Part shown: positions 1 to 64,000 of the stretch, one piece after another
Position numbering within the stretch: position 1 is the stretch's first letter
How the letters are laid out: every line of letters starts with the position of its first letter
Assembly (NCBI GenBank): GCA_028284905.1
Contig: JANQQU010000063.1
Coordinates: 1-64,000, forward strand
Source of the DNA: Calditrichia bacterium
GTDB lineage: Bacteria > Calditrichota > Calditrichia > RBG-13-44-9 > J075
Direction of reading: 5' to 3'
DNA length: 64,000 bases
Translations under genes and position numbers: made by a program
The notes under the pieces: generated by a model
Told to the model about the DNA's origin: nothing
What the model saw: only the letters and a program-made list of their open reading frames with translations
Databases searched by the model: none

Positions 1-330
1 GATTTAATTCGTAGTTGGGAGTTCGTACGATATCTTGTGCAATATGGTTCCGTTCCCTGCGGTCACTGATGGCTCCGCTCCCGTTGGTCGCTGATGGTTA
101 ACTGATTAGATAAGAACCTAGCCATGAGCGAAGCGGAACCATTTTGTACCCAGGCACCCACGAAATCGAAACTTAGTTCTTTATCCCAAATCCGTCCGAC
201 AAAAAGATGTCCCTCAACCATGAGCGCAGCGGAACCATACTCCTCAAAAACACAAACGCTCATCTCAATTCCATCATTAACCAAAGATTCGTCCGCCAAA
301 CCAACATCCCCAAATAATTAATAATCATTT
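1..330. repeat. Intergenic tract with repeated 19-20-base motif
   Basis: A motif reading ATGAGCGAAGCGGAACCAT begins at 124, recurs with one mismatch at 220, and appears in degraded inverted form around 45-110 (ATGGTTCCG, GGTCGCTGATGG). The two good copies are 96 bases apart, a multiple of three. On the minus strand they fall inside an open frame (about 299 to 63, TTG start) in which each repeat reads Gly-Ser-Ala-Ala/Ser-Leu-Met. The frame could be a decayed coding remnant or simply an effect of the repeat. I recognise no protein family and do not call a gene. Confidence 0.45.
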
Positions 331-332
331 TC
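314..332. promoter_or_regulatory. Weak Fur-box-like site upstream of feoA
   Basis: The 19 bases here match the classical Fur box at about 13 of 19 positions, with nearly all agreement in the right half (AATAATCATT). The site ends 14 bases upstream of the -35 element of the feo promoter, a sensible place for an iron repressor. The left half is poor and the region is AT-rich, so a chance match is quite possible. Confidence 0.3.
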
Positions 333-346
333 CATTTTCCTCTTTG

Positions 347-375
347 TTGAACTTTTGATAAAATACTGATATAAT
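347..375 (+). promoter_or_regulatory. Sigma70-type promoter of the feo operon
   Basis: TTGAAC at 347-352 and TATAAT at 370-375 are separated by exactly 17 bases, a near-consensus housekeeping promoter. Transcription would start near 382, leaving about 65 bases of leader before the feoA start at 448. No other promoter this strong is seen ahead of the operon. Confidence 0.7.
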
Positions 376-447
376 ACTTTTGCGCGGTAAAAAGTGCGGA
401 AGATAAGGCTTTTGAGCGGATTACGATTATTAAAGAAAGGAAGCGGG

Positions 448-687
448 ATGGAAAGCACCCTTCGATTAAGCGAAATTAAACCCGGCACGAAAGCAGTGAT
501 AGATAAAATTTCTACAGATTCCGGTGATATCGGGCGTCTGCGTGATCTTGGATTGAACGAGGGCGTCGCGGTTCGTTTAGTGCGTTATGCGCCGATGGGC
601 GATCCGCTGGAGATTAAACTGCATGGTTTTCATTTATCTTTGCGCAAGGATTTGGCGAAAGATATCTGGGTTTCCGATAATAAATAG
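448..687 (+). CDS. feoA: Ferrous iron transport protein FeoA
   Basis: A 79-residue SH3-like FeoA protein, a small cytoplasmic accessory of the FeoB ferrous-iron channel. The typical pattern is visible: a start near LRLSEIKPGTKAVI, the central LRDLGLNEGVAVRLV strand and a basic C-terminal strand (ISL-like HLSLRKDLAKDIWV). The frame stays open upstream to 394, but the ATG at 448 is preferred because AAAGGAAGCGGG lies just upstream and because homologues begin here. feoB follows 9 bases after the stop, so the two are co-transcribed from the promoter at 347-375. Confidence 0.9.
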   Translation: MESTLRLSEIKPGTKAVIDKISTDSGDIGRLRDLGLNEGVAVRLVRYAPMGDPLEIKLHGFHLSLRKDLAKDIWVSDNK

Positions 688-696
688 CAGGGTTTT

Positions 697-2865
697 ATGA
701 AAATTACCAGCCCTGCCACTAACCGACCTGCCGAAGCCACTGATGCTAACCGGGCAACGAATCAGGTAGCCCTTATCGGTAATCCCAATTCCGGTAAAAC
801 CGCACTCTTTAATCTGTTGACCGGTGCTAATTTTAAAGTTGGCAATTATCCCGGTGTTACCGTAGAGAAAAAAAGCGGCTGGCTGAAAGGCCATAAAATA
901 TTACTTCAGGATTTGCCCGGCGCCTATAGCCTTTCCCCGAAAAGTTTAGATGAAAAAGTCACCGTCGATCTGGTGCAAAGCTGGCGTGTTACCGACCAGC
1001 GGCCGAAGGCGGTTGTCGTTGTACTGGATGCAACCAACCTTACCCGAAATTTATTTCTGACCTTACAGATTCTCGAAATGGGTGTGCCGGCGATCGTCGT
1101 CCTGAATATGATGGACGAAGTACGCAAGCAGAACATCCGCATCGATCCGGCGCTATTGCAAAAACGCCTTGACGCCTACGCGGTGATTCCGGCTTCGGCA
1201 AAAACCGGCGAGGGCATCCCGGAAATCATCAAAGCGATTGTCGCTGCACCGCCGATAGATGAGAAACATATTCCCACACCGCGTCTTAAATTGAGTGACG
1301 AACAAATTGCCCCGCTAGGAGAAGTCATTCATTATTTGGAAGCGCGCAGTCACTCTGCTGCCCCACCTCCGCTGGTGGATAGTTTGCGAATGGTCGCTGA
1401 TGATGGTTATCGTGAACAGAATTATCCGGCACTTTCCGAATCGGAGCAAACAGATTTACAGGAAAAAATCGAACAGGCCCGGAAAAACTTTGCGGAAAAA
1501 AGCATTGAATTTTCTGCCCTGGAATCAGCCGGCCGTTACGCCTATATTAACAAACATCTCTCCCAAACCTATTCCGACGAAGCCGTTTCAGCGGTTTCCT
1601 TTAGTGAGAAAGTAGATTCGATTATCAGTCATACCGTATGGGGACCACTGATTCTGCTGTTCGTGTTGGGATTTATATTCAACACGATTTTCAGCTGGGC
1701 GGAGTATCCGATGGGCTGGATCGAAAGTGCGGTAGAATGGCTGGCAGTGACGGTCAGCGGACTGTTGCCGGAAGGGGTTATTCAGAGTTTGTTGGTTGAT
1801 GGGATTATCGTTGGGGTCGGCAATGTCGTCGTCTTTTTACCGCAAATCATTCTCCTGATCTTCTTTCTCAGCCTCCTGGAAGATAGCGGCTACATTACCC
1901 GAATGGCGTTTATTCTCGATCGCCTGATGAATAAACTGGGATTGCAGGGGAAGGCAGTTTTACCGATGCTCAGTGGATTCGCCTGCGCGATTCCGGCCAT
2001 TATGGCTTCTCGTACAATCGAGAACTGGCGGGATCGCCTGATCACCATTTTACTGATTCCGCTGATGAGCTGTACCGCTCGCCTCCCGGTATATATCTTG
2101 CTGATTTCGGCCTTTGTCCCACAGAAAACCTTCCTCGGTTTTATTCAGCTGCAAGCCTTGGTATTGATGGGGATGTATTTTCTGGGCTTCTTTACCGCTG
2201 TCATTATTTCGCTGCTGATTAAACATTTGGTGCCGCAGAAAACCATCTCTCACTTTGTGATGGAACTGCCGCCCTATCGCGTTCCGATGTTCCGTTCAGT
2301 CTGGATGAAAGTATATAACTCCGGAAAATTATTCCTGGTGAACGCCGGGAGCATCATTCTGGCTATTTCGATTATTCTCTGGTTTCTGGCCTCGTATCCG
2401 ACACCGAATGAAAACGGAGAAGTCTCTTCCGCCAGTCAGGTGGAGCAAAGCTATGCCGGCCAGCTGGGTAAAATGATCGAGCCAGTGATCGAACCGCTGG
2501 GATTCGACTGGAAAATCGGCGTGGGTATTATCGCTTCCTTTGCCGCCCGGGAAGTAATGGTAAGTACCCTGGCGACCATTTACAATATCGAAGCGGAAGA
2601 TGATGAAGACATCGTCCCCCTGGTAGAAGCGATGCGCAATGAAACCCATCCGGATGGGAGACCAGTTTACACTTTGCTAACGGCATTATCCCTGCTGGTT
2701 TTCTTTGTCTATGCTGCCCAGTGCATGGCGACATTTGCTATTGTTAAGCGGGAAACCAATTCCTGGCGCTGGCCGCTGGTGATGATTTTTTATATGACCG
2801 CTTTGGCCTACGTCGCTTCCCTGATCGTTTATCAGGGCGGATTATTACTGGGAGTCGGGGCATGA
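697..2865 (+). CDS. feoB: Ferrous iron transporter FeoB
   Basis: A 722-residue inner-membrane Fe(II) transporter with an N-terminal GTPase domain. The G motifs are all intact: GNPNSGKT at residues 28-35 (G1), DLPG at 72-75 (G3), NMMD at 137-140 (G4) and SAKTGEG at 167-173 (G5). A helical spacer follows to about residue 310, then the polytopic membrane domain with two Gate regions. One of these contains FACAIPAIMASRTI with the conserved Cys-Ala-Ile-Pro; the second is near the C-terminus. Length is normal for the family. The gene sits between feoA and a small Cys-rich partner that overlaps its stop codon by four bases. Confidence 0.97.
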   Translation: MKITSPATNRPAEATDANRATNQVALIGNPNSGKTALFNLLTGANFKVGNYPGVTVEKKSGWLKGHKILLQDLPGAYSLSPKSLDEKVTVDLVQSWRVTDQRPKAVVVVLDATNLTRNLFLTLQILEMGVPAIVVLNMMDEVRKQNIRIDPALLQKRLDAYAVIPASAKTGEGIPEIIKAIVAAPPIDEKHIPTPRLKLSDEQIAPLGEVIHYLEARSHSAAPPPLVDSLRMVADDGYREQNYPALSESEQTDLQEKIEQARKNFAEKSIEFSALESAGRYAYINKHLSQTYSDEAVSAVSFSEKVDSIISHTVWGPLILLFVLGFIFNTIFSWAEYPMGWIESAVEWLAVTVSGLLPEGVIQSLLVDGIIVGVGNVVVFLPQIILLIFFLSLLEDSGYITRMAFILDRLMNKLGLQGKAVLPMLSGFACAIPAIMASRTIENWRDRLITILLIPLMSCTARLPVYILLISAFVPQKTFLGFIQLQALVLMGMYFLGFFTAVIISLLIKHLVPQKTISHFVMELPPYRVPMFRSVWMKVYNSGKLFLVNAGSIILAISIILWFLASYPTPNENGEVSSASQVEQSYAGQLGKMIEPVIEPLGFDWKIGVGIIASFAAREVMVSTLATIYNIEAEDDEDIVPLVEAMRNETHPDGRPVYTLLTALSLLVFFVYAAQCMATFAIVKRETNSWRWPLVMIFYMTALAYVASLIVYQGGLLLGVGA

Positions 2866-3059
2866 TCGAACAAATACTGGTTTTTGCATTCGTCCTGATT
2901 GCCGCGATCTATGTGTTGCGCCATATTCGCCAAACGTTGCTGCATGGGGAAAAAGAAGCGAAGTGCGAGGGATGTGCGATTAATGAGGCGATGGCAGGAA
3001 AAAATTCTCAAATGAGTAAATCTACAAATGGGCAAATGGGCAAATTTGCAGATTTGTAG
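2862..3059 (+). CDS. FeoB-associated Cys-rich membrane protein
   Basis: A 65-residue protein with one N-terminal transmembrane helix (residues 2-20) followed by a short cytoplasmic tail carrying a CEGC motif (residues 35-38). This is the layout of the small Cys-rich proteins found next to feoB in many bacteria, thought to assist or regulate FeoB. Its ATG overlaps the feoB stop (ATGA), which implies translational coupling. The last roughly 16 residues, from QMSKSTNGQ onward, are encoded by a palindromic intergenic repeat (3009-3080). The native C-terminus has probably been replaced or extended by repeat insertion. Confidence 0.75.
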   Translation: MIEQILVFAFVLIAAIYVLRHIRQTLLHGEKEAKCEGCAINEAMAGKNSQMSKSTNGQMGKFADL

Positions 3060-3080
3060 ATTTGCCCATTTGCATATTTG
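3009..3080. repeat. Palindromic repeat family A, copy 1
   Basis: Built from alternating CAAATGGGCAAA and TTTGCCCATTTG units that fold back on each other (TCTACAAATGGGCAAA pairs with TTTGTAGATTTGCCCATTTG-like sequence). It overlaps the 3' end of the preceding small gene. Copies 2 and 3 are at 3642-3709 and 50291-50331. Confidence 0.8.
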
Positions 3081-3095
3081 GCGTTTAAATCTTTC

Positions 3096-3518
3096 CTATC
3101 TCAAATAATACTGATAATGCTCCAGAAGCCAATCATATTGTGCTTCTATTACCCGGAGATCCGGGGTTGAGTTGCGCAGGGAATACCGCAGCGCGCTGAG
3201 GTGTGCTGCACAGGCAGCAACATTCGCCAGATGGTCGCTGATGTGTAGCCGTTCCTGTAATCCGGCGCTAATCGCCGTTAAGCCGGTGAAAATTGCTACA
3301 ATCGCGCATCCAAATTGCCAACTGTCGATTGCTGTAAAGATTATTTCTCCCCGAGCGGCCAGGCTGCCGGCGAGCAGGGTCGCTATCGTACCCAAAACCA
3401 TAATTGTTAGTTGCAGTCCGTAATTTCGCTGGCGATAAAAAAGCATCTTTGCTGATGCCGCTTGTGATTTTTCGTCAATACGTTTGAGGAGATGATACAC
3501 CTTATCCGAATGTTCCAT
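3096..3518 (-). CDS. SLATT/DUF4231-like two-helix membrane protein
   Basis: A 140-residue protein with an N-terminal amphipathic helix (HLLKRIDEKSQAASAKMLFYRQR). Two close transmembrane helices follow (about residues 34-58 and 67-88) and then a helical C-terminal tail. This is the architecture of the SLATT/DUF4231 family, whose members include predicted pore-forming effectors of nucleotide-triggered defence systems but also many stand-alone proteins of unknown role. I chose the ATG at 3518 because AGGGAAAAGG lies just upstream; an upstream-extended frame to 3647 enters the repeat. No SMODS cyclase or SLOG gene is next to it, so a defence role is only a possibility. The gene is flanked on both sides by palindromic repeat family A. 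Confidence 0.6.
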   Translation of the reverse strand: MEHSDKVYHLLKRIDEKSQAASAKMLFYRQRNYGLQLTIMVLGTIATLLAGSLAARGEIIFTAIDSWQFGCAIVAIFTGLTAISAGLQERLHISDHLANVAACAAHLSALRYSLRNSTPDLRVIEAQYDWLLEHYQYYLR

Positions 3519-3641
3519 ACCTTTTCCCTGGCTGTCATCCTTTTTTCTGCAGTCTTTACCCATTATCGGCAATAATGATATTTTACTAAGATTTTTTGCA
3601 GGATTTGTGCGGACTGGCAAAGTTTCTTGGAATAGACAAAT

Positions 3642-3709
3642 ATACAACTATACAAATGGGCAAATGAGCAGTTGCACAATTTTGCCCATTTGCCCATTTG
3701 CAAATCTGT
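3642..3709. repeat. Palindromic repeat family A, copy 2
   Basis: TACAAATGGGCAAATGAGCAG faces TTTGCCCATTTGCCCATTTG in an imperfect palindrome with the same units as copy 1. With copy 1 it brackets the SLATT-like gene. The rest of the 3519-3812 gap is AT-rich with no recognised site beyond the trhO ribosome-binding site. Confidence 0.8.
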
Positions 3710-3812
3710 TTTTTAAATCTCCGGAAATATAACAAGCGTTTTTATTGTAAAAATTCATCTATTATCTTTAATGGAACGGAAATTGACAAGAACACTTGGA
3801 AAAGGTTACAAG

Positions 3813-4667
3813 ATGGCCGATACAGCAACTACCTCAATTATTAACATTGCTGCTTACAAATTTATCAATCTGCCAGAAGACTCGCTGGGGGTACTGCGGG
3901 GAGAATTGAAAGCTGCCTGCCTAGCGGAAAGTTTGAAGGGAACGATTCTCCTTAGCAGCGAAGGTGTCAATATGAACCTTTCCGGCGATGCCACTTCGAT
4001 TGAAAAATTCTGGGGCTTTTTTACTGAATATGAAGCTTTCGCAGATATGACCTATAAAATTAGTCCGGGAGAATTCCAGCCGTTCAAACGGATGGCAGTA
4101 AAGATTAAGAAAGAAATTATTACCATGGGGCGGGAAGAAATCAAGCCGGCTGAGTTCAGCGGCCCGCGCATGGCCCCCCGGGAATTAAAGCGCTGGTTGG
4201 ATGAAGGGAAGGATTTCATTTTGCTTGATACTCGCAATGACTACGAAATCCGCCTCGGCACATTTGAGAAAGCACAGCATTTTAACATCAAATCATTTGG
4301 CGATTTCCCTGAAGCAGTGGACCGGATGGACCCTGCCGATCGTGAAAAACCGATCGTAATGTTTTGCACCGGCGGCATTCGCTGCGAAAAAGCCTCCCCA
4401 CTGATGATCAATAAGGGATTTCAGGAAGTCTATCAATTAGAGGGTGGCATTCTGAAATATTTTGAAGAGTGCAACGACGAACATTTCGAGGGTGAGTGTT
4501 TTGTCTTCGATCATCGGGTAGGAATTAATGGAGAATTAAGCGCTACCGGCGCAGTACTTTGCGAACGTTGCAATAACGCCGTTAACCTGGCAGATCAGAA
4601 AAAATACAACTACGAATTTGGCAAACCCTGCCCACGCTGCCCGGACTTTCCGGGAAAAAGCGATTGA
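3813..4667 (+). CDS. trhO: tRNA uridine(34) hydroxylase TrhO
   Basis: A 284-residue rhodanese-fold enzyme of the TrhO/YceA family, which hydroxylates U34 of tRNA (ho5U formation) using oxygen. An N-terminal acylphosphatase-like domain (to about residue 95) carries SSEGVNMNLSG. The rhodanese domain follows with LLDTRNDYEIRLG and the active-site loop FCTGGIRCEKA (catalytic Cys about residue 185). A C-terminal Cys cluster (CERCN and CPRCPDFPG) probably binds zinc. The ATG at 3813 is favoured over 3771 because AAAAGG precedes it. It is monocistronic, with a fold-back repeat directly after the stop. Confidence 0.9.
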   Translation: MADTATTSIINIAAYKFINLPEDSLGVLRGELKAACLAESLKGTILLSSEGVNMNLSGDATSIEKFWGFFTEYEAFADMTYKISPGEFQPFKRMAVKIKKEIITMGREEIKPAEFSGPRMAPRELKRWLDEGKDFILLDTRNDYEIRLGTFEKAQHFNIKSFGDFPEAVDRMDPADREKPIVMFCTGGIRCEKASPLMINKGFQEVYQLEGGILKYFEECNDEHFEGECFVFDHRVGINGELSATGAVLCERCNNAVNLADQKKYNYEFGKPCPRCPDFPGKSD

Positions 4668-4735
4668 AAATGCGGAATGACGAATGCGGAAGTCGGAATT
4701 CCACATTCGCCATTCCGCATTCCACATTCCGAATT
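4664..4735. repeat. Palindromic repeat family B, copy 1
   Basis: AATGCGGAATGACGAATGCGG is complementary to the CGCATTCC / ATTCCGCATTCCACATTCCG block that follows, giving a long imperfect hairpin between the convergent trhO and propeller-esterase genes. A second copy lies at 55874-55972. The fold could act as a bidirectional terminator here, but no T-run is present. Confidence 0.75.
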
Positions 4736-7173
4736 TACTCAGTATCTTTTAAGGGAAACATCGTTTCCAGAATCGTCCCGGTGCGGTGTTTCCAGTTATT
4801 CCAGCCAATTCCATCATTTACTTCCCCGCCGCTGAATTGAAATCCATGTGCTGCCAATTGCTCTGCAAACTGGCGACCGCTGAGCGCCATATCAATACCA
4901 CCTTCCAGGGGACTGCGCAAATCATATTTCCCCCAATCGAAGTAGATCTGTAAATTATGCCCGGCGGCATTTTTTAACATGGCATCATTTGCATCCGGGG
5001 TTTTCGGGTCACCGAAAATCGATTGCACGATGAGTTTGCTAAACTTTTCCGGATGATTGAGTCCGACATAAGCGGCAGCGTATCCGGCAAACAATCCACC
5101 CATATTCGCCCGTCCATCCGCTGTGCCAAGCGTGCGATACTTTGCTTCGATTTGCGGCATCATTTCGTTGACAAAAATTTGGGTATATTTTTCCCGGCGC
5201 ATAAAGTAGTCGCCATAGCCGCCGCGATTTAATGCTGGTAACATGGCAACAATCACCGGACGAACACTTTTACCGATGAGGTTGTCCAGGGTGTTATCTA
5301 TCGCACCCATTTGTGTCGCACCAAATGCGCCATGCAGGTAGATGACCGGGTAGCGGGCGTCGCTCTCATCGTATCCATGGGGCAAATAAACCGGAATTTT
5401 TTTGCTGCCATCAAGACTGTCGCTTTCAAAAACCAGGGTATCTATCCGACCCCGCTGGTTATGAGTAGGCACTTCCAGATAGCTGGGGGATTGCCACTTG
5501 GGCATCGCAAACCAGGATTCTTCAGTGCCGCGAAAATCGAATGCTATGTTCGTGTTTAATGAATCCCGAATCGGTTGCTGCAGATTCTTGATAAACTTAT
5601 AATTCAAACGCGCATCCGCTTCCACCGGGGAAGAATAATAAAACAGATTCGTATCCTCGATCCGATGCATTCCCCGGTCAAAGCGCCAGCCCAGTAAGTC
5701 GCTTTCCAGCGCCATATCATTTGCCTCTCCCACGTAGATGAAGTGGACGAGACTATCTCCTTCGATAACTGGAAAGGATTTTTGCCCGGCGATGTATTCG
5801 TCGATCAAAGCGGCCTTATCTGTTGCGGCATTCACTTTTTCGATGAATTCGGCAAATGCGGAATGGGGCACGATGCCTGGCTGCGGGCCATCTCCGGCAA
5901 CTACTTCGGCAGCCGGCACAATTTCGACGCAGGCGATTTCCGACATGCTGCGCAGATAGAGTTTGCCATTGGCGTAACTGGCCGGCGCCCAGGAGAGATC
6001 GTCAAACAGCTTCAGGCTGGCCATTTCATTATAGCCTTCGGAAGAAACCGGGGCCATGCTTAATGTGCCGCTTTTCGTAACGATGATCAGGTGATTGTCG
6101 AGGATAATCGGGAAACCATCGCCGGGCTTGCGGGAGCGCCAGAGCCGTTCGCCGGTCTCAGCATCCACGCTGGAAAGGATACGACTGTTATAGCCGATAA
6201 TTTTACCTTCGGCATATACCGGCACCACATAACTGCCCTTTAGATGACGGGTGTCCCAAACTTTCTCAGCAACGTATTGCTCATTGGTGGCGGAAACGCT
6301 GGCCAGGGTGCCGCTTTGGTGACTATTCTTCAGGTAAAAGCGCCCTTCGGCAACCTCTACCGGCATGCCGCTGGTGCCCATCGGATGGAGTGTGCCGCTA
6401 TGATCAAATTCCCAGATAATTTCGCCGCTGGCTGGTTGCATACCAATCAGTTTTCTGTTGACCCAAACAATCAGCTGCTCCCGGCCGTCAACCGTCGCGA
6501 TGATCGGTGATTGATACTCAACCGTATCGCTGCCGGCGCTCCAGATGACCTCTCCGGTGTCCATTTTCAAAGCGGAAATTGCCCGGCCATCTGTGCCGCC
6601 GGTTTCTACAATCAGCATATTGTTATACGCGAGGGGCGACGTCGTGAAGCCATAAAATGGTTTGACAGACTGGTAATCTTCTACCAGATCGATCATCCAT
6701 TGCTTTTCCCCGCTGGATGCAGAAAGGGAATATAATTTCCCACGCGGATCAAGAATGAAAACAGACTTGTCGGTAGCTAGAGGCGTGGAGATCGGCCCAT
6801 TGACCGAGCCAAAGTAGCCTTTATAGGTCGAGTCGATGGTGAAGCGCCAGCGCTCAGAGCCGTCTCTGCTATTCAGCGCGATGACATAATCGTCCTTATT
6901 ATCGGAAAACATGGTAATAACCATATCATTTTTTACGGCAATGCCGGAATATCCGGAGCCAATCGGCTGACGCCAGGCGACTTTAAACTGGTACTGTTTA
7001 CCGGTTTCTAACAAGCCGGCATCGTTTACGACATGATTGCGATTGGGACCGCCAAATCCTGGCCAGTCAGATTCTTTTGCAAATAAAAGCTCGGATTGCG
7101 CGAAAAGAAGTGAACTGGAAAAAAGTATCAGTGAAAAAGCTAACAGAAGGTGATTGAGCCTGGGAAGGGTCAT
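4735..7173 (-). CDS. Secreted PQQ-like beta-propeller fused to a serine-less esterase domain
   Basis: An 812-residue exported protein. A signal peptide (LLLAFSLILFSSSLLFAQ) precedes a PQQ-type beta-propeller (to about residue 410) with recurring blade signatures such as VIALNSRDGSERW, LYSLSASSGEKQW and LSSVDAETGERLW. The C-terminal half is an Esterase-D/PF00756-type alpha/beta hydrolase (KIPVYLPHGY, YPVIYLHGAFG, then the nucleophile elbow). The elbow reads GGLFAGYAA, so the usual Ser of GxSxGG is Phe (residue 695, codon 5089-5091). The downstream Asp (DWGKYD) and His (WKHR) appear retained, so it may be a pseudo-esterase or binding domain. The ATG at 7173 is chosen for its AGGAG site. The gene is divergent from the histidine kinase at 7419. 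Confidence 0.8.
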   Translation of the reverse strand: MTLPRLNHLLLAFSLILFSSSLLFAQSELLFAKESDWPGFGGPNRNHVVNDAGLLETGKQYQFKVAWRQPIGSGYSGIAVKNDMVITMFSDNKDDYVIALNSRDGSERWRFTIDSTYKGYFGSVNGPISTPLATDKSVFILDPRGKLYSLSASSGEKQWMIDLVEDYQSVKPFYGFTTSPLAYNNMLIVETGGTDGRAISALKMDTGEVIWSAGSDTVEYQSPIIATVDGREQLIVWVNRKLIGMQPASGEIIWEFDHSGTLHPMGTSGMPVEVAEGRFYLKNSHQSGTLASVSATNEQYVAEKVWDTRHLKGSYVVPVYAEGKIIGYNSRILSSVDAETGERLWRSRKPGDGFPIILDNHLIIVTKSGTLSMAPVSSEGYNEMASLKLFDDLSWAPASYANGKLYLRSMSEIACVEIVPAAEVVAGDGPQPGIVPHSAFAEFIEKVNAATDKAALIDEYIAGQKSFPVIEGDSLVHFIYVGEANDMALESDLLGWRFDRGMHRIEDTNLFYYSSPVEADARLNYKFIKNLQQPIRDSLNTNIAFDFRGTEESWFAMPKWQSPSYLEVPTHNQRGRIDTLVFESDSLDGSKKIPVYLPHGYDESDARYPVIYLHGAFGATQMGAIDNTLDNLIGKSVRPVIVAMLPALNRGGYGDYFMRREKYTQIFVNEMMPQIEAKYRTLGTADGRANMGGLFAGYAAAYVGLNHPEKFSKLIVQSIFGDPKTPDANDAMLKNAAGHNLQIYFDWGKYDLRSPLEGGIDMALSGRQFAEQLAAHGFQFSGGEVNDGIGWNNWKHRTGTILETMFPLKDTE

Positions 7174-7418
7174 AGCTAGTCTCCTAAGTAAGTCCGATGT
7201 AATACGCATTTACCTAAAATATCGTGGTTCTCGAAAAAAGTTTGTGAAAGGTTACTTTTTGCAGGGGAAAATTAGAAGTATCGGAACCGGAGGCCTTTCA
7301 CGATTTGTAACTGTCGAAGATAATACCACTTAGGGCATAAATGAAGGGATATATTGTCTATTTTGCCGGAAAGCGAATCCGGTTTGATTGATCGCCCGGG
7401 AGTGATTATCTTGTCGGT

Positions 7419-8582
7419 ATGGCAAGCGGTAAAAAGATAGAAAAACAAATTCTGCAGCAGCGGAACCGTGAGTTGGCAATTCTCAATAAAATTGCCCGTT
7501 CGCTGAACGGTGAAATCGACCTGAGACAAACGCTGGAAGCAACATTGCAGCAGGTGGCGGAACTGCTCAATCTGGAAACCGGCTGGATATGGATTGTCAA
7601 TGAAGATACGGGGGAGACAGAATTGGCCGCGGCTCAAAACCTGCCACCGGCACTGACCGAAAATCCTGACTGGATGAACGGCGATTGTTACTGTTTGGGC
7701 ACCTATTTTTCCGGGAATTTGGAAGGTGCTGCCAATGTTAATTTTATTACCTGCAGCCGCCTGAAAAATTTACTTTCCGGCACCGATGGTTTGTTATTTC
7801 ACGCCAGTATTCCCCTCTATGCCCAGGAGAAAAAACTCGGGGTCATGAATGTCGCCAGCCGGGATTGGCGGGAGCTTTCCACGGAAGATCTGCAACTGCT
7901 TTATACCATCGGCGACCTGCTGGGAATTGCGATCGAACGGGCGCGATTGTCTGCCGCCAACGTCAATCTTGCCATTATTGAAGAACGCAATCGCCTCGCC
8001 CGGGAAATTCACGACACTCTTGCACAAGGGCTGGCAGGTATCGTGCTACGCCTGGAAGCTGCCGATGCCCTGGCGGAACAGCATGAAAAGCAGGAAAAAC
8101 TGCAAGGTGTCATTCAACAAGCGCTGCAGCAAACCCGCTTTAATCTGGAAGAGGCACGTCGTTCCGTGCTGGATTTACGGGCAGCACCACTTTCCGGAAA
8201 AACACTAGCGGAAGCGCTGGAAAATCTCTTGACGGAAAGTGCCGTCAATGGCGACTTTACCGCTCGCTTTCGCCATAATGGCGAACCTAAAAATTTATCA
8301 TCCCGAATCGATAACGGGGTTTTTCGCATTGCCCAGGAGGCGCTGAACAATATCCGCAGCCATGCCCGGCCGAAGCGTGTGGAAATGACCCTTTTTTATG
8401 GAGAAAAGATGATACGCCTGATCATCCGGGATGACGGCGCCGGTTTCGATATCGATAAGCGTAAGAGTGATCGCTTTGGGTTGGTAGGAATGAACGAGCG
8501 AGCGCGTTTGCTCGGGGGAACGCTGGATATTCGCAGTTGTCCGGGACAAGGAGTGGACATCACTTTGGAGGTGCCCTTATGA
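7419..8582 (+). CDS. GAF-domain NarL-family sensor histidine kinase
   Basis: A 387-residue soluble sensor kinase. A short coiled coil leads into a GAF domain (about residues 20-175), which may bind a ligand or cofactor; CYCLGTYF and FITCSRL in the GAF contain cysteines like those of haem- or Fe-S-binding sensors, though this is not diagnostic. The HisKA_3 dimerisation region has [18 protein letters not shown] with the phospho-accepting His at residue 198, followed by a HATPase_c domain ([17 protein letters not shown]). There is no membrane segment. The stop overlaps the response-regulator start by four bases. It is a DegS/NreB-type kinase by domain order. Confidence 0.88.
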
Positions 8583-9214
8583 GTGACAGTGGATTGATTC
8601 GAATTCTTCTCGCAGATGATCACCCGGTGGTATTAGATGGTCTGGAAGCAATTCTTAGCACCCAGGATGATTTCCAAATTGTTGCGACTGCCACTGATGG
8701 CAGGGAGGCGCTGGAAAAAACCCGTTCTTTGCAGCCGGACATCCTGCTGCTCGATCTGGAGATGCCGGAAATGGATGGTGTTTCCGTGATTCGTGAGTTG
8801 AAAGCCGAGCAAATGAACATCGGTATTATCGCCTTTACCGTATTCGATACCGATGAGCGCATCGTAAATGCGATAAAGGCCGGGGCCCAGGGCTATTTGC
8901 TGAAAGGGGTGCCGCGGGATGAAATTTTTCATGCCATTCGCGAAGTGCATGCCGGTCGCTCATTGCTGCAGCCGGTGGTCGCTTCCCGACTGATGCAACA
9001 CGTCCGGGAGGCACCGACGCAACTGACGCCGCGGGAGCTGGAAGTGCTTCAGTGGTTGGGGAAAGGTTTGAAAAACCGCGAATTGGCCGAAAAATTATTT
9101 ATCAGCGAACGGACCGTCAAGTTTCATATTAGTGCAATCCTGAGTAAGTTGGGGGCAGAGAATCGCACGGAAGCGGTATCGATCGCTGCCCAGCGGGGAT
9201 TAATCGATTTGTAA
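8579..9214 (+). CDS. NarL/FixJ-family response regulator
   Basis: A 211-residue regulator with an N-terminal receiver (acidic pair DD at 13-14, phospho-accepting Asp59 in [12 protein letters not shown], Lys in YLLKGVP). The C-terminal LuxR-type helix-turn-helix (about 148-205) has [12 protein letters not shown] and [22 protein letters not shown]. It is the partner of the GAF kinase upstream, with which it shares an ATGA start/stop overlap. The ATG at 8579 is chosen for this coupling over the in-frame upstream start at 8537. Target genes cannot be seen from sequence; neither neighbour shows an obvious operator. Confidence 0.92.
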
Positions 9215-9459
9215 TTTTTTTGCTGCTTGCGCCAGCGCAATTCTACAGCGAGTTTTTGGCCTTATCTTTCTGGCTGGAAAAATTTAAGGATTGGTTCCGT
9301 TGGTATCAAAAATTCGCTCTCTTACCTTTATCTCTACTCAAAATGCATGCGACGTGCAATCCTTTCCAATACCTCCCATCTTTTCTGCAATGAATAAAAT
9401 TATCGATGATAGACAATGCGACAGACTGTCGGAAATACAAACATAAGGATTATAGCCTG

Positions 9460-10980
9460 ATGCAAATCACTGTTAATCAACGAAACGCGAATGATCAGAA
9501 ATACGATTGGCTGGTTGTGCCGGTCCGGGAAGATGCCCGGGAAGAGCGCCTGGCCTGGATAGCCGGATGGTTGTCCATGACGCCGAAAGCACTGGCGGCA
9601 GCATTTAGCGGCCGGGCTAACAGCGAAAACACATTTTTCTCCACTGCCGGGGATTGTCCCGGGAAACAATTGGTTTTAGTTGGCATCGGTAAAAAATTAA
9701 GCAGCAAGGCGACGCGTTCCGCTTTCCGGAAATTTTTCTTCGATAACCGGGAACGTCTGCAGGGGAATATCGGTGTCGATTTCCGGAGTTTTTTTAGCGC
9801 GTCCGGCAAAAAAGCCGCGCAGACAGAAAGTGCCATTCATGGTGCTTTGGAAGGCCTGCAGCTTGCTGGTTATCAACCGGGAAAATACAAAACAAGCGCC
9901 GGTAATAACGGAGAATTAAAAATTGAAACTGTCGATTGTCTCGTTCCTGCGGAATCGGAAAATCTTGGTCAAAAAGTCGTCAAAAGTGTCCGTTACATTA
10001 GCGAAGCGCAGTTATTAGCGATGGAATTGGTCGATATGCCTGGCAATAAGCTGACCGCTGCCGAATTAGCCAAGCGTGCCTGGGCCTCCGGCAGTGATTA
10101 CGGATTTGAGGTCGCTGTTTTTGCCAAGACGGAAATCGAAAACAAGGGATTGCATGCCTTACTGGCTGTCAATCGCGGCAGCACCCGTCCCCCGGCATTT
10201 ATCATAATGGATTACCAACCGAAAAAGACCCGCCGGAAAAAATTGCCGGTCGTTGGCCTGGTGGGAAAAGGCGTAACCTTCGACACCGGTGGCATCTCCT
10301 TAAAGCAGCCGACCAATCTTCGTTTCCTAAAAAGCGACATGGGCGGCGCGGCAGCAGTATTAGGGGCTGTGGAAGCAGCCGCCCGCCTGCAATTGCCAGT
10401 GCGGGTTATCGGCATTATTCCCGCTACCGATAATATGCCGGACGGCAATGCCGTTAATCCCGGCGATGTTATCGATACTTATTCCGGCCTCACTGTAGAA
10501 GTGGAGGACACTGATGCTGAAGGTCGTTTGATTCTTGCTGATGGTCTTGCCTATTTGAAGAAGAATTTTCCGGTGGATGTCATTATCGATCTGGCGACCC
10601 TTACCGGGGCGAGCGTCATCGCGCTGGGGAAAGTTGGCGGTGCGCTGTTTTCGAATGATGATAAGTTAGCAGGCGACCTTAGTGCGGCAGGGAGTGCGGT
10701 CGATGAACGGGTGTGGCGTCTGCCGTTATGGGAGGAATATGGCGCACAGATTGAATCTGATGTCGCCGATGTGAAAAACTATGGTGGCCCCCCGGCCGGC
10801 GCGATTACCGCTGCAAAATTTCTGGAGAAATTTATCGATAAACATCCCCGGTGGGCGCATCTGGATATTGCCGGGGTTGTGCTTGCCCAAACGCCTTTTG
10901 CGAAGGAGCGTAGTGCCAGCGGTTTTGGCGTGCGTCTGCTGGTGGAGTATTTACAGCGTTTGTCAGGTACAAAAAAGTAA
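9460..10980 (+). CDS. pepA: Leucyl aminopeptidase, M17 family
   Basis: A 506-residue cytosolic two-metal aminopeptidase that removes N-terminal residues from peptides. The catalytic C-terminal domain shows the metal and catalytic residues: Lys270 and Asp275 in VGKGVTFDTGGISLK, the SDMGGAAAVLGAV helix, and the DTDAEGRL motif with Asp352, Glu354 and Arg356. The family consensus there is NTDAEGRL, so the leading Asn is Asp350 here. The N-terminal domain is divergent, as is usual. The ATG at 9460 follows AAGGATTATAGCC and matches the family start better than the upstream 9406. The 9215-9459 gap upstream holds only a small TTGCGC/GCGCAA hairpin near 9228. Confidence 0.93.
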   Translation: MQITVNQRNANDQKYDWLVVPVREDAREERLAWIAGWLSMTPKALAAAFSGRANSENTFFSTAGDCPGKQLVLVGIGKKLSSKATRSAFRKFFFDNRERLQGNIGVDFRSFFSASGKKAAQTESAIHGALEGLQLAGYQPGKYKTSAGNNGELKIETVDCLVPAESENLGQKVVKSVRYISEAQLLAMELVDMPGNKLTAAELAKRAWASGSDYGFEVAVFAKTEIENKGLHALLAVNRGSTRPPAFIIMDYQPKKTRRKKLPVVGLVGKGVTFDTGGISLKQPTNLRFLKSDMGGAAAVLGAVEAAARLQLPVRVIGIIPATDNMPDGNAVNPGDVIDTYSGLTVEVEDTDAEGRLILADGLAYLKKNFPVDVIIDLATLTGASVIALGKVGGALFSNDDKLAGDLSAAGSAVDERVWRLPLWEEYGAQIESDVADVKNYGGPPAGAITAAKFLEKFIDKHPRWAHLDIAGVVLAQTPFAKERSASGFGVRLLVEYLQRLSGTKK

Positions 10981-11108
10981 ACTGTCGATTGGCTAAGCCA
11001 CGGATGTGCACTGATAGACACGGATGAGAATCATTTTACTTCTCGTTCTTATCCCGGCAGCCGGGATGGGAACGCAATTATATGAGAAACTCTGTTTCTT
11101 ACAAAAAG

Positions 11109-11142
11109 ACAGCCCCGGATTTCTCAGAAATTCGGGGCTGTT
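11109..11142. terminator. Bidirectional rho-independent terminator
   Basis: ACAGCCCCG and CGGGGCTGT pair as the base of a hairpin closed by ATTTCT/AGAAAT around a short loop. A T-rich run follows on the plus strand and an A-run precedes it (serving the minus strand). It separates the convergent aminopeptidase and ATP-grasp genes. Confidence 0.85.
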
Positions 11143-11162
11143 TAAATTCTTTACATACCACA

Positions 11163-12374
11163 TCAGGACGTTGGCTTATCCGGTGCGGGAAGATTTGCGA
11201 AGAAATCAGTTTGAAAACGCTCCGCATAATTATCCAGCAATTCAATCACCCTTGATTGATCTTTACTATGGACGATCAAGCCGGCATGATGCTTTTTATT
11301 TAATCGCCAGGCGATTTCCGGATCGTTATAAGCGGACGTGTTCGGCCATTCCTGCCGCGCCAGGGAAATGATGATGCCCGAATATTCCTCGCGGGTTTCC
11401 GGCAATTGGTAAGTTTCTCCCGGCAGCAATGATTTGATCTTTGCCCATTCTGCCCAAAGGTTAACGCCACTGCCAGCTTCTACCATCTCGGCAATATTGG
11501 CACCACCTACCCGGGCGGATGTTTCCAGAAAATAGAATTTGCCGTCGGTACCTTTTATAAATTCGGTATGGGAAACGCCACGAACCAACCCCAGTGAGGT
11601 TACCAGTTCCTGATTCAACTCTCGCAAAGCAATGTCATCTTCGGAGTTATGGGCAACAGTGTGCGTACGAAAGATGCCGCCATGATGAGTGACTTCCCAG
11701 GGAGAAGCCATGTAGCGGTGCGTGCGTGCAAAAAGCACCTTACTATCGAAGACAACCGAATCGACATGGTAAATATCGCCGGGGACAAATTCTTCTAACA
11801 GATAATAGGACTGCTCATCACCCAGTTCTTCAATGTATTTCCAGAGTTCTTCACTATTCTGCACTTTTTTAATGCCGACGGCAGAGGCCTGGGAGCGGGG
11901 CTTTAATGCCCAGGGGGGAGGCACTTGCTGCGTAAATTCATGAACGCTGGGATGGTGGAGCACCTGGATAAATGCCGGCACGAGAATATTATGATCGCGG
12001 GCCTGAACACGCATCGCTAATTTGTCGCGAAAATAGCGAGTACGGGTATCACCCATACCGGGGACGCGTAAATGCTCTCGCAAAGCCGATGCTTTTTCCA
12101 AATCAAAGTCGTCCAATGCGACGATTTTGTCAATTTTCTCCGTGCGGGCAAGAAAGCTAACGCCCTTGATTAAATTGGGAATATCCCATTCATCGCCTTC
12201 TTCTTCTATATAGAAAATATCATCGAGAATATCGCGCGGCCAATCCTCATTTTCCAGGCGTTTGGCGGTCAGTAAAAATACCCGGTTGCCCAGGCGCTTT
12301 GCTTCCCTCAGAAATGCGACGCCTTTAAAATAGCTCGCCAGGCAAAGCAGGGTTTGTGGTGTTTTATCACTCAT
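11163..12374 (-). CDS. ATP-grasp family ligase
   Basis: A 403-residue ATP-grasp protein. A Rossmann-like N-terminal part (LLCLASYFKGVAFLREAKRLG) precedes the central ATP-grasp lid (RYFRDKLAMRVQARDHNILVP, WALKPRSQASAVGI). The C-terminal catalytic lobe has the metal-binding ETSARVGGANIAE motif. This order resembles the carbamoyl-phosphate-synthase-like / biotin-carboxylase-like ligases that join a carboxylate to an amine through an acyl-phosphate, including carnosine-synthase-type enzymes. The substrate is not inferable. The start at 12374 is chosen because GAGAGGAAG precedes it. The gene stands alone, convergent with pepA. Confidence 0.8.
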   Translation of the reverse strand: MSDKTPQTLLCLASYFKGVAFLREAKRLGNRVFLLTAKRLENEDWPRDILDDIFYIEEEGDEWDIPNLIKGVSFLARTEKIDKIVALDDFDLEKASALREHLRVPGMGDTRTRYFRDKLAMRVQARDHNILVPAFIQVLHHPSVHEFTQQVPPPWALKPRSQASAVGIKKVQNSEELWKYIEELGDEQSYYLLEEFVPGDIYHVDSVVFDSKVLFARTHRYMASPWEVTHHGGIFRTHTVAHNSEDDIALRELNQELVTSLGLVRGVSHTEFIKGTDGKFYFLETSARVGGANIAEMVEAGSGVNLWAEWAKIKSLLPGETYQLPETREEYSGIIISLARQEWPNTSAYNDPEIAWRLNKKHHAGLIVHSKDQSRVIELLDNYAERFQTDFFANLPAPDKPTS

Positions 12375-12653
12375 ATCTTCCTCTCTCGTATCAATGATCA
12401 TGTTCCCGTTGCATCACTTGGATGCTGCTGTAATGTGGGAAAAGTTATTGTTTACGGATTAGTAATGCAATAGTGGGAAAATTTCTCTTTCTTTATCCGA
12501 ACAACGGCGCTTTTTTGCCGTTAAGTAAATACTACGATAAGTAGGAGATCAAAATCCAACCCTCGAATTGGTTGATCTTTAATAATCAATATTTTACGAT
12601 AGACATGTTGATTATGTAGATGTGTATGCTTATCTAGTTATACGAGCGATGTC

Positions 12654-12685
12654 TAGCATATACCATAGTGGAATAGTGTATGCTA
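12654..12685. promoter_or_regulatory. Inverted repeat upstream of propeller gene
   Basis: TAGCATATAC and GTGTATGCTA form a 9-of-10 inverted repeat around a 12-base centre, ending 24 bases before the ATG at 12710. It could be an operator or an mRNA hairpin just upstream of the ribosome-binding site. The rest of the 12375-12653 gap is AT-rich and shows no other recognisable element. Confidence 0.4.
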
Positions 12686-12709
12686 AAACCAGTAAATGGA
12701 GGTTTGTTC

Positions 12710-14068
12710 ATGAATGTATCGAGCTTTAGGGGAATTTTCCCGGCTGTATTCAATTTAAATCATTCGCTGGGGAATTATTTTATCTGCACCCTGGTAATAA
12801 TTGCGCTGGCAGCGACTTCCCTTTGGGCGGATGCGCCGCCAAAAGATTGGCCGCAGTGGCAAGGACCGGACCGCACTGCTATTTCGCAGGAGAAAGGTCT
12901 GCAGCAAACCTGGCCGGATGCTGGCCCCGCACTCAGCTGGAAAATTGATGGGCTCGGTGGTGGAGACAGCACGCCTTCAGTGGCTGATGGCCGTATCTTT
13001 GGCATGAGTAATCTCGGGGAAGATGAGATCGTCTGGGCATTGAGCGAGAAAGATGGTAGTGAGCTCTGGCGAGTACGGATTGGTCCGGCATATCAGCAGG
13101 AAATGAATCAGTCGAACGACGGGCCGGGAAGTACACCGACGATCGATGGCGAGCGGCTTTATGTCGTCGGATTGAACGGGGATATTACTTGCCTGCAGGT
13201 AAAAGATGGAAAAACCCTTTGGCAGCGGAGCATGAGCGAAGATTTTGGCGGCAGCATACCACGCTGGAGCTATCGCGAATCGCCGCTGATTGACGGCGAT
13301 AAGGTGATATGCACACCCGGTGGCCCGGAAGCTTCAATTGTTGCATTGAATAAAAATTCCGGGGAAACGATCTGGCAAAGTAAGCTGCCCGGCAGTCCGG
13401 CAGCGGCTTATGCGTCTGCTATTGCTATCGATTTTGGCGGAGAGCGGCAATATGTGCAATTCACGGCCAGATCACTGGTCGGTGTCGCAGCAAGCGATGG
13501 TCGCTTTCTCTGGGAATATGAGAAACCGTCAAATCAGTATGGCATTAATTGCTCCACCCCGATTTATCATAATGGCCTGGTCTTCGCGGCGTCCGCATAC
13601 GGCAATGGCGGCGGACTGGCGAAGCTCAGCAAGAGCGATGACGGCAGCTTTCAGGCTGAGGAAGTCTACTTCACGAATCGTATGAAAAATCATCACGGTG
13701 GTATGATTCTCCATGAAGGCAGTCTTTACGGCGCAAACGGTGGTAATTCCGGTGGCTATCTTGCCTGCCTGAATTATGAAAGCGGCGAAGTATTATGGGA
13801 TGAAAGACGGAATGGCCGTCGGGTCGCGAAAGGTTCTGTGGCATTCGCAGATGATCGTCTCTATTTTCGCACTGAAGATGGCATCATGTTGCTCATCGAG
13901 CCGAGCACGGCAGAATACCTGGAGCGTGGCCGCTTCGAGCAGCCCGAGCGGAGCGGTAAACCGACCTGGGCCCATCCGGTAATCGCCAATGGCAAGCTTT
14001 ACCTTCGTGATCATGACATGCTTTATTGCTATGATATTGCTGTCAATACTGATGGTAATTCTGAATAG
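12710..14068 (+). CDS. Exported PQQ-like beta-propeller protein
   Basis: A 452-residue protein with an N-terminal export/anchor helix ([19 protein letters not shown]) and a propeller built of PQQ-type blades ([12 protein letters not shown] opening, then [35 protein letters not shown] and [12 protein letters not shown]). Proteins of this kind are common in FCB and Planctomycete genomes as outer-membrane or periplasmic scaffolds; the residues that hold PQQ in true quinoproteins cannot be confirmed here, so enzymatic activity is not claimed. GGAGG at 12700, 7 bases ahead of the ATG at 12710, sets the start. It shares its propeller type with the fusion protein at 4735-7173. Confidence 0.85.
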
Positions 14069-14086
14069 TAGAGTCCCGAAAGATAA

Positions 14087-14133
14087 GTGGTAATAGCAGC
14101 AGGCCGTATTCTAATGACTGCTGTTATTGCCAC
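14087..14133. terminator. Hairpin between convergent genes
   Basis: GTGGTAATAGCAGCAG and CTGCTGTTATTGCCAC form a 16-base stem with two G-U type positions and a 15-base loop, between the convergent propeller and TetR genes. The T-run is weak, so termination would be Rho-assisted or modest. Confidence 0.6.
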
Positions 14134-14153
14134 TATAGAGTATTTAGTGACTT

Positions 14154-14834
14154 TTATTGATAAGGTTTGAATTCCTCGAATAAACCCACCAGCCTCTCAC
14201 TAAAAGATTTCATGCCCGGCAGATTGGAAATCGCCAGTAGACGAACGATTAAATCCACACTGCGATCGACCAGTCGATCAGTTTTTTCCTGATCCGGTGT
14301 TGTATCAAACAGCCAGTAAATGATGATAAGGATTTTGAACAGCCAGAGAATCTCCGGCAGCTTATCCTTAATGCCACTGGGAATGCGGTCTGATGACCCA
14401 TTGACGCCTTCCCGAAGGAGAGATATATTCTCTTCACGAAGTTCGCGGGTTTCCTCGCTAAATGGCGATAAGGGGTGGCCGGGCGTAGAAGCCACCCGGA
14501 AAAGCGCTTTGGAAATCTGGTGATAGGGTCGGGCAACATCAAGATGGGTTTTGATCAATCCGGTAATGCGCGTTTTCAAAGCCTTGTTGTTGTTAAGTGT
14601 CGCCCGTGCCGGCTCGAGATGATCCTGATAGGATTTCTCATAAAAATGAAAAATGATATGTTCTTTGGTTTTGAAATGATAATAAGTGGCGCCCGGCGTC
14701 AATCCGGAAAGCTGCGCAATTTTGCGCATTGTCGCTTGCTCGTATCCGGTTTCCAGGAACAACTTCAGCGACGCATCGAGGATGCGTTGGCGGGTTTCCG
14801 CGGCTTTCTGATTTTTAGTGGCATTCATTGTCAT
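14154..14834 (-). CDS. TetR-family transcriptional regulator
   Basis: A 226-residue repressor. The N-terminal helix-turn-helix (about residues 10-55) reads RQRILDASLKLFLETGYEQAT followed by IAQLSGLTPGATYYHFKTKE, the family signature. The helical C-terminal ligand domain is divergent. It is the last gene of a four-gene leftward operon; its ATG is one base past the TAA of the DCC gene, so translation is coupled. Alternative starts exist at 14843 (TTG) and 14828 (ATG). Two perfect inverted ACGCGT-centred operators flank the operon promoter at 16970-17033, which makes autoregulation likely. The inducer is unknown. Confidence 0.9.
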   Translation of the reverse strand: MTMNATKNQKAAETRQRILDASLKLFLETGYEQATMRKIAQLSGLTPGATYYHFKTKEHIIFHFYEKSYQDHLEPARATLNNNKALKTRITGLIKTHLDVARPYHQISKALFRVASTPGHPLSPFSEETRELREENISLLREGVNGSSDRIPSGIKDKLPEILWLFKILIIIYWLFDTTPDQEKTDRLVDRSVDLIVRLLAISNLPGMKSFSERLVGLFEEFKPYQ

Positions 14835-14835
14835 A

Positions 14836-15246
14836 TTAATCAAGGAACCGTTGTTTTAGATCCGGGGTGGGCAGCATACAATGTTCTTGTTTGCCAAACC
14901 AGCGATAGCGATTACGGGCTACAAGATTGTAAAAAAAGTCCCGAATCGGTTTTGGAATGATGATAAATCCATACAACAGCGGCCAGAGGCCTTTCAGATG
15001 ACGAACCGCTTTCAGGGCACCGGAAGAACGGGTAAAGGCCCGATCGTTCTCGATCAGAACGAATGTATCAAAATCATCCGTAGGGAGCTGAAATTTTTTC
15101 AGGAGCGCCTGCCCGGTATTTGATTGCAAAGATGCAAACTGCAGATGGGCCTGGGGATCCCGTTCGATAATAAACTGAACAGAGTTGTTGCAAAGGTTGC
15201 AGACGCCGTCAAATAACATCAGTGGCTTCGCCGGAGACGAATTCAT
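14836..15246 (-). CDS. DCC-family thiol-disulfide oxidoreductase
   Basis: A 136-residue DUF393 protein, named after its Asp-Cys-Cys motif, seen here as LMLFDGVCNLCNNSVQF (CxxC at about residues 16-19). The fold is thioredoxin-like. The middle (FASLQSNTGQALL, AFTRSSGALKAVRHL) and the C-terminal helix with WFGKQEHC are also typical. Partners are often membrane proteins of the DoxX or HTTM kind, as here: it overlaps the 3' end of the SRPBCC-DoxX gene by 38 bases. Likely role: dithiol-disulfide exchange for a membrane electron-transfer or repair module; the substrate is unknown. Confidence 0.88.
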   Translation of the reverse strand: MNSSPAKPLMLFDGVCNLCNNSVQFIIERDPQAHLQFASLQSNTGQALLKKFQLPTDDFDTFVLIENDRAFTRSSGALKAVRHLKGLWPLLYGFIIIPKPIRDFFYNLVARNRYRWFGKQEHCMLPTPDLKQRFLD

Positions 15247-16159
15247 AATAAGCCTCTTTGGGTTTTCTCATACAATTTCCGGCCGTGGGCAGCAAATCGA
15301 TTATTAACCAATCGACAATGGATAAGCCTACCATGGCGATAGTTAAACTGGCCGGATTAAATGGCGCCAGGTATATTGCCGGGGAATGGAATATCGCGCC
15401 TGTCGCAAGGGCAAGCAAGGCCAGGCAATTAATAAAGTGTAGCAGCTTACTTCGAAATATCAGAAAAAACAGACCGAAAAGAATTTCCCCCACGCCAATA
15501 TATGGCAGTACTAAACGCTCATAACCGGGAAATAAACCGGTGCTTTGCAGTAATGCGAGTTCTCCGGTTTCCGGATAAAGAATTTTCGGAACCAGGCCCT
15601 GGTAAATCCAGACGAAAGCCAATAGTATCGCGATGAGCATGTGCACCAAATAGAGGCGCAGGGATGTTTTCGGATGAATATTTTTCTCCAGCCATAAGCG
15701 TAAACAGTCGAAACTCCAGGCAGTTGCCCAGCCAAGTAAAGGGCGGAATAAAATTGTATCGAGAAAGCGGCCGAGAATGCCAAAACGGGTTTGATAATCG
15801 AACCAGGTTTTAAAATGAAATCCGCTGCCGTTAAGTCCGTAAATCCATAAGCCGGTGCCGGATTTAATCGGTGAAAAAAGCTGGTTGGACCAAAAAGTGA
15901 GCGTATGAGAATTTTCCCCGGTTTCCTCAAATCGAGCTTCTTTCGCCTTCCCCCGTCCGATGACGCGTACCCCGGGAGCAATGTTTTTGCGATATTCCAG
16001 GAGCTGTCCATTCGTTTCGTCTTCCTGGGAAATTGGCGTGATTTCGGAAAAACGTAAGTCCCATTGTTGTTGTTTCTCGGGATTCTGGGTGTATTCCCAA
16101 AGGTCACTGAATTTTGCATTGATATACAGTTCCACGTAAACCGGATTTTGTTTAAACAT
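15209..16159 (-). CDS. SRPBCC domain fused to DoxX-like membrane domain
   Basis: A 316-residue fusion. The N-terminal half (to about residue 160) is a START/SRPBCC-type fold, a hydrophobic-ligand pocket: VYVELYINAKFSDLWEYTQNP opens it and a long amphipathic C-terminal helix (FLDTILFRPLLGW) closes it. The C-terminal half has four transmembrane helices with DoxX-like spacing (LVHMLIAILLAFVWIYQGLV, YIGVGEILFGLFFLIF, INCLALLALATGAIF, IAMVGLSIVDWLII). The ATG at 16159 is preferred over 16219 because of GGGAGG upstream. It overlaps the preceding gene by 8 bases and the next by 38, a tightly packed operon. A lipid- or quinone-linked redox task is a guess from the DoxX and DCC partners. Confidence 0.75.
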   Translation of the reverse strand: MFKQNPVYVELYINAKFSDLWEYTQNPEKQQQWDLRFSEITPISQEDETNGQLLEYRKNIAPGVRVIGRGKAKEARFEETGENSHTLTFWSNQLFSPIKSGTGLWIYGLNGSGFHFKTWFDYQTRFGILGRFLDTILFRPLLGWATAWSFDCLRLWLEKNIHPKTSLRLYLVHMLIAILLAFVWIYQGLVPKILYPETGELALLQSTGLFPGYERLVLPYIGVGEILFGLFFLIFRSKLLHFINCLALLALATGAIFHSPAIYLAPFNPASLTIAMVGLSIVDWLIIDLLPTAGNCMRKPKEAYYEFVSGEATDVI

Positions 16160-16958
16160 GGCCGCCTCCCTCTTGTTCTGCAGATTCAGCCAATAATATA
16201 CCTTCCGTCCGGGAAGCATCTCCGGATTTTGCCAGAGGGACTAATGAGCGATAGCTATGCCATATAAGCGATTCTTCCTCAACTAATAGAGTGGAATCCA
16301 ACACGGTATTTATCTGATGCTCGCGAAAGAAATCATACAAATGCGGAAAATGATGCTCCACTGAATGACAGAAGCATATTTCCCAATCAGGGTGGTCGAC
16401 AGTTTGCAGAAAAGCTTGCCGGCGCAGTGGATCATACAAGCAAAGGCCATTGTGCTCCAGGGTAAATTTTGCCGCTGCTTTGGCATCGGGAAAAACGCTC
16501 TCGCTGGGTTTGGAAAGCCTGACGCTCTTCATGTCCGTGCTCAAGTAACCACTACAGGGAGAGTGGCGTGCCTGGCAGGTAATAGTGTAAAATTCTCCGG
16601 GATCATCAATCATGAATACCGGCGGGGATTCGTTGCGCAGAATTTCCCTGGGTTCCAATCGATGCCACAGCCGGGAAGAGACAGATTCGAAAAGGGGATA
16701 CAAACTTGGATAGACCTTTGCCGGCGTATGTAAATCGACCTGGATACCGCAGACAATCCGCTGTATATGAATCGGGGGAATTCTCAATGGCCCAAGATGG
16801 GATACGAAAAAATCGCCAGCTTGTAAGCTGATGATTCCATTAGAGGATAGCGAAGGCCGGCGGACCGTCATGCAATCCGGCAGCAAGGCTTGCAGCGCCT
16901 CCGGCGTCGCACTGAAGTTGACAGTAATTAGCTTGTTGACAGCGGTTTTGATTTTCAT
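16152..16958 (-). CDS. DUF2071-like (acetoacetate-decarboxylase-fold) protein
   Basis: A 268-residue protein with no signal peptide or membrane segment. The opening (TVNFSATPEALQALLPDCMTV), the SLQAGDFF strand and the RHSPCSGYLSTDMKSVRLS region suggest the DUF2071/YqjF group related to the acetoacetate-decarboxylase fold. The match is by general pattern, so the family name is tentative. It is the first gene of the TetR operon; AAAGGGG lies just upstream of its ATG and the promoter-operator region directly before that. It overlaps the next gene by 8 bases. Confidence 0.55.
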   Translation of the reverse strand: MKIKTAVNKLITVNFSATPEALQALLPDCMTVRRPSLSSNGIISLQAGDFFVSHLGPLRIPPIHIQRIVCGIQVDLHTPAKVYPSLYPLFESVSSRLWHRLEPREILRNESPPVFMIDDPGEFYTITCQARHSPCSGYLSTDMKSVRLSKPSESVFPDAKAAAKFTLEHNGLCLYDPLRRQAFLQTVDHPDWEICFCHSVEHHFPHLYDFFREHQINTVLDSTLLVEEESLIWHSYRSLVPLAKSGDASRTEGILLAESAEQEGGGHV

Positions 16959-16969
16959 ATTACCCCTTT

Positions 16970-17033
16970 TTGAACGCGTTTAAAAAATACGAAAGCAAAT
17001 ATTCTTAGTCAAGTGAAAATTAAACGCGTTCAA
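16970..17033 (-). promoter_or_regulatory. Promoter flanked by two TetR-type operators
   Basis: TTGAACGCGTTTAA at 16970-16983 and its exact reverse complement at 17020-17033 share an ACGCGT core, centre to centre exactly 50 bases apart. Between them, read leftward, are TTGACT (17007-17012) and TATTTT (16984-16989) with 17 bases between, a good -35/-10 pair. A repressor bound at both sites would sit directly against the -10 element and just upstream of the -35. The operon's own TetR protein (14154-14834) is the obvious candidate. Confidence 0.75.
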
Positions 17034-17078
17034 AAATATAAAATATGAGCTGGTGGCGAATAAAAAGTAGGTGAGTGT

Positions 17079-17576
17079 TTATCTGGTGAGGTTTTTGAAA
17101 TACGCAGCCATCACCTCGGTATGTAGTGGAAAGGCGAGTGTTATTGGCTGGGAGAAAATGCGCCGTTCGCTGGTTTCCCTGGTCGCGGAAAAGGGAGGTA
17201 AGTCTGACTCGTGCAGGAGCGTTTCTGATAATCCAAAAATAATCAGCATATTGTCTTCACTGCTACGCACCCGGAATTCGCGGATATTTTTTGCAGATAC
17301 CTGAATGCCGGTTTCTTCGTAAAGCTCCCGGGCGCAAGCGGCTTGCCAGGATTCTCCAAAATCGATGAATCCCCCGGGAAACGCTAACTTCCCAGCTGCC
17401 GGACGAATCGCACGGCGGATGACCAAAAGGCCATTATCTACCGGCTGCAATAGCACTGCAACCGGCAGAGGATTTCTATAAGTAATACGATGACAGGAAG
17501 CGCATTTCCGGGGCCAGGGTGTTTCTGTCGAAAATGCATTTCCACAAAAGCCACAATGCGCGTATGCATTAGCCAT
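17079..17576 (-). CDS. Nudix hydrolase with N-terminal zinc ribbon
   Basis: A 165-residue Nudix enzyme. A zinc-ribbon (CGFCG and CASCH within the first 35 residues) precedes the Nudix box, which is intact as GFIDFGESWQAACARELYEE. Such proteins hydrolyse nucleoside diphosphates linked to another moiety; the zinc ribbon and overall size resemble the ADP-ribose / NADH-pyrophosphatase side of the superfamily, but the substrate is not fixed by sequence. The ATG at 17576 is preceded by AGGATAAA. It overlaps the stop of the TerB-like gene by 8 bases, so the pair is co-transcribed. Confidence 0.88.
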   Translation of the reverse strand: MANAYAHCGFCGNAFSTETPWPRKCASCHRITYRNPLPVAVLLQPVDNGLLVIRRAIRPAAGKLAFPGGFIDFGESWQAACARELYEETGIQVSAKNIREFRVRSSEDNMLIIFGLSETLLHESDLPPFSATRETSERRIFSQPITLAFPLHTEVMAAYFKNLTR

Positions 17577-18042
17577 TTTTTTTATCCTGACGCTGCTCCA
17601 ACACCGCCAGTTTAGCATCAATCAGTTCGCTATGTTTCAGGTTCAGCAGGCGGGAAAAACGATGCATCAGGTAATTCTCATGCTTATCCAACTTGCCATC
17701 GGCGTAAACAACTTTCCAAAGCAGCTCGACGACACGAATTTTTTCTTCCCGGGAATAGTTCTCGTTGATCATGTTGGTAAATTTCCAAAGATCGAGGCTG
17801 TTATCCAATTCTGCCTGCGCGGCCTCGGAAAGCGTCTCGGCGTGCTCCCGGGAAAGGTCAAACTCCGTCTGAAGAATTTCAATAATTTCCTGCTGCTCAT
17901 TTTCACTGAATTCGTCATCAATATTGGCCATTTCCAAGAAGAGCGCGCAAGCGGCAATACGGACATCATGACCGCTCGGTTGATTGTTCTCATCGCCGGT
18001 TTCCTGTTCGCTGCCAAATACCTTTTTCAAAATGTCGAGCAT
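17569..18042 (-). CDS. TerB-like helical protein
   Basis: A 157-residue all-helical acidic protein of the TerB-like (COG4103) group. Two copies of the acidic metal-site pattern are visible: ANIDDEFSENEQQEI and VYADGKLDKHENYLM, each followed by a long helix. TerB-like domains bind divalent metal and occur in envelope-stress and tellurite-resistance contexts; no other ter gene is present here. The ATG at 18042 is preferred for the GGAGA site. The gene is translationally coupled to the Nudix gene downstream. Confidence 0.8.
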   Translation of the reverse strand: MLDILKKVFGSEQETGDENNQPSGHDVRIAACALFLEMANIDDEFSENEQQEIIEILQTEFDLSREHAETLSEAAQAELDNSLDLWKFTNMINENYSREEKIRVVELLWKVVYADGKLDKHENYLMHRFSRLLNLKHSELIDAKLAVLEQRQDKKNG

Positions 18043-18270
18043 GAAGTCTCCGTTTATTGAGGAACTCGTTCCGTTATCATTAGATAGATTACCGCTGATA
18101 TAAAAAATAGTTGCCAGTCTTTCGGAAAACAACAGTTTTTAGGTTGGTATCGTAATGTTTTTTTTGTACTTTTAATTATAGACATTCACCGATATGTTTA
18201 AGAAAAAATTAGTGTTCCCGAGTGCCGTTGACGCGGGATGTTCAGATGAATCGATGACGTAACTGCCGAG

Positions 18271-19290
18271 ATGATGAAAAAGAAGCTGACGCCACCACCG
18301 GTTTTCGATCTTCACTGCGATTTGCTTAGTTACCTGGTCCGCACACCCAATGCGGATCCGATGCGAAGTGAAGATATCGGCTGTGCAATTCCCCATCTGC
18401 AGAACGGGAATGTCAAGTTGCAGACGATGGCAATTTTTACCCCGGAAATGCCGGATGGCGCCTCCCATGGCATCAAACAAAGCGAAAAGTTTGCAGATTT
18501 ATTGGAGAATTATTCAGCGGCTTTTAAGCCGGTTCGAACTGCTAATGGCGGACTCGATCTGGAAATCAATGAAAAGACCGGCATTGTCGCCGCTATCGAA
18601 AGTGCCAGCGGCTTTTGCAATGAAAAAGATTCACTGGATACCGGCCTGGCAAATCTGGAAATAATTATCCGTAATACCGGCGGTTTGTTATACATCAGTA
18701 TGACCCACGCCTATGAAAATCGTTTCGGCGGCGATAGTGGCAGCGACGTTGGCCTGAAAGACGATGGCAAGGTGTTGCTGGATTATCTCCATGGGCGAAA
18801 AATCGCCATTGATGTGTCTCATGCCAGCGACCCCCTCGCCTGGGATATTCTCGAATACGTGGCACAGGCCAATCTTGATGTGCCGGTAATAGCCAGCCAT
18901 TCCAATTTCGGAGAAGTATGGGAGCACGACCGTAATTTGCCGGAAGTGATCGCCGGTGAAATCATCGATCGTGGGGGGATTATCGGTATCAATTTTATCC
19001 GCCCTTTTCTCAATGATCATCGCCCCGAGGCCCTGATCGATCACATTCTGTACGGACTGGATATCGGTGGAGAAAATGCCCTGGCCTTTGGCGCCGATTT
19101 TTTCTACGAGAAAGCAATTGAGATGCCGCCCGGGGAAACAATTTTTCATGAGTGTCACCGAACTGCCAGTCATTTTCCATCAATCCTGGAGGATATCCGG
19201 GAATATTTATCTGAAGAGCAATTGATTAAAATGACTCATCGGAATGTCGCCCGGTTTTTATGGGAATTGTGGGCGGATGATGGGCAGTGA
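18271..19290 (+). CDS. M19 (renal dipeptidase family) peptidase
   Basis: A 339-residue cytosolic metal-dependent dipeptidase of the amidohydrolase superfamily. The metal ligands appear in family order: DLHCD near residue 13, IESASG (bridging Glu), MTHAYENRFGG, DVSHASD, IASHSNFG and ALAFGADFF. It has no signal peptide, unlike the second M19 enzyme in the window (24123-25346). Natural substrates are likely dipeptides, including ones with D-residues. It stands alone; a hairpin follows at about 19298-19345. Confidence 0.9.
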   Translation: MMKKKLTPPPVFDLHCDLLSYLVRTPNADPMRSEDIGCAIPHLQNGNVKLQTMAIFTPEMPDGASHGIKQSEKFADLLENYSAAFKPVRTANGGLDLEINEKTGIVAAIESASGFCNEKDSLDTGLANLEIIIRNTGGLLYISMTHAYENRFGGDSGSDVGLKDDGKVLLDYLHGRKIAIDVSHASDPLAWDILEYVAQANLDVPVIASHSNFGEVWEHDRNLPEVIAGEIIDRGGIIGINFIRPFLNDHRPEALIDHILYGLDIGGENALAFGADFFYEKAIEMPPGETIFHECHRTASHFPSILEDIREYLSEEQLIKMTHRNVARFLWELWADDGQ

Positions 19291-19297
19291 GAAGGTG

Positions 19298-19345
19298 GCA
19301 GTTGCAGTAGCAGCAGGCAGTTAGTGATCCTCTACCAACTGCTGC
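19298..19345. terminator. Weak hairpin between convergent genes
   Basis: AGCAGCAG pairs with CTGCTGCT, about 30 bases apart, with extra partial pairing of GGCAGTTA/TACCAACT. It lies between the convergent dipeptidase and FMN-reductase genes. No clear T-run. Confidence 0.4.
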
Positions 19346-19366
19346 TGTATTGGTTTCATTTACAAA

Positions 19367-19924
19367 TCAACTTTCCGTCATCGCGGTTTCCAGTTTTTCC
19401 AGCAGTGCCTTCATGCCTTCATTAAATCCTTCGTCCATAACCGCGATACTGTTATCGTCATTTTTCTCAACACTTTTATGAAATTTGGGGAGCCCCAAAG
19501 TGCCGATTACTTTACCACGAAGATAACCAGATAGCACTTTCTCCGCATGTGCGAGTACATTGCGAGCGCCACCCGGGCCTGGGGAAGTGCCGAACAAGAG
19601 AATCGGCTTATCGGCAAAAAAGCCCATTTCGACCCTGGATAGCCAGTCGATAGTATTTTTGAAAAAGGCCGAGAGGGATGTATTATGTTCCGGCAGCGTA
19701 ATGATAAAAGCATCATGGGCATCAAATACTGCTTTTAATTTCTGAGCATTTTCCGGCACGCCTTCTCCGACTTCGATATCATGGGCGTAAATCGGGAGTG
19801 GGTAATCGCGCAAATCTATTCCGGAAATTTTCTCTGCTGCTACCTGGGACTGAATATAGCCCGCCAATTTAGTATTAATCGATTGAGAACTGTTACTACC
19901 ACTGAAAATGAGTATTTTTTTCAT
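19367..19924 (-). CDS. NAD(P)H-dependent FMN reductase
   Basis: A 185-residue flavodoxin-fold reductase. The phosphate-binding loop GSNSSQSINTKL near the N-terminus and the LPEHNTSLSAFFKNTIDWLSR segment are the usual FMN-contact regions of this family (azoreductase / chromate-reductase relatives). It reduces FMN, quinones or azo compounds using NAD(P)H. It is the third gene of the leftward cluster AraC - MATE - reductase, 22 bases after the disrupted MATE gene. A drug- or quinone-response role for the cluster is inferred. Confidence 0.88.
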   Translation of the reverse strand: MKKILIFSGSNSSQSINTKLAGYIQSQVAAEKISGIDLRDYPLPIYAHDIEVGEGVPENAQKLKAVFDAHDAFIITLPEHNTSLSAFFKNTIDWLSRVEMGFFADKPILLFGTSPGPGGARNVLAHAEKVLSGYLRGKVIGTLGLPKFHKSVEKNDDNSIAVMDEGFNEGMKALLEKLETAMTES

Positions 19925-19946
19925 ACGTTTGTAAACTCCTTAAATC

Positions 19947-21359
19947 TTATCTGAATAATGATAAAAATGCATTTTTTAAAGCAATTATGTCGGTTTTATA
20001 ATCAGCCAGTGGACTTCTCTGTGCTAATGAAGATCCTGCTTTCCTGAGTTGTGTCCGCATTTCTCGTCTGGCATAAATGCCTCCAAAGATGTTGCTCAGT
20101 GAAAGTCCGATAAAAATGCCGCTAACACTAAAATAAGCACCAATTAGTGTTAAGGGAACTGTAAAAAGGAAAGTCTTAACCAGCATTATCCGCAGAGAAT
20201 TTACCGGTAATTGTAATCCATTAAAAATTGAAGATGTTATCAGATACAAGCCATAATATACATACGAAATGCCGACAATAGAAAAATAGATAACAGTATA
20301 TTCGATCACTTGCCCATCACTGCTAAACAATGTTGCGATCGGTTCGATAAATATCATCAGAAATACAAATAGCAGTAGTCCGAGATAGACGGATGCTTTT
20401 CCGCCAAAAACGATCGCTTCATCAATTCGGAGATGTTTCCGAGCCCCAAGGTTTTGGGCAATAAAAGGAGTTACCGCAGTGCTGATTCCCAGAATACCGA
20501 TAAGTAACAAGGTTTCTATTCTACCGGCAACGCCATATGCAGCCACGGCCGTGGCCGCTTCCCGGCCCAGGAGGAATGTAATAAACATTAATGTTGCCGG
20601 GTTTACCAATTGGGTCAGAACAGCCGGGGCACCTAGTTTGAAAAGCGCTTTCAGCAAGACTATATTCTCACGGAATTCGCGGAATACCGTGAGTGTGAAT
20701 AATCTTTGTTTTAGGATTAGAATGCTCATTGCGACAAAAATAAATACCCAGGATAAAACCGTCGCCAGTGCAGCGCCTTCAATCCCAAGTGCCGGAAAAG
20801 CACCCACGCCAAAAATAAGGAGTTAATCAAAAATCAGGTTGATAATGCCACCAATCCCCATTATGATCTCCGGCGCTTTGACTATGCCTGTCGAGCGCAG
20901 GGACCCGCCGGCAACCAGAGAGACCATCAATAAAGGCATACCGCTGTAGAGTGGAACCATATAGGATGCGATATAATCAAGAATTTGGCCACTGGCACCT
21001 AAAATGGTGAATAATGGCTTTATGGAAATTATTCCGATGCCGGAAAGAATCACAGAAAGAAGCAGTGCCAGTAAGATGGATATGCTATTTGCACATTTAC
21101 CTTTTTGAAAATCGGTTTCACCAAACGCAGTACCGACAATAATTGAGACGCCAATAGTAAGACCGATGAATAATCCTACCAGCAAAAAATAAACAGTGGA
21201 AGCAAAACTGAGCGCAGCCAGTTGTTCTGCTCCCAGCTGTCCCACAAAATAGGTATCGATGACCTGGAATAAAAATGTCGATAGCATCCCGATACTAATC
21301 GGGACTGACATGGAAATCATCGCTTTATTCGTAGAACCATCTAAGAAATTGGTCGTCAT
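19947..21359 (-). pseudogene. MATE-family efflux transporter interrupted by an in-frame stop
   Basis: Two open segments in the same frame (21359-20823 and 20807 onward) together make one MATE transporter of normal length, about 470 codons. The break is a single TAA at 20823-20825. The sequence reads NLIFD-stop-LLIFGVGAFPALGIEG, where intact relatives have an aromatic residue (typically Tyr) in the stop position, so one base change from TAT or TAC explains it. The first segment has SVPISIGMLSTFLFQVIDTYFVGQLG, the second starts mid-helix and so is unlikely to work alone. Read-through or a sequencing error are the alternatives. An intact MATE gene exists at 41312-42766. Confidence 0.85.
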
Positions 21360-21454
21360 TTTTTCTTACCCGCTGGATAAATTGTTCAACGGGGAAAATT
21401 TATACTGCAGGCAGCAGCTGAAAAAGGTAAGAAATAGCTAAAGAATGGTAAAAA

Positions 21455-22345
21455 TTAGCCGTGTTTTTTGAATGATGACGGTGTAAAACCGGTTTGCTTT
21501 TTGAAATATTTTACCAGATTGGTTGGTTCATCGAAACCCATTTGATAGGCGATTTCCTTGACGGATTTATTGCTACCACTTAATAATCGCTTAATCTCGA
21601 GGGTACGTCGCTCGTCGATTACAGCTTTCGGGGATAATTTATAACGATTCCTGGTAATGCGGGAGAGTGTTTTCAGACTAAGGTTTAAACGCTCTACATA
21701 AAAGTTTACCTTGAAATTCGTTCGAAAATTCTCTTCCAGCAATTTATTGAATTCCAGCAGAATTTGCGTATCACTATCGATGACAGGGCGCGGAAGTAAA
21801 TTATATTTATCCTGCAAGCGCTCACAGTAAATGAGAAAAATACATAGCCAATGGTAAAAAGCATTCTCTCTTGCCTGTCCACTCCATTCATGATAAACAA
21901 TGTTCATGTGTTTACTGATTTCCTGAAGAAACGTGACATCAGCATGCGCCAGTTTTAAAATTTGCTGACCTTCGATATGCTGCGAAATATTGAAATTGAA
22001 AAGATGCTGTAAATCCTGATCATTTCGGTAAATAAAATCGCTGTTAAATACAATGGAAAGGATTTCCCAATCTTCCGTCGGTGTTTCCAGATAATGTAGC
22101 TGATCCTTTGCGATTAGGGTAATCGTGTTCTCTTGAAACTGATGCGGTTTAAAATCGATGTAATACGTGCCGCTGCCTTTGATAAACCAGAGAATGACAT
22201 GAAAATCCCGCAAGGAAGGACGGAGTAAATTGTCTGGGCGAAAAATTGTTTCTTTGCTGGAAATAATTGCGAAAGGCAGGCCATCCCGTTTGGCGCTTAA
22301 CTGGTGAAAATCAATGCCCTCTTTGCTCTTGCGATCGTTGGAAAT
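21455..22345 (-). CDS. AraC-family regulator with apparent AUU start
   Basis: A 296-residue regulator: N-terminal cupin-like sensor and C-terminal double helix-turn-helix (LSGSNKSVKEIAYQMGFDE, then NLVKYFKKQTGFTPSSF). The shortest conventional reading begins at a TTG at 22213, but the frame continues upstream with protein-like sequence (GIDFHQLSAKRDGLPFAII) that fits the start of the sensor domain. There it meets AGGAGG at 22351-22356. No ATG, GTG or TTG lies at the right spacing; the codon five bases after AGGAGG is ATT (22343-22345). Either it uses a rare AUU start, as infC does, or the start codon has been lost. It probably regulates the adjacent MATE and reductase genes. Confidence 0.7.
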   Translation of the reverse strand: MSNDRKSKEGIDFHQLSAKRDGLPFAIISSKETIFRPDNLLRPSLRDFHVILWFIKGSGTYYIDFKPHQFQENTITLIAKDQLHYLETPTEDWEILSIVFNSDFIYRNDQDLQHLFNFNISQHIEGQQILKLAHADVTFLQEISKHMNIVYHEWSGQARENAFYHWLCIFLIYCERLQDKYNLLPRPVIDSDTQILLEFNKLLEENFRTNFKVNFYVERLNLSLKTLSRITRNRYKLSPKAVIDERRTLEIKRLLSGSNKSVKEIAYQMGFDEPTNLVKYFKKQTGFTPSSFKKHG

Positions 22346-22350
22346 AATCG

Positions 22351-22356
22351 CCTCCT
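22351..22356 (-). promoter_or_regulatory. Strong Shine-Dalgarno ahead of a non-AUG codon
   Basis: AGGAGG on the minus strand, five bases before ATT at 22343-22345. It is the only good ribosome-binding site near the AraC reading frame and is the basis for the start proposed there. Confidence 0.6.
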
Positions 22357-22552
22357 GTAAAGATGATTATTCTCGAATATAAATATATTCATTCGCTTAT
22401 AGTCTATATTGATAGTTAAAAACAGGATATGCAAAAAGAAAATTCATTCGACTCGTGAAAGTCTGTCAACTTTTCTGCACTGTCGGATTAACAAGTTTTG
22501 CAACAAGGAGCATAAAGCCCTCTGGACATCACTTTTATTTATACATTTCCTT

Positions 22553-23905
22553 CTAGCGCAGTAATAACATCTTCCCTGTCCGGAAATTTTCCCCCGCCCG
22601 AAAATGATAAAAATAGATCCCGGTTGTCTGTGCATTCATATCGATACGAATGTATTGCTGACCAGCCGGAAAAATACCTGTTTCGCGGTTCATAACAATC
22701 TGCCCAAGCGTGTTGTAAACCGTCAGGGATATTGGTTGTGGCGTAGTCAGTTCGAAAGCAAGCGTCGTTTCTCCATTAAATGGATTCGGAAAATTCGGTT
22801 GCAGCCGAAAATCTTCCGGAATTTGAGATGTGGCTGAAATCGAGGTGACACTGCTATCCAGAGAGTAGTTATAGAGCGCATCGCCGTAAATGCCGGTCAG
22901 CAATTTATTACCGGCAACCTGAAGCGCGTTGATATTTTGAGAAAACGCCTGCGGAAGACGTGGCAGTCCTTCGTTCATCGACTGCCATGTATCACCATTG
23001 TCATCGGAGCGAAAAACACCGGTGGTGCTGTCGTTATAGGAAATATTATCTGTACCGGTAAAAAGCGACCCTTGCCAGCGTACCAGCGTTTCCGGAAAAA
23101 GATGCCGCAAATCTTCACTGAGAAATGTCCAGCTCTCACCATCATTTGTCGAAATAAAAAAGCCGCCCTCGCTCAAATGCGCGCCGCTCAGAAAGAGCGT
23201 ATCACCAATGGTAAAAAGATTATCGGCAGTGATCCGCCCATCGACAAAGGCGGGGAGACCGCTATTGGCCGGCAATATCCAATTGTCCCCATTGTTACTG
23301 GAATAAGCGACCCCCTTCGCGGTGCTGACATAAAAATTCTCTCCTTTGTAGGTGAAATGATTGAAAGCGCCCGGCTTGCTGGGAAGTGTATCTAAACCGG
23401 CAATGGATTGCGTCCAGCTGGCGCCGTTGTCAGTAGAGCGAATCCAGCCGCCGGGGTCGGTAAAAGCAAAAACCTGCTGATTATAATTGAGAATCGAAAA
23501 CACTTCCCCATATTGAAAGTCCGCGCTAATCCGTTCCCAATTTTCGCCGTGATCGGTGGATTTATACATGTTTTGTACAGCGAAAATATCGTATAGTCCG
23601 AGGTAGAGCGTATCTTCCCAGGCTTTCAAGGTCATTGCAGATGCAGGGTGAATGCCGGCACTAATATTCTCCCAGGATTCGCCGCCGTCGCCGGAACGAA
23701 AGACGATGCTATCGGTGAAAGAGATAAAACTACCGCTACCAAGTCCGGCAAAAATGTAGCCGCCTGCGTTGGCGAAGCTGCTGATCATTTTATTCGGGCC
23801 CAATGTAAACGTCGATGAGCGCTCCCATTGGGAAAACGCAGTGCTTAACGGCCAAATGATTATTGACAGGACGATGGCAATAAATAGACGTAGATTCGTA
23901 GTCAA
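22553..23905 (-). CDS. Secreted BNR/sortilin-repeat protein with Por sorting signal
   Basis: A 450-residue exported protein. A signal peptide (LFIAIVLSIIIWPLSTAFS) leads to a beta-propeller made of BNR/Asp-box-type repeats: RSGDGGESWENI, KSTDHGENWERI, RSTDNGASWTQS, YSSNNGDNWIL, STNDGESWTFL and RSDDNGDTWQSM. The last 85 residues are a C-terminal sorting domain with NFPNPFNGETTLAFEL and GIYFYHFRAGE, as used by type IX secretion. The TTG at 23905 is chosen because AGGAGG lies four bases upstream and the signal peptide begins there; no ATG fits. Role probably surface binding or glycan-related; not determined. Confidence 0.82.
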   Translation of the reverse strand: MTTNLRLFIAIVLSIIIWPLSTAFSQWERSSTFTLGPNKMISSFANAGGYIFAGLGSGSFISFTDSIVFRSGDGGESWENISAGIHPASAMTLKAWEDTLYLGLYDIFAVQNMYKSTDHGENWERISADFQYGEVFSILNYNQQVFAFTDPGGWIRSTDNGASWTQSIAGLDTLPSKPGAFNHFTYKGENFYVSTAKGVAYSSNNGDNWILPANSGLPAFVDGRITADNLFTIGDTLFLSGAHLSEGGFFISTNDGESWTFLSEDLRHLFPETLVRWQGSLFTGTDNISYNDSTTGVFRSDDNGDTWQSMNEGLPRLPQAFSQNINALQVAGNKLLTGIYGDALYNYSLDSSVTSISATSQIPEDFRLQPNFPNPFNGETTLAFELTTPQPISLTVYNTLGQIVMNRETGIFPAGQQYIRIDMNAQTTGIYFYHFRAGENFRTGKMLLLR

Positions 23906-23941
23906 AGAGCCTCCTAATTTTCCAAGCGAGTTGCTAGTTGC

Positions 23942-23984
23942 ACGTAAAAACGAGCAACGATCAACGAACAACGATCAACAAAAA
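23942..23984. repeat. Short tandem CAACGATCAACGAA repeat
   Basis: Alternating GAGCAACGATCAACGAACAA units form a short tandem array directly upstream of the sorted BNR protein. It resembles the small intergenic repeats elsewhere in the window but is not an inverted repeat. Confidence 0.5.
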
Positions 23985-24122
23985 TACCTTTCAAATTTCT
24001 CTTACACTGCGACTTCAGTTACTTAACACTGATATTCCCCCCGGAGAAGTTATTTGGTTATCTCCTGAAAAATCATAAATTCGATGTTATTGGTCTGATT
24101 ATTTTCATCGACGGAGGATTAC

Positions 24123-25346
24123 ATGCGTTTTCGAGCATTTCTGTTAGTTTTCGGTATGATAGCATTAATCGGTTTTAGCATGGGTTGTGAAACAAAAAGT
24201 CAGGCTGCGCCCTTAAGTGATGCGGAAATGAAAGAGCGGGCAGAAGCACTGGCACAAAAGTTTATTATTACTGATGGGCATATCGATATTCCCTATCGCC
24301 TGAACAGGCGGATGGAGGATATTTCCCAGCAAACGCCCGGCGGTGATTTCGACTATGTGCGCGCAAAAGCCGGCGGCTTAAATGCCCCGTTTATGTCGAT
24401 ATTCATTCCGGCCTCCTATCAGAAAACCGGTGGTGCGAAAGAATTCGCCGATTCCCTGATCGATATGGTTTACGGTTTCCAGGAAGCCTGGCCAGATAAA
24501 TTCGCGGTTGCTACCAGCGTTGCGGACGTTCATGCCCAGTTTGCCGAGGGAAAAGTTTCTCTGCCGATGGGGATGGAAAATGGGGCGCCGATTGAAGGAA
24601 AAATGGAAAACCTCCAGCATTTTTATGATCGTGGCGTGCGCTATATTACCCTGACTCATTCCAAGGCGAATCACATTTGCGATTCTTCCTATGATGAAAA
24701 TAAGAAATGGAATGGCCTCAGTCCTTTCGGAGAGCAGTTGATTCCGGAAATGAATCGCCTCGGGATGATGATCGATATTTCCCATGTTAGCGACAGCACT
24801 TTCTACGATGTCCTGGCATTAACGAAAGCGCCACTAATTGCTTCTCATTCTTCCTGCCGGAAATTTACGCCGGGCTGGGAAAGAAATATGAGTGATGAGA
24901 TGATCATAAAGCTGGCAGAAAATGGCGGCGTTATCTGCATTAATTTTGGTTCTGCCTTTTTGCGTTCAGAATATACTTCCAGCGGAACTACCGCCCGCAT
25001 GGCGATGAATGCTTACATGAAGAAAAATAAGATTAGTGAAGATTCTGAAGAGGCAATTGCTTACCGGATCAAGTATCGCCAGGAGAATCCTTTCGGGACG
25101 ATCGAAGATGTGCTGGCGCATATCGATCACGTTGTGGAGATTGCCGGCGTCGATGCAGTTGCATTTGGTTCGGACTATGACGGTGTTTTTGCTTTGCCAA
25201 AAGGTTTACAGGATGTATCGGAGTTTCCCAACCTGATCTATGAATTGTTGAAGCGCGGGTATTCGGAAAGCGATATCGAGAAGATGTGTGGCGGCAATAT
25301 GCTCCGGGTTTGGTCTGCAGTAGAGAAAATTGCGGCTGCGGAATAA
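24123..25346 (+). CDS. Lipoprotein dipeptidase, M19 family
   Basis: A 407-residue membrane-anchored dipeptidase. The signal sequence ends in a lipobox (FSMGC, Cys22), placing the enzyme on the periplasmic face or outer membrane. Metal ligands are in order: DGHIDIPY near residue 52, the bridging Glu in GMENGAP, TLTHSKANHI, MIDISHVSD, IASHSSCR and AFGSDYDG. GACGGAGG ahead of the ATG sets the start. It probably trims dipeptides from cell-wall turnover or food proteins. The MsrP-like gene starts 19 bases downstream, so the two may be co-transcribed. Confidence 0.92.
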   Translation: MRFRAFLLVFGMIALIGFSMGCETKSQAAPLSDAEMKERAEALAQKFIITDGHIDIPYRLNRRMEDISQQTPGGDFDYVRAKAGGLNAPFMSIFIPASYQKTGGAKEFADSLIDMVYGFQEAWPDKFAVATSVADVHAQFAEGKVSLPMGMENGAPIEGKMENLQHFYDRGVRYITLTHSKANHICDSSYDENKKWNGLSPFGEQLIPEMNRLGMMIDISHVSDSTFYDVLALTKAPLIASHSSCRKFTPGWERNMSDEMIIKLAENGGVICINFGSAFLRSEYTSSGTTARMAMNAYMKKNKISEDSEEAIAYRIKYRQENPFGTIEDVLAHIDHVVEIAGVDAVAFGSDYDGVFALPKGLQDVSEFPNLIYELLKRGYSESDIEKMCGGNMLRVWSAVEKIAAAE

Positions 25347-25365
25347 GCATATATGGTGATAAATA

Positions 25366-26343
25366 ATGACCTTGATTAAGTCGCCAAAAATCTGGGAAAT
25401 GCCCGGGCGGTTGATTACCCCGGAGAAGGATTATATCAGTCGCCGGCAATTTTTGAAATCACTGGGGCTTCTGGGAATTGGCAGTGTAGCGCTGATGAGC
25501 GGCTGTACTGGCGAAAAAACCGCAGAATTCCGGCCACCGGCAAAAATTACTGATACGATTCCCGCCCCCGGGGAAAACTACCCCTTCCGGAAAAACGAAA
25601 AATATACCTCAACCAGGGCATTAACCGATGAGATCGTCGCTGCTTCCTACAATAATTACTATGAGTTTACCACGGAGAAAGACCAGGTGTGGCAACTGGC
25701 TGCCCGGTTAAAAACTGAGCCCTGGGAGATCAGTATAACCGGCGAAGTGGAAAAAGCGCTCAACGTCGGGATTGATGATTTACTGAAAAAAATGCCCCTG
25801 GAAGAACGGATTTACCGTCATCGCTGCGTGGAAGCCTGGTCGATGATCGTTCCCTGGAGTGGCTTTTCGCTGAAGTCGCTGATCGATTTTGCCCGTCCGA
25901 CCCACAAAGCAAATTACCTGAAAATGACCTCCTTTTTCCGGAGAAATGAAGCACCGGGCCAAAAGGCCGTTTGGTATCCTTTTCCGTATTACGAAGCACT
26001 GACTATGGCGGAAGCAATGAATGAACTCTCCTTCCTGGCAACAGGCATATATGGACACGATTTGCCAAAGCAGCATGGGGCGCCGCTTCGCCTGGTCGTT
26101 CCCTGGAAATATGGTTTTAAGAGTATTAAAGGGATTGTAAAATTTGAATTTACCGAAAGGCGTCCAGGCACGTTCTGGAACGATTTTCAATCGGAAGAAT
26201 ATGGGTTTACTGCGAATGTGAACCCTACCGTCCCGCATCCGCGTTGGTCTCAGGCAACGGAGCGGCTGATCGGCGTGAATGAACGAATCCCCACCAGAAT
26301 GTATAACGGTTATGAAGCGTATGTCGCGCATCTCTATCGCTAG
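25366..26343 (+). CDS. msrP: MsrP-like molybdopterin sulfoxide reductase (Tat lipoprotein)
   Basis: A 325-residue enzyme of the MsrP/YedY family, which repairs oxidised methionine in periplasmic proteins with molybdopterin. Tat signal SRRQFLKSLGLLG is followed by VALMSGC, a lipobox-like Cys, so the protein may be anchored instead of soluble as in E. coli. The Mo-ligand Cys lies in RHRCVEAWSMIVPWSG, and MTSFFRRNEAPGQ and GAPLRLVVPWKYGFKSIK are family motifs. No msrQ haem-membrane partner is adjacent. It follows the lipoprotein dipeptidase closely. Confidence 0.88.
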   Translation: MTLIKSPKIWEMPGRLITPEKDYISRRQFLKSLGLLGIGSVALMSGCTGEKTAEFRPPAKITDTIPAPGENYPFRKNEKYTSTRALTDEIVAASYNNYYEFTTEKDQVWQLAARLKTEPWEISITGEVEKALNVGIDDLLKKMPLEERIYRHRCVEAWSMIVPWSGFSLKSLIDFARPTHKANYLKMTSFFRRNEAPGQKAVWYPFPYYEALTMAEAMNELSFLATGIYGHDLPKQHGAPLRLVVPWKYGFKSIKGIVKFEFTERRPGTFWNDFQSEEYGFTANVNPTVPHPRWSQATERLIGVNERIPTRMYNGYEAYVAHLYR

Positions 26344-26461
26344 CCAGGCTGGCGGTTTCCGGAAATTTGAGGAATAAAGCGGATTGATTTACCTGACTGG
26401 TCTGGCGATTTTAATACGAGCTTAGGTCGAAATTTCTAATCTTACTTTCCTGAAATACCCA

Positions 26462-27280
26462 CTACATCATTTCGCTTTCAATTCGTTCAATCGCCTGCAT
26501 CACTGTTTCCCAGTCCGTTTCCGTCTGGATGTTTAAAGTTTCATCGTTAACTTGCTGCTCTCGAAATTTATGCTCATTCTGCAAAGCGTCTGTGTCTATT
26601 TGAATATCCGGGTTATTCCAATCCTTGGCAACTGCGGCGACCCGCTCTCCCATTGCTGATATAAAACGGTCGTGGAAACTTTTTACTTCCTGTAAATATT
26701 GCTCCCGGGAAAGGGTAAATCGCCATTTTTCGGTAGACCAGGCGGGGATTTCATGAATCTTTTTCTCGGAGTTATTCCATTCCAGGGTAATTGTGCGATT
26801 GTCCGACCAAATCTGGATGTTCGCTGCGGGGGAAAGATAGCCGGTATCCAGGTAGCGCTCCTCTGTCCATATCGTCGCATTATAGAATGTATCCCAAACC
26901 GCTTCATCGTCTGTTTCTTTATCGACGTAGCGGGATAACCATTCGTCACAGACGTTATGCCAGGGATTTTCCGGGTCCATTTCCTGCTTTATGTATTTCA
27001 ACAAAAAATCCGGCACTGGCTCCAGCGTGTACGGTAAAATGGAAAGAATGTCTTCATATAAGCGGGCAACATAATAATCGACATAGGGGGTAATTTCACT
27101 TTCATCTGCTTTTTCTGCCAGGTATTGCACGCAGGCATCGGAATAGCGAAAGAGCTCATGGGCACCGGCCTTGATGTGGTAGGTCCCTGCAGATAGGCCA
27201 AACCAACTGAGCGATTGCAGCGGCGGCTCTCCCCAGGGCTCAATTTCTTCAATGGAATCCAGGGTAAAATTGAATAACAT
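26462..27280 (-). CDS. DUF5984-like protein
   Basis: A 272-residue cytoplasmic acidic protein. The start (LFNFTLDSIEEIEPWGE, then LSWFGLSAGTYHIKAG and HELFRYSD) fits the DUF5984 family, whose function is unknown. The middle has a helical segment (YYVARLYEDILSILPYTLEP) and a beta-rich part (IQIWSDNRTITLEWNN). The C-terminus has an additional helical tail. It is monocistronic and convergent with msrP; the 27281-27426 gap upstream shows nothing obvious. Confidence 0.6.
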   Translation of the reverse strand: MLFNFTLDSIEEIEPWGEPPLQSLSWFGLSAGTYHIKAGAHELFRYSDACVQYLAEKADESEITPYVDYYVARLYEDILSILPYTLEPVPDFLLKYIKQEMDPENPWHNVCDEWLSRYVDKETDDEAVWDTFYNATIWTEERYLDTGYLSPAANIQIWSDNRTITLEWNNSEKKIHEIPAWSTEKWRFTLSREQYLQEVKSFHDRFISAMGERVAAVAKDWNNPDIQIDTDALQNEHKFREQQVNDETLNIQTETDWETVMQAIERIESEMM

Positions 27281-27426
27281 AGCGGGATCCTGATTTTGAT
27301 GTGAAGAAATGTAAGAAAGTTTCGGGAATATAACAATGGCAGTATTTTCCGGGACGTTGGCAATTTTTCACTTTTAATTTATAGTGAAATTGTGTAACAT
27401 TCTAGTAGCATAAACAACTGTATTTT

Positions 27427-27537
27427 CTCAAGCAATGCCGGAAAACCGGCATGAGACAGATACAGGGAGGTCTGGAGGAGAATCGGTAATCCCGGGAGTG
27501 GGATTATTTGGGTGGCTATTTAATATACGGCAACCCG
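27427..27537 (+). ncRNA. Structured leader upstream of the YfiR-kinase cassette
   Basis: Three fold-backs in a row: TGCCGG-AAAA-CCGGCA (27436-27451) with an outer CTCA/TGAG pair; TAATCCC and GGGATTA (27487-27506) around a six-base loop; and a looser GGGT...ACCC arch up to about 27537. The last precedes the ribosome-binding site by a few bases. It could be a regulatory leader of the cassette. It lacks the conserved GEMM (c-di-GMP-I) core, so no known riboswitch class is claimed. Confidence 0.4.
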
Positions 27538-27561
27538 GTTGTTTAATGCGAGGAGGGAGGT

Positions 27562-28152
27562 TTGCAGACGAATATCATGAGTCTCAGAAAGTGGTCTTTA
27601 ATTCTATGTCTCTGCAGCATCTTTGTGGTTCAGGAGGGGCTGGCCCGGGATGTATCATCCACTGCGTTGAGTGCAGAAATTCTGCTGAAGCTGGTTGCAC
27701 TGAACGATAGTCTGGATTTAGCCGGCGTCGATACGGTACGCATTGCTGTCCTCTACGATCCCTCCGATAATACCTCTTTTCGGCAGGCTGTCATTTACGA
27801 TTCAATATTGTCTCAATTTCCTTTACCACCTTTTAGTGGCCGGCCGCTGACAATTTTACGACAATCAAACCGAAATCTCGCTGCCCTGTCCCGGGGAAAG
27901 ATTCATGCTATAATTGTTATTCCGGGAAGGGATAATCGCCTGAGTGGCCTGCGGGAAGTATGCAACAAAGAACATATTCTTTCCATGACAACAGATTCGA
28001 CTTTGGTTTCTCAAGGAATTTCCGCCGGGGTAGAAATTAATGCCGAAGGGAAACCGGAGATCTGGTTTAACATAAAATCTTTGAAAGACGAATCGGCTAA
28101 ATACAGTATGGATGTACTAAGATTGGCGAAACATTTAATCTTTGGCAACTAG
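27562..28152 (+). CDS. YfiR-like (DUF4154) periplasmic protein
   Basis: A 196-residue exported protein: an N-terminal signal helix (LILCLCSIFVVQEGLA) then an alpha/beta YfiR/DUF4154-type domain. The typical signs are the strand-helix core (IHAIIVIPG, EHILSMTTDSTLVSQGISAGVEI) and the C-terminal GKPEIWFNIKSLKDESAKYS region leading to the final helix MDVLRLAKHLI. In Pseudomonas YfiR is a periplasmic inhibitor of the diguanylate cyclase YfiN. The start is a TTG five bases after AGGAGG; an ATG at 27577 is the alternative but badly spaced. Nine bases separate it from the first hybrid kinase. Confidence 0.7.
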   Translation: MQTNIMSLRKWSLILCLCSIFVVQEGLARDVSSTALSAEILLKLVALNDSLDLAGVDTVRIAVLYDPSDNTSFRQAVIYDSILSQFPLPPFSGRPLTILRQSNRNLAALSRGKIHAIIVIPGRDNRLSGLREVCNKEHILSMTTDSTLVSQGISAGVEINAEGKPEIWFNIKSLKDESAKYSMDVLRLAKHLIFGN

Positions 28153-28161
28153 GGCGTGCAG

Positions 28162-31059
28162 ATGAAAAAAGTTGTTAATCGCACATCAATTTCGCTAAAG
28201 ATCTGGACGTTGGCAATTCTGGTATTTACCCTGGTTGCTGCTTTCCAGTACTACGGTTTTTTTAGTACGAAAAACCAGTACCGGGATGAGCTGCGCCATA
28301 AATCCCAGGATGCGGTTCGCCAGGTTTCCCGTAATTTGCAGGCAAGTATTTGGCTCCATCAAATTGATCAGGCGATCGCCATGCTCGATGAATTGGAGAA
28401 GACGCCTGACGTTTCCTTCCTAACTTTGCAAGATTCCAGCCTGAAAGAGTTATATGGATTTCGTTCCCAGGCCTATGATTCCCTGATAAATGTATTCATC
28501 AACGAAACAGAAACGATTCGGGATACCGATGAATTTTTTCTGGTGAAGGAACCGGTGGCCTTTAACGATGTCGTGCTCGGTCATTTACTGGTTGGTTTTA
28601 ACCATCGCTGGCTGAATGAACGCATTGCCGCCCGGGAACGGGAGCTGATGATCGTAACCGCGGCATTCGGCGCTTTACTGATGCTGTTGACGCTTATTTT
28701 TTCCTACTATATCGCCAAGCCTCAGAAGGTGGCTGCCCGAACTTTGCAGGAATACCAGCCAACTGCAGAATGGCACGGGTTGCCGCTGCTGCCGCGGGGA
28801 AATGGAGAAACTGCCCGGCTGATTAAAGCCTTTAACTATGTCGCGGATGAGATGAATTCGCAGTTGCGGGAAAACAACCGTCATCAGCAATTTCTGGAAT
28901 CGTTTTTCACACTAAGCCCAATTGCTATCCTGATCACCGATACTGCGGGGAAGATACTACGGGTAAATAAATCTGCTGTGGAGTTGTTCGAAACCGGGGA
29001 AAGCGAACTGCTCCGAAAATCCCTTGAGGAGCTGCTCGGCGCCAGTGATTACTACTCTCTGAAGCAACACTTTGACAATTCCAATCGCAGTCTGCTTGGT
29101 TATGTAACCGTGGTAATGGCCCCGGATCAAACCCGTAAGGTGCTGGAAATGAATATTGCCATGGTGGAGAATAATCTCGAAGACCGCCTGGAGTATATGA
29201 TTACGATTATCGACGTTACGGAGAAGATCGATACCCAATACGAAATTCTGGAAAGCCAGAAAAACCTCAGCAAATCTCACTTTGATCTGCAGGAAAAAAC
29301 CGACGCTCTGGAAGCGGCCAGTCAGAAGAATCAGGAATATGCGGAAAAACTAAAGAAGTTATTGCAGGTCTATTATCAGACGATCGATTGCAATACCGTG
29401 CCGGAAATCCTCGATTTACTGATTACCAACGGCTCCGAGTTGATAAACGCCAGGTATTGTGCGGTATTTCTCTGGGATTATGATAAATCCTTCCTGAAGC
29501 CAGTCCGGGCGCTTCCGGAAGCGCATCTGGAAAAGCTTGACGCGATTGATGGGGAAGCAGGCATCGTCTGGCAAACCTATGAAAGCAACCAGGCCTATTT
29601 TTTGAACAAAATGCAAAATGGCGATTTGCAGGAACTGGGATTTGCGGAAGATGATGAATTTTGCCTGGTCTCCGTGCCGATCAGTGATCAGGATTTTCGC
29701 TATGGCGTTGTGGTGTATTTGCAGGATACTGAGCAATTGTTTACCAATGAAGACGTTCATTTGATTACGACGCTGACCCATCAGGCAGCAATCATGATCG
29801 AGAAAATCAACCTGTTGCAGGCGTACCAGGGGAATTATCGCCATCCCTCCCAAACGGATATTTTACTGCCGCGCCCTCCGGCCCAGTATTTGCAAAATCA
29901 GAAAATGGAAAGCATGGGGACAATTATTGGCGGTGTTGCCCATGAATTTAATAATATTTTGGGAATTATTCAGCCAAACCTGGATCTCTTAAAACGGGAA
30001 GCCGGTGGAAATGCAGCAATTGAACGTCGTATTGGCAGCATCCGCGAAGCAGTGGACCGTGCTGCCGGCTTAACGCGCCGCCTGATGCTTTTTTCCCGGA
30101 ACCAGCAGTTGAACCGCGCCCCGGTTTCCCTGAATAAATTGGTGGAACAATTGGCTGAAGCTTTTCGGAAACCGCTGGGGAAATCCTACGAATTGAAAAC
30201 CGAGTTAGATGGTAATTTGCCGGACGTATATATCGACCGAAATCGCATTACCCAGGTATTGATGAACCTGGTGGTAAATGCCCGCGATGCCATGCCGGAA
30301 GGCGGTGAAATTACCATTCGAACTTCAATTCAAAAATTTGTGCCGAACGAAACACCAACGAACGGAAAAAAAGAGTATGTTCAGTTGACAGTTGCCGATA
30401 ATGGCCCGGGCATCGCCGATGAGCAGCTGTTTCGAATATTCGATCCATTCTTTACCACCCGGGAAGTTGGTAAAGGTGTCGGATTAGGGCTTTCAGAGGT
30501 ATATGGTATAATCAAAAGTCACGGTGGCAGTATACGGGTAGATACGGCATTGCAACAGGGTACTACATTCCACATATATTTAGCGCCTTTTCAGGAAGCG
30601 GATATAAACAGGAAAACGGGCGGCGCTATTGTCCCACCTACCGGCAAAAAAGACTCCGGCCGAATTTTAGTAGTAGACGACGAAGCGATGCAGCGCGCAT
30701 CCCTGAAATCCTCCCTGGAATATCTCGGCTATGTAGTCGTCGTCGCAGAAGGCGGAAAAGATGCGCTTGCTATCCTAAAAGATGATAACGACTTTGATAT
30801 TGCCATTGTAGATTATAATATGCCTGAGATGGACGGGGTAGAAACGATTCGAAATTTGCGAAAAATGGATGACCGTGTTAATGTTATATTAACCAGCGGC
30901 ACTGCCCAGCGCGAGTTATTACGGCAACAGCATTCCGATATTCAGGGATTTCTGTCCAAACCATATCATTTGGAAACTCTGGAAGCGCTGTTGAATAAAA
31001 TAACCAATGGCGCGGGCAGCAGGGAAGAACAACAAGTGAGTAATACAGATAAACAATGA
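28162..31059 (+). CDS. Hybrid sensor histidine kinase 1 (CHASE8-like sensor)
   Basis: A 965-residue membrane kinase. Two transmembrane helices (about 13-33 and 162-186) enclose a periplasmic domain whose pattern (SRNLQASIWLHQIDQAIAML and VLGHLLVGFNHRWLN) recalls CHASE8, the YfiR-responsive sensor of YfiN. After a HAMP-like linker come PAS (250-355), a coiled coil, GAF (about 410-550), HisKA with His594 in GGVAHEFNNILG, HATPase (FDPFFTTRE, GKGVGLGLS) and a receiver (VVDDE, Asp884 in IVDYNMPEMDG, Lys in LSKPY). It has no output domain. A GTG at 28156 is an alternative start. Its stop overlaps the next gene by four bases (ATGA). Confidence 0.88.
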   Translation: MKKVVNRTSISLKIWTLAILVFTLVAAFQYYGFFSTKNQYRDELRHKSQDAVRQVSRNLQASIWLHQIDQAIAMLDELEKTPDVSFLTLQDSSLKELYGFRSQAYDSLINVFINETETIRDTDEFFLVKEPVAFNDVVLGHLLVGFNHRWLNERIAARERELMIVTAAFGALLMLLTLIFSYYIAKPQKVAARTLQEYQPTAEWHGLPLLPRGNGETARLIKAFNYVADEMNSQLRENNRHQQFLESFFTLSPIAILITDTAGKILRVNKSAVELFETGESELLRKSLEELLGASDYYSLKQHFDNSNRSLLGYVTVVMAPDQTRKVLEMNIAMVENNLEDRLEYMITIIDVTEKIDTQYEILESQKNLSKSHFDLQEKTDALEAASQKNQEYAEKLKKLLQVYYQTIDCNTVPEILDLLITNGSELINARYCAVFLWDYDKSFLKPVRALPEAHLEKLDAIDGEAGIVWQTYESNQAYFLNKMQNGDLQELGFAEDDEFCLVSVPISDQDFRYGVVVYLQDTEQLFTNEDVHLITTLTHQAAIMIEKINLLQAYQGNYRHPSQTDILLPRPPAQYLQNQKMESMGTIIGGVAHEFNNILGIIQPNLDLLKREAGGNAAIERRIGSIREAVDRAAGLTRRLMLFSRNQQLNRAPVSLNKLVEQLAEAFRKPLGKSYELKTELDGNLPDVYIDRNRITQVLMNLVVNARDAMPEGGEITIRTSIQKFVPNETPTNGKKEYVQLTVADNGPGIADEQLFRIFDPFFTTREVGKGVGLGLSEVYGIIKSHGGSIRVDTALQQGTTFHIYLAPFQEADINRKTGGAIVPPTGKKDSGRILVVDDEAMQRASLKSSLEYLGYVVVVAEGGKDALAILKDDNDFDIAIVDYNMPEMDGVETIRNLRKMDDRVNVILTSGTAQRELLRQQHSDIQGFLSKPYHLETLEALLNKITNGAGSREEQQVSNTDKQ

Positions 31060-33872
31060 AGCGACTAATTGATACATTTTCTTTACGGGGGCGAATTTGG
31101 TTAATGGCAATAGGCATTTGGATGATTGTTGCCATCATCTCTTTAGTGGATTTCTTTGCCCATAAAAATACCCTGGAAAATTTATTTTGGCATAAAGCCA
31201 ATACAGTGATACAAACAGTTGCCGTTAACCTGGAAAGCGGCGAGTGGCAGGACGGCTTTTTGCAACAGGCACTGGCCGCCGGGGAAAATGCGCCGGACGT
31301 AGCGTTTTTATACGTGGAGGATTCCACCGCAGCGGCTGTCTATAAATTGCATACGGAAAAATTTGCAGGGCAGCTGCAAACCTTCCTGCAAAATAATGAT
31401 ATGCAACAACGCAGTGAGAACTTGCTGCTCATTAAACATCCGCTGTTTTTTAACGAAGTGCCCGGCGGGACGGTCATCGCAGGGTTTAACACCCAGTGGA
31501 TTAACGCCCGGCAGACTGAGCGCATCAACCTTACCTTAATGATCGTCGGTGGATTTTCTCTCTTCCTCTTTATTTTTACCTTTCTAATGGCCAGATATGT
31601 TACCGAACCGATCAGCTGGGCAACCAAGAAAATTCATCGTTATCGCGAGGGTAAAGGCAAATCCTATGTTCGCCTGGCGGATGGCGGCAATGGCGATATC
31701 TTTGAATTAGGCCGCGCTTTTAACCATCTGGCGGATAATATCGATGAGCAGATGGAAAGCGCTACGCAATATCAAAACTACCTGGAAGCGTTCTTCTCCT
31801 TAAGCCCGACACCCTTGCTGATTACTGACACTGTCGGGAATATCGAAAAGGCAAATCATAACGCCTCAATGCTTTTTGAAATTGAACCGGAACGTTTGCT
31901 GAATAGCAATCTGCAGGCACTAATCGGCCCGGGCAATTTTAACGTTATTAAGAATCAGATCAATGAATCCGGCTCGGATATTAAAGGATATGTCGGGGTG
32001 CTGCCTTCCAGCAGCGGCGATCAAAAGATTGTTGAGATCAACCTGTCCCTGTTGTATAACAGCCAGCGAGTGCTGCAGAATTATATCATTTCGATCGTCA
32101 ACATCACCGACAATATTCAAACTCAACATGAAATTCTTGCCAGCCAAATAAATCGCGCCAAACTGGACCGGGAAATACAGGAGACCTTCCTGAAAACCCG
32201 TGAGGAAAATAAACGCCTCAATACCATTATTCAGTTAAACCAGGAAACAATCGAGCAGGATTCCGCCGGTAAGATTCTCGACATGCTGGTTTCCCACGGC
32301 AAGGATTTAATCGATGCCCGGGAATGCATTGTGTTTATTTGGGAGAAAAACCAGCGGGCATTAATTCCGGCAAAAACTTCCCCATCGACAAAGCTGAAAC
32401 AGCTGAAAACGATCCAGAGCAGCGATGGACTGATTTGGCGGACATTCCGGGAAAACCAACCGTTTATCTGGAAGAACTCTGCACTGGAAGCGCTGGATTA
32501 TGAGGAGCTCGGTCTGGACAAGACCGGAAAATATGATTTGTATACTGCACCGATTGGCGTGGAAGAATTCCAGTATGGGGTTATCGTCTACATCCAGCAT
32601 GCACCGAAGGCTTTTTCCGTCGATGATCTACAAATTATTGCCCGCTTCGCCCGTCAGGCGGGCATGGCGCTGAACAAGTTCTTCCTCTCCCAAAAAATGA
32701 AGGATCGCAACGATTCGTTGCGCCGCCTGAACGGAGAGCTGCATAAAACCCGGCAGAAAGCGATTAAGCTGGAAAAAATGGCCAATCTTGGCCGCCTGAT
32801 CGGTGGCGTCGCCCATGATTTCAATAACATCATTGGCATCATCAAACCAAATGTCGATTTGCTGAAAATGGGCACGGCAAACTATCCGGACTTGCAAAAA
32901 CGCATTCTGATAATCAAGGATGCTGTCGATAACGCTACCGGCCTTATCCGTCAGCTGTTTATGGCTTCCCGGAATCAGCAGGAAGAGCGAATATCCGTCC
33001 AGCCGAGTGAATTTATTGAGCAGGTGCTGGAAATGTTCCGCCGCCTGATGGGCAAGAAGATTACCGTAGAAACCGAACTGGGAGAAAATATTCCCCGGAT
33101 TATCGCCGATCCGGTACAGCTGCAGCAGGTCTTGATGAATTTGGCGATCAACGCTCGCGATGCTATCGCCAAAAGCGGTACGATTACCTTTATCACGTCC
33201 CTGGAAAACTACGCCCCGGCCGATAGCGAGGCACCGCCGAAACCTTATGTGCGCATCAGCGTGAAGGATACCGGCGGGGGAATTTCCCGGCAAAATATGC
33301 GCCGCATCTTCGAACCGTTCTTTACCACTAAGGAAACCGGGAAAGGTACTGGCCTGGGGCTTTCCATCGTTATGGATATCGTAAAAAGTCACAATGGCTT
33401 CATCGATATAGATACCAAGCTGGGACGAGGCACTACATTCCATATTTATATTCCCCCGGCACCAATGCCGAAAAAGAAATCGAAACCGGGTGCTACCGTG
33501 CTGGTCGTGGATGATGAAGCGCTTTTCCGGGAATCTCTGCAGGACTCTCTGAAGTCTCTGGGCTACAATGTTTACCAGGCTGCGGACGGAGAAGCGGCAC
33601 TGCGCCGGGTAAAAGAGAAAAAGAAGATCGACCTGGCAATTGTAGACTTAACAATGCCGCAATTAAATGGGATTGCCACGATTCGCTCGATTCAGGAAAT
33701 AGCCCCGGATATGCGTATTCTCCTTTCCAGTGGATATAATGACAAGGAGAACCTGATACACGAACATGTAAATATCCATGGATTTCTGCCAAAACCATAT
33801 AACCTGGAAGAGCTGGAAGATATTGTCAAACAAGCGCTGAGTGCGAAACAATCTGAGCCTTCTTCTTCATAG
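31056..33872 (+). CDS. Hybrid sensor histidine kinase 2, paralogue of kinase 1
   Basis: A 938-residue kinase colinear with the preceding one: transmembrane helices (about 12-35 and 158-180), CHASE8-like periplasmic domain (VNLESGEWQDGFLQQAL, GGTVIAGFNTQWIN), HAMP, PAS with a SPTPLLITDTVGNI start, coiled coil and GAF. Then follow HisKA with His587 in GGVAHDFNNIIG, HATPase (FEPFFTTKETGKGTGLGLS) and a C-terminal receiver (VVDDE, Asp in IVDLTMPQLNG, Lys in LPKPYNL). PAS, kinase and receiver motifs match kinase 1 nearly step for step, so the pair arose by tandem duplication. The ATG lies inside the ATGA overlap. No output domain or separate regulator follows. Confidence 0.88.
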   Translation: MKRLIDTFSLRGRIWLMAIGIWMIVAIISLVDFFAHKNTLENLFWHKANTVIQTVAVNLESGEWQDGFLQQALAAGENAPDVAFLYVEDSTAAAVYKLHTEKFAGQLQTFLQNNDMQQRSENLLLIKHPLFFNEVPGGTVIAGFNTQWINARQTERINLTLMIVGGFSLFLFIFTFLMARYVTEPISWATKKIHRYREGKGKSYVRLADGGNGDIFELGRAFNHLADNIDEQMESATQYQNYLEAFFSLSPTPLLITDTVGNIEKANHNASMLFEIEPERLLNSNLQALIGPGNFNVIKNQINESGSDIKGYVGVLPSSSGDQKIVEINLSLLYNSQRVLQNYIISIVNITDNIQTQHEILASQINRAKLDREIQETFLKTREENKRLNTIIQLNQETIEQDSAGKILDMLVSHGKDLIDARECIVFIWEKNQRALIPAKTSPSTKLKQLKTIQSSDGLIWRTFRENQPFIWKNSALEALDYEELGLDKTGKYDLYTAPIGVEEFQYGVIVYIQHAPKAFSVDDLQIIARFARQAGMALNKFFLSQKMKDRNDSLRRLNGELHKTRQKAIKLEKMANLGRLIGGVAHDFNNIIGIIKPNVDLLKMGTANYPDLQKRILIIKDAVDNATGLIRQLFMASRNQQEERISVQPSEFIEQVLEMFRRLMGKKITVETELGENIPRIIADPVQLQQVLMNLAINARDAIAKSGTITFITSLENYAPADSEAPPKPYVRISVKDTGGGISRQNMRRIFEPFFTTKETGKGTGLGLSIVMDIVKSHNGFIDIDTKLGRGTTFHIYIPPAPMPKKKSKPGATVLVVDDEALFRESLQDSLKSLGYNVYQAADGEAALRRVKEKKKIDLAIVDLTMPQLNGIATIRSIQEIAPDMRILLSSGYNDKENLIHEHVNIHGFLPKPYNLEELEDIVKQALSAKQSEPSSS

Positions 33873-34104
33873 CGAAGAAGGCGAATTAAGGAAGATATTC
33901 GCTTCGCGCTCCTTTGATTTATTGTAATATTGCCGCCCTGAAATACTACCCTCCGAGAAAATTATCTCCATTAGAAATCATTCTTTCACCGGAAAACAAA
34001 ACAAGCTTACAGCCTCGAAAGGGGCAAAATCAAGTTTATCAGTTTGATTTTTTGATCTAAATCATATAAATTCGAAAAGTACTTTATATTTTAGACGGAT
34101 ATGG

Positions 34105-34165
34105 CCGGATGGCGCAGTTGTTGTAATCGCCTGTTCCGGAAAGGTGGTTTGGGGATTACCTTTCC
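34105..34165 (+). ncRNA. Two overlapping stem-loops downstream of the kinase operon
   Basis: Stem 1: CCGGA-T-GGCG pairs with CGCC-TGT-TCCGG (34105-34139, 13-base loop). Stem 2: GGAAAGGT pairs with ACCTTTCC (34138-34165). They share the two G residues at 34138-34139, so they compete at their junction. They sit 230 bases after the kinase 2 stop and 370 before satD. They may be a terminator-like or regulatory RNA element; no known class is recognised. Confidence 0.45.
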
Positions 34166-34350
34166 AATAATGAGATTAAAATTAAACTTTATAAATAAGA
34201 CTCAACGCCTGCACTTTCATTTCTATTTATTTCCGTCCATATATAATATCTGCTATTTATCAGAAGTGATTTAGGGGAGAGGTTGCATCGTTCTTTGCAG
34301 CCGGTTTTAATTTATCAATGCGAATTACAAGTTGGATACGAAACAGAGGG

Positions 34351-34475
34351 AATGTCCAATATTCAACGCCCAATATCGAATGTCAAAGTAATCAACGATC
34401 GAAACATATCAGCTTTTAAATGTTTTACTTCGACATTGGAAATTCATTATTCAAAATTGGATATTGAATTGTTTT
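34351..34475. repeat. Imperfect palindromic intergenic repeat
   Basis: TCCAATATTCAACGCCCAAT and GAATGTCAAAGTA at the left face TACTTCGACATTGGAA and AAAATTGGATATTGAATTG at the right, an imperfect inverted repeat about 125 bases long. It lies in the 33873-34533 gap; outside this repeat and the stem-loops at 34105-34165 nothing else is recognised there. Confidence 0.6.
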
Positions 34476-34533
34476 AATCTTGAACTTGGCATTTGCATTA
34501 TTTGTATTAATCAACTATTAGCCGGGTATTCCA

Positions 34534-35226
34534 ATGAAGATGGACGATAAACTTTATGCAGTAATAATTGGGGATGTTGCCGGTTCCAAACGCCTGAGCA
34601 GCCGGAATCGTTACCAGACGCAATTATTTATGAAATCTGCCATTGTGCAGATCAACGAAGAATTTGCCGATCATATTGAAGCGCCTTTTACGATTACTAA
34701 GGGTGACGAATTTCAGGGATTGATTACCAATCTGGAAGTTGCCTTTAAGGTTGTAATGGCCCTGGAAAAATTGACCTTCCCGGTCAAGCTGCGCTTTGGC
34801 ATCGGTGTCGGTAACATCTACCGGATGGGCGGAATCCTACCGATCGAAATGGATGGACCTGCTTTCCACCGGGCCAACTACGCGCTCAACGATGCGAAAA
34901 AGAAAAAGCAGGACTATTTCCTGCACAGCAATGAAGAAACCCTCGATATTCTCGCCAACACTGTTTTCCATTTAATGACCGCAATTAAACTTCGCTGGAA
35001 CGAGCGTCACTATCGTTTGTTTTGGCGCTATAAAGATCTGGGGACGTATCGTCAGGTCGCGGAACTGGAGAATGTTACCCCACAGGCAATTTGTGAGGCG
35101 CTAAAAAATACCCGTGCCTTATATGTGAAGTCTGCAGAGGAAAACTTGCTGGAATATTTTCGCAAATTCCCTGTATGCACGGCTCATTTTTCCGAAGAAG
35201 CGCTGGAAGAAAACGAATTGAGCTGA
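34534..35226 (+). CDS. SatD-family protein
   Basis: A 230-residue cytoplasmic protein of the SatD family. The opening YAVIIGDVAGSKRL, the ITKGDEFQGLI segment and RFGIGVGNI have the look of a cyclase-like ferredoxin fold, followed by a helical C-terminal part that ends in a helix-turn-helix-like segment (TYRQVAELENVTPQAICEAL). SatD was named for secretion-and-acid-tolerance loci in streptococci; its chemistry is not known. The weak GGGTATTCC upstream leaves the start at 34534 or the ATG six bases later. The last 43 bases overlap the 3' end of the CPBP gene tail to tail. Confidence 0.75.
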   Translation: MKMDDKLYAVIIGDVAGSKRLSSRNRYQTQLFMKSAIVQINEEFADHIEAPFTITKGDEFQGLITNLEVAFKVVMALEKLTFPVKLRFGIGVGNIYRMGGILPIEMDGPAFHRANYALNDAKKKKQDYFLHSNEETLDILANTVFHLMTAIKLRWNERHYRLFWRYKDLGTYRQVAELENVTPQAICEALKNTRALYVKSAEENLLEYFRKFPVCTAHFSEEALEENELS

Positions 35227-36065
35227 ATGTAATATTCGGTGATATACCTTACGCCACTATAAACCACCAGGCCGGCTAATACCAGCAGGAATGGGGATAC
35301 GTGGCCATTCCATTCGTAAAACGGCAGCAGCTCGTTAAAATCGCTGTTATAATAAATCAGCGCAATTGAGTTGCTGATCGCGTGGCAGAGAATCGCCGGC
35401 AAAATACTGCCGGTTCTCCAGGTTAAATATCCCAACATAAATCCGAACAGAAATGTTTGTACCGACTGGTAGGGGTTCAGGTGAATGAACGCCCAGATCA
35501 GGCTGGTATATATCACTGCCTTGGTAACATCAATCCCTTCTTCCAGAATCCCTTGTAAAAACCCCCGAAAAATCGACTCTTCGACAAGTGCAGCGAGGAT
35601 AATTACCCCGAGAATCAGGAGAAACATCTCGAGCATATCGGTCGCCCGGAAGGCCGTTTCCATGCTGCTGACCCATTCTTCCGGCATCGGTGCAAACAGG
35701 CGAATGAGCCGATCCAGTTCATCAATAAGCACTGTTAAACCGAGGCCAATCGCCGCACTCATACCGAGAATATTGCGCGGCACCGGTTGCCAGCGGAACA
35801 TTGTTGGGAGAGAGAGCTCCCGCATCCTTAAATAAATAATGGGAAAGATGATCAGGCTTGCTTCCCCGATAACGAAAGCGAATTTGATCCCCAACGGATC
35901 AAACTGACCGCTGCTTGGGTCTCCGGGAAACATGGAGATAACCAGCAATTCCGGTATTACCGAGAAAAAATAGCTGCAAAGGATGACAATGCCCGCTTCG
36001 GCAGGATTGATCGAAGGCTGTTCGTTTTCCGGGTGTGGATTATTGTTTGGGTTATCCGGGTTCAT
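35184..36065 (-). CDS. CPBP-family intramembrane protease
   Basis: A 293-residue polytopic membrane protein of the CPBP/Abi family (type II CAAX-protease relatives). A proline/asparagine-rich N-terminus precedes several helices. The catalytic motifs are EESIFRGFLQG (Glu-Glu and Arg), IWAFIHLN (His) and LCHAISNS (His and Asn). Such proteases cleave or process membrane-associated substrates, often in stress or peptide-immunity contexts; the substrate here is unknown. The ATG at 36065 lies inside the end of the upstream methyltransferase gene (14-base overlap). Its 3' end overlaps satD. Confidence 0.88.
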   Translation of the reverse strand: MNPDNPNNNPHPENEQPSINPAEAGIVILCSYFFSVIPELLVISMFPGDPSSGQFDPLGIKFAFVIGEASLIIFPIIYLRMRELSLPTMFRWQPVPRNILGMSAAIGLGLTVLIDELDRLIRLFAPMPEEWVSSMETAFRATDMLEMFLLILGVIILAALVEESIFRGFLQGILEEGIDVTKAVIYTSLIWAFIHLNPYQSVQTFLFGFMLGYLTWRTGSILPAILCHAISNSIALIYYNSDFNELLPFYEWNGHVSPFLLVLAGLVVYSGVRYITEYYIQLNSFSSSASSEK

Positions 36066-36870
36066 ATCCATCCGTTTCGTTTGCCGGGTAAATTTGTTCT
36101 GCAATATAATGCATAATTACCCCACCGGCTATCGCTACATTTAATGATTCCGCCTGACCGAATCCGGGAATCGTGATCACATCATCGCTCTGGGAGAGCA
36201 AATCGTCGGAAAGTCCGTGGGCTTCGCTGCCTAGAAGTATAATTGCCGGCTGGCGAATTTGCAGGGCCGGCAGCCCTTTCCCATTTTTTAGAGCTGTGGT
36301 GACAATGCGAAAACCCTCTTTTTGCAGCTGTGGGAGCAATTCCTGAAAATTGACATCCTGGTAAACCGGTAGGTGAAAGAGGGAGCCCATGGTGCTCCGG
36401 ACAACTTTGCTGTTAAAAGGATCGACGCAATCCTCGGAAAGTAAAATACCCTGCACGCCGTACCAGTCAGCAGTGCGAATGAGAGTACCGAGATTACCAG
36501 GATCCCGCACGCTTTGCAGGGCGAGAATAAAATTGCAATCCTCCAGCTGCTTTACAATATCTTGTGGTGCCGGCAAAGTTAGCACAAGGGCAATGCCCTG
36601 CGGAGATGGCGTATCACTGATCTTCTGGAAATGGCGCTCCGGGAGAATGCGCCAGGGAATGTTCCGCTCGTCCAGCATCGCCCGGAAAGTCGGCCAGCGA
36701 TTGTCACTGGAAAATGTTTCGCTGAGAAATGCCGCTTCAATCTCCCGGGAGGCATTCAGAGCATCCTGGCAGATGCGACTACCTTCCACCAGAAATTGCC
36801 CGGCCTGGCGCCGCCCTTTTTTTGTTAACAGCGGTAAATATTGTTTCCAGCTTAAGGTGTTGTTTTCCAT
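36052..36870 (-). CDS. SpoU/TrmH-family RNA 2'-O-methyltransferase
   Basis: A 272-residue SPOUT enzyme that transfers methyl from SAM to a ribose 2'-OH in rRNA or tRNA. The N-terminal substrate-binding domain (KGRRQAGQFLVEGSRI) is followed by the knotted catalytic domain with motif 1 NLGTLIRTADW, motif 2 ILLGSEAHGLS and motif 3 ESLNVAIAGGVIMHY. It resembles the 23S rRNA RlmB group, but the target nucleotide is not determined. It overlaps the downstream CPBP gene by 14 bases, so they are co-transcribed. Confidence 0.9.
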   Translation of the reverse strand: MENNTLSWKQYLPLLTKKGRRQAGQFLVEGSRICQDALNASREIEAAFLSETFSSDNRWPTFRAMLDERNIPWRILPERHFQKISDTPSPQGIALVLTLPAPQDIVKQLEDCNFILALQSVRDPGNLGTLIRTADWYGVQGILLSEDCVDPFNSKVVRSTMGSLFHLPVYQDVNFQELLPQLQKEGFRIVTTALKNGKGLPALQIRQPAIILLGSEAHGLSDDLLSQSDDVITIPGFGQAESLNVAIAGGVIMHYIAEQIYPANETDGYEPG

Positions 36871-36999
36871 CGGTATTTTGGCCGTTATTACCTTAATGAG
36901 CGGGGCAAATTCCCAGGGATATTTGCCAAAGAAATGAGAATATGATTAAACCCAATACTGTATAACTAAATAGTTTTTTCATCTGAAATGACCTGTCAA

Positions 37000-38967
37000 T
37001 TATTGATCCTTTAACTGCTCCAGCAGCGTTTCATAAGCAAGCTGGGCGGCTTCCCACTCGGCGAACACTGTTTCCAGAGACTGTTTGACTTCGGCATACT
37101 CTTTTTGCAGACTGGCGGCACGTTCGCCATTCTGATAAGTGCCGGGATCAGCCAATTCCGTTTCCAGGCCGGCTTTTTTCTCTTCCAACGTTGCGATGGA
37201 TGCTTCGCAGTCTTCCACCGCTTTTTCCAGCTTTTTCCGCTCCTTGCTAATTGCTTGCCGCGCCTCTGCTTCCCGGCGTTTTTGCTCTTTTGACTTAAAC
37301 TTTTTACTACTTTTTTCTGCTGCCGGCGCTTCAGTCATCGCGTTTTCGGCTTCCTCGGCCGGAACTGTTATCGGTGCTTCCCGGCGATTGAGGTAATCTG
37401 AGTAGTTTCCTTCAAATAAACGCAATTTGCCATCTTTTAGTTCGATAACCCGGGTGACCAATTTATCAAGAAAATAACGATCGTGAGAGATCAGGAGCAG
37501 TGTGCCATCGTACCGTCCTAACGCTTTTTCCAGGGCATTCCGGGAAGCGATATCCAGGTGATTGGTCGGCTCATCCATTATCAGAAAATTGACCGGCGCC
37601 AGCAGGATTTTTGCCAGAGATACCCGCGCTTTCTCTCCACCGGACAACACGCCGATTCGCTTATCCGGCTCTTCCCCGCTAAATTGAAAAATGCCGAGAA
37701 TATCACGCAGGCGCGGGCGGTGGGTATCTGCGGCGGTTTCTGCCACTTCATTAATGATGGTCGCATCCAGATCGAGCGTATCCACCTGGTGCTGGGCGTA
37801 ATAGCCAATCGAGACTCTCTCCCCGACGGTAAGGTTACCTTGCTGAGGATGCAACTGCTCACAGATCAAGCGGGTCATCGTTGTCTTTCCCGCACCATTT
37901 ACCCCGACCAGGGCAACTTTTTCCCCGCGATAGAGATTCAGATCAACGCCTTCCAGCACCCAGTCCGTTTCATAGCGGAAAGCCATATCCTTGATTTTCA
38001 GAACATCTTTATAGCTGCTGGTTTCGACCTGGATATCGAAAGATATTTGCCGGTCCGGCGGAGGCAGCTCGATCTTCTCCATCTTCTCGAGCATTTTTAC
38101 CCGGCTTTGCACCTGGGCTGCTTTTGATGCTTTATAACGAAAGCGATCAACAAATCTTTGTAGGCGCTCCCGCTCGGCTTTCTGCTCTTCGTAACGTTTA
38201 TAGAGTAACTCCAGGTTGAGCACTTTTTGCTTTTCATAGTAATGATAATTGCCGGCATAGTGGGTCAGCTTGGAGCGATCCAGCTCCTGAATGTCCTTGG
38301 CGAGGCGGTCGATAAAAAAGCGATCGTGACTGACCAAAACGATACTGCCGGGAAAAGTGCGTAGATACTGCTCCAGCCACTCCAGAGATTCGATGTCGAG
38401 ATGGTTTGTCGGTTCGTCCAGGAGCAGCAAATCCGGGCGTTGCAGCAGCAGCCTGGCGAGATGAACACGCATCCGCCAACCCCCGCTAAAATCTGAAAGA
38501 GAGCGATGATAGTCTTCGGTTTTAAATCCCAGCCCACTAAGAATTGCTTTTGCCTCGGATTCCAGGCGATAGCCATCCAGCAAATTAAAGCGTTCCTGCA
38601 GGCTGCCCAAACGGGCGAGCAGTGCTTCCTGATTGTTAGGGTTTTCATCAAGCTTTACATGGATATCCTGCATCTCTGTTTCAATATCCAGTATTTCCCG
38701 ATTGCCCTCGAGGACACAGTCGAGAATCGCCCGCATTTCGCTCGCCGGCTCTTCCTGGCGTAAAAAACCAATCTGGTAATCTTTCGGTGTGCTGATGGCG
38801 CCGCTGTCCGGCTGGATGTCGCCATAGATCGTTCGTAAAAGTGTGGTTTTTCCGGCACCGTTCGGTCCGATGAGTGCTGTGCGATCGCCCGGGTTGATCA
38901 ACCAGTGAATGCCGGCAAATAATGAGCGATCGGCGATGGTGTAATGTAGGTCTTTTATCTGAAGCAT
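37000..38967 (-). CDS. ABC-F family ATPase
   Basis: A 655-residue soluble protein with two ABC ATPase domains joined by a long linker, and no membrane segment. Domain 1 has GPNGAGKTTLL, LSDFSGGWRMRVHLA and LLLLDEPTNHLD; domain 2 has GVNGAGKTTMT, LSGGEKARVSLA and FLIMDEPTNHLD. A charged C-terminal coiled coil (about residues 530-655) completes a Uup/YdiF-like arrangement. ABC-F proteins act at the ribosome in translation or antibiotic protection; which role applies cannot be told. It is monocistronic. The 38968-39296 gap before hflK has no recognised element beyond the hflK ribosome-binding site. Confidence 0.93.
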   Translation of the reverse strand: MLQIKDLHYTIADRSLFAGIHWLINPGDRTALIGPNGAGKTTLLRTIYGDIQPDSGAISTPKDYQIGFLRQEEPASEMRAILDCVLEGNREILDIETEMQDIHVKLDENPNNQEALLARLGSLQERFNLLDGYRLESEAKAILSGLGFKTEDYHRSLSDFSGGWRMRVHLARLLLQRPDLLLLDEPTNHLDIESLEWLEQYLRTFPGSIVLVSHDRFFIDRLAKDIQELDRSKLTHYAGNYHYYEKQKVLNLELLYKRYEEQKAERERLQRFVDRFRYKASKAAQVQSRVKMLEKMEKIELPPPDRQISFDIQVETSSYKDVLKIKDMAFRYETDWVLEGVDLNLYRGEKVALVGVNGAGKTTMTRLICEQLHPQQGNLTVGERVSIGYYAQHQVDTLDLDATIINEVAETAADTHRPRLRDILGIFQFSGEEPDKRIGVLSGGEKARVSLAKILLAPVNFLIMDEPTNHLDIASRNALEKALGRYDGTLLLISHDRYFLDKLVTRVIELKDGKLRLFEGNYSDYLNRREAPITVPAEEAENAMTEAPAAEKSSKKFKSKEQKRREAEARQAISKERKKLEKAVEDCEASIATLEEKKAGLETELADPGTYQNGERAASLQKEYAEVKQSLETVFAEWEAAQLAYETLLEQLKDQ

Positions 38968-39296
38968 AAATTCAAAAAAGTTAAGTGTTTCTCTAAGCCA
39001 CTGATGTAGTATCGGTGAATATTAACACAATTTCGCCCGATTACCAAAGCAATTTGCCCGGGAAATAATCGGCCACTAATTAGTGCCGGGGAAATTGTAA
39101 TCCGCGCTATTTGTTGGAGGAAAAAGAAAATAAACGTATATTGCAGCGAATTTGGATATGGAAAGGTATTTGGAACTTTTCTTTCGGTGGAGGGCCGACC
39201 CGATTTATGCGTTTGATCAAGCAGTTTTTAACTACCATCCTACTAACATGCCAGGAATCAAAATCCAATATATAACACTAACAGAGGAGCATTCTT

Positions 39297-40274
39297 ATGC
39301 CACAGCAAAAACCGCCATTTGATCTTAATGATTTTCGGCCACCCAGTGTGCCGGGAAATCTGCTTAAGATCGGTGTGCCGATCGTTCTGCTATTATTAGT
39401 CCTGACTTCGTCGTTTTTTACGATTGATACTGAAGAGGTCGGCGTTGTGTTACGTTTCGGTAAATTTGACCGGGAAGTACAACCGGGCTTAAATTTTAAA
39501 ATGCCCCTGGGCGTTGAAACGGTCTACAAGGTGCCGGTGCGGAAACAGCTCAAAGAAGAATTTGGCTTTCAAACATTAGATGCCGGGGTGCGCTCCCGCT
39601 ATGCGACCCGGGATTTCTCCGACATCGCCCTGATGCTTACCGGGGACTTAAACATCGCGGAGGTAGAATGGATCGTGCAATATCGTATCAATGATCCCTA
39701 CAAGTTTCTTTTCCGCGTCCGCAATCCAACCCAGACTTTTCGTGATATGAACGAAGCAATTATGCGGGAAGTGGTGGGCGACCGAACCATTAATGAGGTC
39801 ATTAATATTCGTCAGGAAATTGAAGGTGTGGTGAAATCCAAATTACAGGAAAGCGTCGATAATTACGAGTTAGGCCTGGAAGTGGAACAGGTGCAGCTGC
39901 AGGGCGTTACCCCGCCGGATCCGGTAAAGCCGGCCTTTAATGAGGTGAATGAAGCCGAGCAGGAAAAAGAAAAGCTGGTGAACCAGGCGCAGGGAGAATA
40001 CAACAAAGTAATCCCGAAAGCGCGTGGTGAAGCAGACCGTACCATTCAGGAAGCGGAAGGTTATGCCCTGCAACGTGTAAATGAAGCAGAAGGTGACGCC
40101 GCCCGTTTTAATTCCCTGTTTACAGAATATCGCAAGGCGAAGGAAGTGACCCGCCAGCGGATTTACCTGGAGACACTGGAAAAAGTGTTGAGTAAAGTAG
40201 GCAACAAAATTATAACCGATGAAGATGCCAGCGGCGTGTTGCCATTATTGAATCTGGACAAGGGAGGTAACTAA
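39297..40274 (+). CDS. hflK: HflK, FtsH protease regulator subunit
   Basis: A 325-residue stomatin/prohibitin-like membrane protein. One N-terminal transmembrane helix (about residues 23-43) is followed by the SPFH domain (SSFFTIDTEEVGVVLRFGKF, LMLTGDLNIAEVEWIVQYRI, MREVVGDRTINEVI) and a coiled coil (AEQEKEKLVNQAQGEYNKV). HflK and HflC form a periplasmic-facing complex that modulates FtsH. CAGAGGAGC lies just upstream of the ATG. One base separates the stop from the hflC start codon. Confidence 0.95.
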   Translation: MPQQKPPFDLNDFRPPSVPGNLLKIGVPIVLLLLVLTSSFFTIDTEEVGVVLRFGKFDREVQPGLNFKMPLGVETVYKVPVRKQLKEEFGFQTLDAGVRSRYATRDFSDIALMLTGDLNIAEVEWIVQYRINDPYKFLFRVRNPTQTFRDMNEAIMREVVGDRTINEVINIRQEIEGVVKSKLQESVDNYELGLEVEQVQLQGVTPPDPVKPAFNEVNEAEQEKEKLVNQAQGEYNKVIPKARGEADRTIQEAEGYALQRVNEAEGDAARFNSLFTEYRKAKEVTRQRIYLETLEKVLSKVGNKIITDEDASGVLPLLNLDKGGN

Positions 40275-40275
40275 G

Positions 40276-41229
40276 ATGAAACGTATGGGAACCGCATTAA
40301 CTGCGATCATTGCACTAATTATTGTTGTTGTCATCTACTCCTTTGCTTATGTGGTAAAAGAAGTTGATCAGGTGGTTATTACCCAATTTGGTAATCCTGT
40401 TGGCGATCCAATTACTGATCCGGGTATCCACTTTAAAATTCCGCTGATTCAGAAGGCGAATTTCTTTGAGAAGCGCTTTCTGGAGTGGGATGGTGACCGG
40501 GAACAGGTGCCGACAAAGGACCGTCGTTTTATCTGGGTGGATACTTATGCGCGCTGGCGGATCGATAACGCACTGCTCTTTTTACAGCGTGTAACCAACG
40601 AGCGTGGTGCACAAACCCGCCTCGATGATATTCTTGATAGTGAAACGAAAAGTGCCATCGCCCGTTACGATCTGATTGAACTGATTCGTACCAGTAACCG
40701 GGAACCGATCAAAACCGATGATGTTACTGAGCAGTTGGGAAATGCTGAATTTGCCCAGATTGAGATAGGGCGAGAGCAGATTACCCGGGAAATTATCGAA
40801 GCTGCCGCCCCGAAGTTAAAAGAGCTGGGCATGGAGTTGCTCGATCTGCGCTTTAAGCGAATCAAATTCCTCGATGAAGTGCAGCAGAGAATTTTCGAGA
40901 GAATGATTGCCGAACGTAAGCGTATTGCGGAGAGGTTCCGTTCGGAAGGACAGGGTGAAGCATCTCGTATTCTTGGTAATAAAGAACGTGACTTACTGGA
41001 AATTCAGTCCAAGGCATATAAAACCGCTCAGGAAATTAAAGGTAGGGCCGATGCGGAAGCAACTGCGATATTTGCACGGGCTTACGACCGCAATGCTGAA
41101 ACCCGCGATTTCTACCGCTTCCTGAAAACGATGGAAGCATATGAATCAACCATTACGGAAAAAGATTGGGTATTGCTCTCTACCAAGAGTGATTTCTTTA
41201 AATTCCTCCGTAACCAAAGCGGTCGCTAA
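40276..41229 (+). CDS. hflC: HflC, FtsH protease regulator subunit
   Basis: A 317-residue SPFH-domain partner of HflK: N-terminal helix (TAIIALIIVVVIYSFAYVV), SPFH core (VVITQFGNPVGDPITDPGIH, LEWDGDREQVPTKDRRF, SAIARYDLIELIRT) and a coiled-coil C-terminal half (GEASRILGNKERDLLEIQS). AAGGGAGG lies upstream of the start. With hflK it forms a two-gene operon ended by the hairpin at 41255-41291. Confidence 0.95.
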   Translation: MKRMGTALTAIIALIIVVVIYSFAYVVKEVDQVVITQFGNPVGDPITDPGIHFKIPLIQKANFFEKRFLEWDGDREQVPTKDRRFIWVDTYARWRIDNALLFLQRVTNERGAQTRLDDILDSETKSAIARYDLIELIRTSNREPIKTDDVTEQLGNAEFAQIEIGREQITREIIEAAAPKLKELGMELLDLRFKRIKFLDEVQQRIFERMIAERKRIAERFRSEGQGEASRILGNKERDLLEIQSKAYKTAQEIKGRADAEATAIFARAYDRNAETRDFYRFLKTMEAYESTITEKDWVLLSTKSDFFKFLRNQSGR

Positions 41230-41254
41230 TATCGCATTCGAAAAGTTGAAAAAG

Positions 41255-41291
41255 AAAAGGCCCGCTATCTTCCGATAGCGGTCCTTTTTTA
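41255..41291. terminator. Bidirectional rho-independent terminator
   Basis: AGGcCCGCTATC and GATAGCGGtCCT form a 12-base stem with one mismatch and a TTCC loop. A long T-run follows and an A-rich run precedes it. It serves hflC on the plus strand and the convergent MATE gene on the minus strand. Confidence 0.9.
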
Positions 41292-41311
41292 TTAGATTCG
41301 CAAATTTACGC

Positions 41312-42766
41312 TCAGGATGCCGGTTCCGCATTGGGAATGGCTGAGTTTGCTTCTTCGGCCTCGAGAGTGTCTGCTCCTTCCGTTGATGTCGTATCGATAA
41401 CCCGCATCGATTGCCATTTGCCCTGGCGAAAGCGAAAATAGAACACCACGCAAAGGGCACAGACGTAGAACGTCAAAGCTGCCCAGAACCAGTAAACATT
41501 GTATCCGGCATATAGAAAATAAATTGACGGTACCAGCATGCCACCCCAGGAAATACCAACACTGGCGATGGCGACAAAACGGGTATCTCCTGCGCCTTTC
41601 AAAGCACCGGAAAAGATCATTACCCCGGCATCGAAGAGACTGTAGAGCGCGACAAACTTCAGTAAGATGATGACGATTGCAGAAATCTGCGAAAAGTCTT
41701 CATCGGCTGCCTGCAGCTCGAAGGGCCAGAGAAAAAGTTCCGGAAAGGCGTAGTAGCCAACGCCTAATACGCCGAAGAAGGTAAAAGCCATATGGTAAGC
41801 GGACCAGGTCGCCTTTTCGGCCAGTGCCGGTTTATTCTCTCCCAGGTGCTGACCAACCAACACCGATACCGCAACGGAAAGCCCGAACATCGGCATAAAT
41901 GCCAGGGAGTTGATGTTGATGGCGATATTACTGGCGGCGAGGTCCAGGATGCCAACTTTCCCGATCATAAAAATAAAGAGAGTAAAGGCACATACTTCCA
42001 GCATATACTGCAGGCCGGTTGGCAGACCATATTTAATTAAGCGGCCAAATAACTCCCGGTTAATCCGCCAGCCGCGACGGGTGTGATACTCTTCATCATA
42101 CTTGTCCCGTAACATAATGCCAATAAAAAGCACCGATGGTGTTATAACACCGAGAACCGTTGCCCAGCCGGCACCGGTCATTCCCCATTCCGGGAAACCC
42201 CAGTTGCCAAAAATCCAGGCATAGTCGAGAATCAGGTTGACGACCGTACCGGCAATATTGCACCACATCACCGTCCAGGTTTTCCCCAGCCCGGAAAAAA
42301 ATCCCGATATGGCATTGGCAACCACCACAAAAGGAGCACCAACCAGCAGAATCTTGAAGTAAAGGGTCTCCAATGCCTGCACTTCCGGTGAATGATCGAT
42401 AAAGGCAAAAAGTGCGTCGGAAGAGAGGTAAAATGCCAGGGAGACGAGAATGGTAATCCAGGCAATATGTATCCCCTGCCAAACCGCCGGGCCGATATTT
42501 TCCGGCTGTTTCGCGCCAAAATACTGAGCGACAAATGTCGCAGTATAGGCGGCGGTGCCTACAAAAAGACACATCACCGTCCAGTTGAGCATCCCGGCCG
42601 GCATGGAAGCCGCAATTGCTTCCGGTGAATACCAGGTGAGAAACACCCGGTCAATAAAAAATTGGAGACTGAGGGAGCCGGTACTTAAGATGAGCGGCAA
42701 CGCAATCTTCCAGACTTCTCCGTAGCCACCCTCCGCCGACCAGCGTGCTTTGATTTGTTCTATCAT
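41312..42766 (-). CDS. MATE-family efflux transporter
   Basis: A 484-residue transporter with about twelve hydrophobic segments in two homologous halves, exporting drugs or metabolites by cation antiport. Typical signs include IALPLILSTGSLSLQFFIDRVFLTWY and NLILDYAWIFGNWGFPEWGMTGAGWATVLG, the same connecting region that is broken in the pseudogene at 19947-21359. GGAAGG precedes the ATG at 42766. Upstream, on the same strand, is the small ORF at 42974-43045, which could be a leader. Confidence 0.93.
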   Translation of the reverse strand: MIEQIKARWSAEGGYGEVWKIALPLILSTGSLSLQFFIDRVFLTWYSPEAIAASMPAGMLNWTVMCLFVGTAAYTATFVAQYFGAKQPENIGPAVWQGIHIAWITILVSLAFYLSSDALFAFIDHSPEVQALETLYFKILLVGAPFVVVANAISGFFSGLGKTWTVMWCNIAGTVVNLILDYAWIFGNWGFPEWGMTGAGWATVLGVITPSVLFIGIMLRDKYDEEYHTRRGWRINRELFGRLIKYGLPTGLQYMLEVCAFTLFIFMIGKVGILDLAASNIAININSLAFMPMFGLSVAVSVLVGQHLGENKPALAEKATWSAYHMAFTFFGVLGVGYYAFPELFLWPFELQAADEDFSQISAIVIILLKFVALYSLFDAGVMIFSGALKGAGDTRFVAIASVGISWGGMLVPSIYFLYAGYNVYWFWAALTFYVCALCVVFYFRFRQGKWQSMRVIDTTSTEGADTLEAEEANSAIPNAEPAS

Positions 42767-42973
42767 GTGTAAACCTTCCTTTTTCCGCGCAAAAATTCCG
42801 TCATCATGCTCCCGGGCAAAATAGCGAAGACGTGCAGCGTTATGTAATACGGCTGTTCCGTATTAAGCGATATTTCGAAAATGGATAATTAATTCAGAAT
42901 GGAAGGTCAAAAAACGAGAAGGGGAAAAACTTTACATTATACGTTAAAAATTATGAATAAATCTCGTTGATTG

Positions 42974-43045
42974 TCAGCCATTCCGGTTAAAAAGAATATC
43001 TGCCGTTAAATCATTTGCGATGAGATTGGCTTTTACAAGCTTCAT
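42974..43045 (-). CDS. Possible 23-residue small ORF with strong ribosome-binding site
   Basis: ATG at 43045 is preceded by AGGAGG at 43052-43057, six bases away. It opens a 23-codon frame beginning MKLVKANLIANDLTADILF and ending in RNG then TGA. No family is recognised. It may be a leader peptide of the downstream MATE gene, a small secreted peptide, or a chance frame; the quality of the ribosome-binding site is the only support. The rest of the 42767-43162 gap shows nothing more. Confidence 0.4.
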   Translation of the reverse strand: MKLVKANLIANDLTADILFNRNG

Positions 43046-43162
43046 CTTAATCCTCCTGTATAAATCATCGATGCCTCATTGAACTTCATTTGTAGCAGCA
43101 GTGCCCCAGAACTTACGACTCTGCCATATACAATGCAAAAGGTATTTTTTTCGCTGCGATGC

Positions 43163-43723
43163 CTAAGTATTGCCTTCTTTTAAACGCTTTTCCACGCTGA
43201 CGGTATGATGGATATTGTGGTAGATGGTGAACATTAACATTTCCCGGGCAGGGATTTTACCAAGCACCGGATGCGGGAGGAGGATCCGGTCAAGGTCGGC
43301 CTCCTTCCATTTCTGTGTCGCCATTACTAGCTTGCCGCCGGCTTGATGCCATTGCTGCATCAGCTGCTCGCGGTCGCTGGTATCTTCAGAAGGTTTCGGG
43401 AGATAGCGCCCGGTTGCTTTTGCCCCCTTAACCAGCTTGTCGAGATAATTTTCGCGCACTTGAATGTAGTGCCGGGAGGTGCCGGCAGATTTACCAAACA
43501 TTAATGCCAGGGCAGATTTTGGGGTTGCCATCGCGCGGGCCAATGGTTGCACGGATAAGATCAGGTGTTGAAAGTTTTCCTGTGGAGACCAGGCATCGGG
43601 CACCAGGCGTTTATCGAATTTTTCCGGGGGGATGCTGCTAAAATAGTCTGCAACGGCCATCTGTACCTTTTCCAGCGATTCGATGAGGGCCGCTTTACGA
43701 TAGGGATTGCCCGCGTCAATCAT
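43163..43723 (-). CDS. DinB-family protein
   Basis: A 186-residue four-helix bundle of the DinB/YfiT superfamily. The metal-site histidines expected for the family are seen in the first helix pair (PQENFQHLILS) and near the C-terminus (TIYHNIHHTVSVEKRL). Family members bind divalent metal; some are thiol S-transferases, and many have no known function. It is monocistronic, the coding end lying about 120 bases from the small ORF. Confidence 0.85.
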   Translation of the reverse strand: MIDAGNPYRKAALIESLEKVQMAVADYFSSIPPEKFDKRLVPDAWSPQENFQHLILSVQPLARAMATPKSALALMFGKSAGTSRHYIQVRENYLDKLVKGAKATGRYLPKPSEDTSDREQLMQQWHQAGGKLVMATQKWKEADLDRILLPHPVLGKIPAREMLMFTIYHNIHHTVSVEKRLKEGNT

Positions 43724-43785
43724 ATGCGCTCCATATTGACTGTTTTGTGATTGTTAAAGATAGCCTTTAGGGACCGGATTGTAAA

Positions 43786-43823
43786 GCGTTGTAGAGAAAA
43801 TTCATGAATTATCTCTACAACGC
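43786..43823. terminator. Hairpin overlapping the DUF790 stop codon
   Basis: GCGTTGTAGAGA and TCTCTACAACGC form a perfect 12-base stem with a 14-base loop, and the stop codon of the DUF790 gene lies inside it. Reading leftward the hairpin is followed by TTTACAATC, a poor T-run, so termination may be partial. Confidence 0.55.
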
Positions 43824-45035
43824 CAACAGGCGCCGCAACAACGGTGTTAATTTTTGCATCGTGGGCATTTCCCGGAACAAAAAACCATGGCGGGAAAAAT
43901 ACGCCGATCCCTGCAGGGTTTCGGAAATCAACGGGTCTTTTTCCAGGGCGCGGGCAACACCAATGATCAACGGACTGCCAGTGGCTTTCTCCAGATGCGC
44001 CAAACGATTGACCAACTGGGTAGAGTGCCAGGGATGAAAAAGCTCCATAGCGATAGAGAGACCGGATGTGTGCGTCAGGGTAAAATCCGGAAAGCAATAT
44101 GTTTCGCCTTCCAGGGGAATAAACTCACTGGCGGGAGCGATTTGCCAGTCTTCTGTTTTCTGGTGAAACATCTCCTGAAAAACACTGATCTCTTCCGGAA
44201 CATAAGCGGTAAAATGATGAAAGTATGGCTGTAGCCGACTGCTATTATCCAAGGATAAGGTGTAGCTGCGGCGGGTTTTGAAACGGATCTCTGCGGAGAG
44301 CTCCCATTGGGGCTGATGCAAAACAGCCGGGAAAAAATTGGCCAGATTCAGTCCGTATTTCTGAGTTTTGTAAAAGAGATTCAATGGACCATCGACGGTG
44401 ATGATAAATCTGTCGTCAGCATCTTTGCGGATGGCGGCCATCAACTGATGGAAGCGGAGATACTTAAAAAACTGGCGTAACAATGCCGGGGGAGAATCTT
44501 CCAGGCGAATTTCCAGTTCGCTGCAATGAATCAATAATCCCTGCACCTGTGCACAGTTATAGCGGTGAATCAACCGCTCCGGAGATAATGAACGAAATTT
44601 GACGACAGACTGGTAAGCGGGGAGATCTGCATAAATGCTGTCTGCCAGTGTCGCTGGTTCCTGCTGAAATTTTTCGGCGATGGCTGCGCGGTAAGCAGCT
44701 TTATCCGCAAATGATACTTTCGACAGTATTTGGCTGGTTTCCCGGAAAAGTGTGTGGCGAAACTCGATCAGCGCTTCGTTTGGCGCGGTATCAAATTCGG
44801 TACGATCCAACAGCAGCTTCTCCAGGCCGCGGGTTACGACTGCCTCCCGGGGACTGTTTTCGATGATCAGTTTACTGTCTTCGAGCAGTTCACTGCGGGT
44901 TTTCCCGTTGCTTGCTTTAAAGATTTCCAGCAGTTGCCCGGCAGTATTGAGGAGCGCTTCATCCTCAGCTTTTAAGAGCAGCGGGGTAATCTTATCCTTG
45001 TATTTCCTAAAGCGGACGAGGTCCTTTGTAAGCAC
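43815..45035 (-). CDS. Bax1-like (DUF790) nuclease
   Basis: A 406-residue DUF790 protein, the family that includes archaeal Bax1. Bax1 is the structure-specific nuclease that binds and stimulates the XPB helicase in DNA repair. The first part is helical (KDLVRFRKYKDKITPLLL, RHTLFRETSQIL). The C-terminal domain has the restriction-endonuclease-like core: CFPDFTLTHTSG with the Asp, then IAMELFHPW with the Glu, as in other DUF790 proteins. Its start at 45035 overlaps the helicase end by 29 bases, so the two are made together. Confidence 0.82.
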   Translation of the reverse strand: MLTKDLVRFRKYKDKITPLLLKAEDEALLNTAGQLLEIFKASNGKTRSELLEDSKLIIENSPREAVVTRGLEKLLLDRTEFDTAPNEALIEFRHTLFRETSQILSKVSFADKAAYRAAIAEKFQQEPATLADSIYADLPAYQSVVKFRSLSPERLIHRYNCAQVQGLLIHCSELEIRLEDSPPALLRQFFKYLRFHQLMAAIRKDADDRFIITVDGPLNLFYKTQKYGLNLANFFPAVLHQPQWELSAEIRFKTRRSYTLSLDNSSRLQPYFHHFTAYVPEEISVFQEMFHQKTEDWQIAPASEFIPLEGETYCFPDFTLTHTSGLSIAMELFHPWHSTQLVNRLAHLEKATGSPLIIGVARALEKDPLISETLQGSAYFSRHGFLFREMPTMQKLTPLLRRLLAL

Positions 45036-46389
45036 TGTGCTTTCTCCGCCGTTTATTGATAAAATGTTCTCCGGTGTCTTTGCTGATTAACTCATAAAGA
45101 ATCGCTTTTTTGCCGGGACGTGCCCGTAATATTCGCCCGAGACGTTGCACATGCTCGCGCACGCTGCCGCTGCCGGAAACGATAATCGCAATGTTTGCCT
45201 CCGGTACGTCTACCCCTTCGTTCAATACTTTGGAGGTGACCAGCATATTAAATTCTCCCTCCCGGAAAGCCTGCAAAAAATTTTCCCGTTCCTTCAGTTT
45301 CGTATGATGGGTCAGCACCGGTAGAAAAAATTCTTTGCCGATACGATAAGCCATATCATTATCCTGGGTAAAAATCAGGATACGGTCCCCGCGATGTTCG
45401 GCCAGCAGCTCCCAGAGATAGGCGAGTTTTGCGCTCGATGCCTGACTGAGCTGTTTCTGCAGCAGATATGCTTTAAAGACCTGGCGCCCCTCCGGAGAAC
45501 GGCTGGTTTTCCAGAGAAACTGCTTCCAGCCATTGGCGCTACCCATATTGATCTGTTCTTCGCGGAGATAGGTGAGATAAGTTTGCCGGGCATGATCATA
45601 TTGCTCCCGTTCTGTCTCGGTCATGTCCACCTGTAAGGTGATCACTTCATAAGGCGCGAGGGTGCTGCCTTTCAGTGAATGGATATCGGCATTATAGCAG
45701 ATGTTCCCAACCAGCTCATAGAGACGACTCTCTTTGCCATCGGCTCGCTCCGGCGTTGCGGTCAGGCCCAGCCGGTAGGGGGCAATGTTGCTGATTGCAG
45801 TGTATTGATATTGTTCCCCGGGAAGGTGATGACACTCATCGAAAACCAGAAAACCAAAGCGATTTCCTTTGCTTTGCACATGGATAAGCGCAGAATCGTA
45901 CGTGGCAACGGTTAGGGGCGCCAATTCGTTATAACCGCCACCGAGCAAACCGATCTCTTGCTTAAAATATTTCTTCAGAACGGCATACCATTGATGCATC
46001 AGATCGATGGTCGGGACATGCACCAAAGTCGGCCGCTGCACTTTTTCAATCAACATGACGGCGAGAATGGTTTTCCCGGCACCGGTAGGCAGCGTTACGA
46101 CCCCTTGTTTACCGGCATTGAGCCAGGCTTTCTCCGCTGCCTGTTGGTGCGGGCGAGGCACCAGGGGGATCTGCAGGGGAAAAGGCGTTGTTTCAAAAAC
46201 TTTCGCTTCATCCTGGTAGGTTAATTTATTTTTGTGTAAATGAAGGATAATTTCCCGGTAGCAATACGCCGGCGCCCGGTAACTGCGGGTGCGCGGATCC
46301 CACTTCACGACCGGTAATGCCTGCAGGGACTCCGGAGGGGATTTAAGCAGCAAGGTGCCTTTGTCAAAAAATATCCGGGTAGATTCCAA
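45007..46389 (-). CDS. XPB/Ssl2-family DNA helicase
   Basis: A 460-residue superfamily 2 helicase of the XPB type. Q-tip region then Walker A LPTGAGKT (residues 100-107), Walker B DECHH (184-188), the LTATPERADGKESRLY motif III region, and motif VI-like VQRLGRILR near residue 430. The gene begins with a TTG at 46389; no better start is in frame before the Walker A motif. In archaea XPB pairs with Bax1 as here. A role in nucleotide-excision-like repair or fork processing is inferred from that pairing. Confidence 0.85.
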   Translation of the reverse strand: MESTRIFFDKGTLLLKSPPESLQALPVVKWDPRTRSYRAPAYCYREIILHLHKNKLTYQDEAKVFETTPFPLQIPLVPRPHQQAAEKAWLNAGKQGVVTLPTGAGKTILAVMLIEKVQRPTLVHVPTIDLMHQWYAVLKKYFKQEIGLLGGGYNELAPLTVATYDSALIHVQSKGNRFGFLVFDECHHLPGEQYQYTAISNIAPYRLGLTATPERADGKESRLYELVGNICYNADIHSLKGSTLAPYEVITLQVDMTETEREQYDHARQTYLTYLREEQINMGSANGWKQFLWKTSRSPEGRQVFKAYLLQKQLSQASSAKLAYLWELLAEHRGDRILIFTQDNDMAYRIGKEFFLPVLTHHTKLKERENFLQAFREGEFNMLVTSKVLNEGVDVPEANIAIIVSGSGSVREHVQRLGRILRARPGKKAILYELISKDTGEHFINKRRRKHSAYKGPRPL

Positions 46390-46837
46390 GGGTTATCACT
46401 GTTTTCTTGATTGTGTATTCATCATCTGATAAACAATGAACAAACTGGTATACATAAATTCAACTGTTTTTATTGATAAAGAAAATAGTTGATAAATGTG
46501 TAAAATATTTGCACACTTTTGTAAAGTGTATTCGCTTGTTCGGGGTTCGCTTAAGTGAATAGACTTGATCTGGGGTGTTTCAAGGAAATGGCTTGAGGGG
46601 AAATTCTATCAAGTCTCTGGACTTGATTTGCATCACATCAACAAAATGACTTTAAGAAAAGGGCGATCCAGGATAAATTCTTTAAATATGCCATATCAAT
46701 CTGGCGTCATTTTGAGAAAAGAGATTAACATACAATTAAATTACGGCTGCAGATTGATTTAGTTCACAATTTCAATTTTAAAAATTTAAGGTTCTCTGGC
46801 ATATTTTGTAATCAAGTATTATTAGTAATTCTTGATA

Positions 46838-47040
46838 TGTAACCCTTTCAGGGTAAAATGCTTTCGGGGATTTTAACCCTGGGCTGGAAAGCGCTTCAGC
46901 CCAGGGTTAGAATCTGTAACCGGCTCTCCCTTCGGGGCTTTGCGGTAAAAATACGCCGAAGGCGTTGCATATCTCAACCGGGGGGCATATGTGAGCCCCC
47001 CGGTTGAGATAACTTTTTTAGAAACCCTGAAGGGGTTACA
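46838..47040. repeat. 203-base nested palindromic element
   Basis: Outer arms TGTAACCCTTTCAGGGT (46838) and ACCCTGAAGGGGTTACA (47024-47040) match at 16 of 17 positions. Inside are a 12-base stem AACCCTGGGCTG/CAGCCCAGGGTT (46875-46908) and a perfect 17-base stem (46970-47011). Shorter GC-rich fold-backs lie between (TTCGGGG, CGCCGAAGGCG). The last stem is followed by a T-run. It has the look of a non-coding MITE-like or structured dispersed repeat. No ORF is inside. The rest of the 46390-47156 gap is AT-rich without recognisable elements. Confidence 0.75.
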
Positions 47041-47156
47041 GAATTTTTTATGTTAAATGTTGCCATTGAATACATTTACACAAAATTTGTCCAAGAACGA
47101 AATTTATCAAAACGGTTTTCGCTACTTAGGTCTGTAACATCGACAAATCCTGTGGA

Positions 47157-49121
47157 ATGAAAATGCGTCTTCAACTAATAGCTGTTCTATTCATGTCAAT
47201 TTTTATACATGCGAATCTGCTCGCCCGGGAAAACGGACGGCAGGTAATCTATGGCGAAACACTGCGGAAGGCTGGCATTTTTCGTTTGGGTGAAATATTG
47301 CAGTTGAGTGCCGATTGGTATACTGGGAGCATTGATGGCTTTATTTACCAGGCTGCACCGGGAGGATTGGGAAATTTTTCCGGAGAGAACTGGGAGATAT
47401 TGCTTGACGGTATGCCATTAAATCTGCGCCTCGTTGATAATAAAGATATGAATTTGCTGCCGGTCAGCATCCATGAGATTGACTCGGTCGAAATTTTCAG
47501 CAATGCGCAAATCCATGAAGGTTTGTTCAACGATCGTGGTATCATTCATCTCCATACACGCCGCCCGGCCCCGGGGATTCATACTCAAGTAAATGGATGG
47601 ATTGGCAATGAAACTGGCGACCCGGGACCGCTGGTTTTTCTCGATCAATCGTTGCGTAACGTCGATCGCATTGGGCCGGATTATACCTTTGCCCTTAGCG
47701 GCCGCTTTGCCGGATGGCATTTCCGCCTGGGTGCGCTGGAGCAAAATCAATATTTCACTTATCCGGCGGCGCGGGAGCGAAACCGGCGGCGAAACAATGA
47801 CTATCTGCGGATGCAAACCGGTGCGCCTGCTTTGCGGATGGGATACCTGGGCAAAAAGATCACGGTCAACTTTTTTACCGGGTATACAACCTCATCCGGA
47901 AATTATCTTGACAGTCTCGGTGGCGCAGCGCCGTTGTTTTTCCTGCCTTACCGGAGAGAGCTTCCCACTGACCGGCAATACACAGTTGCTACACTAAGCG
48001 GGGAATATAAATATCATAAGAATGGAGAAATCTCTACACAACTAGGCTATGATGATTTGGCACTGGGAGAAAATCAAAATTTCCCCGGTGGTTTTAATCT
48101 CAATTGGAAAATGCGTCATTGGCAGGGCGCTTTGGCAAATCGTTATCGCAAGGGAAATCTTCACATGATGCAGGGCGTTTCCTGGCGGCGTTATCGCAGC
48201 ATCCGGGAAAGTGGAATAGAGCAAAATGATCTGACTTTCTATCAAGCAACGATCCAGTTTCGCTGGCAGCAGCAGAAGAAAATCCGCCAGCTAGAAACGC
48301 TGTTTCTAAAGGGGCCGAACAACCTGGCCGTGAAATCTGCTCTTTTTTTTCAAATGCCTGTTGGCGACCAGCAGACAATTTCTTTCAATGCCGCATATGC
48401 CCAACGGTTGTTTAGTGAAGATAATAATCTCTGGTTCTGGACCCGGCGCGGGTATGATCTCTTAAACCGGCTGGAAATTCCCTACCGTTTTTCCGGAACA
48501 GCGGGAAAATCCACCACACTAACCCTTGACGGCGCCTGGCAGTATCATTTCCGGAACGAGCAACGTCTGCAAGTCAGTCTGGGTGTTTATCATCATAATG
48601 GCATCTACATTCCCGAACAATCACTCAGTGATGATCCGGAAGGAGGATTACTCGGGCTGCTAAAAATTAACCATAATGAAAGTGGAACCTTGCTGCGCTC
48701 CCGGCTCCGCTGGCAGAATACCCTCTGGCAATTCGTTCGCCAATCAATTGTTTATAATTTTCAAACGCCGGCTTCCGGCAGTGCCGTTTACAGAAAATCG
48801 CAAGATCGTGTCCCTGCCCATTGGTTGCGATATACCCTGGATTGGCAGCCGGTAAAACACTTCTCCATCTGGGGCTCCGTGAACTTTCAGAGCGAAACTC
48901 GCTGGCATAGTTATCCGGAAAATGCCATTGGTAGTGCGGCGAATCCCGCCAGGCTACCAGCGCGCTGGCTTTGTGATCTCGCTTTCCGGAAAGAAATTTG
49001 GGATGGCCGGCTGAGCAGCAGTCTGGTATTCCGCAACCTTTTTGATGGCCGCGATCAGTATCATCCATATGGCATCGAGAGTGCCCTGCGGTTTTATGCC
49101 CATCTCCAGGTTAAGCTTTGA
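47157..49121 (+). CDS. TonB-dependent-receptor-like outer-membrane barrel
   Basis: A 654-residue outer-membrane protein. A signal peptide (LIAVLFMSIFIHANLLA) leads to a plug-like domain (about residues 30-145: IFRLGEILQLSADWYTG, ILLDGMPLNLRL, SIHEIDSVEIFSNA). The remainder is a beta-barrel with alternating polar and aromatic strands and the C-terminal aromatic motif FYAHLQVKL. It lacks the N-terminal carboxypeptidase-like domain of SusC proteins and a clear TonB box. The substrate is unknown. An in-frame ATG two codons later is an alternative start. Confidence 0.8.
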   Translation: MKMRLQLIAVLFMSIFIHANLLARENGRQVIYGETLRKAGIFRLGEILQLSADWYTGSIDGFIYQAAPGGLGNFSGENWEILLDGMPLNLRLVDNKDMNLLPVSIHEIDSVEIFSNAQIHEGLFNDRGIIHLHTRRPAPGIHTQVNGWIGNETGDPGPLVFLDQSLRNVDRIGPDYTFALSGRFAGWHFRLGALEQNQYFTYPAARERNRRRNNDYLRMQTGAPALRMGYLGKKITVNFFTGYTTSSGNYLDSLGGAAPLFFLPYRRELPTDRQYTVATLSGEYKYHKNGEISTQLGYDDLALGENQNFPGGFNLNWKMRHWQGALANRYRKGNLHMMQGVSWRRYRSIRESGIEQNDLTFYQATIQFRWQQQKKIRQLETLFLKGPNNLAVKSALFFQMPVGDQQTISFNAAYAQRLFSEDNNLWFWTRRGYDLLNRLEIPYRFSGTAGKSTTLTLDGAWQYHFRNEQRLQVSLGVYHHNGIYIPEQSLSDDPEGGLLGLLKINHNESGTLLRSRLRWQNTLWQFVRQSIVYNFQTPASGSAVYRKSQDRVPAHWLRYTLDWQPVKHFSIWGSVNFQSETRWHSYPENAIGSAANPARLPARWLCDLAFRKEIWDGRLSSSLVFRNLFDGRDQYHPYGIESALRFYAHLQVKL

Positions 49122-49187
49122 GAGATGTAATTTTGATGATGAATGTAAATTTATTTGTAGGTTAAATATGTAATGCTATTTGATCTG

Positions 49188-49273
49188 TCATTGCGAGGTG
49201 CCTTTTGCCGAAGCAATCTCAAAAGGTGCACCTACAAAGGGATCGCTTCGTCGCTGAACTCCTCGCGATGACA
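49188..49273. repeat. Palindromic repeat family C
   Basis: TGTCATTGCGAGG (left) and CTCCTCGCGATGACA (right) enclose GAAGCAATCTC and GATCGCTTCGTCG, an inverted repeat about 86 bases long. It is of a type seen in many bacterial genomes (gagattgcttcg family). It lies in the 49122-49489 gap, overlapping no gene that I accept. Confidence 0.75.
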
Positions 49274-49489
49274 GTGAGTGGCAATACTTCTTTTGCACTA
49301 TTAACTTATTGTATCCATAATTTGAAAGCGTATCAGATTTCTGATAGTCATTTCCTGTTTGAAAAGATATTTCAAAAACTATTTCTTTGTTTTAAGTTGT
49401 TTGTTTATAACGCCTTGCGGGTCTTTAAAGGGAGTGCTGGCCTGGCATTTGCATTATACAAAGCAGCAATGATAAAAAAGGAGTTTATT

Positions 49490-49966
49490 ATGAAACGCTA
49501 CTTATTTGTTCCACTGTTCTTTGCCTTGATGATCCTCTTTAGCGGATGTCAGTCAGAAAAATCACCGGTTGCCGCTAACGAAGATGAGGGCAGTAAAACC
49601 GAAGTTGTAATGGTTGATGATATTGACACGAGCACTTTGGCGGCAGATCCATTCAACCTTAATGCTGCCAGCCTGGATGGAGACGAGCTGAATTTAAATG
49701 TTTCCTATAGCGGTGGTTGCCAGGAGCATCTGTTCCGCTTTGTTGCGGAAAGAAATTTCATCGACGGCAATCCGGTAGAGGCAGTTTTTGTGCTTTCCCA
49801 TAATGCCAATAATGACGCCTGCGAAGCCTGGTTAACAAACAGACTAAGCTTTAATCTCTCTCCCTTAAAGGCTTACTTCCGCAGCGTTTACCAGGTAAAT
49901 GAAGGGCAAATTCTTATCAAGGTGACCGATACGGACAAAACTTACGAAATTGTCTACGAATTCTAA
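49490..49966 (+). CDS. Small lipoprotein of unknown function
   Basis: A 158-residue lipoprotein: KRYLFVPLFFALMILFSGC gives a signal peptide with lipobox Cys20. The mature part is acidic and beta-rich (LNVSYSGGCQEHLFRF, EAVFVLSHNANNDACEAWL, LIKVTDTDKTYEIVYEF), with two further cysteines that could form a disulfide. No family is recognised. AAGGAG at 49479 fits the ATG at 49490; the open frame to 49205 upstream enters repeat family C and is ignored. A strong terminator follows at 50060. Confidence 0.7.
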   Translation: MKRYLFVPLFFALMILFSGCQSEKSPVAANEDEGSKTEVVMVDDIDTSTLAADPFNLNAASLDGDELNLNVSYSGGCQEHLFRFVAERNFIDGNPVEAVFVLSHNANNDACEAWLTNRLSFNLSPLKAYFRSVYQVNEGQILIKVTDTDKTYEIVYEF

Positions 49967-50059
49967 TAACCGGCAAGAACATTTCCGGCAGCTTGCTGAA
50001 ATGACTATATAATCGATTCCAACACTGCGCTACACTCCTCAGTTTTGGAATCCTACTGA

Positions 50060-50106
50060 CACAGCGGTTGATTAACCCGGGCCGGGCAACCGCTGTGCTT
50101 TTTTTC
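50060..50106 (+). terminator. Rho-independent terminator
   Basis: CACAGCGGTTG and CAACCGCTGTG form a perfect 11-base stem with a GC-rich loop, followed directly by a run of T residues. It closes the lipoprotein gene. Confidence 0.9.
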
Positions 50107-50290
50107 ATAAAGCTCTCTCCGCGCATCCCCCTCAAATGCCTCAATTATTTTCAACCCGGGAAGTATTGAAAATCTCGGCTTTATTTCATAGATTGCACCC
50201 TTACACACTTTCAGAAAGCAAATCAGTGTATTTAGTTAAGGGGACAAAAATATATAAGTCATATATAGATTAACTGGCTTTTTATTTTCC

Positions 50291-50331
50291 CTTTGCCCAT
50301 TTGCAAATTTGCAAATCTACAAATGGGCAAG
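50291..50331. repeat. Palindromic repeat family A, copy 3
   Basis: TTTGCCCATTTGCAAATTTG faces TCTACAAATGGGCAA, the same units as the copies at 3009-3080 and 3642-3709. It sits between the terminator at 50060 and the GyrI-like gene; nothing else is seen in the 49967-50406 gap. Confidence 0.7.
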
Positions 50332-50406
50332 AGGCAGTTGAGCGGTTAACTTTAATGTTTTTAGCGCTTCCGTTTTCAAGGTATTTTTGTCTTAAGGCTT
50401 ATTTGA

Positions 50407-50916
50407 ATGATTAAGGGTATCGAATCTATGAAGCCTCAAATAGAAACATTGGCGGAAAAAAAACTGGTTGGGCAGCGAGTGCAAATGTCGCTGGTAAATA
50501 ACCAGACCCAAGCGTTATGGCAGGGATTTATGTCCCGGAGGAAAGAAGTGACGAATACTGTCGGGACTGATTTCTATTCCATGCAAATCTACGATCCCTC
50601 CTACTTTATGAATTTTAGTCCGACAAATTCTTTCGAGAAATGGGCCACTGTAGAAGTCTCTGATTTTAATGATATCCCGGAAGGCATGGAAAGCATTATT
50701 CTGCCAGGCGGATTGTATGCTGTTTTCCTCTATAAAGGATTGCCGGCAGAAGCAGGTAAGCTTTTTCAATATATTTTCGGGGTTTGGATACCGGCATCGG
50801 AATATGAGCTGGACGGTCGTCCCCACTTTGAGGTTTTAGGTGAAAAGTATAAAAATGACTCGCCGGATTCCGAGGAGGAAATTTGGATTCCGGTGCGGCC
50901 GAAAGCAGTACCTTAA
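50407..50916 (+). CDS. GyrI-like small-molecule-binding protein
   Basis: A 169-residue stand-alone ligand-binding protein of the GyrI/SOUL-like superfamily. The family features are a start at KKLVGQRVQMSL, a central FEKWATVEVSDF strand and the C-terminal GGLYAVFLYKGLPAEAGKLF, where the latter half resembles the AraC effector-binding fold. It has no DNA-binding domain. The ATG at 50407 and an internal ATG at 50428 are equally poor in ribosome-binding signal. The M64 peptidase follows after 10 bases, so they may share a transcript. Confidence 0.55.
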   Translation: MIKGIESMKPQIETLAEKKLVGQRVQMSLVNNQTQALWQGFMSRRKEVTNTVGTDFYSMQIYDPSYFMNFSPTNSFEKWATVEVSDFNDIPEGMESIILPGGLYAVFLYKGLPAEAGKLFQYIFGVWIPASEYELDGRPHFEVLGEKYKNDSPDSEEEIWIPVRPKAVP

Positions 50917-50926
50917 GGAGAGTGTA

Positions 50927-52402
50927 ATGAAAAATGTATGTTATTTGACCTTCATTCTATTGTTGACCGGCAGCCTGTTTGCCCAGGAACGTCCGCGCTT
51001 TGAAGATTACTTCGAAGATGCGACCATGCGCGTAGACTATTACCATACGGCGGATGCAAAAACCGCGACCTTTACTCTGGATCAGATCTACCGCCAGGGG
51101 ATTTGGGCCGGTAGCCGTAAACATTTGATTGAGCCGTATGATTTAGGGAAATACCATGCAAAAGTATACGATGCTGCATCAAACCGTCTGATTTTCACCA
51201 AGGGATATAATAGCTTCTGTGAAGAATATCAGACCACTGCTCCTGCCCGGGAAGGCATCAAACGCACTTATCACGAAACGGTGTTGATCCCTTTTCCGAA
51301 ACGTCCGGTACTGTTTACCATCGAAGCCCGCGACAAGCAAAACCTGATGCACCCGGTTTTTGTGCAGCAGATTGACCCCGCTGATTACCACATTATCCGG
51401 GAAACACCTGCGCGTGGTGATTTGATCGTAAAACAGATGATCAATGGCGATTCCCATAAAAAGGTTGATCTGCTCTTTCTCGGTGAGGGCTATACTGAAA
51501 AAGAAAAAGATAAATTCCGGCAAGATTTAAAGAAATTCAGCGATTGGGTTTTTGAGTGGGAACCGTACAAACGCTATAAAAAAGCCTTTAATGTCTACGG
51601 CATCTTAAGTCCTTCGGTGGAAAGCGGCACGGACGAGCCGCGCGCGAACAGCTATAAAAATACTGCGCTAAATACCTCGTTCAATACCTTCGACTCTCCC
51701 CGCTACATTCTTACCGAGGATAATAAAACCCTGCGGGATGTTGCCGCCCAGGTGCCGTACGATGCCATTTTGATCATGATTAATCACGACCGATATGGGG
51801 GCGGGGGAATTTATAATGCCTACACGACCTTCACCGCCGGGGACGATCGCTCGGAGTTCCTGCTGGTGCATGAGATGGGGCACTCTTTTGCCGGGCTGGC
51901 GGATGAGTATTATACTTCGGATGTTTCTTATGAGGAGTTTTACAAGCCGGGTGTCGAACCGCTGGCGCATAACCTGACGGCGTTGTTGGATCCGGAAAAT
52001 ATCAAGTGGAAGCATCTGCTTTCCCCGGGAATTGACATTCCAACGGACTGGCAGAAGTCGACATTTGATAGTTTGACTGCAGCCATTGGGGCAAATAATC
52101 GCGAGCTGCGAACAGAAAGAGAACGATTGCAGGCCGCCGGCGCCAGTCCGGTCGAAATCGAAGCTATGGAAAAAACCTATGCCGAACGTTCTGCTGCAAT
52201 TACCGCGGAGATCAATCGCTTTTTTCTGAACCATCCCCTGCGTGGGAAGGTCGGTGCATTTGAGGGCGGCGGTTACGTTTCCGAGGGATTTTACCGCCCA
52301 ACGGTGAATTCGGCAATGCATCGCTTTTTGAATGAAGAAAAAACTTTTTATCCGGTAAACGAAGAAGGCATTGAGCGAATCATCCGCTATTATAGTGAAT
52401 AA
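50927..52402 (+). CDS. Secreted M64-family metallopeptidase
   Basis: A 491-residue exported zinc peptidase. A signal peptide (YLTFILLLTGSLFAQ) is followed by an N-terminal beta-rich propeptide-like part and the M64 catalytic domain. The zinc-site motif HEMGHSFAGLADEY has His315, Glu316, His319 and Asp326. The M64 family includes the IgA peptidase of Clostridium ramosum. It probably degrades environmental or host proteins; the actual substrate is not known. AAGGAG upstream fixes the ATG at 50927. A GTG 17 bases past its stop starts the next gene. Confidence 0.9.
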   Translation: MKNVCYLTFILLLTGSLFAQERPRFEDYFEDATMRVDYYHTADAKTATFTLDQIYRQGIWAGSRKHLIEPYDLGKYHAKVYDAASNRLIFTKGYNSFCEEYQTTAPAREGIKRTYHETVLIPFPKRPVLFTIEARDKQNLMHPVFVQQIDPADYHIIRETPARGDLIVKQMINGDSHKKVDLLFLGEGYTEKEKDKFRQDLKKFSDWVFEWEPYKRYKKAFNVYGILSPSVESGTDEPRANSYKNTALNTSFNTFDSPRYILTEDNKTLRDVAAQVPYDAILIMINHDRYGGGGIYNAYTTFTAGDDRSEFLLVHEMGHSFAGLADEYYTSDVSYEEFYKPGVEPLAHNLTALLDPENIKWKHLLSPGIDIPTDWQKSTFDSLTAAIGANNRELRTERERLQAAGASPVEIEAMEKTYAERSAAITAEINRFFLNHPLRGKVGAFEGGGYVSEGFYRPTVNSAMHRFLNEEKTFYPVNEEGIERIIRYYSE

Positions 52403-52418
52403 GGGAAAGGGCAAGCAC

Positions 52419-53408
52419 GTGGCGAATCAAGAATTGCGGTTTTTAAATCGGGAAGAAGTGAAGGAGGCATTGCCAATGGCAGCGGCCATTGAAGCGATGA
52501 AGGAGGCATTTGCCTTGCTTTCTGCCCGTCGGGCAATTATCCCGCCCCGGCATTTTATGGACATCCCTTCCCGGGAAGGCACTGTATTGCTGATGCCCTC
52601 CTACGTCCCTCAATTGAAAAAAAGTGCCTTGAAGCTGGTGACGATATTTAAAGAAAATACCGAGAAAGGTTTACCGCTTATTCAGGCCCTGGTGATGCTG
52701 ATGGATGCTACCGATGGCCGCCACCTTGCCCTGATGGAAGGCAGCTATCTAACCGCATTACGCACCGGCGCAGCTAGTGGTGCAGCGACAGATCTGCTCG
52801 CCCGGAATGATTCCCGCATTGCAGCAGTATATGGCACCGGGGCCCAGAGCGAAACGCAGATCGAAGCGATTTGTGCAGTGCGCCCGATCGAGGAAATTAT
52901 GGTTTTTGGCCGCAGCCGGGAAAAGTCGGAAACGTTTGCCCGGAAGATGAGTGAACGCTTTGAGATTAATATCCATGCTGCCAACGCCCCGGAAGATGTC
53001 TCCCGGGCGGATGTGGTTTGTGCGGCAACCACCTCCGAGCTACCGGTTTTTTCCGACAGCAATCTCAAAGCAGGGGTTCACATCAATGGCGTCGGCTCCT
53101 ATCGCCCCGATTGGCAGGAAGTGCCCGCGGAAACGGTTATCCGCGCAAAGGTCGTTATTGATGAATGGGAGTCCTGCTGGGCAGAAGCGGGCGATTTAAT
53201 AATACCGGTGGAGCGCGGCTTGATTAAGCGAAGTCACGTCCATTGCGAATTAGGCGAAATCGTTAATGGCACCAAACGAGGGCGGGAGTCCGATGAAGAG
53301 ATAACCTTCTTTAAGTCGGTTGGCAATGCCGTGCAGGATCTCGCTGCGGCGACAAAAGTGCTGGCCGCAGCGGAAGCACAGGGATTAGGCACGATGCTTT
53401 CCCTGTAG
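52419..53408 (+). CDS. Ornithine cyclodeaminase / mu-crystallin family enzyme
   Basis: A 329-residue NAD(P)-dependent enzyme of the OCD/mu-crystallin family. The N-terminal dimerisation part (REEVKEALPMAAAIEAMKEAF, PPRHFMDIPS) leads to the Rossmann domain (VYGTGAQSETQIEAI, FGRSREKSETF, VVCAATTSELPVF). Members act as ornithine cyclodeaminases, alanine dehydrogenases or ketimine reductases; sequence alone does not choose. The GTG at 52419 is taken as start because AAAGGG lies seven bases upstream; the longer TTG reading to 52371 overlaps the M64 gene. Confidence 0.85.
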   Translation: MANQELRFLNREEVKEALPMAAAIEAMKEAFALLSARRAIIPPRHFMDIPSREGTVLLMPSYVPQLKKSALKLVTIFKENTEKGLPLIQALVMLMDATDGRHLALMEGSYLTALRTGAASGAATDLLARNDSRIAAVYGTGAQSETQIEAICAVRPIEEIMVFGRSREKSETFARKMSERFEINIHAANAPEDVSRADVVCAATTSELPVFSDSNLKAGVHINGVGSYRPDWQEVPAETVIRAKVVIDEWESCWAEAGDLIIPVERGLIKRSHVHCELGEIVNGTKRGRESDEEITFFKSVGNAVQDLAAATKVLAAAEAQGLGTMLSL

Positions 53409-53528
53409 ACGCCGGTTCGCAGATCGCAAATCTCTACTTTTTACTTTATTTTCAATCACTTCGGCCCTAAATTGAGCATACTTTCAAAATGAAACCTCAC
53501 TAAAAAATTAACATACAGGAGTTTATAG

Positions 53529-54233
53529 ATGACGCAAAATGATTTGAGTTTTGGTCAGCGTATGGTCGAAACCCAGGAGCTTAGCCAGGAAAGATCTGCC
53601 TTTATCAAGGGCGTTTACGGATACTTGATGTATGGCGTTATGGCGGCAATTATCGGGGCCTACATCGGTTCCACCACCCCGTTTATTCTGAATTTATTCA
53701 GCGGCTGGATCGGCTGGATTCTTGCCATGGTGCTGTTGAATTTCGTTCCCCGCATCGCTATTGCTTTCCGGCATGATCCCGTTAAAGGATTCCTTGGCCT
53801 GGTGCTAAACGGCCTTATTGCCGGGTTGGTGCTGGGACCGATTGTTTATATCGCCGGCGTGGTAGCAACCGGCACAAATCTGGTGCTGAATGCGTTGCTG
53901 ATTACCGGAATGGTTTTTACCGCGGTGACCGCTTACGTCTGGATGTCCGGACGGCGCTATGAAGCAAAGCGCGGTTTGATCACCGGTATCTTCATGGCCC
54001 TTATCGGCGCGATGGTTCTCAACTTCCTGATGCCGACCGGTATCATTGGCATCCTCATCAGTATTGGTGTCGGCGTAATGGGTATTTTGATTCTGGTGTA
54101 TGCCACTTCCGATATCCTTCATGATACCTCTATGGATAGCCCGATCATCGGCGCCCTGATGTTGTTTGCCGGACTTTTTAATGTTTTCACGATGGTCATT
54201 CATCTGTTGATGGCATTTGGTGGGGACGACTAA
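53529..54233 (+). CDS. Bax-inhibitor-1 / YccA-family membrane protein
   Basis: A 234-residue polytopic protein with about seven transmembrane helices, of the BI-1 family. Bacterial YccA is a substrate and modulator of the FtsH-HflKC complex; here hflK-hflC lie 13 kb away. The acidic-loop pattern (ATSDILHDTSMDSP) and short N-terminal cytosolic tail are as expected. CAGGAG precedes the ATG. The hairpin at 54261-54297 follows. Confidence 0.9.
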   Translation: MTQNDLSFGQRMVETQELSQERSAFIKGVYGYLMYGVMAAIIGAYIGSTTPFILNLFSGWIGWILAMVLLNFVPRIAIAFRHDPVKGFLGLVLNGLIAGLVLGPIVYIAGVVATGTNLVLNALLITGMVFTAVTAYVWMSGRRYEAKRGLITGIFMALIGAMVLNFLMPTGIIGILISIGVGVMGILILVYATSDILHDTSMDSPIIGALMLFAGLFNVFTMVIHLLMAFGGDD

Positions 54234-54260
54234 TCCGCACCACCGGAAATTTCGAGAATG

Positions 54261-54297
54261 AGTGGCAGTAATATGTCGCCAGACGATTACTGCCACT
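54261..54297. terminator. Hairpin after the BI-1 gene
   Basis: AGTGGCAGTAAT and ATTACTGCCACT form a perfect 12-base stem around a 13-base loop. There is no T-run, so it may stop or attenuate transcription into the kinase gene that begins 55 bases later. Confidence 0.55.
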
Positions 54298-54351
54298 GTC
54301 AATTATCGCCCTGCCCGGGCACTACTCTACTGCCGCATAACGGCCTGTCAA

Positions 54352-55869
54352 ATGAGAAAAATTCAAACCAAATTTATACTTATTTTTATCGGGATAGTGG
54401 TTATACCGCTGTTTCCCCTGGCCTGGTTGGTGAATGGTTTAGTGCTGGAGGGCTATCAACTCGGGGTAAATCCGCAGGTAGAAACCGTGCTGGAGAATAG
54501 CGTTGGTTTTTCCCAGGAAATTTACCAGACCCGAAAGGTTGAATTGGCAAATCAACTGGAACATATGATCGACCGCCAGCTGAATGAATCCCCGAACAGA
54601 GAAACAATTTCTTCCATCGAATTTCCCGCTGAAGCAGATGGCTGGCAATGGATGGCTTACCAGGTGCGTGAGCACAGCGGCACTTTAATCTTTGAGAAAT
54701 ATCAGCAGGGCGTTTCTGTAGAAAATACCTCCCTGGGAAACGCCAGTTTCATCGATCGCCTGCGCGAAGCTGATAGTGATAAGCAGATTATCGCCAACCG
54801 GGGGGAGAATTTATTTATCGCTCTGGAGCGCCGGGCAGCTGCTGCGGATACGCTATACTTTTCCCTGGCCGGAAAGATGACCGACGAATTTTTAGCAAAC
54901 AGTGATCATGTCGTCGATGTCCTTCAACTATATCGTACCATGACCCTCTCCCCGGAATCTATTTTTGCCAGCTTTCAAAAAACTTTCCTCTTCATTGCAC
55001 TGGTTATTTTGGTAATCGCAGTCGTAGTGGCTATCTGGCTATCCCGGCGAATTACCCGGCCATTGGCAGCGCTGGTGACTGGTACGGAAGAGCTGGGGCG
55101 AGGGAATCTGGATTATCGTATTACCCAAACAACCAATGATGAAATCGGGGAATTGGTGCAGCATTTTAATCGGATGGGGAGCGAGCTGAAAGAATCCCAG
55201 GAAAGAGCGATCTACCTGGAAAAAATGGCGGCCTGGCAGGAAATCGCCCGCAGATTGGCCCATGAAATTAAGAATCCATTAACGCCAATTCAGTTAACTA
55301 TTCAGGAGATGGTCGATCAGTATGAGGGGGAAGACCAGGATTATGCCCAGTTATTGCAGGAGTGCCATGGGATCATTCGGGAAGAGATCGATAATTTACG
55401 CCGGCTGGTCCGAGAGTTCTCCGACTTTGGGCGCTTGCCGGAATTACAACGCAGTCCCGGCGACATCAATGCATTAATCCGCGATGTTGAAGGATTATAT
55501 ACCCATCGGAAAATTGACTCGCAATTGGCGAATGGATTACCGGAAATAAATTTTGATGAAGACCGTATCCGTCGCGTCCTGATAAACCTGATTGAAAATG
55601 CCGCCCAGGCAGACCCGAAAGAGCAACCGATTTGCATAACTTCGCAGATGAAAAACGAAGGTGTCCTCATTACTGTCGAAGATAAAGGTACTGGCGTTTC
55701 AGCGGAAATTCAGGAGAAAATCTTCGAGCCATATTTTACCACAAAAAATAACGGTATCGGTCTCGGCCTGGCGATCACTCGAAAAATGGTGGAAGAGCAT
55801 GGGGGAAATATTTCTCTGGCCTCAACACCGGGGGAAGGAAGTATTTTCTCTATCTGGTTACCGGCGTAG
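54352..55869 (+). CDS. NtrY-like membrane sensor histidine kinase
   Basis: A 505-residue kinase. One transmembrane helix near the N-terminus (KFILIFIGIVVIPLFPLAWLV) and a second at about residues 203-223 (FLFIALVILVIAVVVAIWL) enclose a periplasmic sensor domain. HAMP (SRRITRPLAALVTGTEELG) leads to HisKA with His in ARRLAHEIKNPLTPIQ and HATPase (NLIENAAQA, YFTTKNNGIGLGLAIT). These are NtrY-type signatures. The ATG at 54352 is chosen where the membrane helix begins; the upstream reading enters the hairpin. Its NtrC-type partner lies 122 bases downstream, separated by a palindromic repeat. Confidence 0.88.
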   Translation: MRKIQTKFILIFIGIVVIPLFPLAWLVNGLVLEGYQLGVNPQVETVLENSVGFSQEIYQTRKVELANQLEHMIDRQLNESPNRETISSIEFPAEADGWQWMAYQVREHSGTLIFEKYQQGVSVENTSLGNASFIDRLREADSDKQIIANRGENLFIALERRAAAADTLYFSLAGKMTDEFLANSDHVVDVLQLYRTMTLSPESIFASFQKTFLFIALVILVIAVVVAIWLSRRITRPLAALVTGTEELGRGNLDYRITQTTNDEIGELVQHFNRMGSELKESQERAIYLEKMAAWQEIARRLAHEIKNPLTPIQLTIQEMVDQYEGEDQDYAQLLQECHGIIREEIDNLRRLVREFSDFGRLPELQRSPGDINALIRDVEGLYTHRKIDSQLANGLPEINFDEDRIRRVLINLIENAAQADPKEQPICITSQMKNEGVLITVEDKGTGVSAEIQEKIFEPYFTTKNNGIGLGLAITRKMVEEHGGNISLASTPGEGSIFSIWLPA

Positions 55870-55873
55870 AAGA

Positions 55874-55972
55874 GAATGCGGAATGGCGAATGCGGAATTC
55901 GGAATGGTGAATTGGGAACTCAATCTTTTGCATTTATAATTCCGCATTCCGAGTTCGACATTCCGCATTCCA
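55874..55972. repeat. Palindromic repeat family B, copy 2
   Basis: GAATGCGGAATGGCGAATGCG and a GGAATTCGGAATGG block face ATTCCGCATTCCGAG and ATTCCGCATTCCAAA in an imperfect hairpin about 100 bases long. It fills nearly all of the gap between kinase and regulator genes of the NtrY/NtrX-type pair. Copy 1 is at 4664-4735. Confidence 0.8.
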
Positions 55973-55991
55973 AAACTAAAAGGCAATCATT

Positions 55992-57344
55992 ATGAAAAAC
56001 CTATCCGTCCATATCGTTGATGACGAGAAAAATATCCGCCGCTCATTTGAGTTAATTCTGCGGACAAAATCCTTTCGGGTAAAATCATTCCCCGATGCCC
56101 CTGCATTTCTGGAGGCTTGTGAGGAAGATGCACCGGATGTCGTCTTCATGGATGTGATGATGCCGGAAATGGATGGCATCGAAGCGCTTAAAAGGCTGAA
56201 GGAGTTATCACCGGATACTGAAGTGGTGATGATTTCCGGGCACGCCACGCTCAGCAATGCCGTGGAAGCGACGCGTGCCGGCGCATACGACTTTCTCGAG
56301 AAGCCGCTGCAGAAAGAAAAAATCCTGCTGACGCTGAAGCATTTGCAGGAACGACGGTCACTGGCCAGTCAATATAATCGCCTGCAGCAATCGGTCTCCG
56401 AACAATATCGCATTATTGGCGAATCTCCGGAAATCCAGGGGGTAATGAAAAAGATTGAAAAAGTCGCACCCACCGATAGCAAAGTCCTGATTACCGGTGA
56501 GAGCGGGGTTGGGAAAGAGCTGGTTGCCTATGCGATTCATCAAAATAGCCCGCGCGCTCGGGAAGCCTTTATAAAAATGAACTGCGCTGCTATCCCGGAA
56601 GATTTAATCGAAAGCGAACTCTTTGGAAACGAAAAAGGCGCTTTTACCGGCGCCTCCGAACGGCGGGACGGAAAATTTGCCCAGGCTCATCTCGGCACGC
56701 TATTTCTGGATGAAGTTGGCGACATGAGTCTGCGAGTGCAAACTAAAGTGCTGCGGGTGTTGCAGGATGGCGAGTTTCAGCGCGTCGGAGGAAAAGAGAT
56801 TCTTAAAGCGGATGTGCGCATTATCGCCGCAACGAATCGCAATCTGGAAGAGATGACTGCCAATGGCGAGTTTCGTGAAGACCTCTATTTTCGCCTAAAC
56901 GTACTACCGATTGAAATGCCCCCTTTGCGGGCGCGCGCCGGCGATGTCACCCTATTGACAAAACATTTCCTCGAAAAATATTGTTCGAAAAATAATCGAC
57001 GTACCCCAGTGGTGGATAAAGCAGTGTTTAATATTCTCGAAAGCTATCACTGGCCGGGAAATATCCGGGAATTACAAAACCTGGTAGAGCGGCTGATTAT
57101 TCTCTCTGATGAAAACCAGATAGGGCTCGACGATCTTCCCGGCCACCTACGCCAAACAAACTTTCCGGTCAACGAGATAACGCCGGGCAGCAAAACCCTT
57201 AATGAAGTGCGGGAAGCAGTCGAGAAAGCCTATATCGAGCAATGTCTTGCTCACGCCGGAGGGAATGTCTCTCAAGCCGCCCGCCTGCTGGGAATGGAGC
57301 GGACAAATCTACACAAAAAGATGAAATCCCTGGGGCTTCGTTGA
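55992..57344 (+). CDS. NtrC-family sigma54-dependent response regulator
   Basis: A 450-residue regulator. Receiver: DDE near residue 11, Asp54 in VFMDVMMPEMDG, Lys in FLEKPLQ. AAA+ domain (about 140-375): Walker A GESGVGKE, GAFTGASERRDG (the sigma54-contact GAFTGA loop intact), Walker B LFLDEVGDM and the RARAGDV arginine-finger region. The C-terminal Fis-type helix-turn-helix is NVSQAARLLGMERTNLHKKM. It activates sigma54 promoters; it is the partner of the NtrY-like kinase. A terminator-like hairpin overlaps its end. Confidence 0.93.
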   Translation: MKNLSVHIVDDEKNIRRSFELILRTKSFRVKSFPDAPAFLEACEEDAPDVVFMDVMMPEMDGIEALKRLKELSPDTEVVMISGHATLSNAVEATRAGAYDFLEKPLQKEKILLTLKHLQERRSLASQYNRLQQSVSEQYRIIGESPEIQGVMKKIEKVAPTDSKVLITGESGVGKELVAYAIHQNSPRAREAFIKMNCAAIPEDLIESELFGNEKGAFTGASERRDGKFAQAHLGTLFLDEVGDMSLRVQTKVLRVLQDGEFQRVGGKEILKADVRIIAATNRNLEEMTANGEFREDLYFRLNVLPIEMPPLRARAGDVTLLTKHFLEKYCSKNNRRTPVVDKAVFNILESYHWPGNIRELQNLVERLIILSDENQIGLDDLPGHLRQTNFPVNEITPGSKTLNEVREAVEKAYIEQCLAHAGGNVSQAARLLGMERTNLHKKMKSLGLR

Positions 57345-57346
57345 TT

Positions 57347-57390
57347 ACTGGCGGTTGGCAGCAATTTTGCCCCTGCCAACTGCCACCAGT
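57347..57390 (+). terminator. Hairpin after the NtrC-type gene
   Basis: ACTGGCGGTTGGCAG pairs with CTGCCAACTGCCACCAGT, a 15-base stem with a three-base bulge, starting three bases after the stop codon; ATTTTAG follows. In the 57345-57640 gap I also see the repeats at 57476-57532 and a CTGTATAG/CTATACAG pair near the next gene. Confidence 0.55.
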
Positions 57391-57475
57391 ATTTTAGCCC
57401 TCCACTATAACAACATCCTGCCGACAATATAAAAATGAACCAAAAGAATCGCCCAAAACACCCGAGCAATAAAAA

Positions 57476-57532
57476 GCCACGACTAACAACTGTTCACTGA
57501 TAACTGACAACTGTCCACTGACAACTTCCAAC
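57476..57532. repeat. Short GTTCACTGATAACTGACAACT-type tandem repeat
   Basis: Variants of a 13-17-base unit (CAACTGTTCACTGATAACTG, then ACAACTGTCCACTGACAAC) occur in tandem. It resembles short intergenic tandem arrays of many genomes; function unknown. Confidence 0.5.
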
Positions 57533-57575
57533 CTTAAAAAAATATATTCACGCCGGGGGGGAAGGAGTCGCTTGC

Positions 57576-57616
57576 CTGTATAGTTTATCGGGGCTACCAA
57601 GGGGAATCCTATACAG
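57576..57616. promoter_or_regulatory. CTGTATAG / CTATACAG inverted repeat
   Basis: A perfect 8-base inverted repeat (57576-57583 and 57609-57616) separated by 25 bases, 25 bases before the ATG at 57641. It could be an operator or a leader hairpin for the sorted protein; I cannot decide which. Confidence 0.4.
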
Positions 57617-57640
57617 TTTATTCACTTATAAGGAGTATCA

Positions 57641-60600
57641 ATGACTAAGCGATTCAACATTCAAACACTAATGATTCTTTTACTGATGTTTTGCGGAAGC
57701 GGCTATCTCTTTGCTCAGGGCTCTCCCAATGTGCCTTTGCTGGTAAATGTGAATCCGCATCCCAGTGCCGGTTATAATGAGGTTTGGGGCTATACCGCAC
57801 CGGATGGCCGGGAATATGCACTGCTCGGCGTTCAAAACGGAACCAGTGTTATCGATATTACAGATACTGATAACCCATCCGAAATCAATTTTATTCCCAG
57901 CAATAGCAGTCTCTGGAAAGACCTTAAAACTTACCAGCACTATGCATATGCTGTCAATGAAAGTGGCGGTGGATTACAGATCATCGATCTTTCCGACCTG
58001 CCGAATTCTGCACCGCTGGTTGCCACTTTTAATGGCTTTAATACCTCACACAATATTTACATCGACGAAGAGACTGGCATCATGCTCGCCGAAGGTAGCT
58101 TTGGTAGTGCTGTCCGGGTAATCAGCCTGGCCGATCCGCTTAATCCGGTCGAGATCTCCACTTTTGGCGTCGAATGTCATGACATCATCTACCAGGATGG
58201 CATCGCTTATGTCTCCGAAGGTAATCAAGGCAGCTTCGGTGTTTACGACTTAACGGATCCGTCTGATCCGTTTTTTATTACGCAGATCAATGTGCCTTCC
58301 GCCGGTTATGCGCACAATGCCTGGCCAACCGAAGATGGACAGTTTCTGATGACTACTGAAGAAACCGGCGGCAAAACGATTAAAATGTGGGATGTCTCCG
58401 ATCCGACCAACGCCAGTATTACCGATCAGGTACTCGGGCCGAACGGATTGGCGCATAACACCCACATTAAGGGAAATTATGCTTACGTTTCCCACTACTC
58501 TGTCGGTTTAAGAATTTATGACATTACTGATAAATATGATATTCTCGACGCCGGTCATTATGACACCTATCCCAATGGCAATGGCGGCGGTTTCGATGGC
58601 GCATGGGGCGCATATCCTTTCTTCCGTTCCGGAAAAGTATTGATCTCGGATCAAACTACCGGTCTTTATGTGGTTTATTTTGCCGGTGCCCGGGAAGGGG
58701 ATGATGACGATCCGAATGCCCCGACAGACGTTGCTGCATACAGTGACTATAACACACCGACTGAAATTACCCTTACCTGGAGCGACCCCACGGAATTTTT
58801 CGGTGGAGGGACGCTGAACCCGGAAGATTTCACTATAGAGGTTGAACGGGATGGTAATCCGGTGGGCTCTATTGCCGGTGGCACGGAAACTTTCAGCGAT
58901 AATGGCTTAACCGATGGTCAGCTCTACAACTATGAAGTTTATGCAAAAGTGATTGCTACAGACAGCACCAGTGAAGCGCGCACTGCCGAATGGCATGCGG
59001 GTGGATCTCCGGTACCTGCCGCGCCGGCAAATCTAAGTTGTAGCCCGACCGTCAGCGATGTGACTCTGACCTGGGAAGATCCGACGACACAGTCCGATGG
59101 CACTCCATTGGATGATCTGGCAGAAATTAATATCTATCGCAATGGCGCCTTGATTAACACCGTTGCCGCCGGCACCGGCAGTTATGTCGATACGCCCCCA
59201 ACCGGCTTTTCTTATGATTATCACCTGACAGCGGTTGATAGCGAAGTACCGGCAAACGAAAGTGCGCCGGGGAACACGGTTAATTGTTACGCCGGTGATG
59301 TGCCGGACTTTCTCGTTTGGGTGGGTCCGGATGCGATCGGTCCTGGTGCGGACAGTGGCGACAGCCTTTTTGCAGCACTAATCGCCAATGGGGAAAGTGC
59401 TTTCCTGACAAACGATCTTTTTGAATTTGGCGGGTTGGATGTTTATGAAGGTGTTTTCGTGGTATTAGGCATCTTTGGTGATAATCACGTTCTCAATGGC
59501 AATGCGCCGGAAGCCGATGCCCTGGAAGCCTATTTGCAAAACGGCGGCCGCCTCTATCTCGAAGGTGGCGATTGTTATAACTATGATCCGGATCAGGGTG
59601 CTTATAATATTCGTCCCTGGTTTGGCGTAGATGATGGCCCCGATGGTAGCGGCGATGTCGATGGCATTACCGGTCTCAACGATCTGTCCGCATTTTCCTT
59701 CGCATATAATGGCGCAGATAACTGGATGGACGAATTACAGCCAAACGGCTCAGTCGGTATCTGGAAAAATGCCGATAATTCCGACATTAGCGGTGTGTTT
59801 TATGATGGTTTTGGCAGCGGTACTTCTATTGGGGTGGTTCCCTCTTTTGGTGGATTGGTCGATAATGGCAGTGTGCCGCTCCGGGAAGGCACTTTTAGTG
59901 CGACCGCAGAAAAGCCGGCCCAGCCGTTAACCCGCGAAGCCGTAAAAAAACGGACAGCAAAAGCGCCCCGGAAACCATTTGTGAAAAAAGCTGCCTGGTA
60001 TCCGGAATTAAAGGAGCAGCGTAAGCCTGCCAACGAGCTTTTTAAAGTAACATCCCGTGGCGTGGAAATTTTTGCCAATACCAAAGTCGACCTAATGGCT
60101 GCATACCTGGGAATGCTCGGATATACCGGCGGCCCGCGCATCTGGATGAACGCTTCTAACGTTAGCCACACTTCCCCGGTTGGCGGCAATGGTAACGAAA
60201 CAGTACGCATTTTTAATACCGGTAGCGCCTCGGGCGAAGATCTTTCTTTCAGCATTACCGCAAACCCGGCAGTTGCCTGGTTAAATATCGATCCGGCATC
60301 TGGCACACTGGCCAGCGGTGAGTGGGTAGATGTTGTTTTTTCATTCGATGCTAATGGCCTCAACGGAGGCAGCTACAACACTATGTTGGAAATTACCAGC
60401 AACGACGCCAATTCGCCGATGGTCGAACTCCCGGTTGAGTTAGTGGTTGATGCAGTAGCGGCAATCGTTCTGGAAACCGGTAGTGTGGATTTCGACACCG
60501 TTTTTGTTGGGGAACAGTCCACCGCCGAATTTTATGTCTACAACGAAGGTGGCGCGACGCTGGACGTGACGGAACTCAGTGCTACCCACGGCGCCTTTAC

Positions 60601-61078
60601 GGTAAATACGTCCCCATTCTCGGTACTGGCCGGTGATAGTCAGGCTGTTTCGGTAACTTTTGCACCGGCAGAGGTTGGTAGTTTTGCCGCCCAGTTGAAG
60701 ATTGCCAGCAATAGCCAGGATGCCGATACCGTAACCGTTGATTTACAGGGCGTCGGTGCCTTGGTGACCGGCATTAACGGCAATACCGGGCTACCGGAAA
60801 CGTTTGCCGTGAAGCCGAACTATCCCAATCCTTTCAATCCATCAACCCGAATTGAATTTCAATTACCGGAAGCCGCCACGGTTAGCCTGGACATTTATAA
60901 TATGCTTGGGCAAAAGGTGCGTTCGCTGGTCAATAGCCAATCACTTTCCGCAGGGTATCATATTGCCGAATGGGATGGCAGAAATTCGGAGGGTAACTGG
61001 GTAGGCAGTGGTATATACATATATCGCTTTTCCGCGGGTAAATTTACACAGACTCGCAAAATGATTTTGATGAAGTAA
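57641..61078 (+). CDS. Large secreted anchor-B / Fn3 protein with Por sorting signal
   Basis: An 1145-residue exported protein. Signal peptide (LILLLMFCGSGYLFAQ); LVIVD-type propeller (about 30-350, the choice-of-anchor-B class: VIDITDTDNPSEI, IIDLSDLPNSAPLV, VYDLTDPSDPFFI); two Fn3 domains (about 365-560, PNAPTDVAAYSDYN and PAAPANLSCSP starts); a lysine-rich linker; an Ig/ASPM-like domain (about 930-1040); and a C-terminal sorting domain (NYPNPFNPSTRIEFQLPE, GIYIYRFSAGKF). The Fn3 pair closely resembles that in the downstream protease. AAGGAG precedes the ATG; a terminator follows at 61101. Surface role, no catalytic motif seen. Confidence 0.88.
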   Translation: MTKRFNIQTLMILLLMFCGSGYLFAQGSPNVPLLVNVNPHPSAGYNEVWGYTAPDGREYALLGVQNGTSVIDITDTDNPSEINFIPSNSSLWKDLKTYQHYAYAVNESGGGLQIIDLSDLPNSAPLVATFNGFNTSHNIYIDEETGIMLAEGSFGSAVRVISLADPLNPVEISTFGVECHDIIYQDGIAYVSEGNQGSFGVYDLTDPSDPFFITQINVPSAGYAHNAWPTEDGQFLMTTEETGGKTIKMWDVSDPTNASITDQVLGPNGLAHNTHIKGNYAYVSHYSVGLRIYDITDKYDILDAGHYDTYPNGNGGGFDGAWGAYPFFRSGKVLISDQTTGLYVVYFAGAREGDDDDPNAPTDVAAYSDYNTPTEITLTWSDPTEFFGGGTLNPEDFTIEVERDGNPVGSIAGGTETFSDNGLTDGQLYNYEVYAKVIATDSTSEARTAEWHAGGSPVPAAPANLSCSPTVSDVTLTWEDPTTQSDGTPLDDLAEINIYRNGALINTVAAGTGSYVDTPPTGFSYDYHLTAVDSEVPANESAPGNTVNCYAGDVPDFLVWVGPDAIGPGADSGDSLFAALIANGESAFLTNDLFEFGGLDVYEGVFVVLGIFGDNHVLNGNAPEADALEAYLQNGGRLYLEGGDCYNYDPDQGAYNIRPWFGVDDGPDGSGDVDGITGLNDLSAFSFAYNGADNWMDELQPNGSVGIWKNADNSDISGVFYDGFGSGTSIGVVPSFGGLVDNGSVPLREGTFSATAEKPAQPLTREAVKKRTAKAPRKPFVKKAAWYPELKEQRKPANELFKVTSRGVEIFANTKVDLMAAYLGMLGYTGGPRIWMNASNVSHTSPVGGNGNETVRIFNTGSASGEDLSFSITANPAVAWLNIDPASGTLASGEWVDVVFSFDANGLNGGSYNTMLEITSNDANSPMVELPVELVVDAVAAIVLETGSVDFDTVFVGEQSTAEFYVYNEGGATLDVTELSATHGAFTVNTSPFSVLAGDSQAVSVTFAPAEVGSFAAQLKIASNSQDADTVTVDLQGVGALVTGINGNTGLPETFAVKPNYPNPFNPSTRIEFQLPEAATVSLDIYNMLGQKVRSLVNSQSLSAGYHIAEWDGRNSEGNWVGSGIYIYRFSAGKFTQTRKMILMK

Positions 61079-61100
61079 AATATCTCTTTGAATAAAGTTA

Positions 61101-61138
61101 TACAGGCAGATCTTTAATTGGTAAAGTGTCTGCCTGTA
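61101..61138 (+). terminator. Rho-independent-like terminator
   Basis: TACAGGCAGA and TCTGCCTGTA form a perfect 10-base stem with an 18-base loop, followed by TTCTGTTGTTTTC. It closes the sorted-protein gene. Confidence 0.7.
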
Positions 61139-62000
61139 TTCTGTTGTTTTCTATGACTTTGAATGTGTTCTTTTGAAACAGCTAAGAAGCGTATGCACAT
61201 GTTTTCAGCCTTAAACTGTTATTTACCAAAAATTAGCAGAATAAGATGTTTGAAATAATTGTTCATTGCAGTATCTTAAAGACGCTCTCTTCTTGATAGC
61301 TTTTTCGATATGTTCGTAACCCTGATGATCTGATAGTAAGCGGAAGTGCCATAATTTGCACATCCTTATTATAGATATAAGCTTGTTATTTACCCCTGAT
61401 CATACTCATCGCGATCTTCGGTATCGATAAGTGTTTTCTCTTTTTTTAGTATCTCTTTTACAGGTGACAATCGCTGGATGAACGAACGATTCTTGGTTTT
61501 TGTAACATCATCTTTGCTTTATAAAACAACCGCTTGTCTGCAGAATGTTTCCCAACAATGCCTGCAGACGATTAATAAGCCAGCAAACCTGCTGCTGTTT
61601 TTTCAGGTCTGGCAAAGTATCTTACTTCAGGAAAAAACTCAGAAATTGTCAGCTCGCCTAAAAACCCTTTCGTTATTTGATAAAAAATTTGCTAATTATC
61701 CGGAATTGAAAATATTTCCAAACCAATTCCCATTTTCCCAACAGAATCGGAGTTTCTGTTACTTTTAAAGCCAGTCTTTCAGCATGCTGTTTATCAGAAT
61801 GAACAAAATTTGTGCAGACAAAAAGATATATGTCATAGTTCTACATTTCATTATTCCTGATACCAACATTCTTGAAGTTGGGCAGAGGATTTTGAGATGG
61901 TTTACGATTTACAAAGCTAAATAATTTACTAAATCCCTCAGGTGTTTCTATGGGGTTGAGAGTACTCATAGGAAATCCTGTAATTAATCATTCATCTTAT
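61139..62000. other. AT-rich gap without an accepted gene
   Basis: A plus-strand frame of 96 codons (61478-61768) is present but has no ribosome-binding site, no recognisable family and low-complexity content, so I do not call it. No repeats of the families listed, no RNA gene and no promoter of note are visible; the region just upstream of 62014 holds the AAAGGAG site of the protease. Confidence 0.5.
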
Positions 62001-62013
62001 TAAAGGAGTTTTT

Positions 62014-64000
62014 ATGGCAAGATCTGTGAAGGTGGTCTTTTGGCTGTTGCTCTGTACGTTTGCTTTAACGGCACAGTCAAAAATAGCGCCCGGTTTGAAC
62101 ACAGCCCTTAATAATGCTATCGAAAACGATGTGCCGGTGAAAGCATTGATCGTACTGGAAGATCAATTCGATATCCGGGCATTGGACTCGCAGCTTTACG
62201 CGGAAGAAGCCTTATTGGGTGAGCGCGCTTATCGCGTAATTACGGCGCTTCAGGATAAAGCGGCGTCAACACAGGGACCCTTGTTAGATTACCTCGCTTC
62301 GAAATCTTCGGATGAGGTTCTTTCTTATCAGGCTTTTTGGGTTTCCAACATGATTGCTGTTGAGGCCCGTCCGTCCGTTATTATGGAGATGAGTACCCGT
62401 AGCGATATCGGTTATCTCCAAATTGATGCGGAACTGGAATGGGACAAACCGGTTGCTTCTCAGCCGGCGGATAATATTCCGAATGGCGTTGAGCCTGGTA
62501 TCCGTGCGATCAATGCGCATTTGATGTGGCAAGCCGGTTTTACCGGTGATGGCGTCATCGTAATGGGTGTTGATACTGGTGTGGATCCCAATCACCCGGC
62601 AATCGGCTGGAAATGGCGTGGAAATTCTGTGCCTGCTGATCAGGCCTGGTTAGATCCCGGCGGTGGCTCAACCACACCGAACGATTGTGATAACCACGGT
62701 ACTCACACCATTGGTACCATGCAGGGACTGGACCCGGCAACCAATGATACCATCGGTGTAGCGTTTGGCTCTGAGTGGATTGCAGCAAAAACAATCTGTT
62801 CAGGAAATCATACCTCCCGCTCTATTGCCGCATTTCAGTGGGCAATGGACCCGGATGGCGATCCCAGCACCCATGATGATATGCCTGTTGGTATCGGGAA
62901 CTCCTGGTGGGATCCGTCAATTACTGCCAGCACTCAGTGCGATCCGGCACAGAATCCTTACATTGCTGTCGTTCAGGCAGTAGAGGCTTCCGGTATCGGT
63001 ATTGTTTTCTCTGCTGGTAACAGTGGCCCGGGTGGCACTTCGATCACTCAGCCGAAAAATGTAAACTACGATTTAGTAAACTTCTGGGCGACCGGTGCTG
63101 TGGATGGCAATAATCCCAGTCTTCCGATTGCTGGTTTTAGTAGTCGTGGACCGGTGGTTGCCAGCTGTTTAACCGGAGATCCTTCTCTGGATATCAAGCC
63201 GGAAGCATCCGCCCCGGGCGTAAACGTTCGCTCAGCGGTTATCGGTACTGGTTATGGCAACCTTAGTGGTACTTCCATGGCAGCTCCGCACGTTGTTGGT
63301 GCTTTGGCACTGTTGCGTGAGGCGCATCCGAACCGCACTGGTACCGAGCTGAAAATGGCTCTCTATCTCACCGCAACGGACCTTGGTGCACCCGGTGAAG
63401 ATAATGATTATGGTATGGGTGTTATTGATGTTTGGGCAGCGCATCAGTCTTTGGCAGATCCGGAAGACCCGGAAGCGCCCACAGACGTTACTGCCTATAG
63501 TGATTTCAATACCCCGACGTCCATTCAGCTGGACTGGACAGACCCGACGAACTATGTTAGTGGCGACACTTTGCTGAATTTCACCATTGAAATTTATCGC
63601 GATGGCGCCAACGTTGCTTCTGTAGCCAGTGGTACCGGCACTTATACAGACGGCGGCTTGACTGATGGTCAAACTTACGCTTATGAAGTCATGTCAAAAG
63701 ATACGAACGACAGTCTCAGTAATAGCGTAAACTTGTCTGCTACCGCTGGTGGTGCAGCGACACCCGCAGCACCGACAGATCTCTCCGTAGCAGCAACAAC
63801 TAGTGATGCAACATTATCCTGGACGGATCCAACCACCCAGGAAGATGGCACCCCACTGGATGATCTTGATCATATTAATGTATACCGCGATGGCACTATG
63901 ATTGCCAGCGTTTCTCCGGGAACGGAAAGTTATGTCGATACACCTCCTCCCGGTTTTGTTTATCGCTATACTGTAACCGCTGTGGACAATGAAAGTCCAG
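62014..64000 (+). CDS. Subtilisin-like (S8) serine protease, partial at window end
   Basis: The first 662 codons of a secreted subtilase that runs past the window. Signal peptide (VVFWLLLCTFALTAQ), an I9-like propeptide with VPVKALIVLEDQ, then the catalytic domain from about residue 165. Asp187 lies in MGVDTGVDPNHP, His228 in DNHGTHTIGT, Ser421 in SGTSMAAPHVVG, and the oxyanion Asn region is SAGNSGPGG. After residue 485 two Fn3 domains (PEAPTDVTAYSDFN and PAAPTDLSVAATTS starts) match those of the preceding gene. AAAGGAG sets the ATG. A C-terminal sorting domain beyond the window is likely. Confidence 0.92.
   Translation, partial: MARSVKVVFWLLLCTFALTAQSKIAPGLNTALNNAIENDVPVKALIVLEDQFDIRALDSQLYAEEALLGERAYRVITALQDKAASTQGPLLDYLASKSSDEVLSYQAFWVSNMIAVEARPSVIMEMSTRSDIGYLQIDAELEWDKPVASQPADNIPNGVEPGIRAINAHLMWQAGFTGDGVIVMGVDTGVDPNHPAIGWKWRGNSVPADQAWLDPGGGSTTPNDCDNHGTHTIGTMQGLDPATNDTIGVAFGSEWIAAKTICSGNHTSRSIAAFQWAMDPDGDPSTHDDMPVGIGNSWWDPSITASTQCDPAQNPYIAVVQAVEASGIGIVFSAGNSGPGGTSITQPKNVNYDLVNFWATGAVDGNNPSLPIAGFSSRGPVVASCLTGDPSLDIKPEASAPGVNVRSAVIGTGYGNLSGTSMAAPHVVGALALLREAHPNRTGTELKMALYLTATDLGAPGEDNDYGMGVIDVWAAHQSLADPEDPEAPTDVTAYSDFNTPTSIQLDWTDPTNYVSGDTLLNFTIEIYRDGANVASVASGTGTYTDGGLTDGQTYAYEVMSKDTNDSLSNSVNLSATAGGAATPAAPTDLSVAATTSDATLSWTDPTTQEDGTPLDDLDHINVYRDGTMIASVSPGTESYVDTPPPGFVYRYTVTAVDNESP

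Follow-up and report, generated by a model that had tools for sequence, protein, structure and literature searches.

Does a promoter that lies between two matching 14-base sites, and that opens an operon ending in a TetR-family gene, belong to a switch by which this regulator controls its own expression? The question is raised by a locus in a 64,000-nucleotide stretch of DNA from a Calditrichia bacterium (the window), for which a preliminary description made from the letters had proposed such a switch. Our answer, to which we give a probability of roughly 86%, is that the operon 16958-14154 would be negatively autoregulated by its own TetR protein at both sites, from which a ligand or stress signal would release the bound dimers. 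The case is built on the anatomy of the locus, the uniqueness of its sites, the conservation of the operators and of their bracketing arrangement beside one TetR clade, and the co-occurrence of site and TetR, all of which are direct observations.

Layout of the Promoter and the Operon

Read along the minus strand, the locus runs TTGAACGCGTTTAA, 7 bases, TTGACT, 17 bases, TATTTT and then, from the very next base, TTAAACGCGTTCAA, downstream of which follow a probable ribosome binding site and an ATG at 16958 (Table 1). The two 14-mers (16970-16983 on the plus strand and 17020-17033 on the minus strand) are exact reverse complements with starts exactly 50 bases apart, and both fall within the intergenic stretch of about 120 bases that leads from a NUDIX gene to the operon. 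The sequence thus bears out the preliminary description of an exact 14-mer and its reverse complement, 50 bases apart around a leftward TTGACT-17-TATTTT promoter, with one site abutting the -10 element and the other just upstream of the -35 (0 and 7 bases, respectively). Its wording of “perfect inverted” operators stands in so far as they are exact reverse complements; each site is itself an imperfect palindrome, in which one of the seven half-site positions differs, and because each is near-palindromic the inverted relation of the two rests on that single position. In both window operators the TTGAAC half lies outward and the TTAAAC half toward the promoter, and sites elsewhere are more symmetric.

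The operon is compact, with four leftward genes, and ends as described in a TetR gene of its own, which encodes a full-length regulator. Gene 1 gave a very weak acetoacetate-decarboxylase match in Pfam (E 0.2) and was taken by eye as the counterpart of a gene in the operon of the relative G003. The probable start of gene 2 is an internal ATG of an ORF that opens at 16219, and that of gene 4 was chosen at an ATG inside an ORF opening at 14843. The NUDIX gene was not taken as part of the switch; upstream of it on the same strand lies a TerB-family gene (17569-18132), the two ORFs overlapping by about 50 bases.

Table 1. Features of the candidate switch and its surroundings in the window.
Feature	Position	Strand	Basis or remark
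Distal candidate operator TTGAACGCGTTTAA	17020..17033	-	7 bases upstream of -35; same promoter-relative place in orthologous loci
Predicted -35 hexamer TTGACT	17007..17012	-	Hexamer search; TTGAC position in orthologue pairs
Predicted -10 hexamer TATTTT, 17-base spacer	16984..16989	-	Promoter hexamer search
Proximal candidate operator TTAAACGCGTTCAA (as read on the minus strand)	16970..16983	-	Abuts -10; expected to overlie the transcription start
Probable ribosome binding site AAAGGGG	16963..16969	-	Sequence
Gene 1, 268 aa	16152..16958	-	No Pfam family at cut-off
Gene 2, DoxX_3 domain protein	15209..16159	-	Pfam
Gene 3, DCC1-like thiol-disulfide oxidoreductase (PF04134)	14836..15246	-	Pfam
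Gene 4, TetR regulator (PF00440 + PF17931)	14154..14834	-	Proposed binder of both operators
NUDIX gene	17079..17621	-	Ends about 45 bases before the distal operator

Rarity of the Sites and Strength of the Promoter

Across the 8.55 Mb genome there are two copies of the exact 14-mer, both at this promoter, and its reversed-pattern control gave 0 matches in the same 8.55 Mb, so that the concern of a motif scattered at random across the genome falls away. When three mismatches are allowed the window holds 7 sites against 8.2 expected, not above chance, and for this reason only exact or near-exact sites are meaningful. The promoter hexamers match at 9/12, with 7 promoter-like sites found against 5.6 expected, which by themselves make them no better than chance (shuffle p 0.093). 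While the hexamers alone are weak, their position in orthologues supports the predicted promoter: TTGAC starts 20–22 bases from the start of the distal operator in 19 of 30 non-Streptomyces pairs, and in the non-Streptomyces pairs the proximal operator follows the -10 region.

The Regulator and Its Candidate Operators

The protein carries a TetR helix-turn-helix (PF00440, E 9.5e-13, 48.2 bits against a cut-off of 24) and a PF17931 match (E 4.3e-21), and its architecture is full-length, the solved TetR structure 3c07 being matched over residues 6–221 (E 1.6e-45). We take 3c07 to be the SCO4850 protein. The locus groups with the 3c07/SCO4850-type clade in having both an orthologous TetR and a TTGAACNNGTTCAA-like pair around the operon promoter. 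As in other members of the family, the protein would form a homodimer, and the candidate operators are near-palindromic. Autoregulated TetR-family repressors with two operators are well known, among them TetR and QacR; the window resembles them in its helix-turn-helix TetR protein and in the palindromic candidate operators at its own promoter, but differs in operator sequence, in operon content (there is no efflux pump) and probably in ligand.

Could the sites instead be bound by some other regulator, such as a second TetR or a protein akin to Rex or KstR, with the TetR of the operon as a passenger? We consider this improbable. Rex is not a TetR protein, and the operon TetR scores 28.5 bits against the KstR NCBIfam equivalog cut-off of 280, on which ground a KstR identity was rejected. 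The 14-mer does fit the published KstR consensus TNNAACNNGTTNNA (PMC1995591), yet KstR has a large regulon whereas the window sites belong to a single operon. The core TGAACGCGTTCA can likewise occur inside a Rex site according to PMC5355995, but Rex needs TTGTGAA where the locus reads TTTTGAA; the outer TTG...CAA is absent, and the window flanks read TTTTTGAACGCGTTTAAAAAA instead of the Rex regulon site TTGTGAANNNNTTCACAA of that paper, so that this candidate was also rejected. More general evidence on a foreign regulator comes from the relatives.

Operator Pairs in Near and Distant Relatives

Within the phylum, the TetR was found at E <= 1e-20 in 2/40 genomes, that of the window and G003, whose orthologue is 51% identical to the window protein. 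G003 places a TTGACA-15-TATACT promoter between TTGAACGTGTTCAA and TTGAACGCGTTCAA, 48 bases apart. The G003 operon encodes the TetR, a methyltransferase, a protein without Pfam match, DUF4166 and a DCC1-like protein, the last labeled by likeness to the window protein. Among the seven genomes of the family, TTRAACRYGTTYAA is present in the same two, with 2 sites each and all of them at this TetR operon, and its reversed control gave one match each in G001 and G003.

Farther away, 38 loci were picked by TetR protein similarity alone. Eight come from the order of a Leptospiraceae genome, in which 8/30 genomes have the TetR; the class of G060, in which 51/299 genomes have a match, contributed the loci of its 30 best matches. 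L128 and L129 come from the same genomes as L027 and L028, and L138 duplicates L026; all three are included in the 38. A pair at 30–65 bases was found in 28 loci, a tandem form at 14–15 bases in four, a single site in four and none in two, which leaves 10/38 loci without the 30–65 pair and 6/38 without any pair. The single site of L132 sits within the TetR coding region, because of which this locus is better counted as having none, and in L161, another single-site locus, a further site whose core is changed lies at 54 bases. At TetR identities below 70%, 14/21 loci have the pair and 2/21 the tandem form. In the controls, shuffled copies of the 30 class-of-G060 loci gave a pair rate of 0.0 and reversed copies 0/30, and no pair turned up at any of 77 Streptomyces loci reached through other TetRs.

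The operators share a cross-lineage consensus TTGAACRYGTTCAA, derived from 42 pairs (30 non-Streptomyces and 12 Streptomyces, leaving out L138 and the tandem, single and no-site loci), in which AAC and GTT stand by construction because the site finder requires them. The window sites depart from it at a single half-site position, where the rest of the 42 compared pairs have G. L157 (618-700, operon strand) and L165 (617-700, operon strand) have three operators at a single promoter: a tandem of two follows the -10, and the third lies upstream. L026 is titled Acidimicrobiia, and its flanking genes look acidobacterial by eye, so the bin label may be wrong.

The class of G060 allowed presence and absence to be compared over 299 genomes, of which 51 hold the TetR clade and 35 an exact TGAACNNGTTCA pair: the pair is found in 35/51 genomes with the clade and in 0/248 without it, and its reversed pattern in 0/299. 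The Fisher value of 1.3e-33 ignores shared ancestry and overstates independence because the genomes are related. Sixteen of the 51 TetR-clade genomes have no exact pair, some of them having tandem or mismatched sites. For 34 of the 35 genomes, the distance between pair and TetR gene is at most about 1.1 kb; in the remaining one, G405, the two are on different contigs. That pair and clade appear and vanish together here, as in the 2/7 genomes of the family, that the pairs keep so close to the TetR gene, and that pairs are missing from the 77 loci with other TetRs, all argue against a different regulator at these sites. Pairs away from the main TetR gene (G375:C1:2138776, G473:C3:411928, G518:C9:234082 and G405:C47:57345) may mark further targets.

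The Streptomyces Operon

The exact pair is also found in 92/150 genomes of the genus of G063 (Streptomyces), the remaining 58 being without it, and the reversed-control pattern in 0/150. Gene content was read at 12 loci from among the 92 positive genomes. At nine of them the pair precedes genes for a small membrane protein, a DCC1-type protein and the TetR; at three (L118, L124, and L126) it precedes, away from the TetR operon, a YndJ-like gene and then DUF1990, as assigned by Pfam in L126. The YndJ/DUF1990 genes are a likely second target of the regulon in Streptomyces.

From gene content and an sdhB-like neighbor in L114, we take the membrane-DCC1-TetR operon to be SCO4848-SCO4849-SCO4850. 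Like the window, it has a DCC1-type gene, two TTGAACNNGTTCAA operators around the promoter and a TetR that belongs to the same clade, at 35% identity over the full length. Unlike the window, its first gene encodes the small membrane protein, its spacing is 45, and its best -35 match is located at the distal operator, as in 12/12 Streptomyces loci (these matches are weak by shuffle). A SCO4848-like protein had no match in the window's genome, in a search without positive control, and was not seen by eye among the ORFs of 14 kb in G003. Such a first gene is not universal, because 14/34 pairs in the class of G060, where the TetR match begins <=41 bases from the pair, leave no room for it before the TetR. 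SCO4848 is given as the phiBT1 attachment gene and SCO4849 is reportedly co-transcribed with it (PMC7460540, PMC3836970, PMC5937489); integration at the phiBT1 site is reported to affect differentiation (PMC7460540), and another study lists sco4849 among sigma-E targets (PMC6767563). SCO4850 itself appeared only in two transcriptome tables in the searched literature, with most subscription papers outside its coverage.

Spacing and Helical Phase

The preliminary description read the 50-base spacing as five helical turns, with both dimers on the same face of the DNA. This did not hold: 50 bp corresponds to 4.76 turns at 10.5 bp per turn, and the spacing varies among lineages. From start to start it is 50 in the window, 48 in its nearest relative G003, 47–52 in the Leptospira relatives, 50–56 in the class of G060 (22/23 pairs at 53–56) and 35–46 in Streptomyces among the matches listed (45–46 in the nine membrane-DCC1-TetR loci), with 14–15 in the tandem variant. 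The spacing is lineage-specific (45, 47–52, 48 and 50, 54–55) and spans different helical phases. Because it differs among lineages and a tandem form exists, helical phase is not conserved, and a phase-based cooperative or looping model is unsupported since the spacing varies. We therefore give little credence, as little as to a foreign regulator, to operators joined by a tetramer or loop in need of a fixed phase: such a joint would suit two sites about 50 bp apart around a single promoter and the narrow spacing within a lineage, seen in both the class of G060 and the nine Streptomyces loci, but the differences between lineages (45, 47–52, 54–55) are not whole turns, the tandem form does not fit, and promoter geometry accounts for the spacing equally well. 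The conserved feature is the bracketing of the core promoter by two putative operators, and not their phase.

The least probable of the readings that we weighed is a TetR acting as activator or dual regulator, which would recruit polymerase from the distal site and repress from the proximal one. In its favor, the window and its relatives have the distal site a short way ahead of the -35. Against it, in the window, in G003 and in most of the class-of-G060 pairs printed, the proximal operator adjoins the -10 and would be expected to overlie the start, and the position of the best -35 match on the distal operator in Streptomyces fits occlusion.

A Proposed Switch and Its Significance

Under steric autorepression, which we prefer, one TetR dimer would sit on the distal operator, a few bases ahead of the -35, and another on the proximal operator, abutting the -10 and over the transcription start, and with both bound RNA polymerase would be unable to load. 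A small ligand or stress signal would release the dimers, so that the DCC1-like, DoxX-like and remaining genes would be expressed, along with further repressor. The proposal that the sites are operators of the operon's own TetR in an autoregulatory switch is strongly supported by the footprints and by the presence/absence comparison. On sequence evidence, the locus is a predicted autoregulated TetR operon of unusually wide conservation, and the predicted regulon of this TetR and operator pair is well supported. No description of the operator or regulon of this TetR was found in the searched literature, most subscription journals being outside its coverage, and searches there for DUF393 + TetR operons, DUF/YndJ combinations, two-operator systems and the Pfam and PDB names returned nothing relevant.

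As for function, DCC1, DoxX_3 and the sigma-E listing of sco4849 in PMC6767563 lead us to guess at a role in thiol/redox or envelope stress. A wider picture, which is tentative and which we hold possible at rather less than even odds, would make the locus one copy of an ancient and widely shared stress module in which the TetR and a DCC1-type thiol oxidoreductase are joined by membrane or lipid-handling partners (DoxX_3, DUF4166, YndJ/DUF1990, an SDR epimerase or a SCO4848-type protein) and respond, across several phyla, to a single conserved signal of hydrophobic or redox nature. The Streptomyces form of the module would be the operon into which phiBT1 and its vectors insert, and integration there may therefore sever the repressor from its own promoter.

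The result equips an uncharacterized regulon with a set of target genes, to which YndJ/DUF1990 may be added, with the sequence of its operator and with a regulator whose relative 3c07 has a solved structure. The regulon is found in several distant lineages, and the motif makes it searchable; it would be tractable in Streptomyces, where the gene presumed to come first in the operon serves common vectors as their phiBT1 integration site (PMC7460540).

Follow-up and report, generated by a model that had tools for sequence, protein, structure and literature searches.

A divergent YfiR-like gene precedes two tandem hybrid histidine kinases with CHASE8-type sensor domains in a Calditrichota bacterium

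Results

A YfiR-like gene followed by two hybrid kinases

The window, i.e., the whole stretch of 64,000 nucleotides analyzed here (G000:C11:1-64000), comes from the genome of a Calditrichota bacterium (8.55 Mb, 93 contigs), and our comparisons were made with a sample of 40 Calditrichota genomes. It carries three colinear genes, which together with all the domains described below are on the forward strand. The first, R (27577..28152), encodes a predicted secreted YfiR/DUF4154-like protein of 191 aa and starts with an ATG, a TTG at 27562 being the alternative. It is followed by K1 (28162..31059), a hybrid histidine kinase of 965 aa when started at its ATG, or of 967 aa when started at the alternative GTG at 28156, and by K2 (31056..33872), a second hybrid histidine kinase of 938 aa that is 35% identical to K1 and was characterized with Pfam and a phylogenetic tree. 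The gap between R and K1 is 9 bases if K1 starts at the ATG, and K1 and K2 overlap by ATGA. These coordinates agree with the tight operon described in an earlier note on this DNA. Downstream of K2, also on the forward strand, lies a gene of the SatD family (34534..35226; Pfam PF16264, E 1.5e-26).

Upstream of R, and divergent from it, there is a DUF5984 gene (26462-27280, E 1.3e-68) in which we saw no relation to the signalling unit. Elsewhere in the window (54262-57344), a histidine kinase of 535 aa is followed by a regulator of 450 aa with an N-terminal receiver, which by appearance form an NtrC-type pair.

The operon had also been described as preceded by a structured leader. The 154-base stretch upstream of R does fold at -45.2 kcal/mol, with a z of -2.65, or of -2.05 by the shuffles of a separate script, but this is not distinctive: by the z of that script, 23 of 256 equal-sized segments of the window (around 9%) are as low. 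The leader has no match in Rfam, occurs once in the genome, and does not resemble the upstream DNA in the relatives. With so many equally extreme segments and no relatives of the leader, we did not count it as a feature, and we rejected a riboswitch or conserved RNA at this position.

Architecture and sensor domains of the kinases

Pfam and a scan for transmembrane (TM) segments give K1 and K2 the same layout, i.e., a TM helix, a periplasmic domain, a second TM helix, and then PAS, GAF, HisKA, HATPase_c, and Response_reg domains. Each kinase has two TM segments with around 130 residues between them. The receivers (30664..30993 in K1 and 33498..33827 in K2; Response_reg, Pfam) are C-terminal and Pfam identifies no domain after either of them, as had been read from the sequence. 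The H-boxes are intact (GGVAHEFNN in K1 and GGVAHDFNN in K2), and the alignment with relatives shows that the N and G boxes are kept. A recent duplication at the origin of the tandem was ruled out by the 35% identity and the unresolved tree. A search of plasmids returned matches to the kinase core, none of which spanned 80% of K1.

The periplasmic domain of K1 (28246..28647, around residues 29-162) is located between the two TM helices and was characterized by TM scan, profile, hhalign, and structural model. Its match to the CHASE8 family of Pfam (PF17152) is below the cut-off (E 0.032, 14.9 bits for a cut-off of 27), and the equivalent domain of K2 (31158..31539, around residues 35-161) has no CHASE8 match in Pfam on its own. 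A profile made from 12 CHASE8 receptors matches K1 at E 7.3e-14 and K2 at E 3.2e-6, a signal that may in part be carried by the sequence from genome G025, since it is close to the group of the K kinases; this sequence is just below the Pfam cut-off and the other 11 are above it. In hhalign, the set of K periplasmic domains matches the CHASE8 set with a probability of 97.7% (E 1.6e-12, 133 columns) and a score of 75, against at most 20 in shuffled sets, and has no match to DUF4154 in the cross-comparison. The matches in the PDB of a model of the N-terminus of K1 (two input sequences, pLDDT 72.4) include periplasmic domains of the WalK, CitA, and LapD types, as would be expected of a PAS/PDC-like fold. 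Of the two sensor domains, that of K2 has diverged further (E 3e-6), with indels where CHASE8 has its first conserved helix region. The HMM comparison thus bears out the CHASE8-type assignment proposed earlier. The other sensor families considered, dCache and 4HB, were set aside, because no Pfam match to them is listed for the periplasmic domains of K1 or K2.

Output of the phosphorelay

As both kinases end in a receiver, it had been proposed that an unlinked partner must receive the phosphate. This is plausible, but "must" goes too far, since terminal receivers can also take part in feedback or act as sinks for phosphate. The orphan Hpt that could act as such a partner exists in the genome: we found one solitary Hpt (118 aa, L101:7724-8080, on contig C51), as well as a single large CheA-like protein that contains three Hpt domains. 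However, there are at least 150 receiver-domain matches in the same genome. With so many receivers in competition, the solitary Hpt, if it is a partner at all, would be a shared hub that may serve many hybrid kinases. The gene of the solitary Hpt lies just upstream of one reading as ribosomal protein L21.

The two receivers might also work solely as internal feedback elements or phosphate sinks, with the kinases using a small partner that is not an Hpt, or with K2 antagonizing K1. Having one solitary Hpt for so many receiver matches is in line with this possibility, and the two kinases, as old paralogues (35% identity, unresolved tree), could have divided their roles. Yet, both receivers retain in the alignment the acidic pocket, the phospho-acceptor Asp, the Ser/Thr, and the Lys that phosphotransfer expects, and we find this alternative rather doubtful, if the best placed of those considered here.

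Assignment of R to the YfiR family

On its own, R matches DUF4154 (PF13689) at E 0.017 and 15.6 bits, below the Pfam cut-off of 24.9. This is a detection limit. The search for relatives found R-like genes in nine genomes, including that of the window, and in the wider R subfamily 11 of the 13 members match DUF4154 at E ≤0.1, the best at 1e-8. A scan of public genome contigs with R yielded two relatives. A profile of the DUF4154 members of the phylum that are above the Pfam cut-off recovers R at E 9.1e-6, compared with 0.31 for the best shuffled sequence. In hhalign, the R subfamily matches the canonical DUF4154 proteins of the phylum with a probability of 95.8% (E 7e-9) and an intermediate group with one of 98.7% (E 3e-16). 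The scores between R and DUF4154 range from 43 to 62, and the trimmed version scores 43, against 13 for the reversed one and at most 23 in 100 column-shuffled controls. The profile of the canonical proteins in turn matches YfiR of P. aeruginosa in the PDB at E 5e-8. Hence, R is linked to YfiR stepwise, from R to the DUF4154 members of the phylum and from these to YfiR in the PDB.

A sequence search of the PDB with the R-subfamily profile gave nothing relevant, but the fold search did reach YfiR. The best PDB matches (Foldseek) of the AlphaFold model of R (three input sequences, pLDDT 74.8, pTM 0.71) are the YfiR crystal structures 4yn9, 4yn7, and 4zhu, with TM scores of 0.77-0.80 on target, an rmsd of 2.9, and around 14% identity over the structural alignment. 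The TM scan identified in the N-terminus of R a hydrophobic segment (residues 8-26) after a basic start, and there is no lipobox at this N-terminus. From the profiles and the predicted fold, we take R to be a divergent YfiR-family protein, which upholds the identity first suggested for it. Overall, we have very little doubt on the identity of the parts of this operon, i.e., of R and of the domains of K1 and K2.

Gene order among relatives

A conserved co-occurrence of the YfiR-like gene with the kinases, on which the earlier interpretation depended, is indeed found among the other Calditrichota. In five other genomes of the order (G025, G032, G033 on contig C16, G034, and G039), the gene immediately after R is an orthologous kinase. 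These adjacencies span three families (f1, f2, and f3), and R and kinase, where complete, are 3-32 bases apart. In G032, a partial R at the end of a contig is followed by two tandem kinases, Ka and Kb; the periplasmic segment of Kb has no match to the CHASE8 profiles. In G034, the order of genes is HK397-R-K-SatD, where HK397 stands for another kinase, 397 aa long, and it is R-K1-K2-SatD in the window. The shared gene order and the identity of the SatD proteins (64-72%) indicate a single ancestral locus. In the genome of the window, the orthologue of HK397 is elsewhere, on contig C43.

A SatD gene comes after the kinase in G034, G027, G026, G033 (on contig C374), and G029 as well. It is a conserved neighbor that marks the orthologous locus and is not clearly part of the signalling unit. 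A gene of around 187 aa ("MRDVRGLI...") is present between the kinase and SatD in G026, G027, G029, and G033; the 660 bases between K2 and SatD in the window are without it.

The pairing of R and kinase is not obligatory. The kinase is without an adjacent R in eight loci (G026, G027, G030, G031, G035, G036, G037, and the C374 locus of G033), and R is beside HK397 with no K downstream in G030 and G031, where the hybrid kinase is elsewhere. The majority of the orthologous kinases of the order are thus without an adjacent R, yet retain the periplasmic domain.

At the scale of the phylum, 21 of the 30 YfiR-like genes with readable downstream DNA directly precede a gene with this CHASE8-type periplasmic domain, a count that is partly circular because many of these genes were used to build the profile. 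Independently of our own profiles, there are 11 loci in the phylum where genes for DUF4154 and CHASE8 are adjacent and both above the Pfam cut-offs. Many of the DUF4154-CHASE8 kinase pairs of Calditrichota (L077, L080, L081, L082, L083, L085, and similar ones) follow a gene for a large exported protein, which from its sequence we read as a putative TonB-dependent receptor. In a literature search for YfiR and TonB-dependent, neither term occurred in any title or abstract.

Discussion

Proposed mechanism

By analogy with the Yfi system, we favor, with some reserve, the reading that R binds the CHASE8 domain of K1, of K2, or of both, and thereby gates autophosphorylation. The fold of R best matches YfiR and the kinases carry CHASE8, the domain that YfiR controls in YfiN, and the R-kinase gene order is recurrent among relatives. 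This reading is weakened by the kinases without an adjacent R, by the R genes without a kinase, by the low identity of R to YfiR, and by the diverged sensor of K2. If it holds, R, predicted to be exported and YfiR-like in fold, would most likely dock on the CHASE8 (PAS-like) domain of K1, and probably on that of K2 too. Docked R would hold the kinase in one state, presumably by repression rather than activation. A cue from the periplasm (redox, envelope, or ligand state) could then alter or remove R, and the membrane helices would transmit the change to the PAS, GAF, and HisKA domains. As a result, autophosphorylation would shift, and the phosphate would go to the receiver of the kinase itself, after which its acceptor would be a separate Hpt or response regulator, or else water. 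We infer here the physical binding of R to the kinases, the sign of the control, and the downstream partner. A more speculative and rather improbable extension is that one R controls two anciently diverged hybrid kinases whose CHASE8 domains have different affinities for it. The two kinases would then form a switch that is branched or opposing and may be heterodimeric. The R-kinase-kinase arrangement itself is kept in at least two genera (those of the window and of G032).

Some sensor kinases are activated by a loaded binding protein, as in XylFII-LytS and LuxP-LuxQ. One might consider R as a ligand-sensing lobe akin to a small solute-binding protein, which would activate the kinases once it carries its ligand instead of being a sequestered repressor. 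The Foldseek list for R does include periplasmic binding proteins, among which XylFII-LytSN (5xsj), and YfiR itself has been likened to a binding-protein domain, 3LFT (PMC4655355). The TonB-receptor-like gene before many DUF4154-kinase pairs of the phylum would fit the sensing of a ligand linked to its uptake, and a YfiB gene was not seen in the R-K1-K2 operon. On the other hand, the YfiR structures outscore any full binding protein, and R is a single lobe, hence without a cleft between two lobes. We consider a ligand-sensing R unlikely. That K1 and K2 act without R, which would be a co-transcribed passenger or regulate something else, is the least probable alternative: the R-less orthologous kinases that keep their periplasmic domain and the R genes beside HK397 in G030 and G031 are compatible with it, but it is at odds with the closely spaced R-kinase pairs of three families and with a DUF4154-CHASE8 adjacency that is far above chance across the phylum.

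Relation to known systems

The gating of kinases by R would have close parallels. YfiR controls YfiN via the periplasmic domain of the latter, for which there is genetic and biochemical evidence, whereas the histidine kinase outputs were described in silico (this and the following statements on the work refer to excerpts of Malone et al. 2012, PMC3375315). Distant Yfi systems have sensor histidine kinases, Hpt domains, or GGDEF-EAL pairs in the place of the GGDEF domain of YfiN, and in Thauera sp. MZ1T two homologues of YfiR go with a single YfiN whose output is a hybrid kinase. A YfiR-YfiN[PAS] core was proposed there as a widespread modular system, with MCP outputs added in the Discussion. 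Since YfiR was thus already described with sensor- and hybrid-kinase versions of YfiN, the claim of the earlier note that such a coupling is an undescribed system does not hold. In gene order and domains, R-K1-K2 is what Malone et al. 2012 delimited, a YfiR homologue syntenic with a CHASE8-type receptor, here with a histidine kinase output.

The locus shares with the YfiR-YfiN[PAS/CHASE8] kinase modules of that work a putatively secreted YfiR-like protein and a YfiN-type periplasmic domain with a histidine or hybrid kinase as output. It differs in that R is more diverged and the locus is in Calditrichota, and, with respect to Thauera (two YfiR genes, one kinase), in having one R before two tandem kinases. 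In the part of the literature looked at, we found no description of this form with one regulator and two tandem kinases. It is a modest variation, present in two genera among those compared (window and G032). With YfiBNR of P. aeruginosa it has in common the YfiR fold of R and the CHASE8-type sensor domain, but the window kinases are without GGDEF and end in HisKA-HATPase-receiver, so that the output is a phosphorelay, and the operon is without a gene for YfiB (an OmpA/Pal-type lipoprotein), as R-K1-K2 is followed by SatD. In the Calditrichota operons with a TonB-receptor-like gene, a CHASE8 kinase, often a hybrid one, likewise comes right after a DUF4154 gene. In contrast to these operons (L077, L080-L083, L085, and others), the window has no upstream receptor gene, its R belongs to a different and more diverged subfamily, and its PAS-GAF hybrid kinase is in duplicate.

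The locus supports the view of YfiR plus a CHASE8/PAS receptor as an old modular periplasmic switch for c-di-GMP enzymes, kinases, and chemoreceptors. It adds to the proposal of Malone et al. 2012 the phylum Calditrichota, not covered in those excerpts, within which the YfiR-CHASE8 input occurs with both kinase and chemoreceptor outputs. The version with tandem kinases is a natural case of one regulator for two receptors and involves no new principle. The chemoreceptor outputs are those of two loci where a YfiR-like gene directly precedes a chemoreceptor (MCP) gene (L091:3083-6331 and L093:3222-5648). These pairs have in common with R-K1-K2 a YfiR-like gene directly before a receptor with two TM segments, which in L091 matches CHASE8 by Pfam (E 4e-4), but their output is an MCP beside Che genes instead of a kinase. 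The neighbors in L091 and L093 read as CheA/CheW and CheW/CheY/CheB genes.
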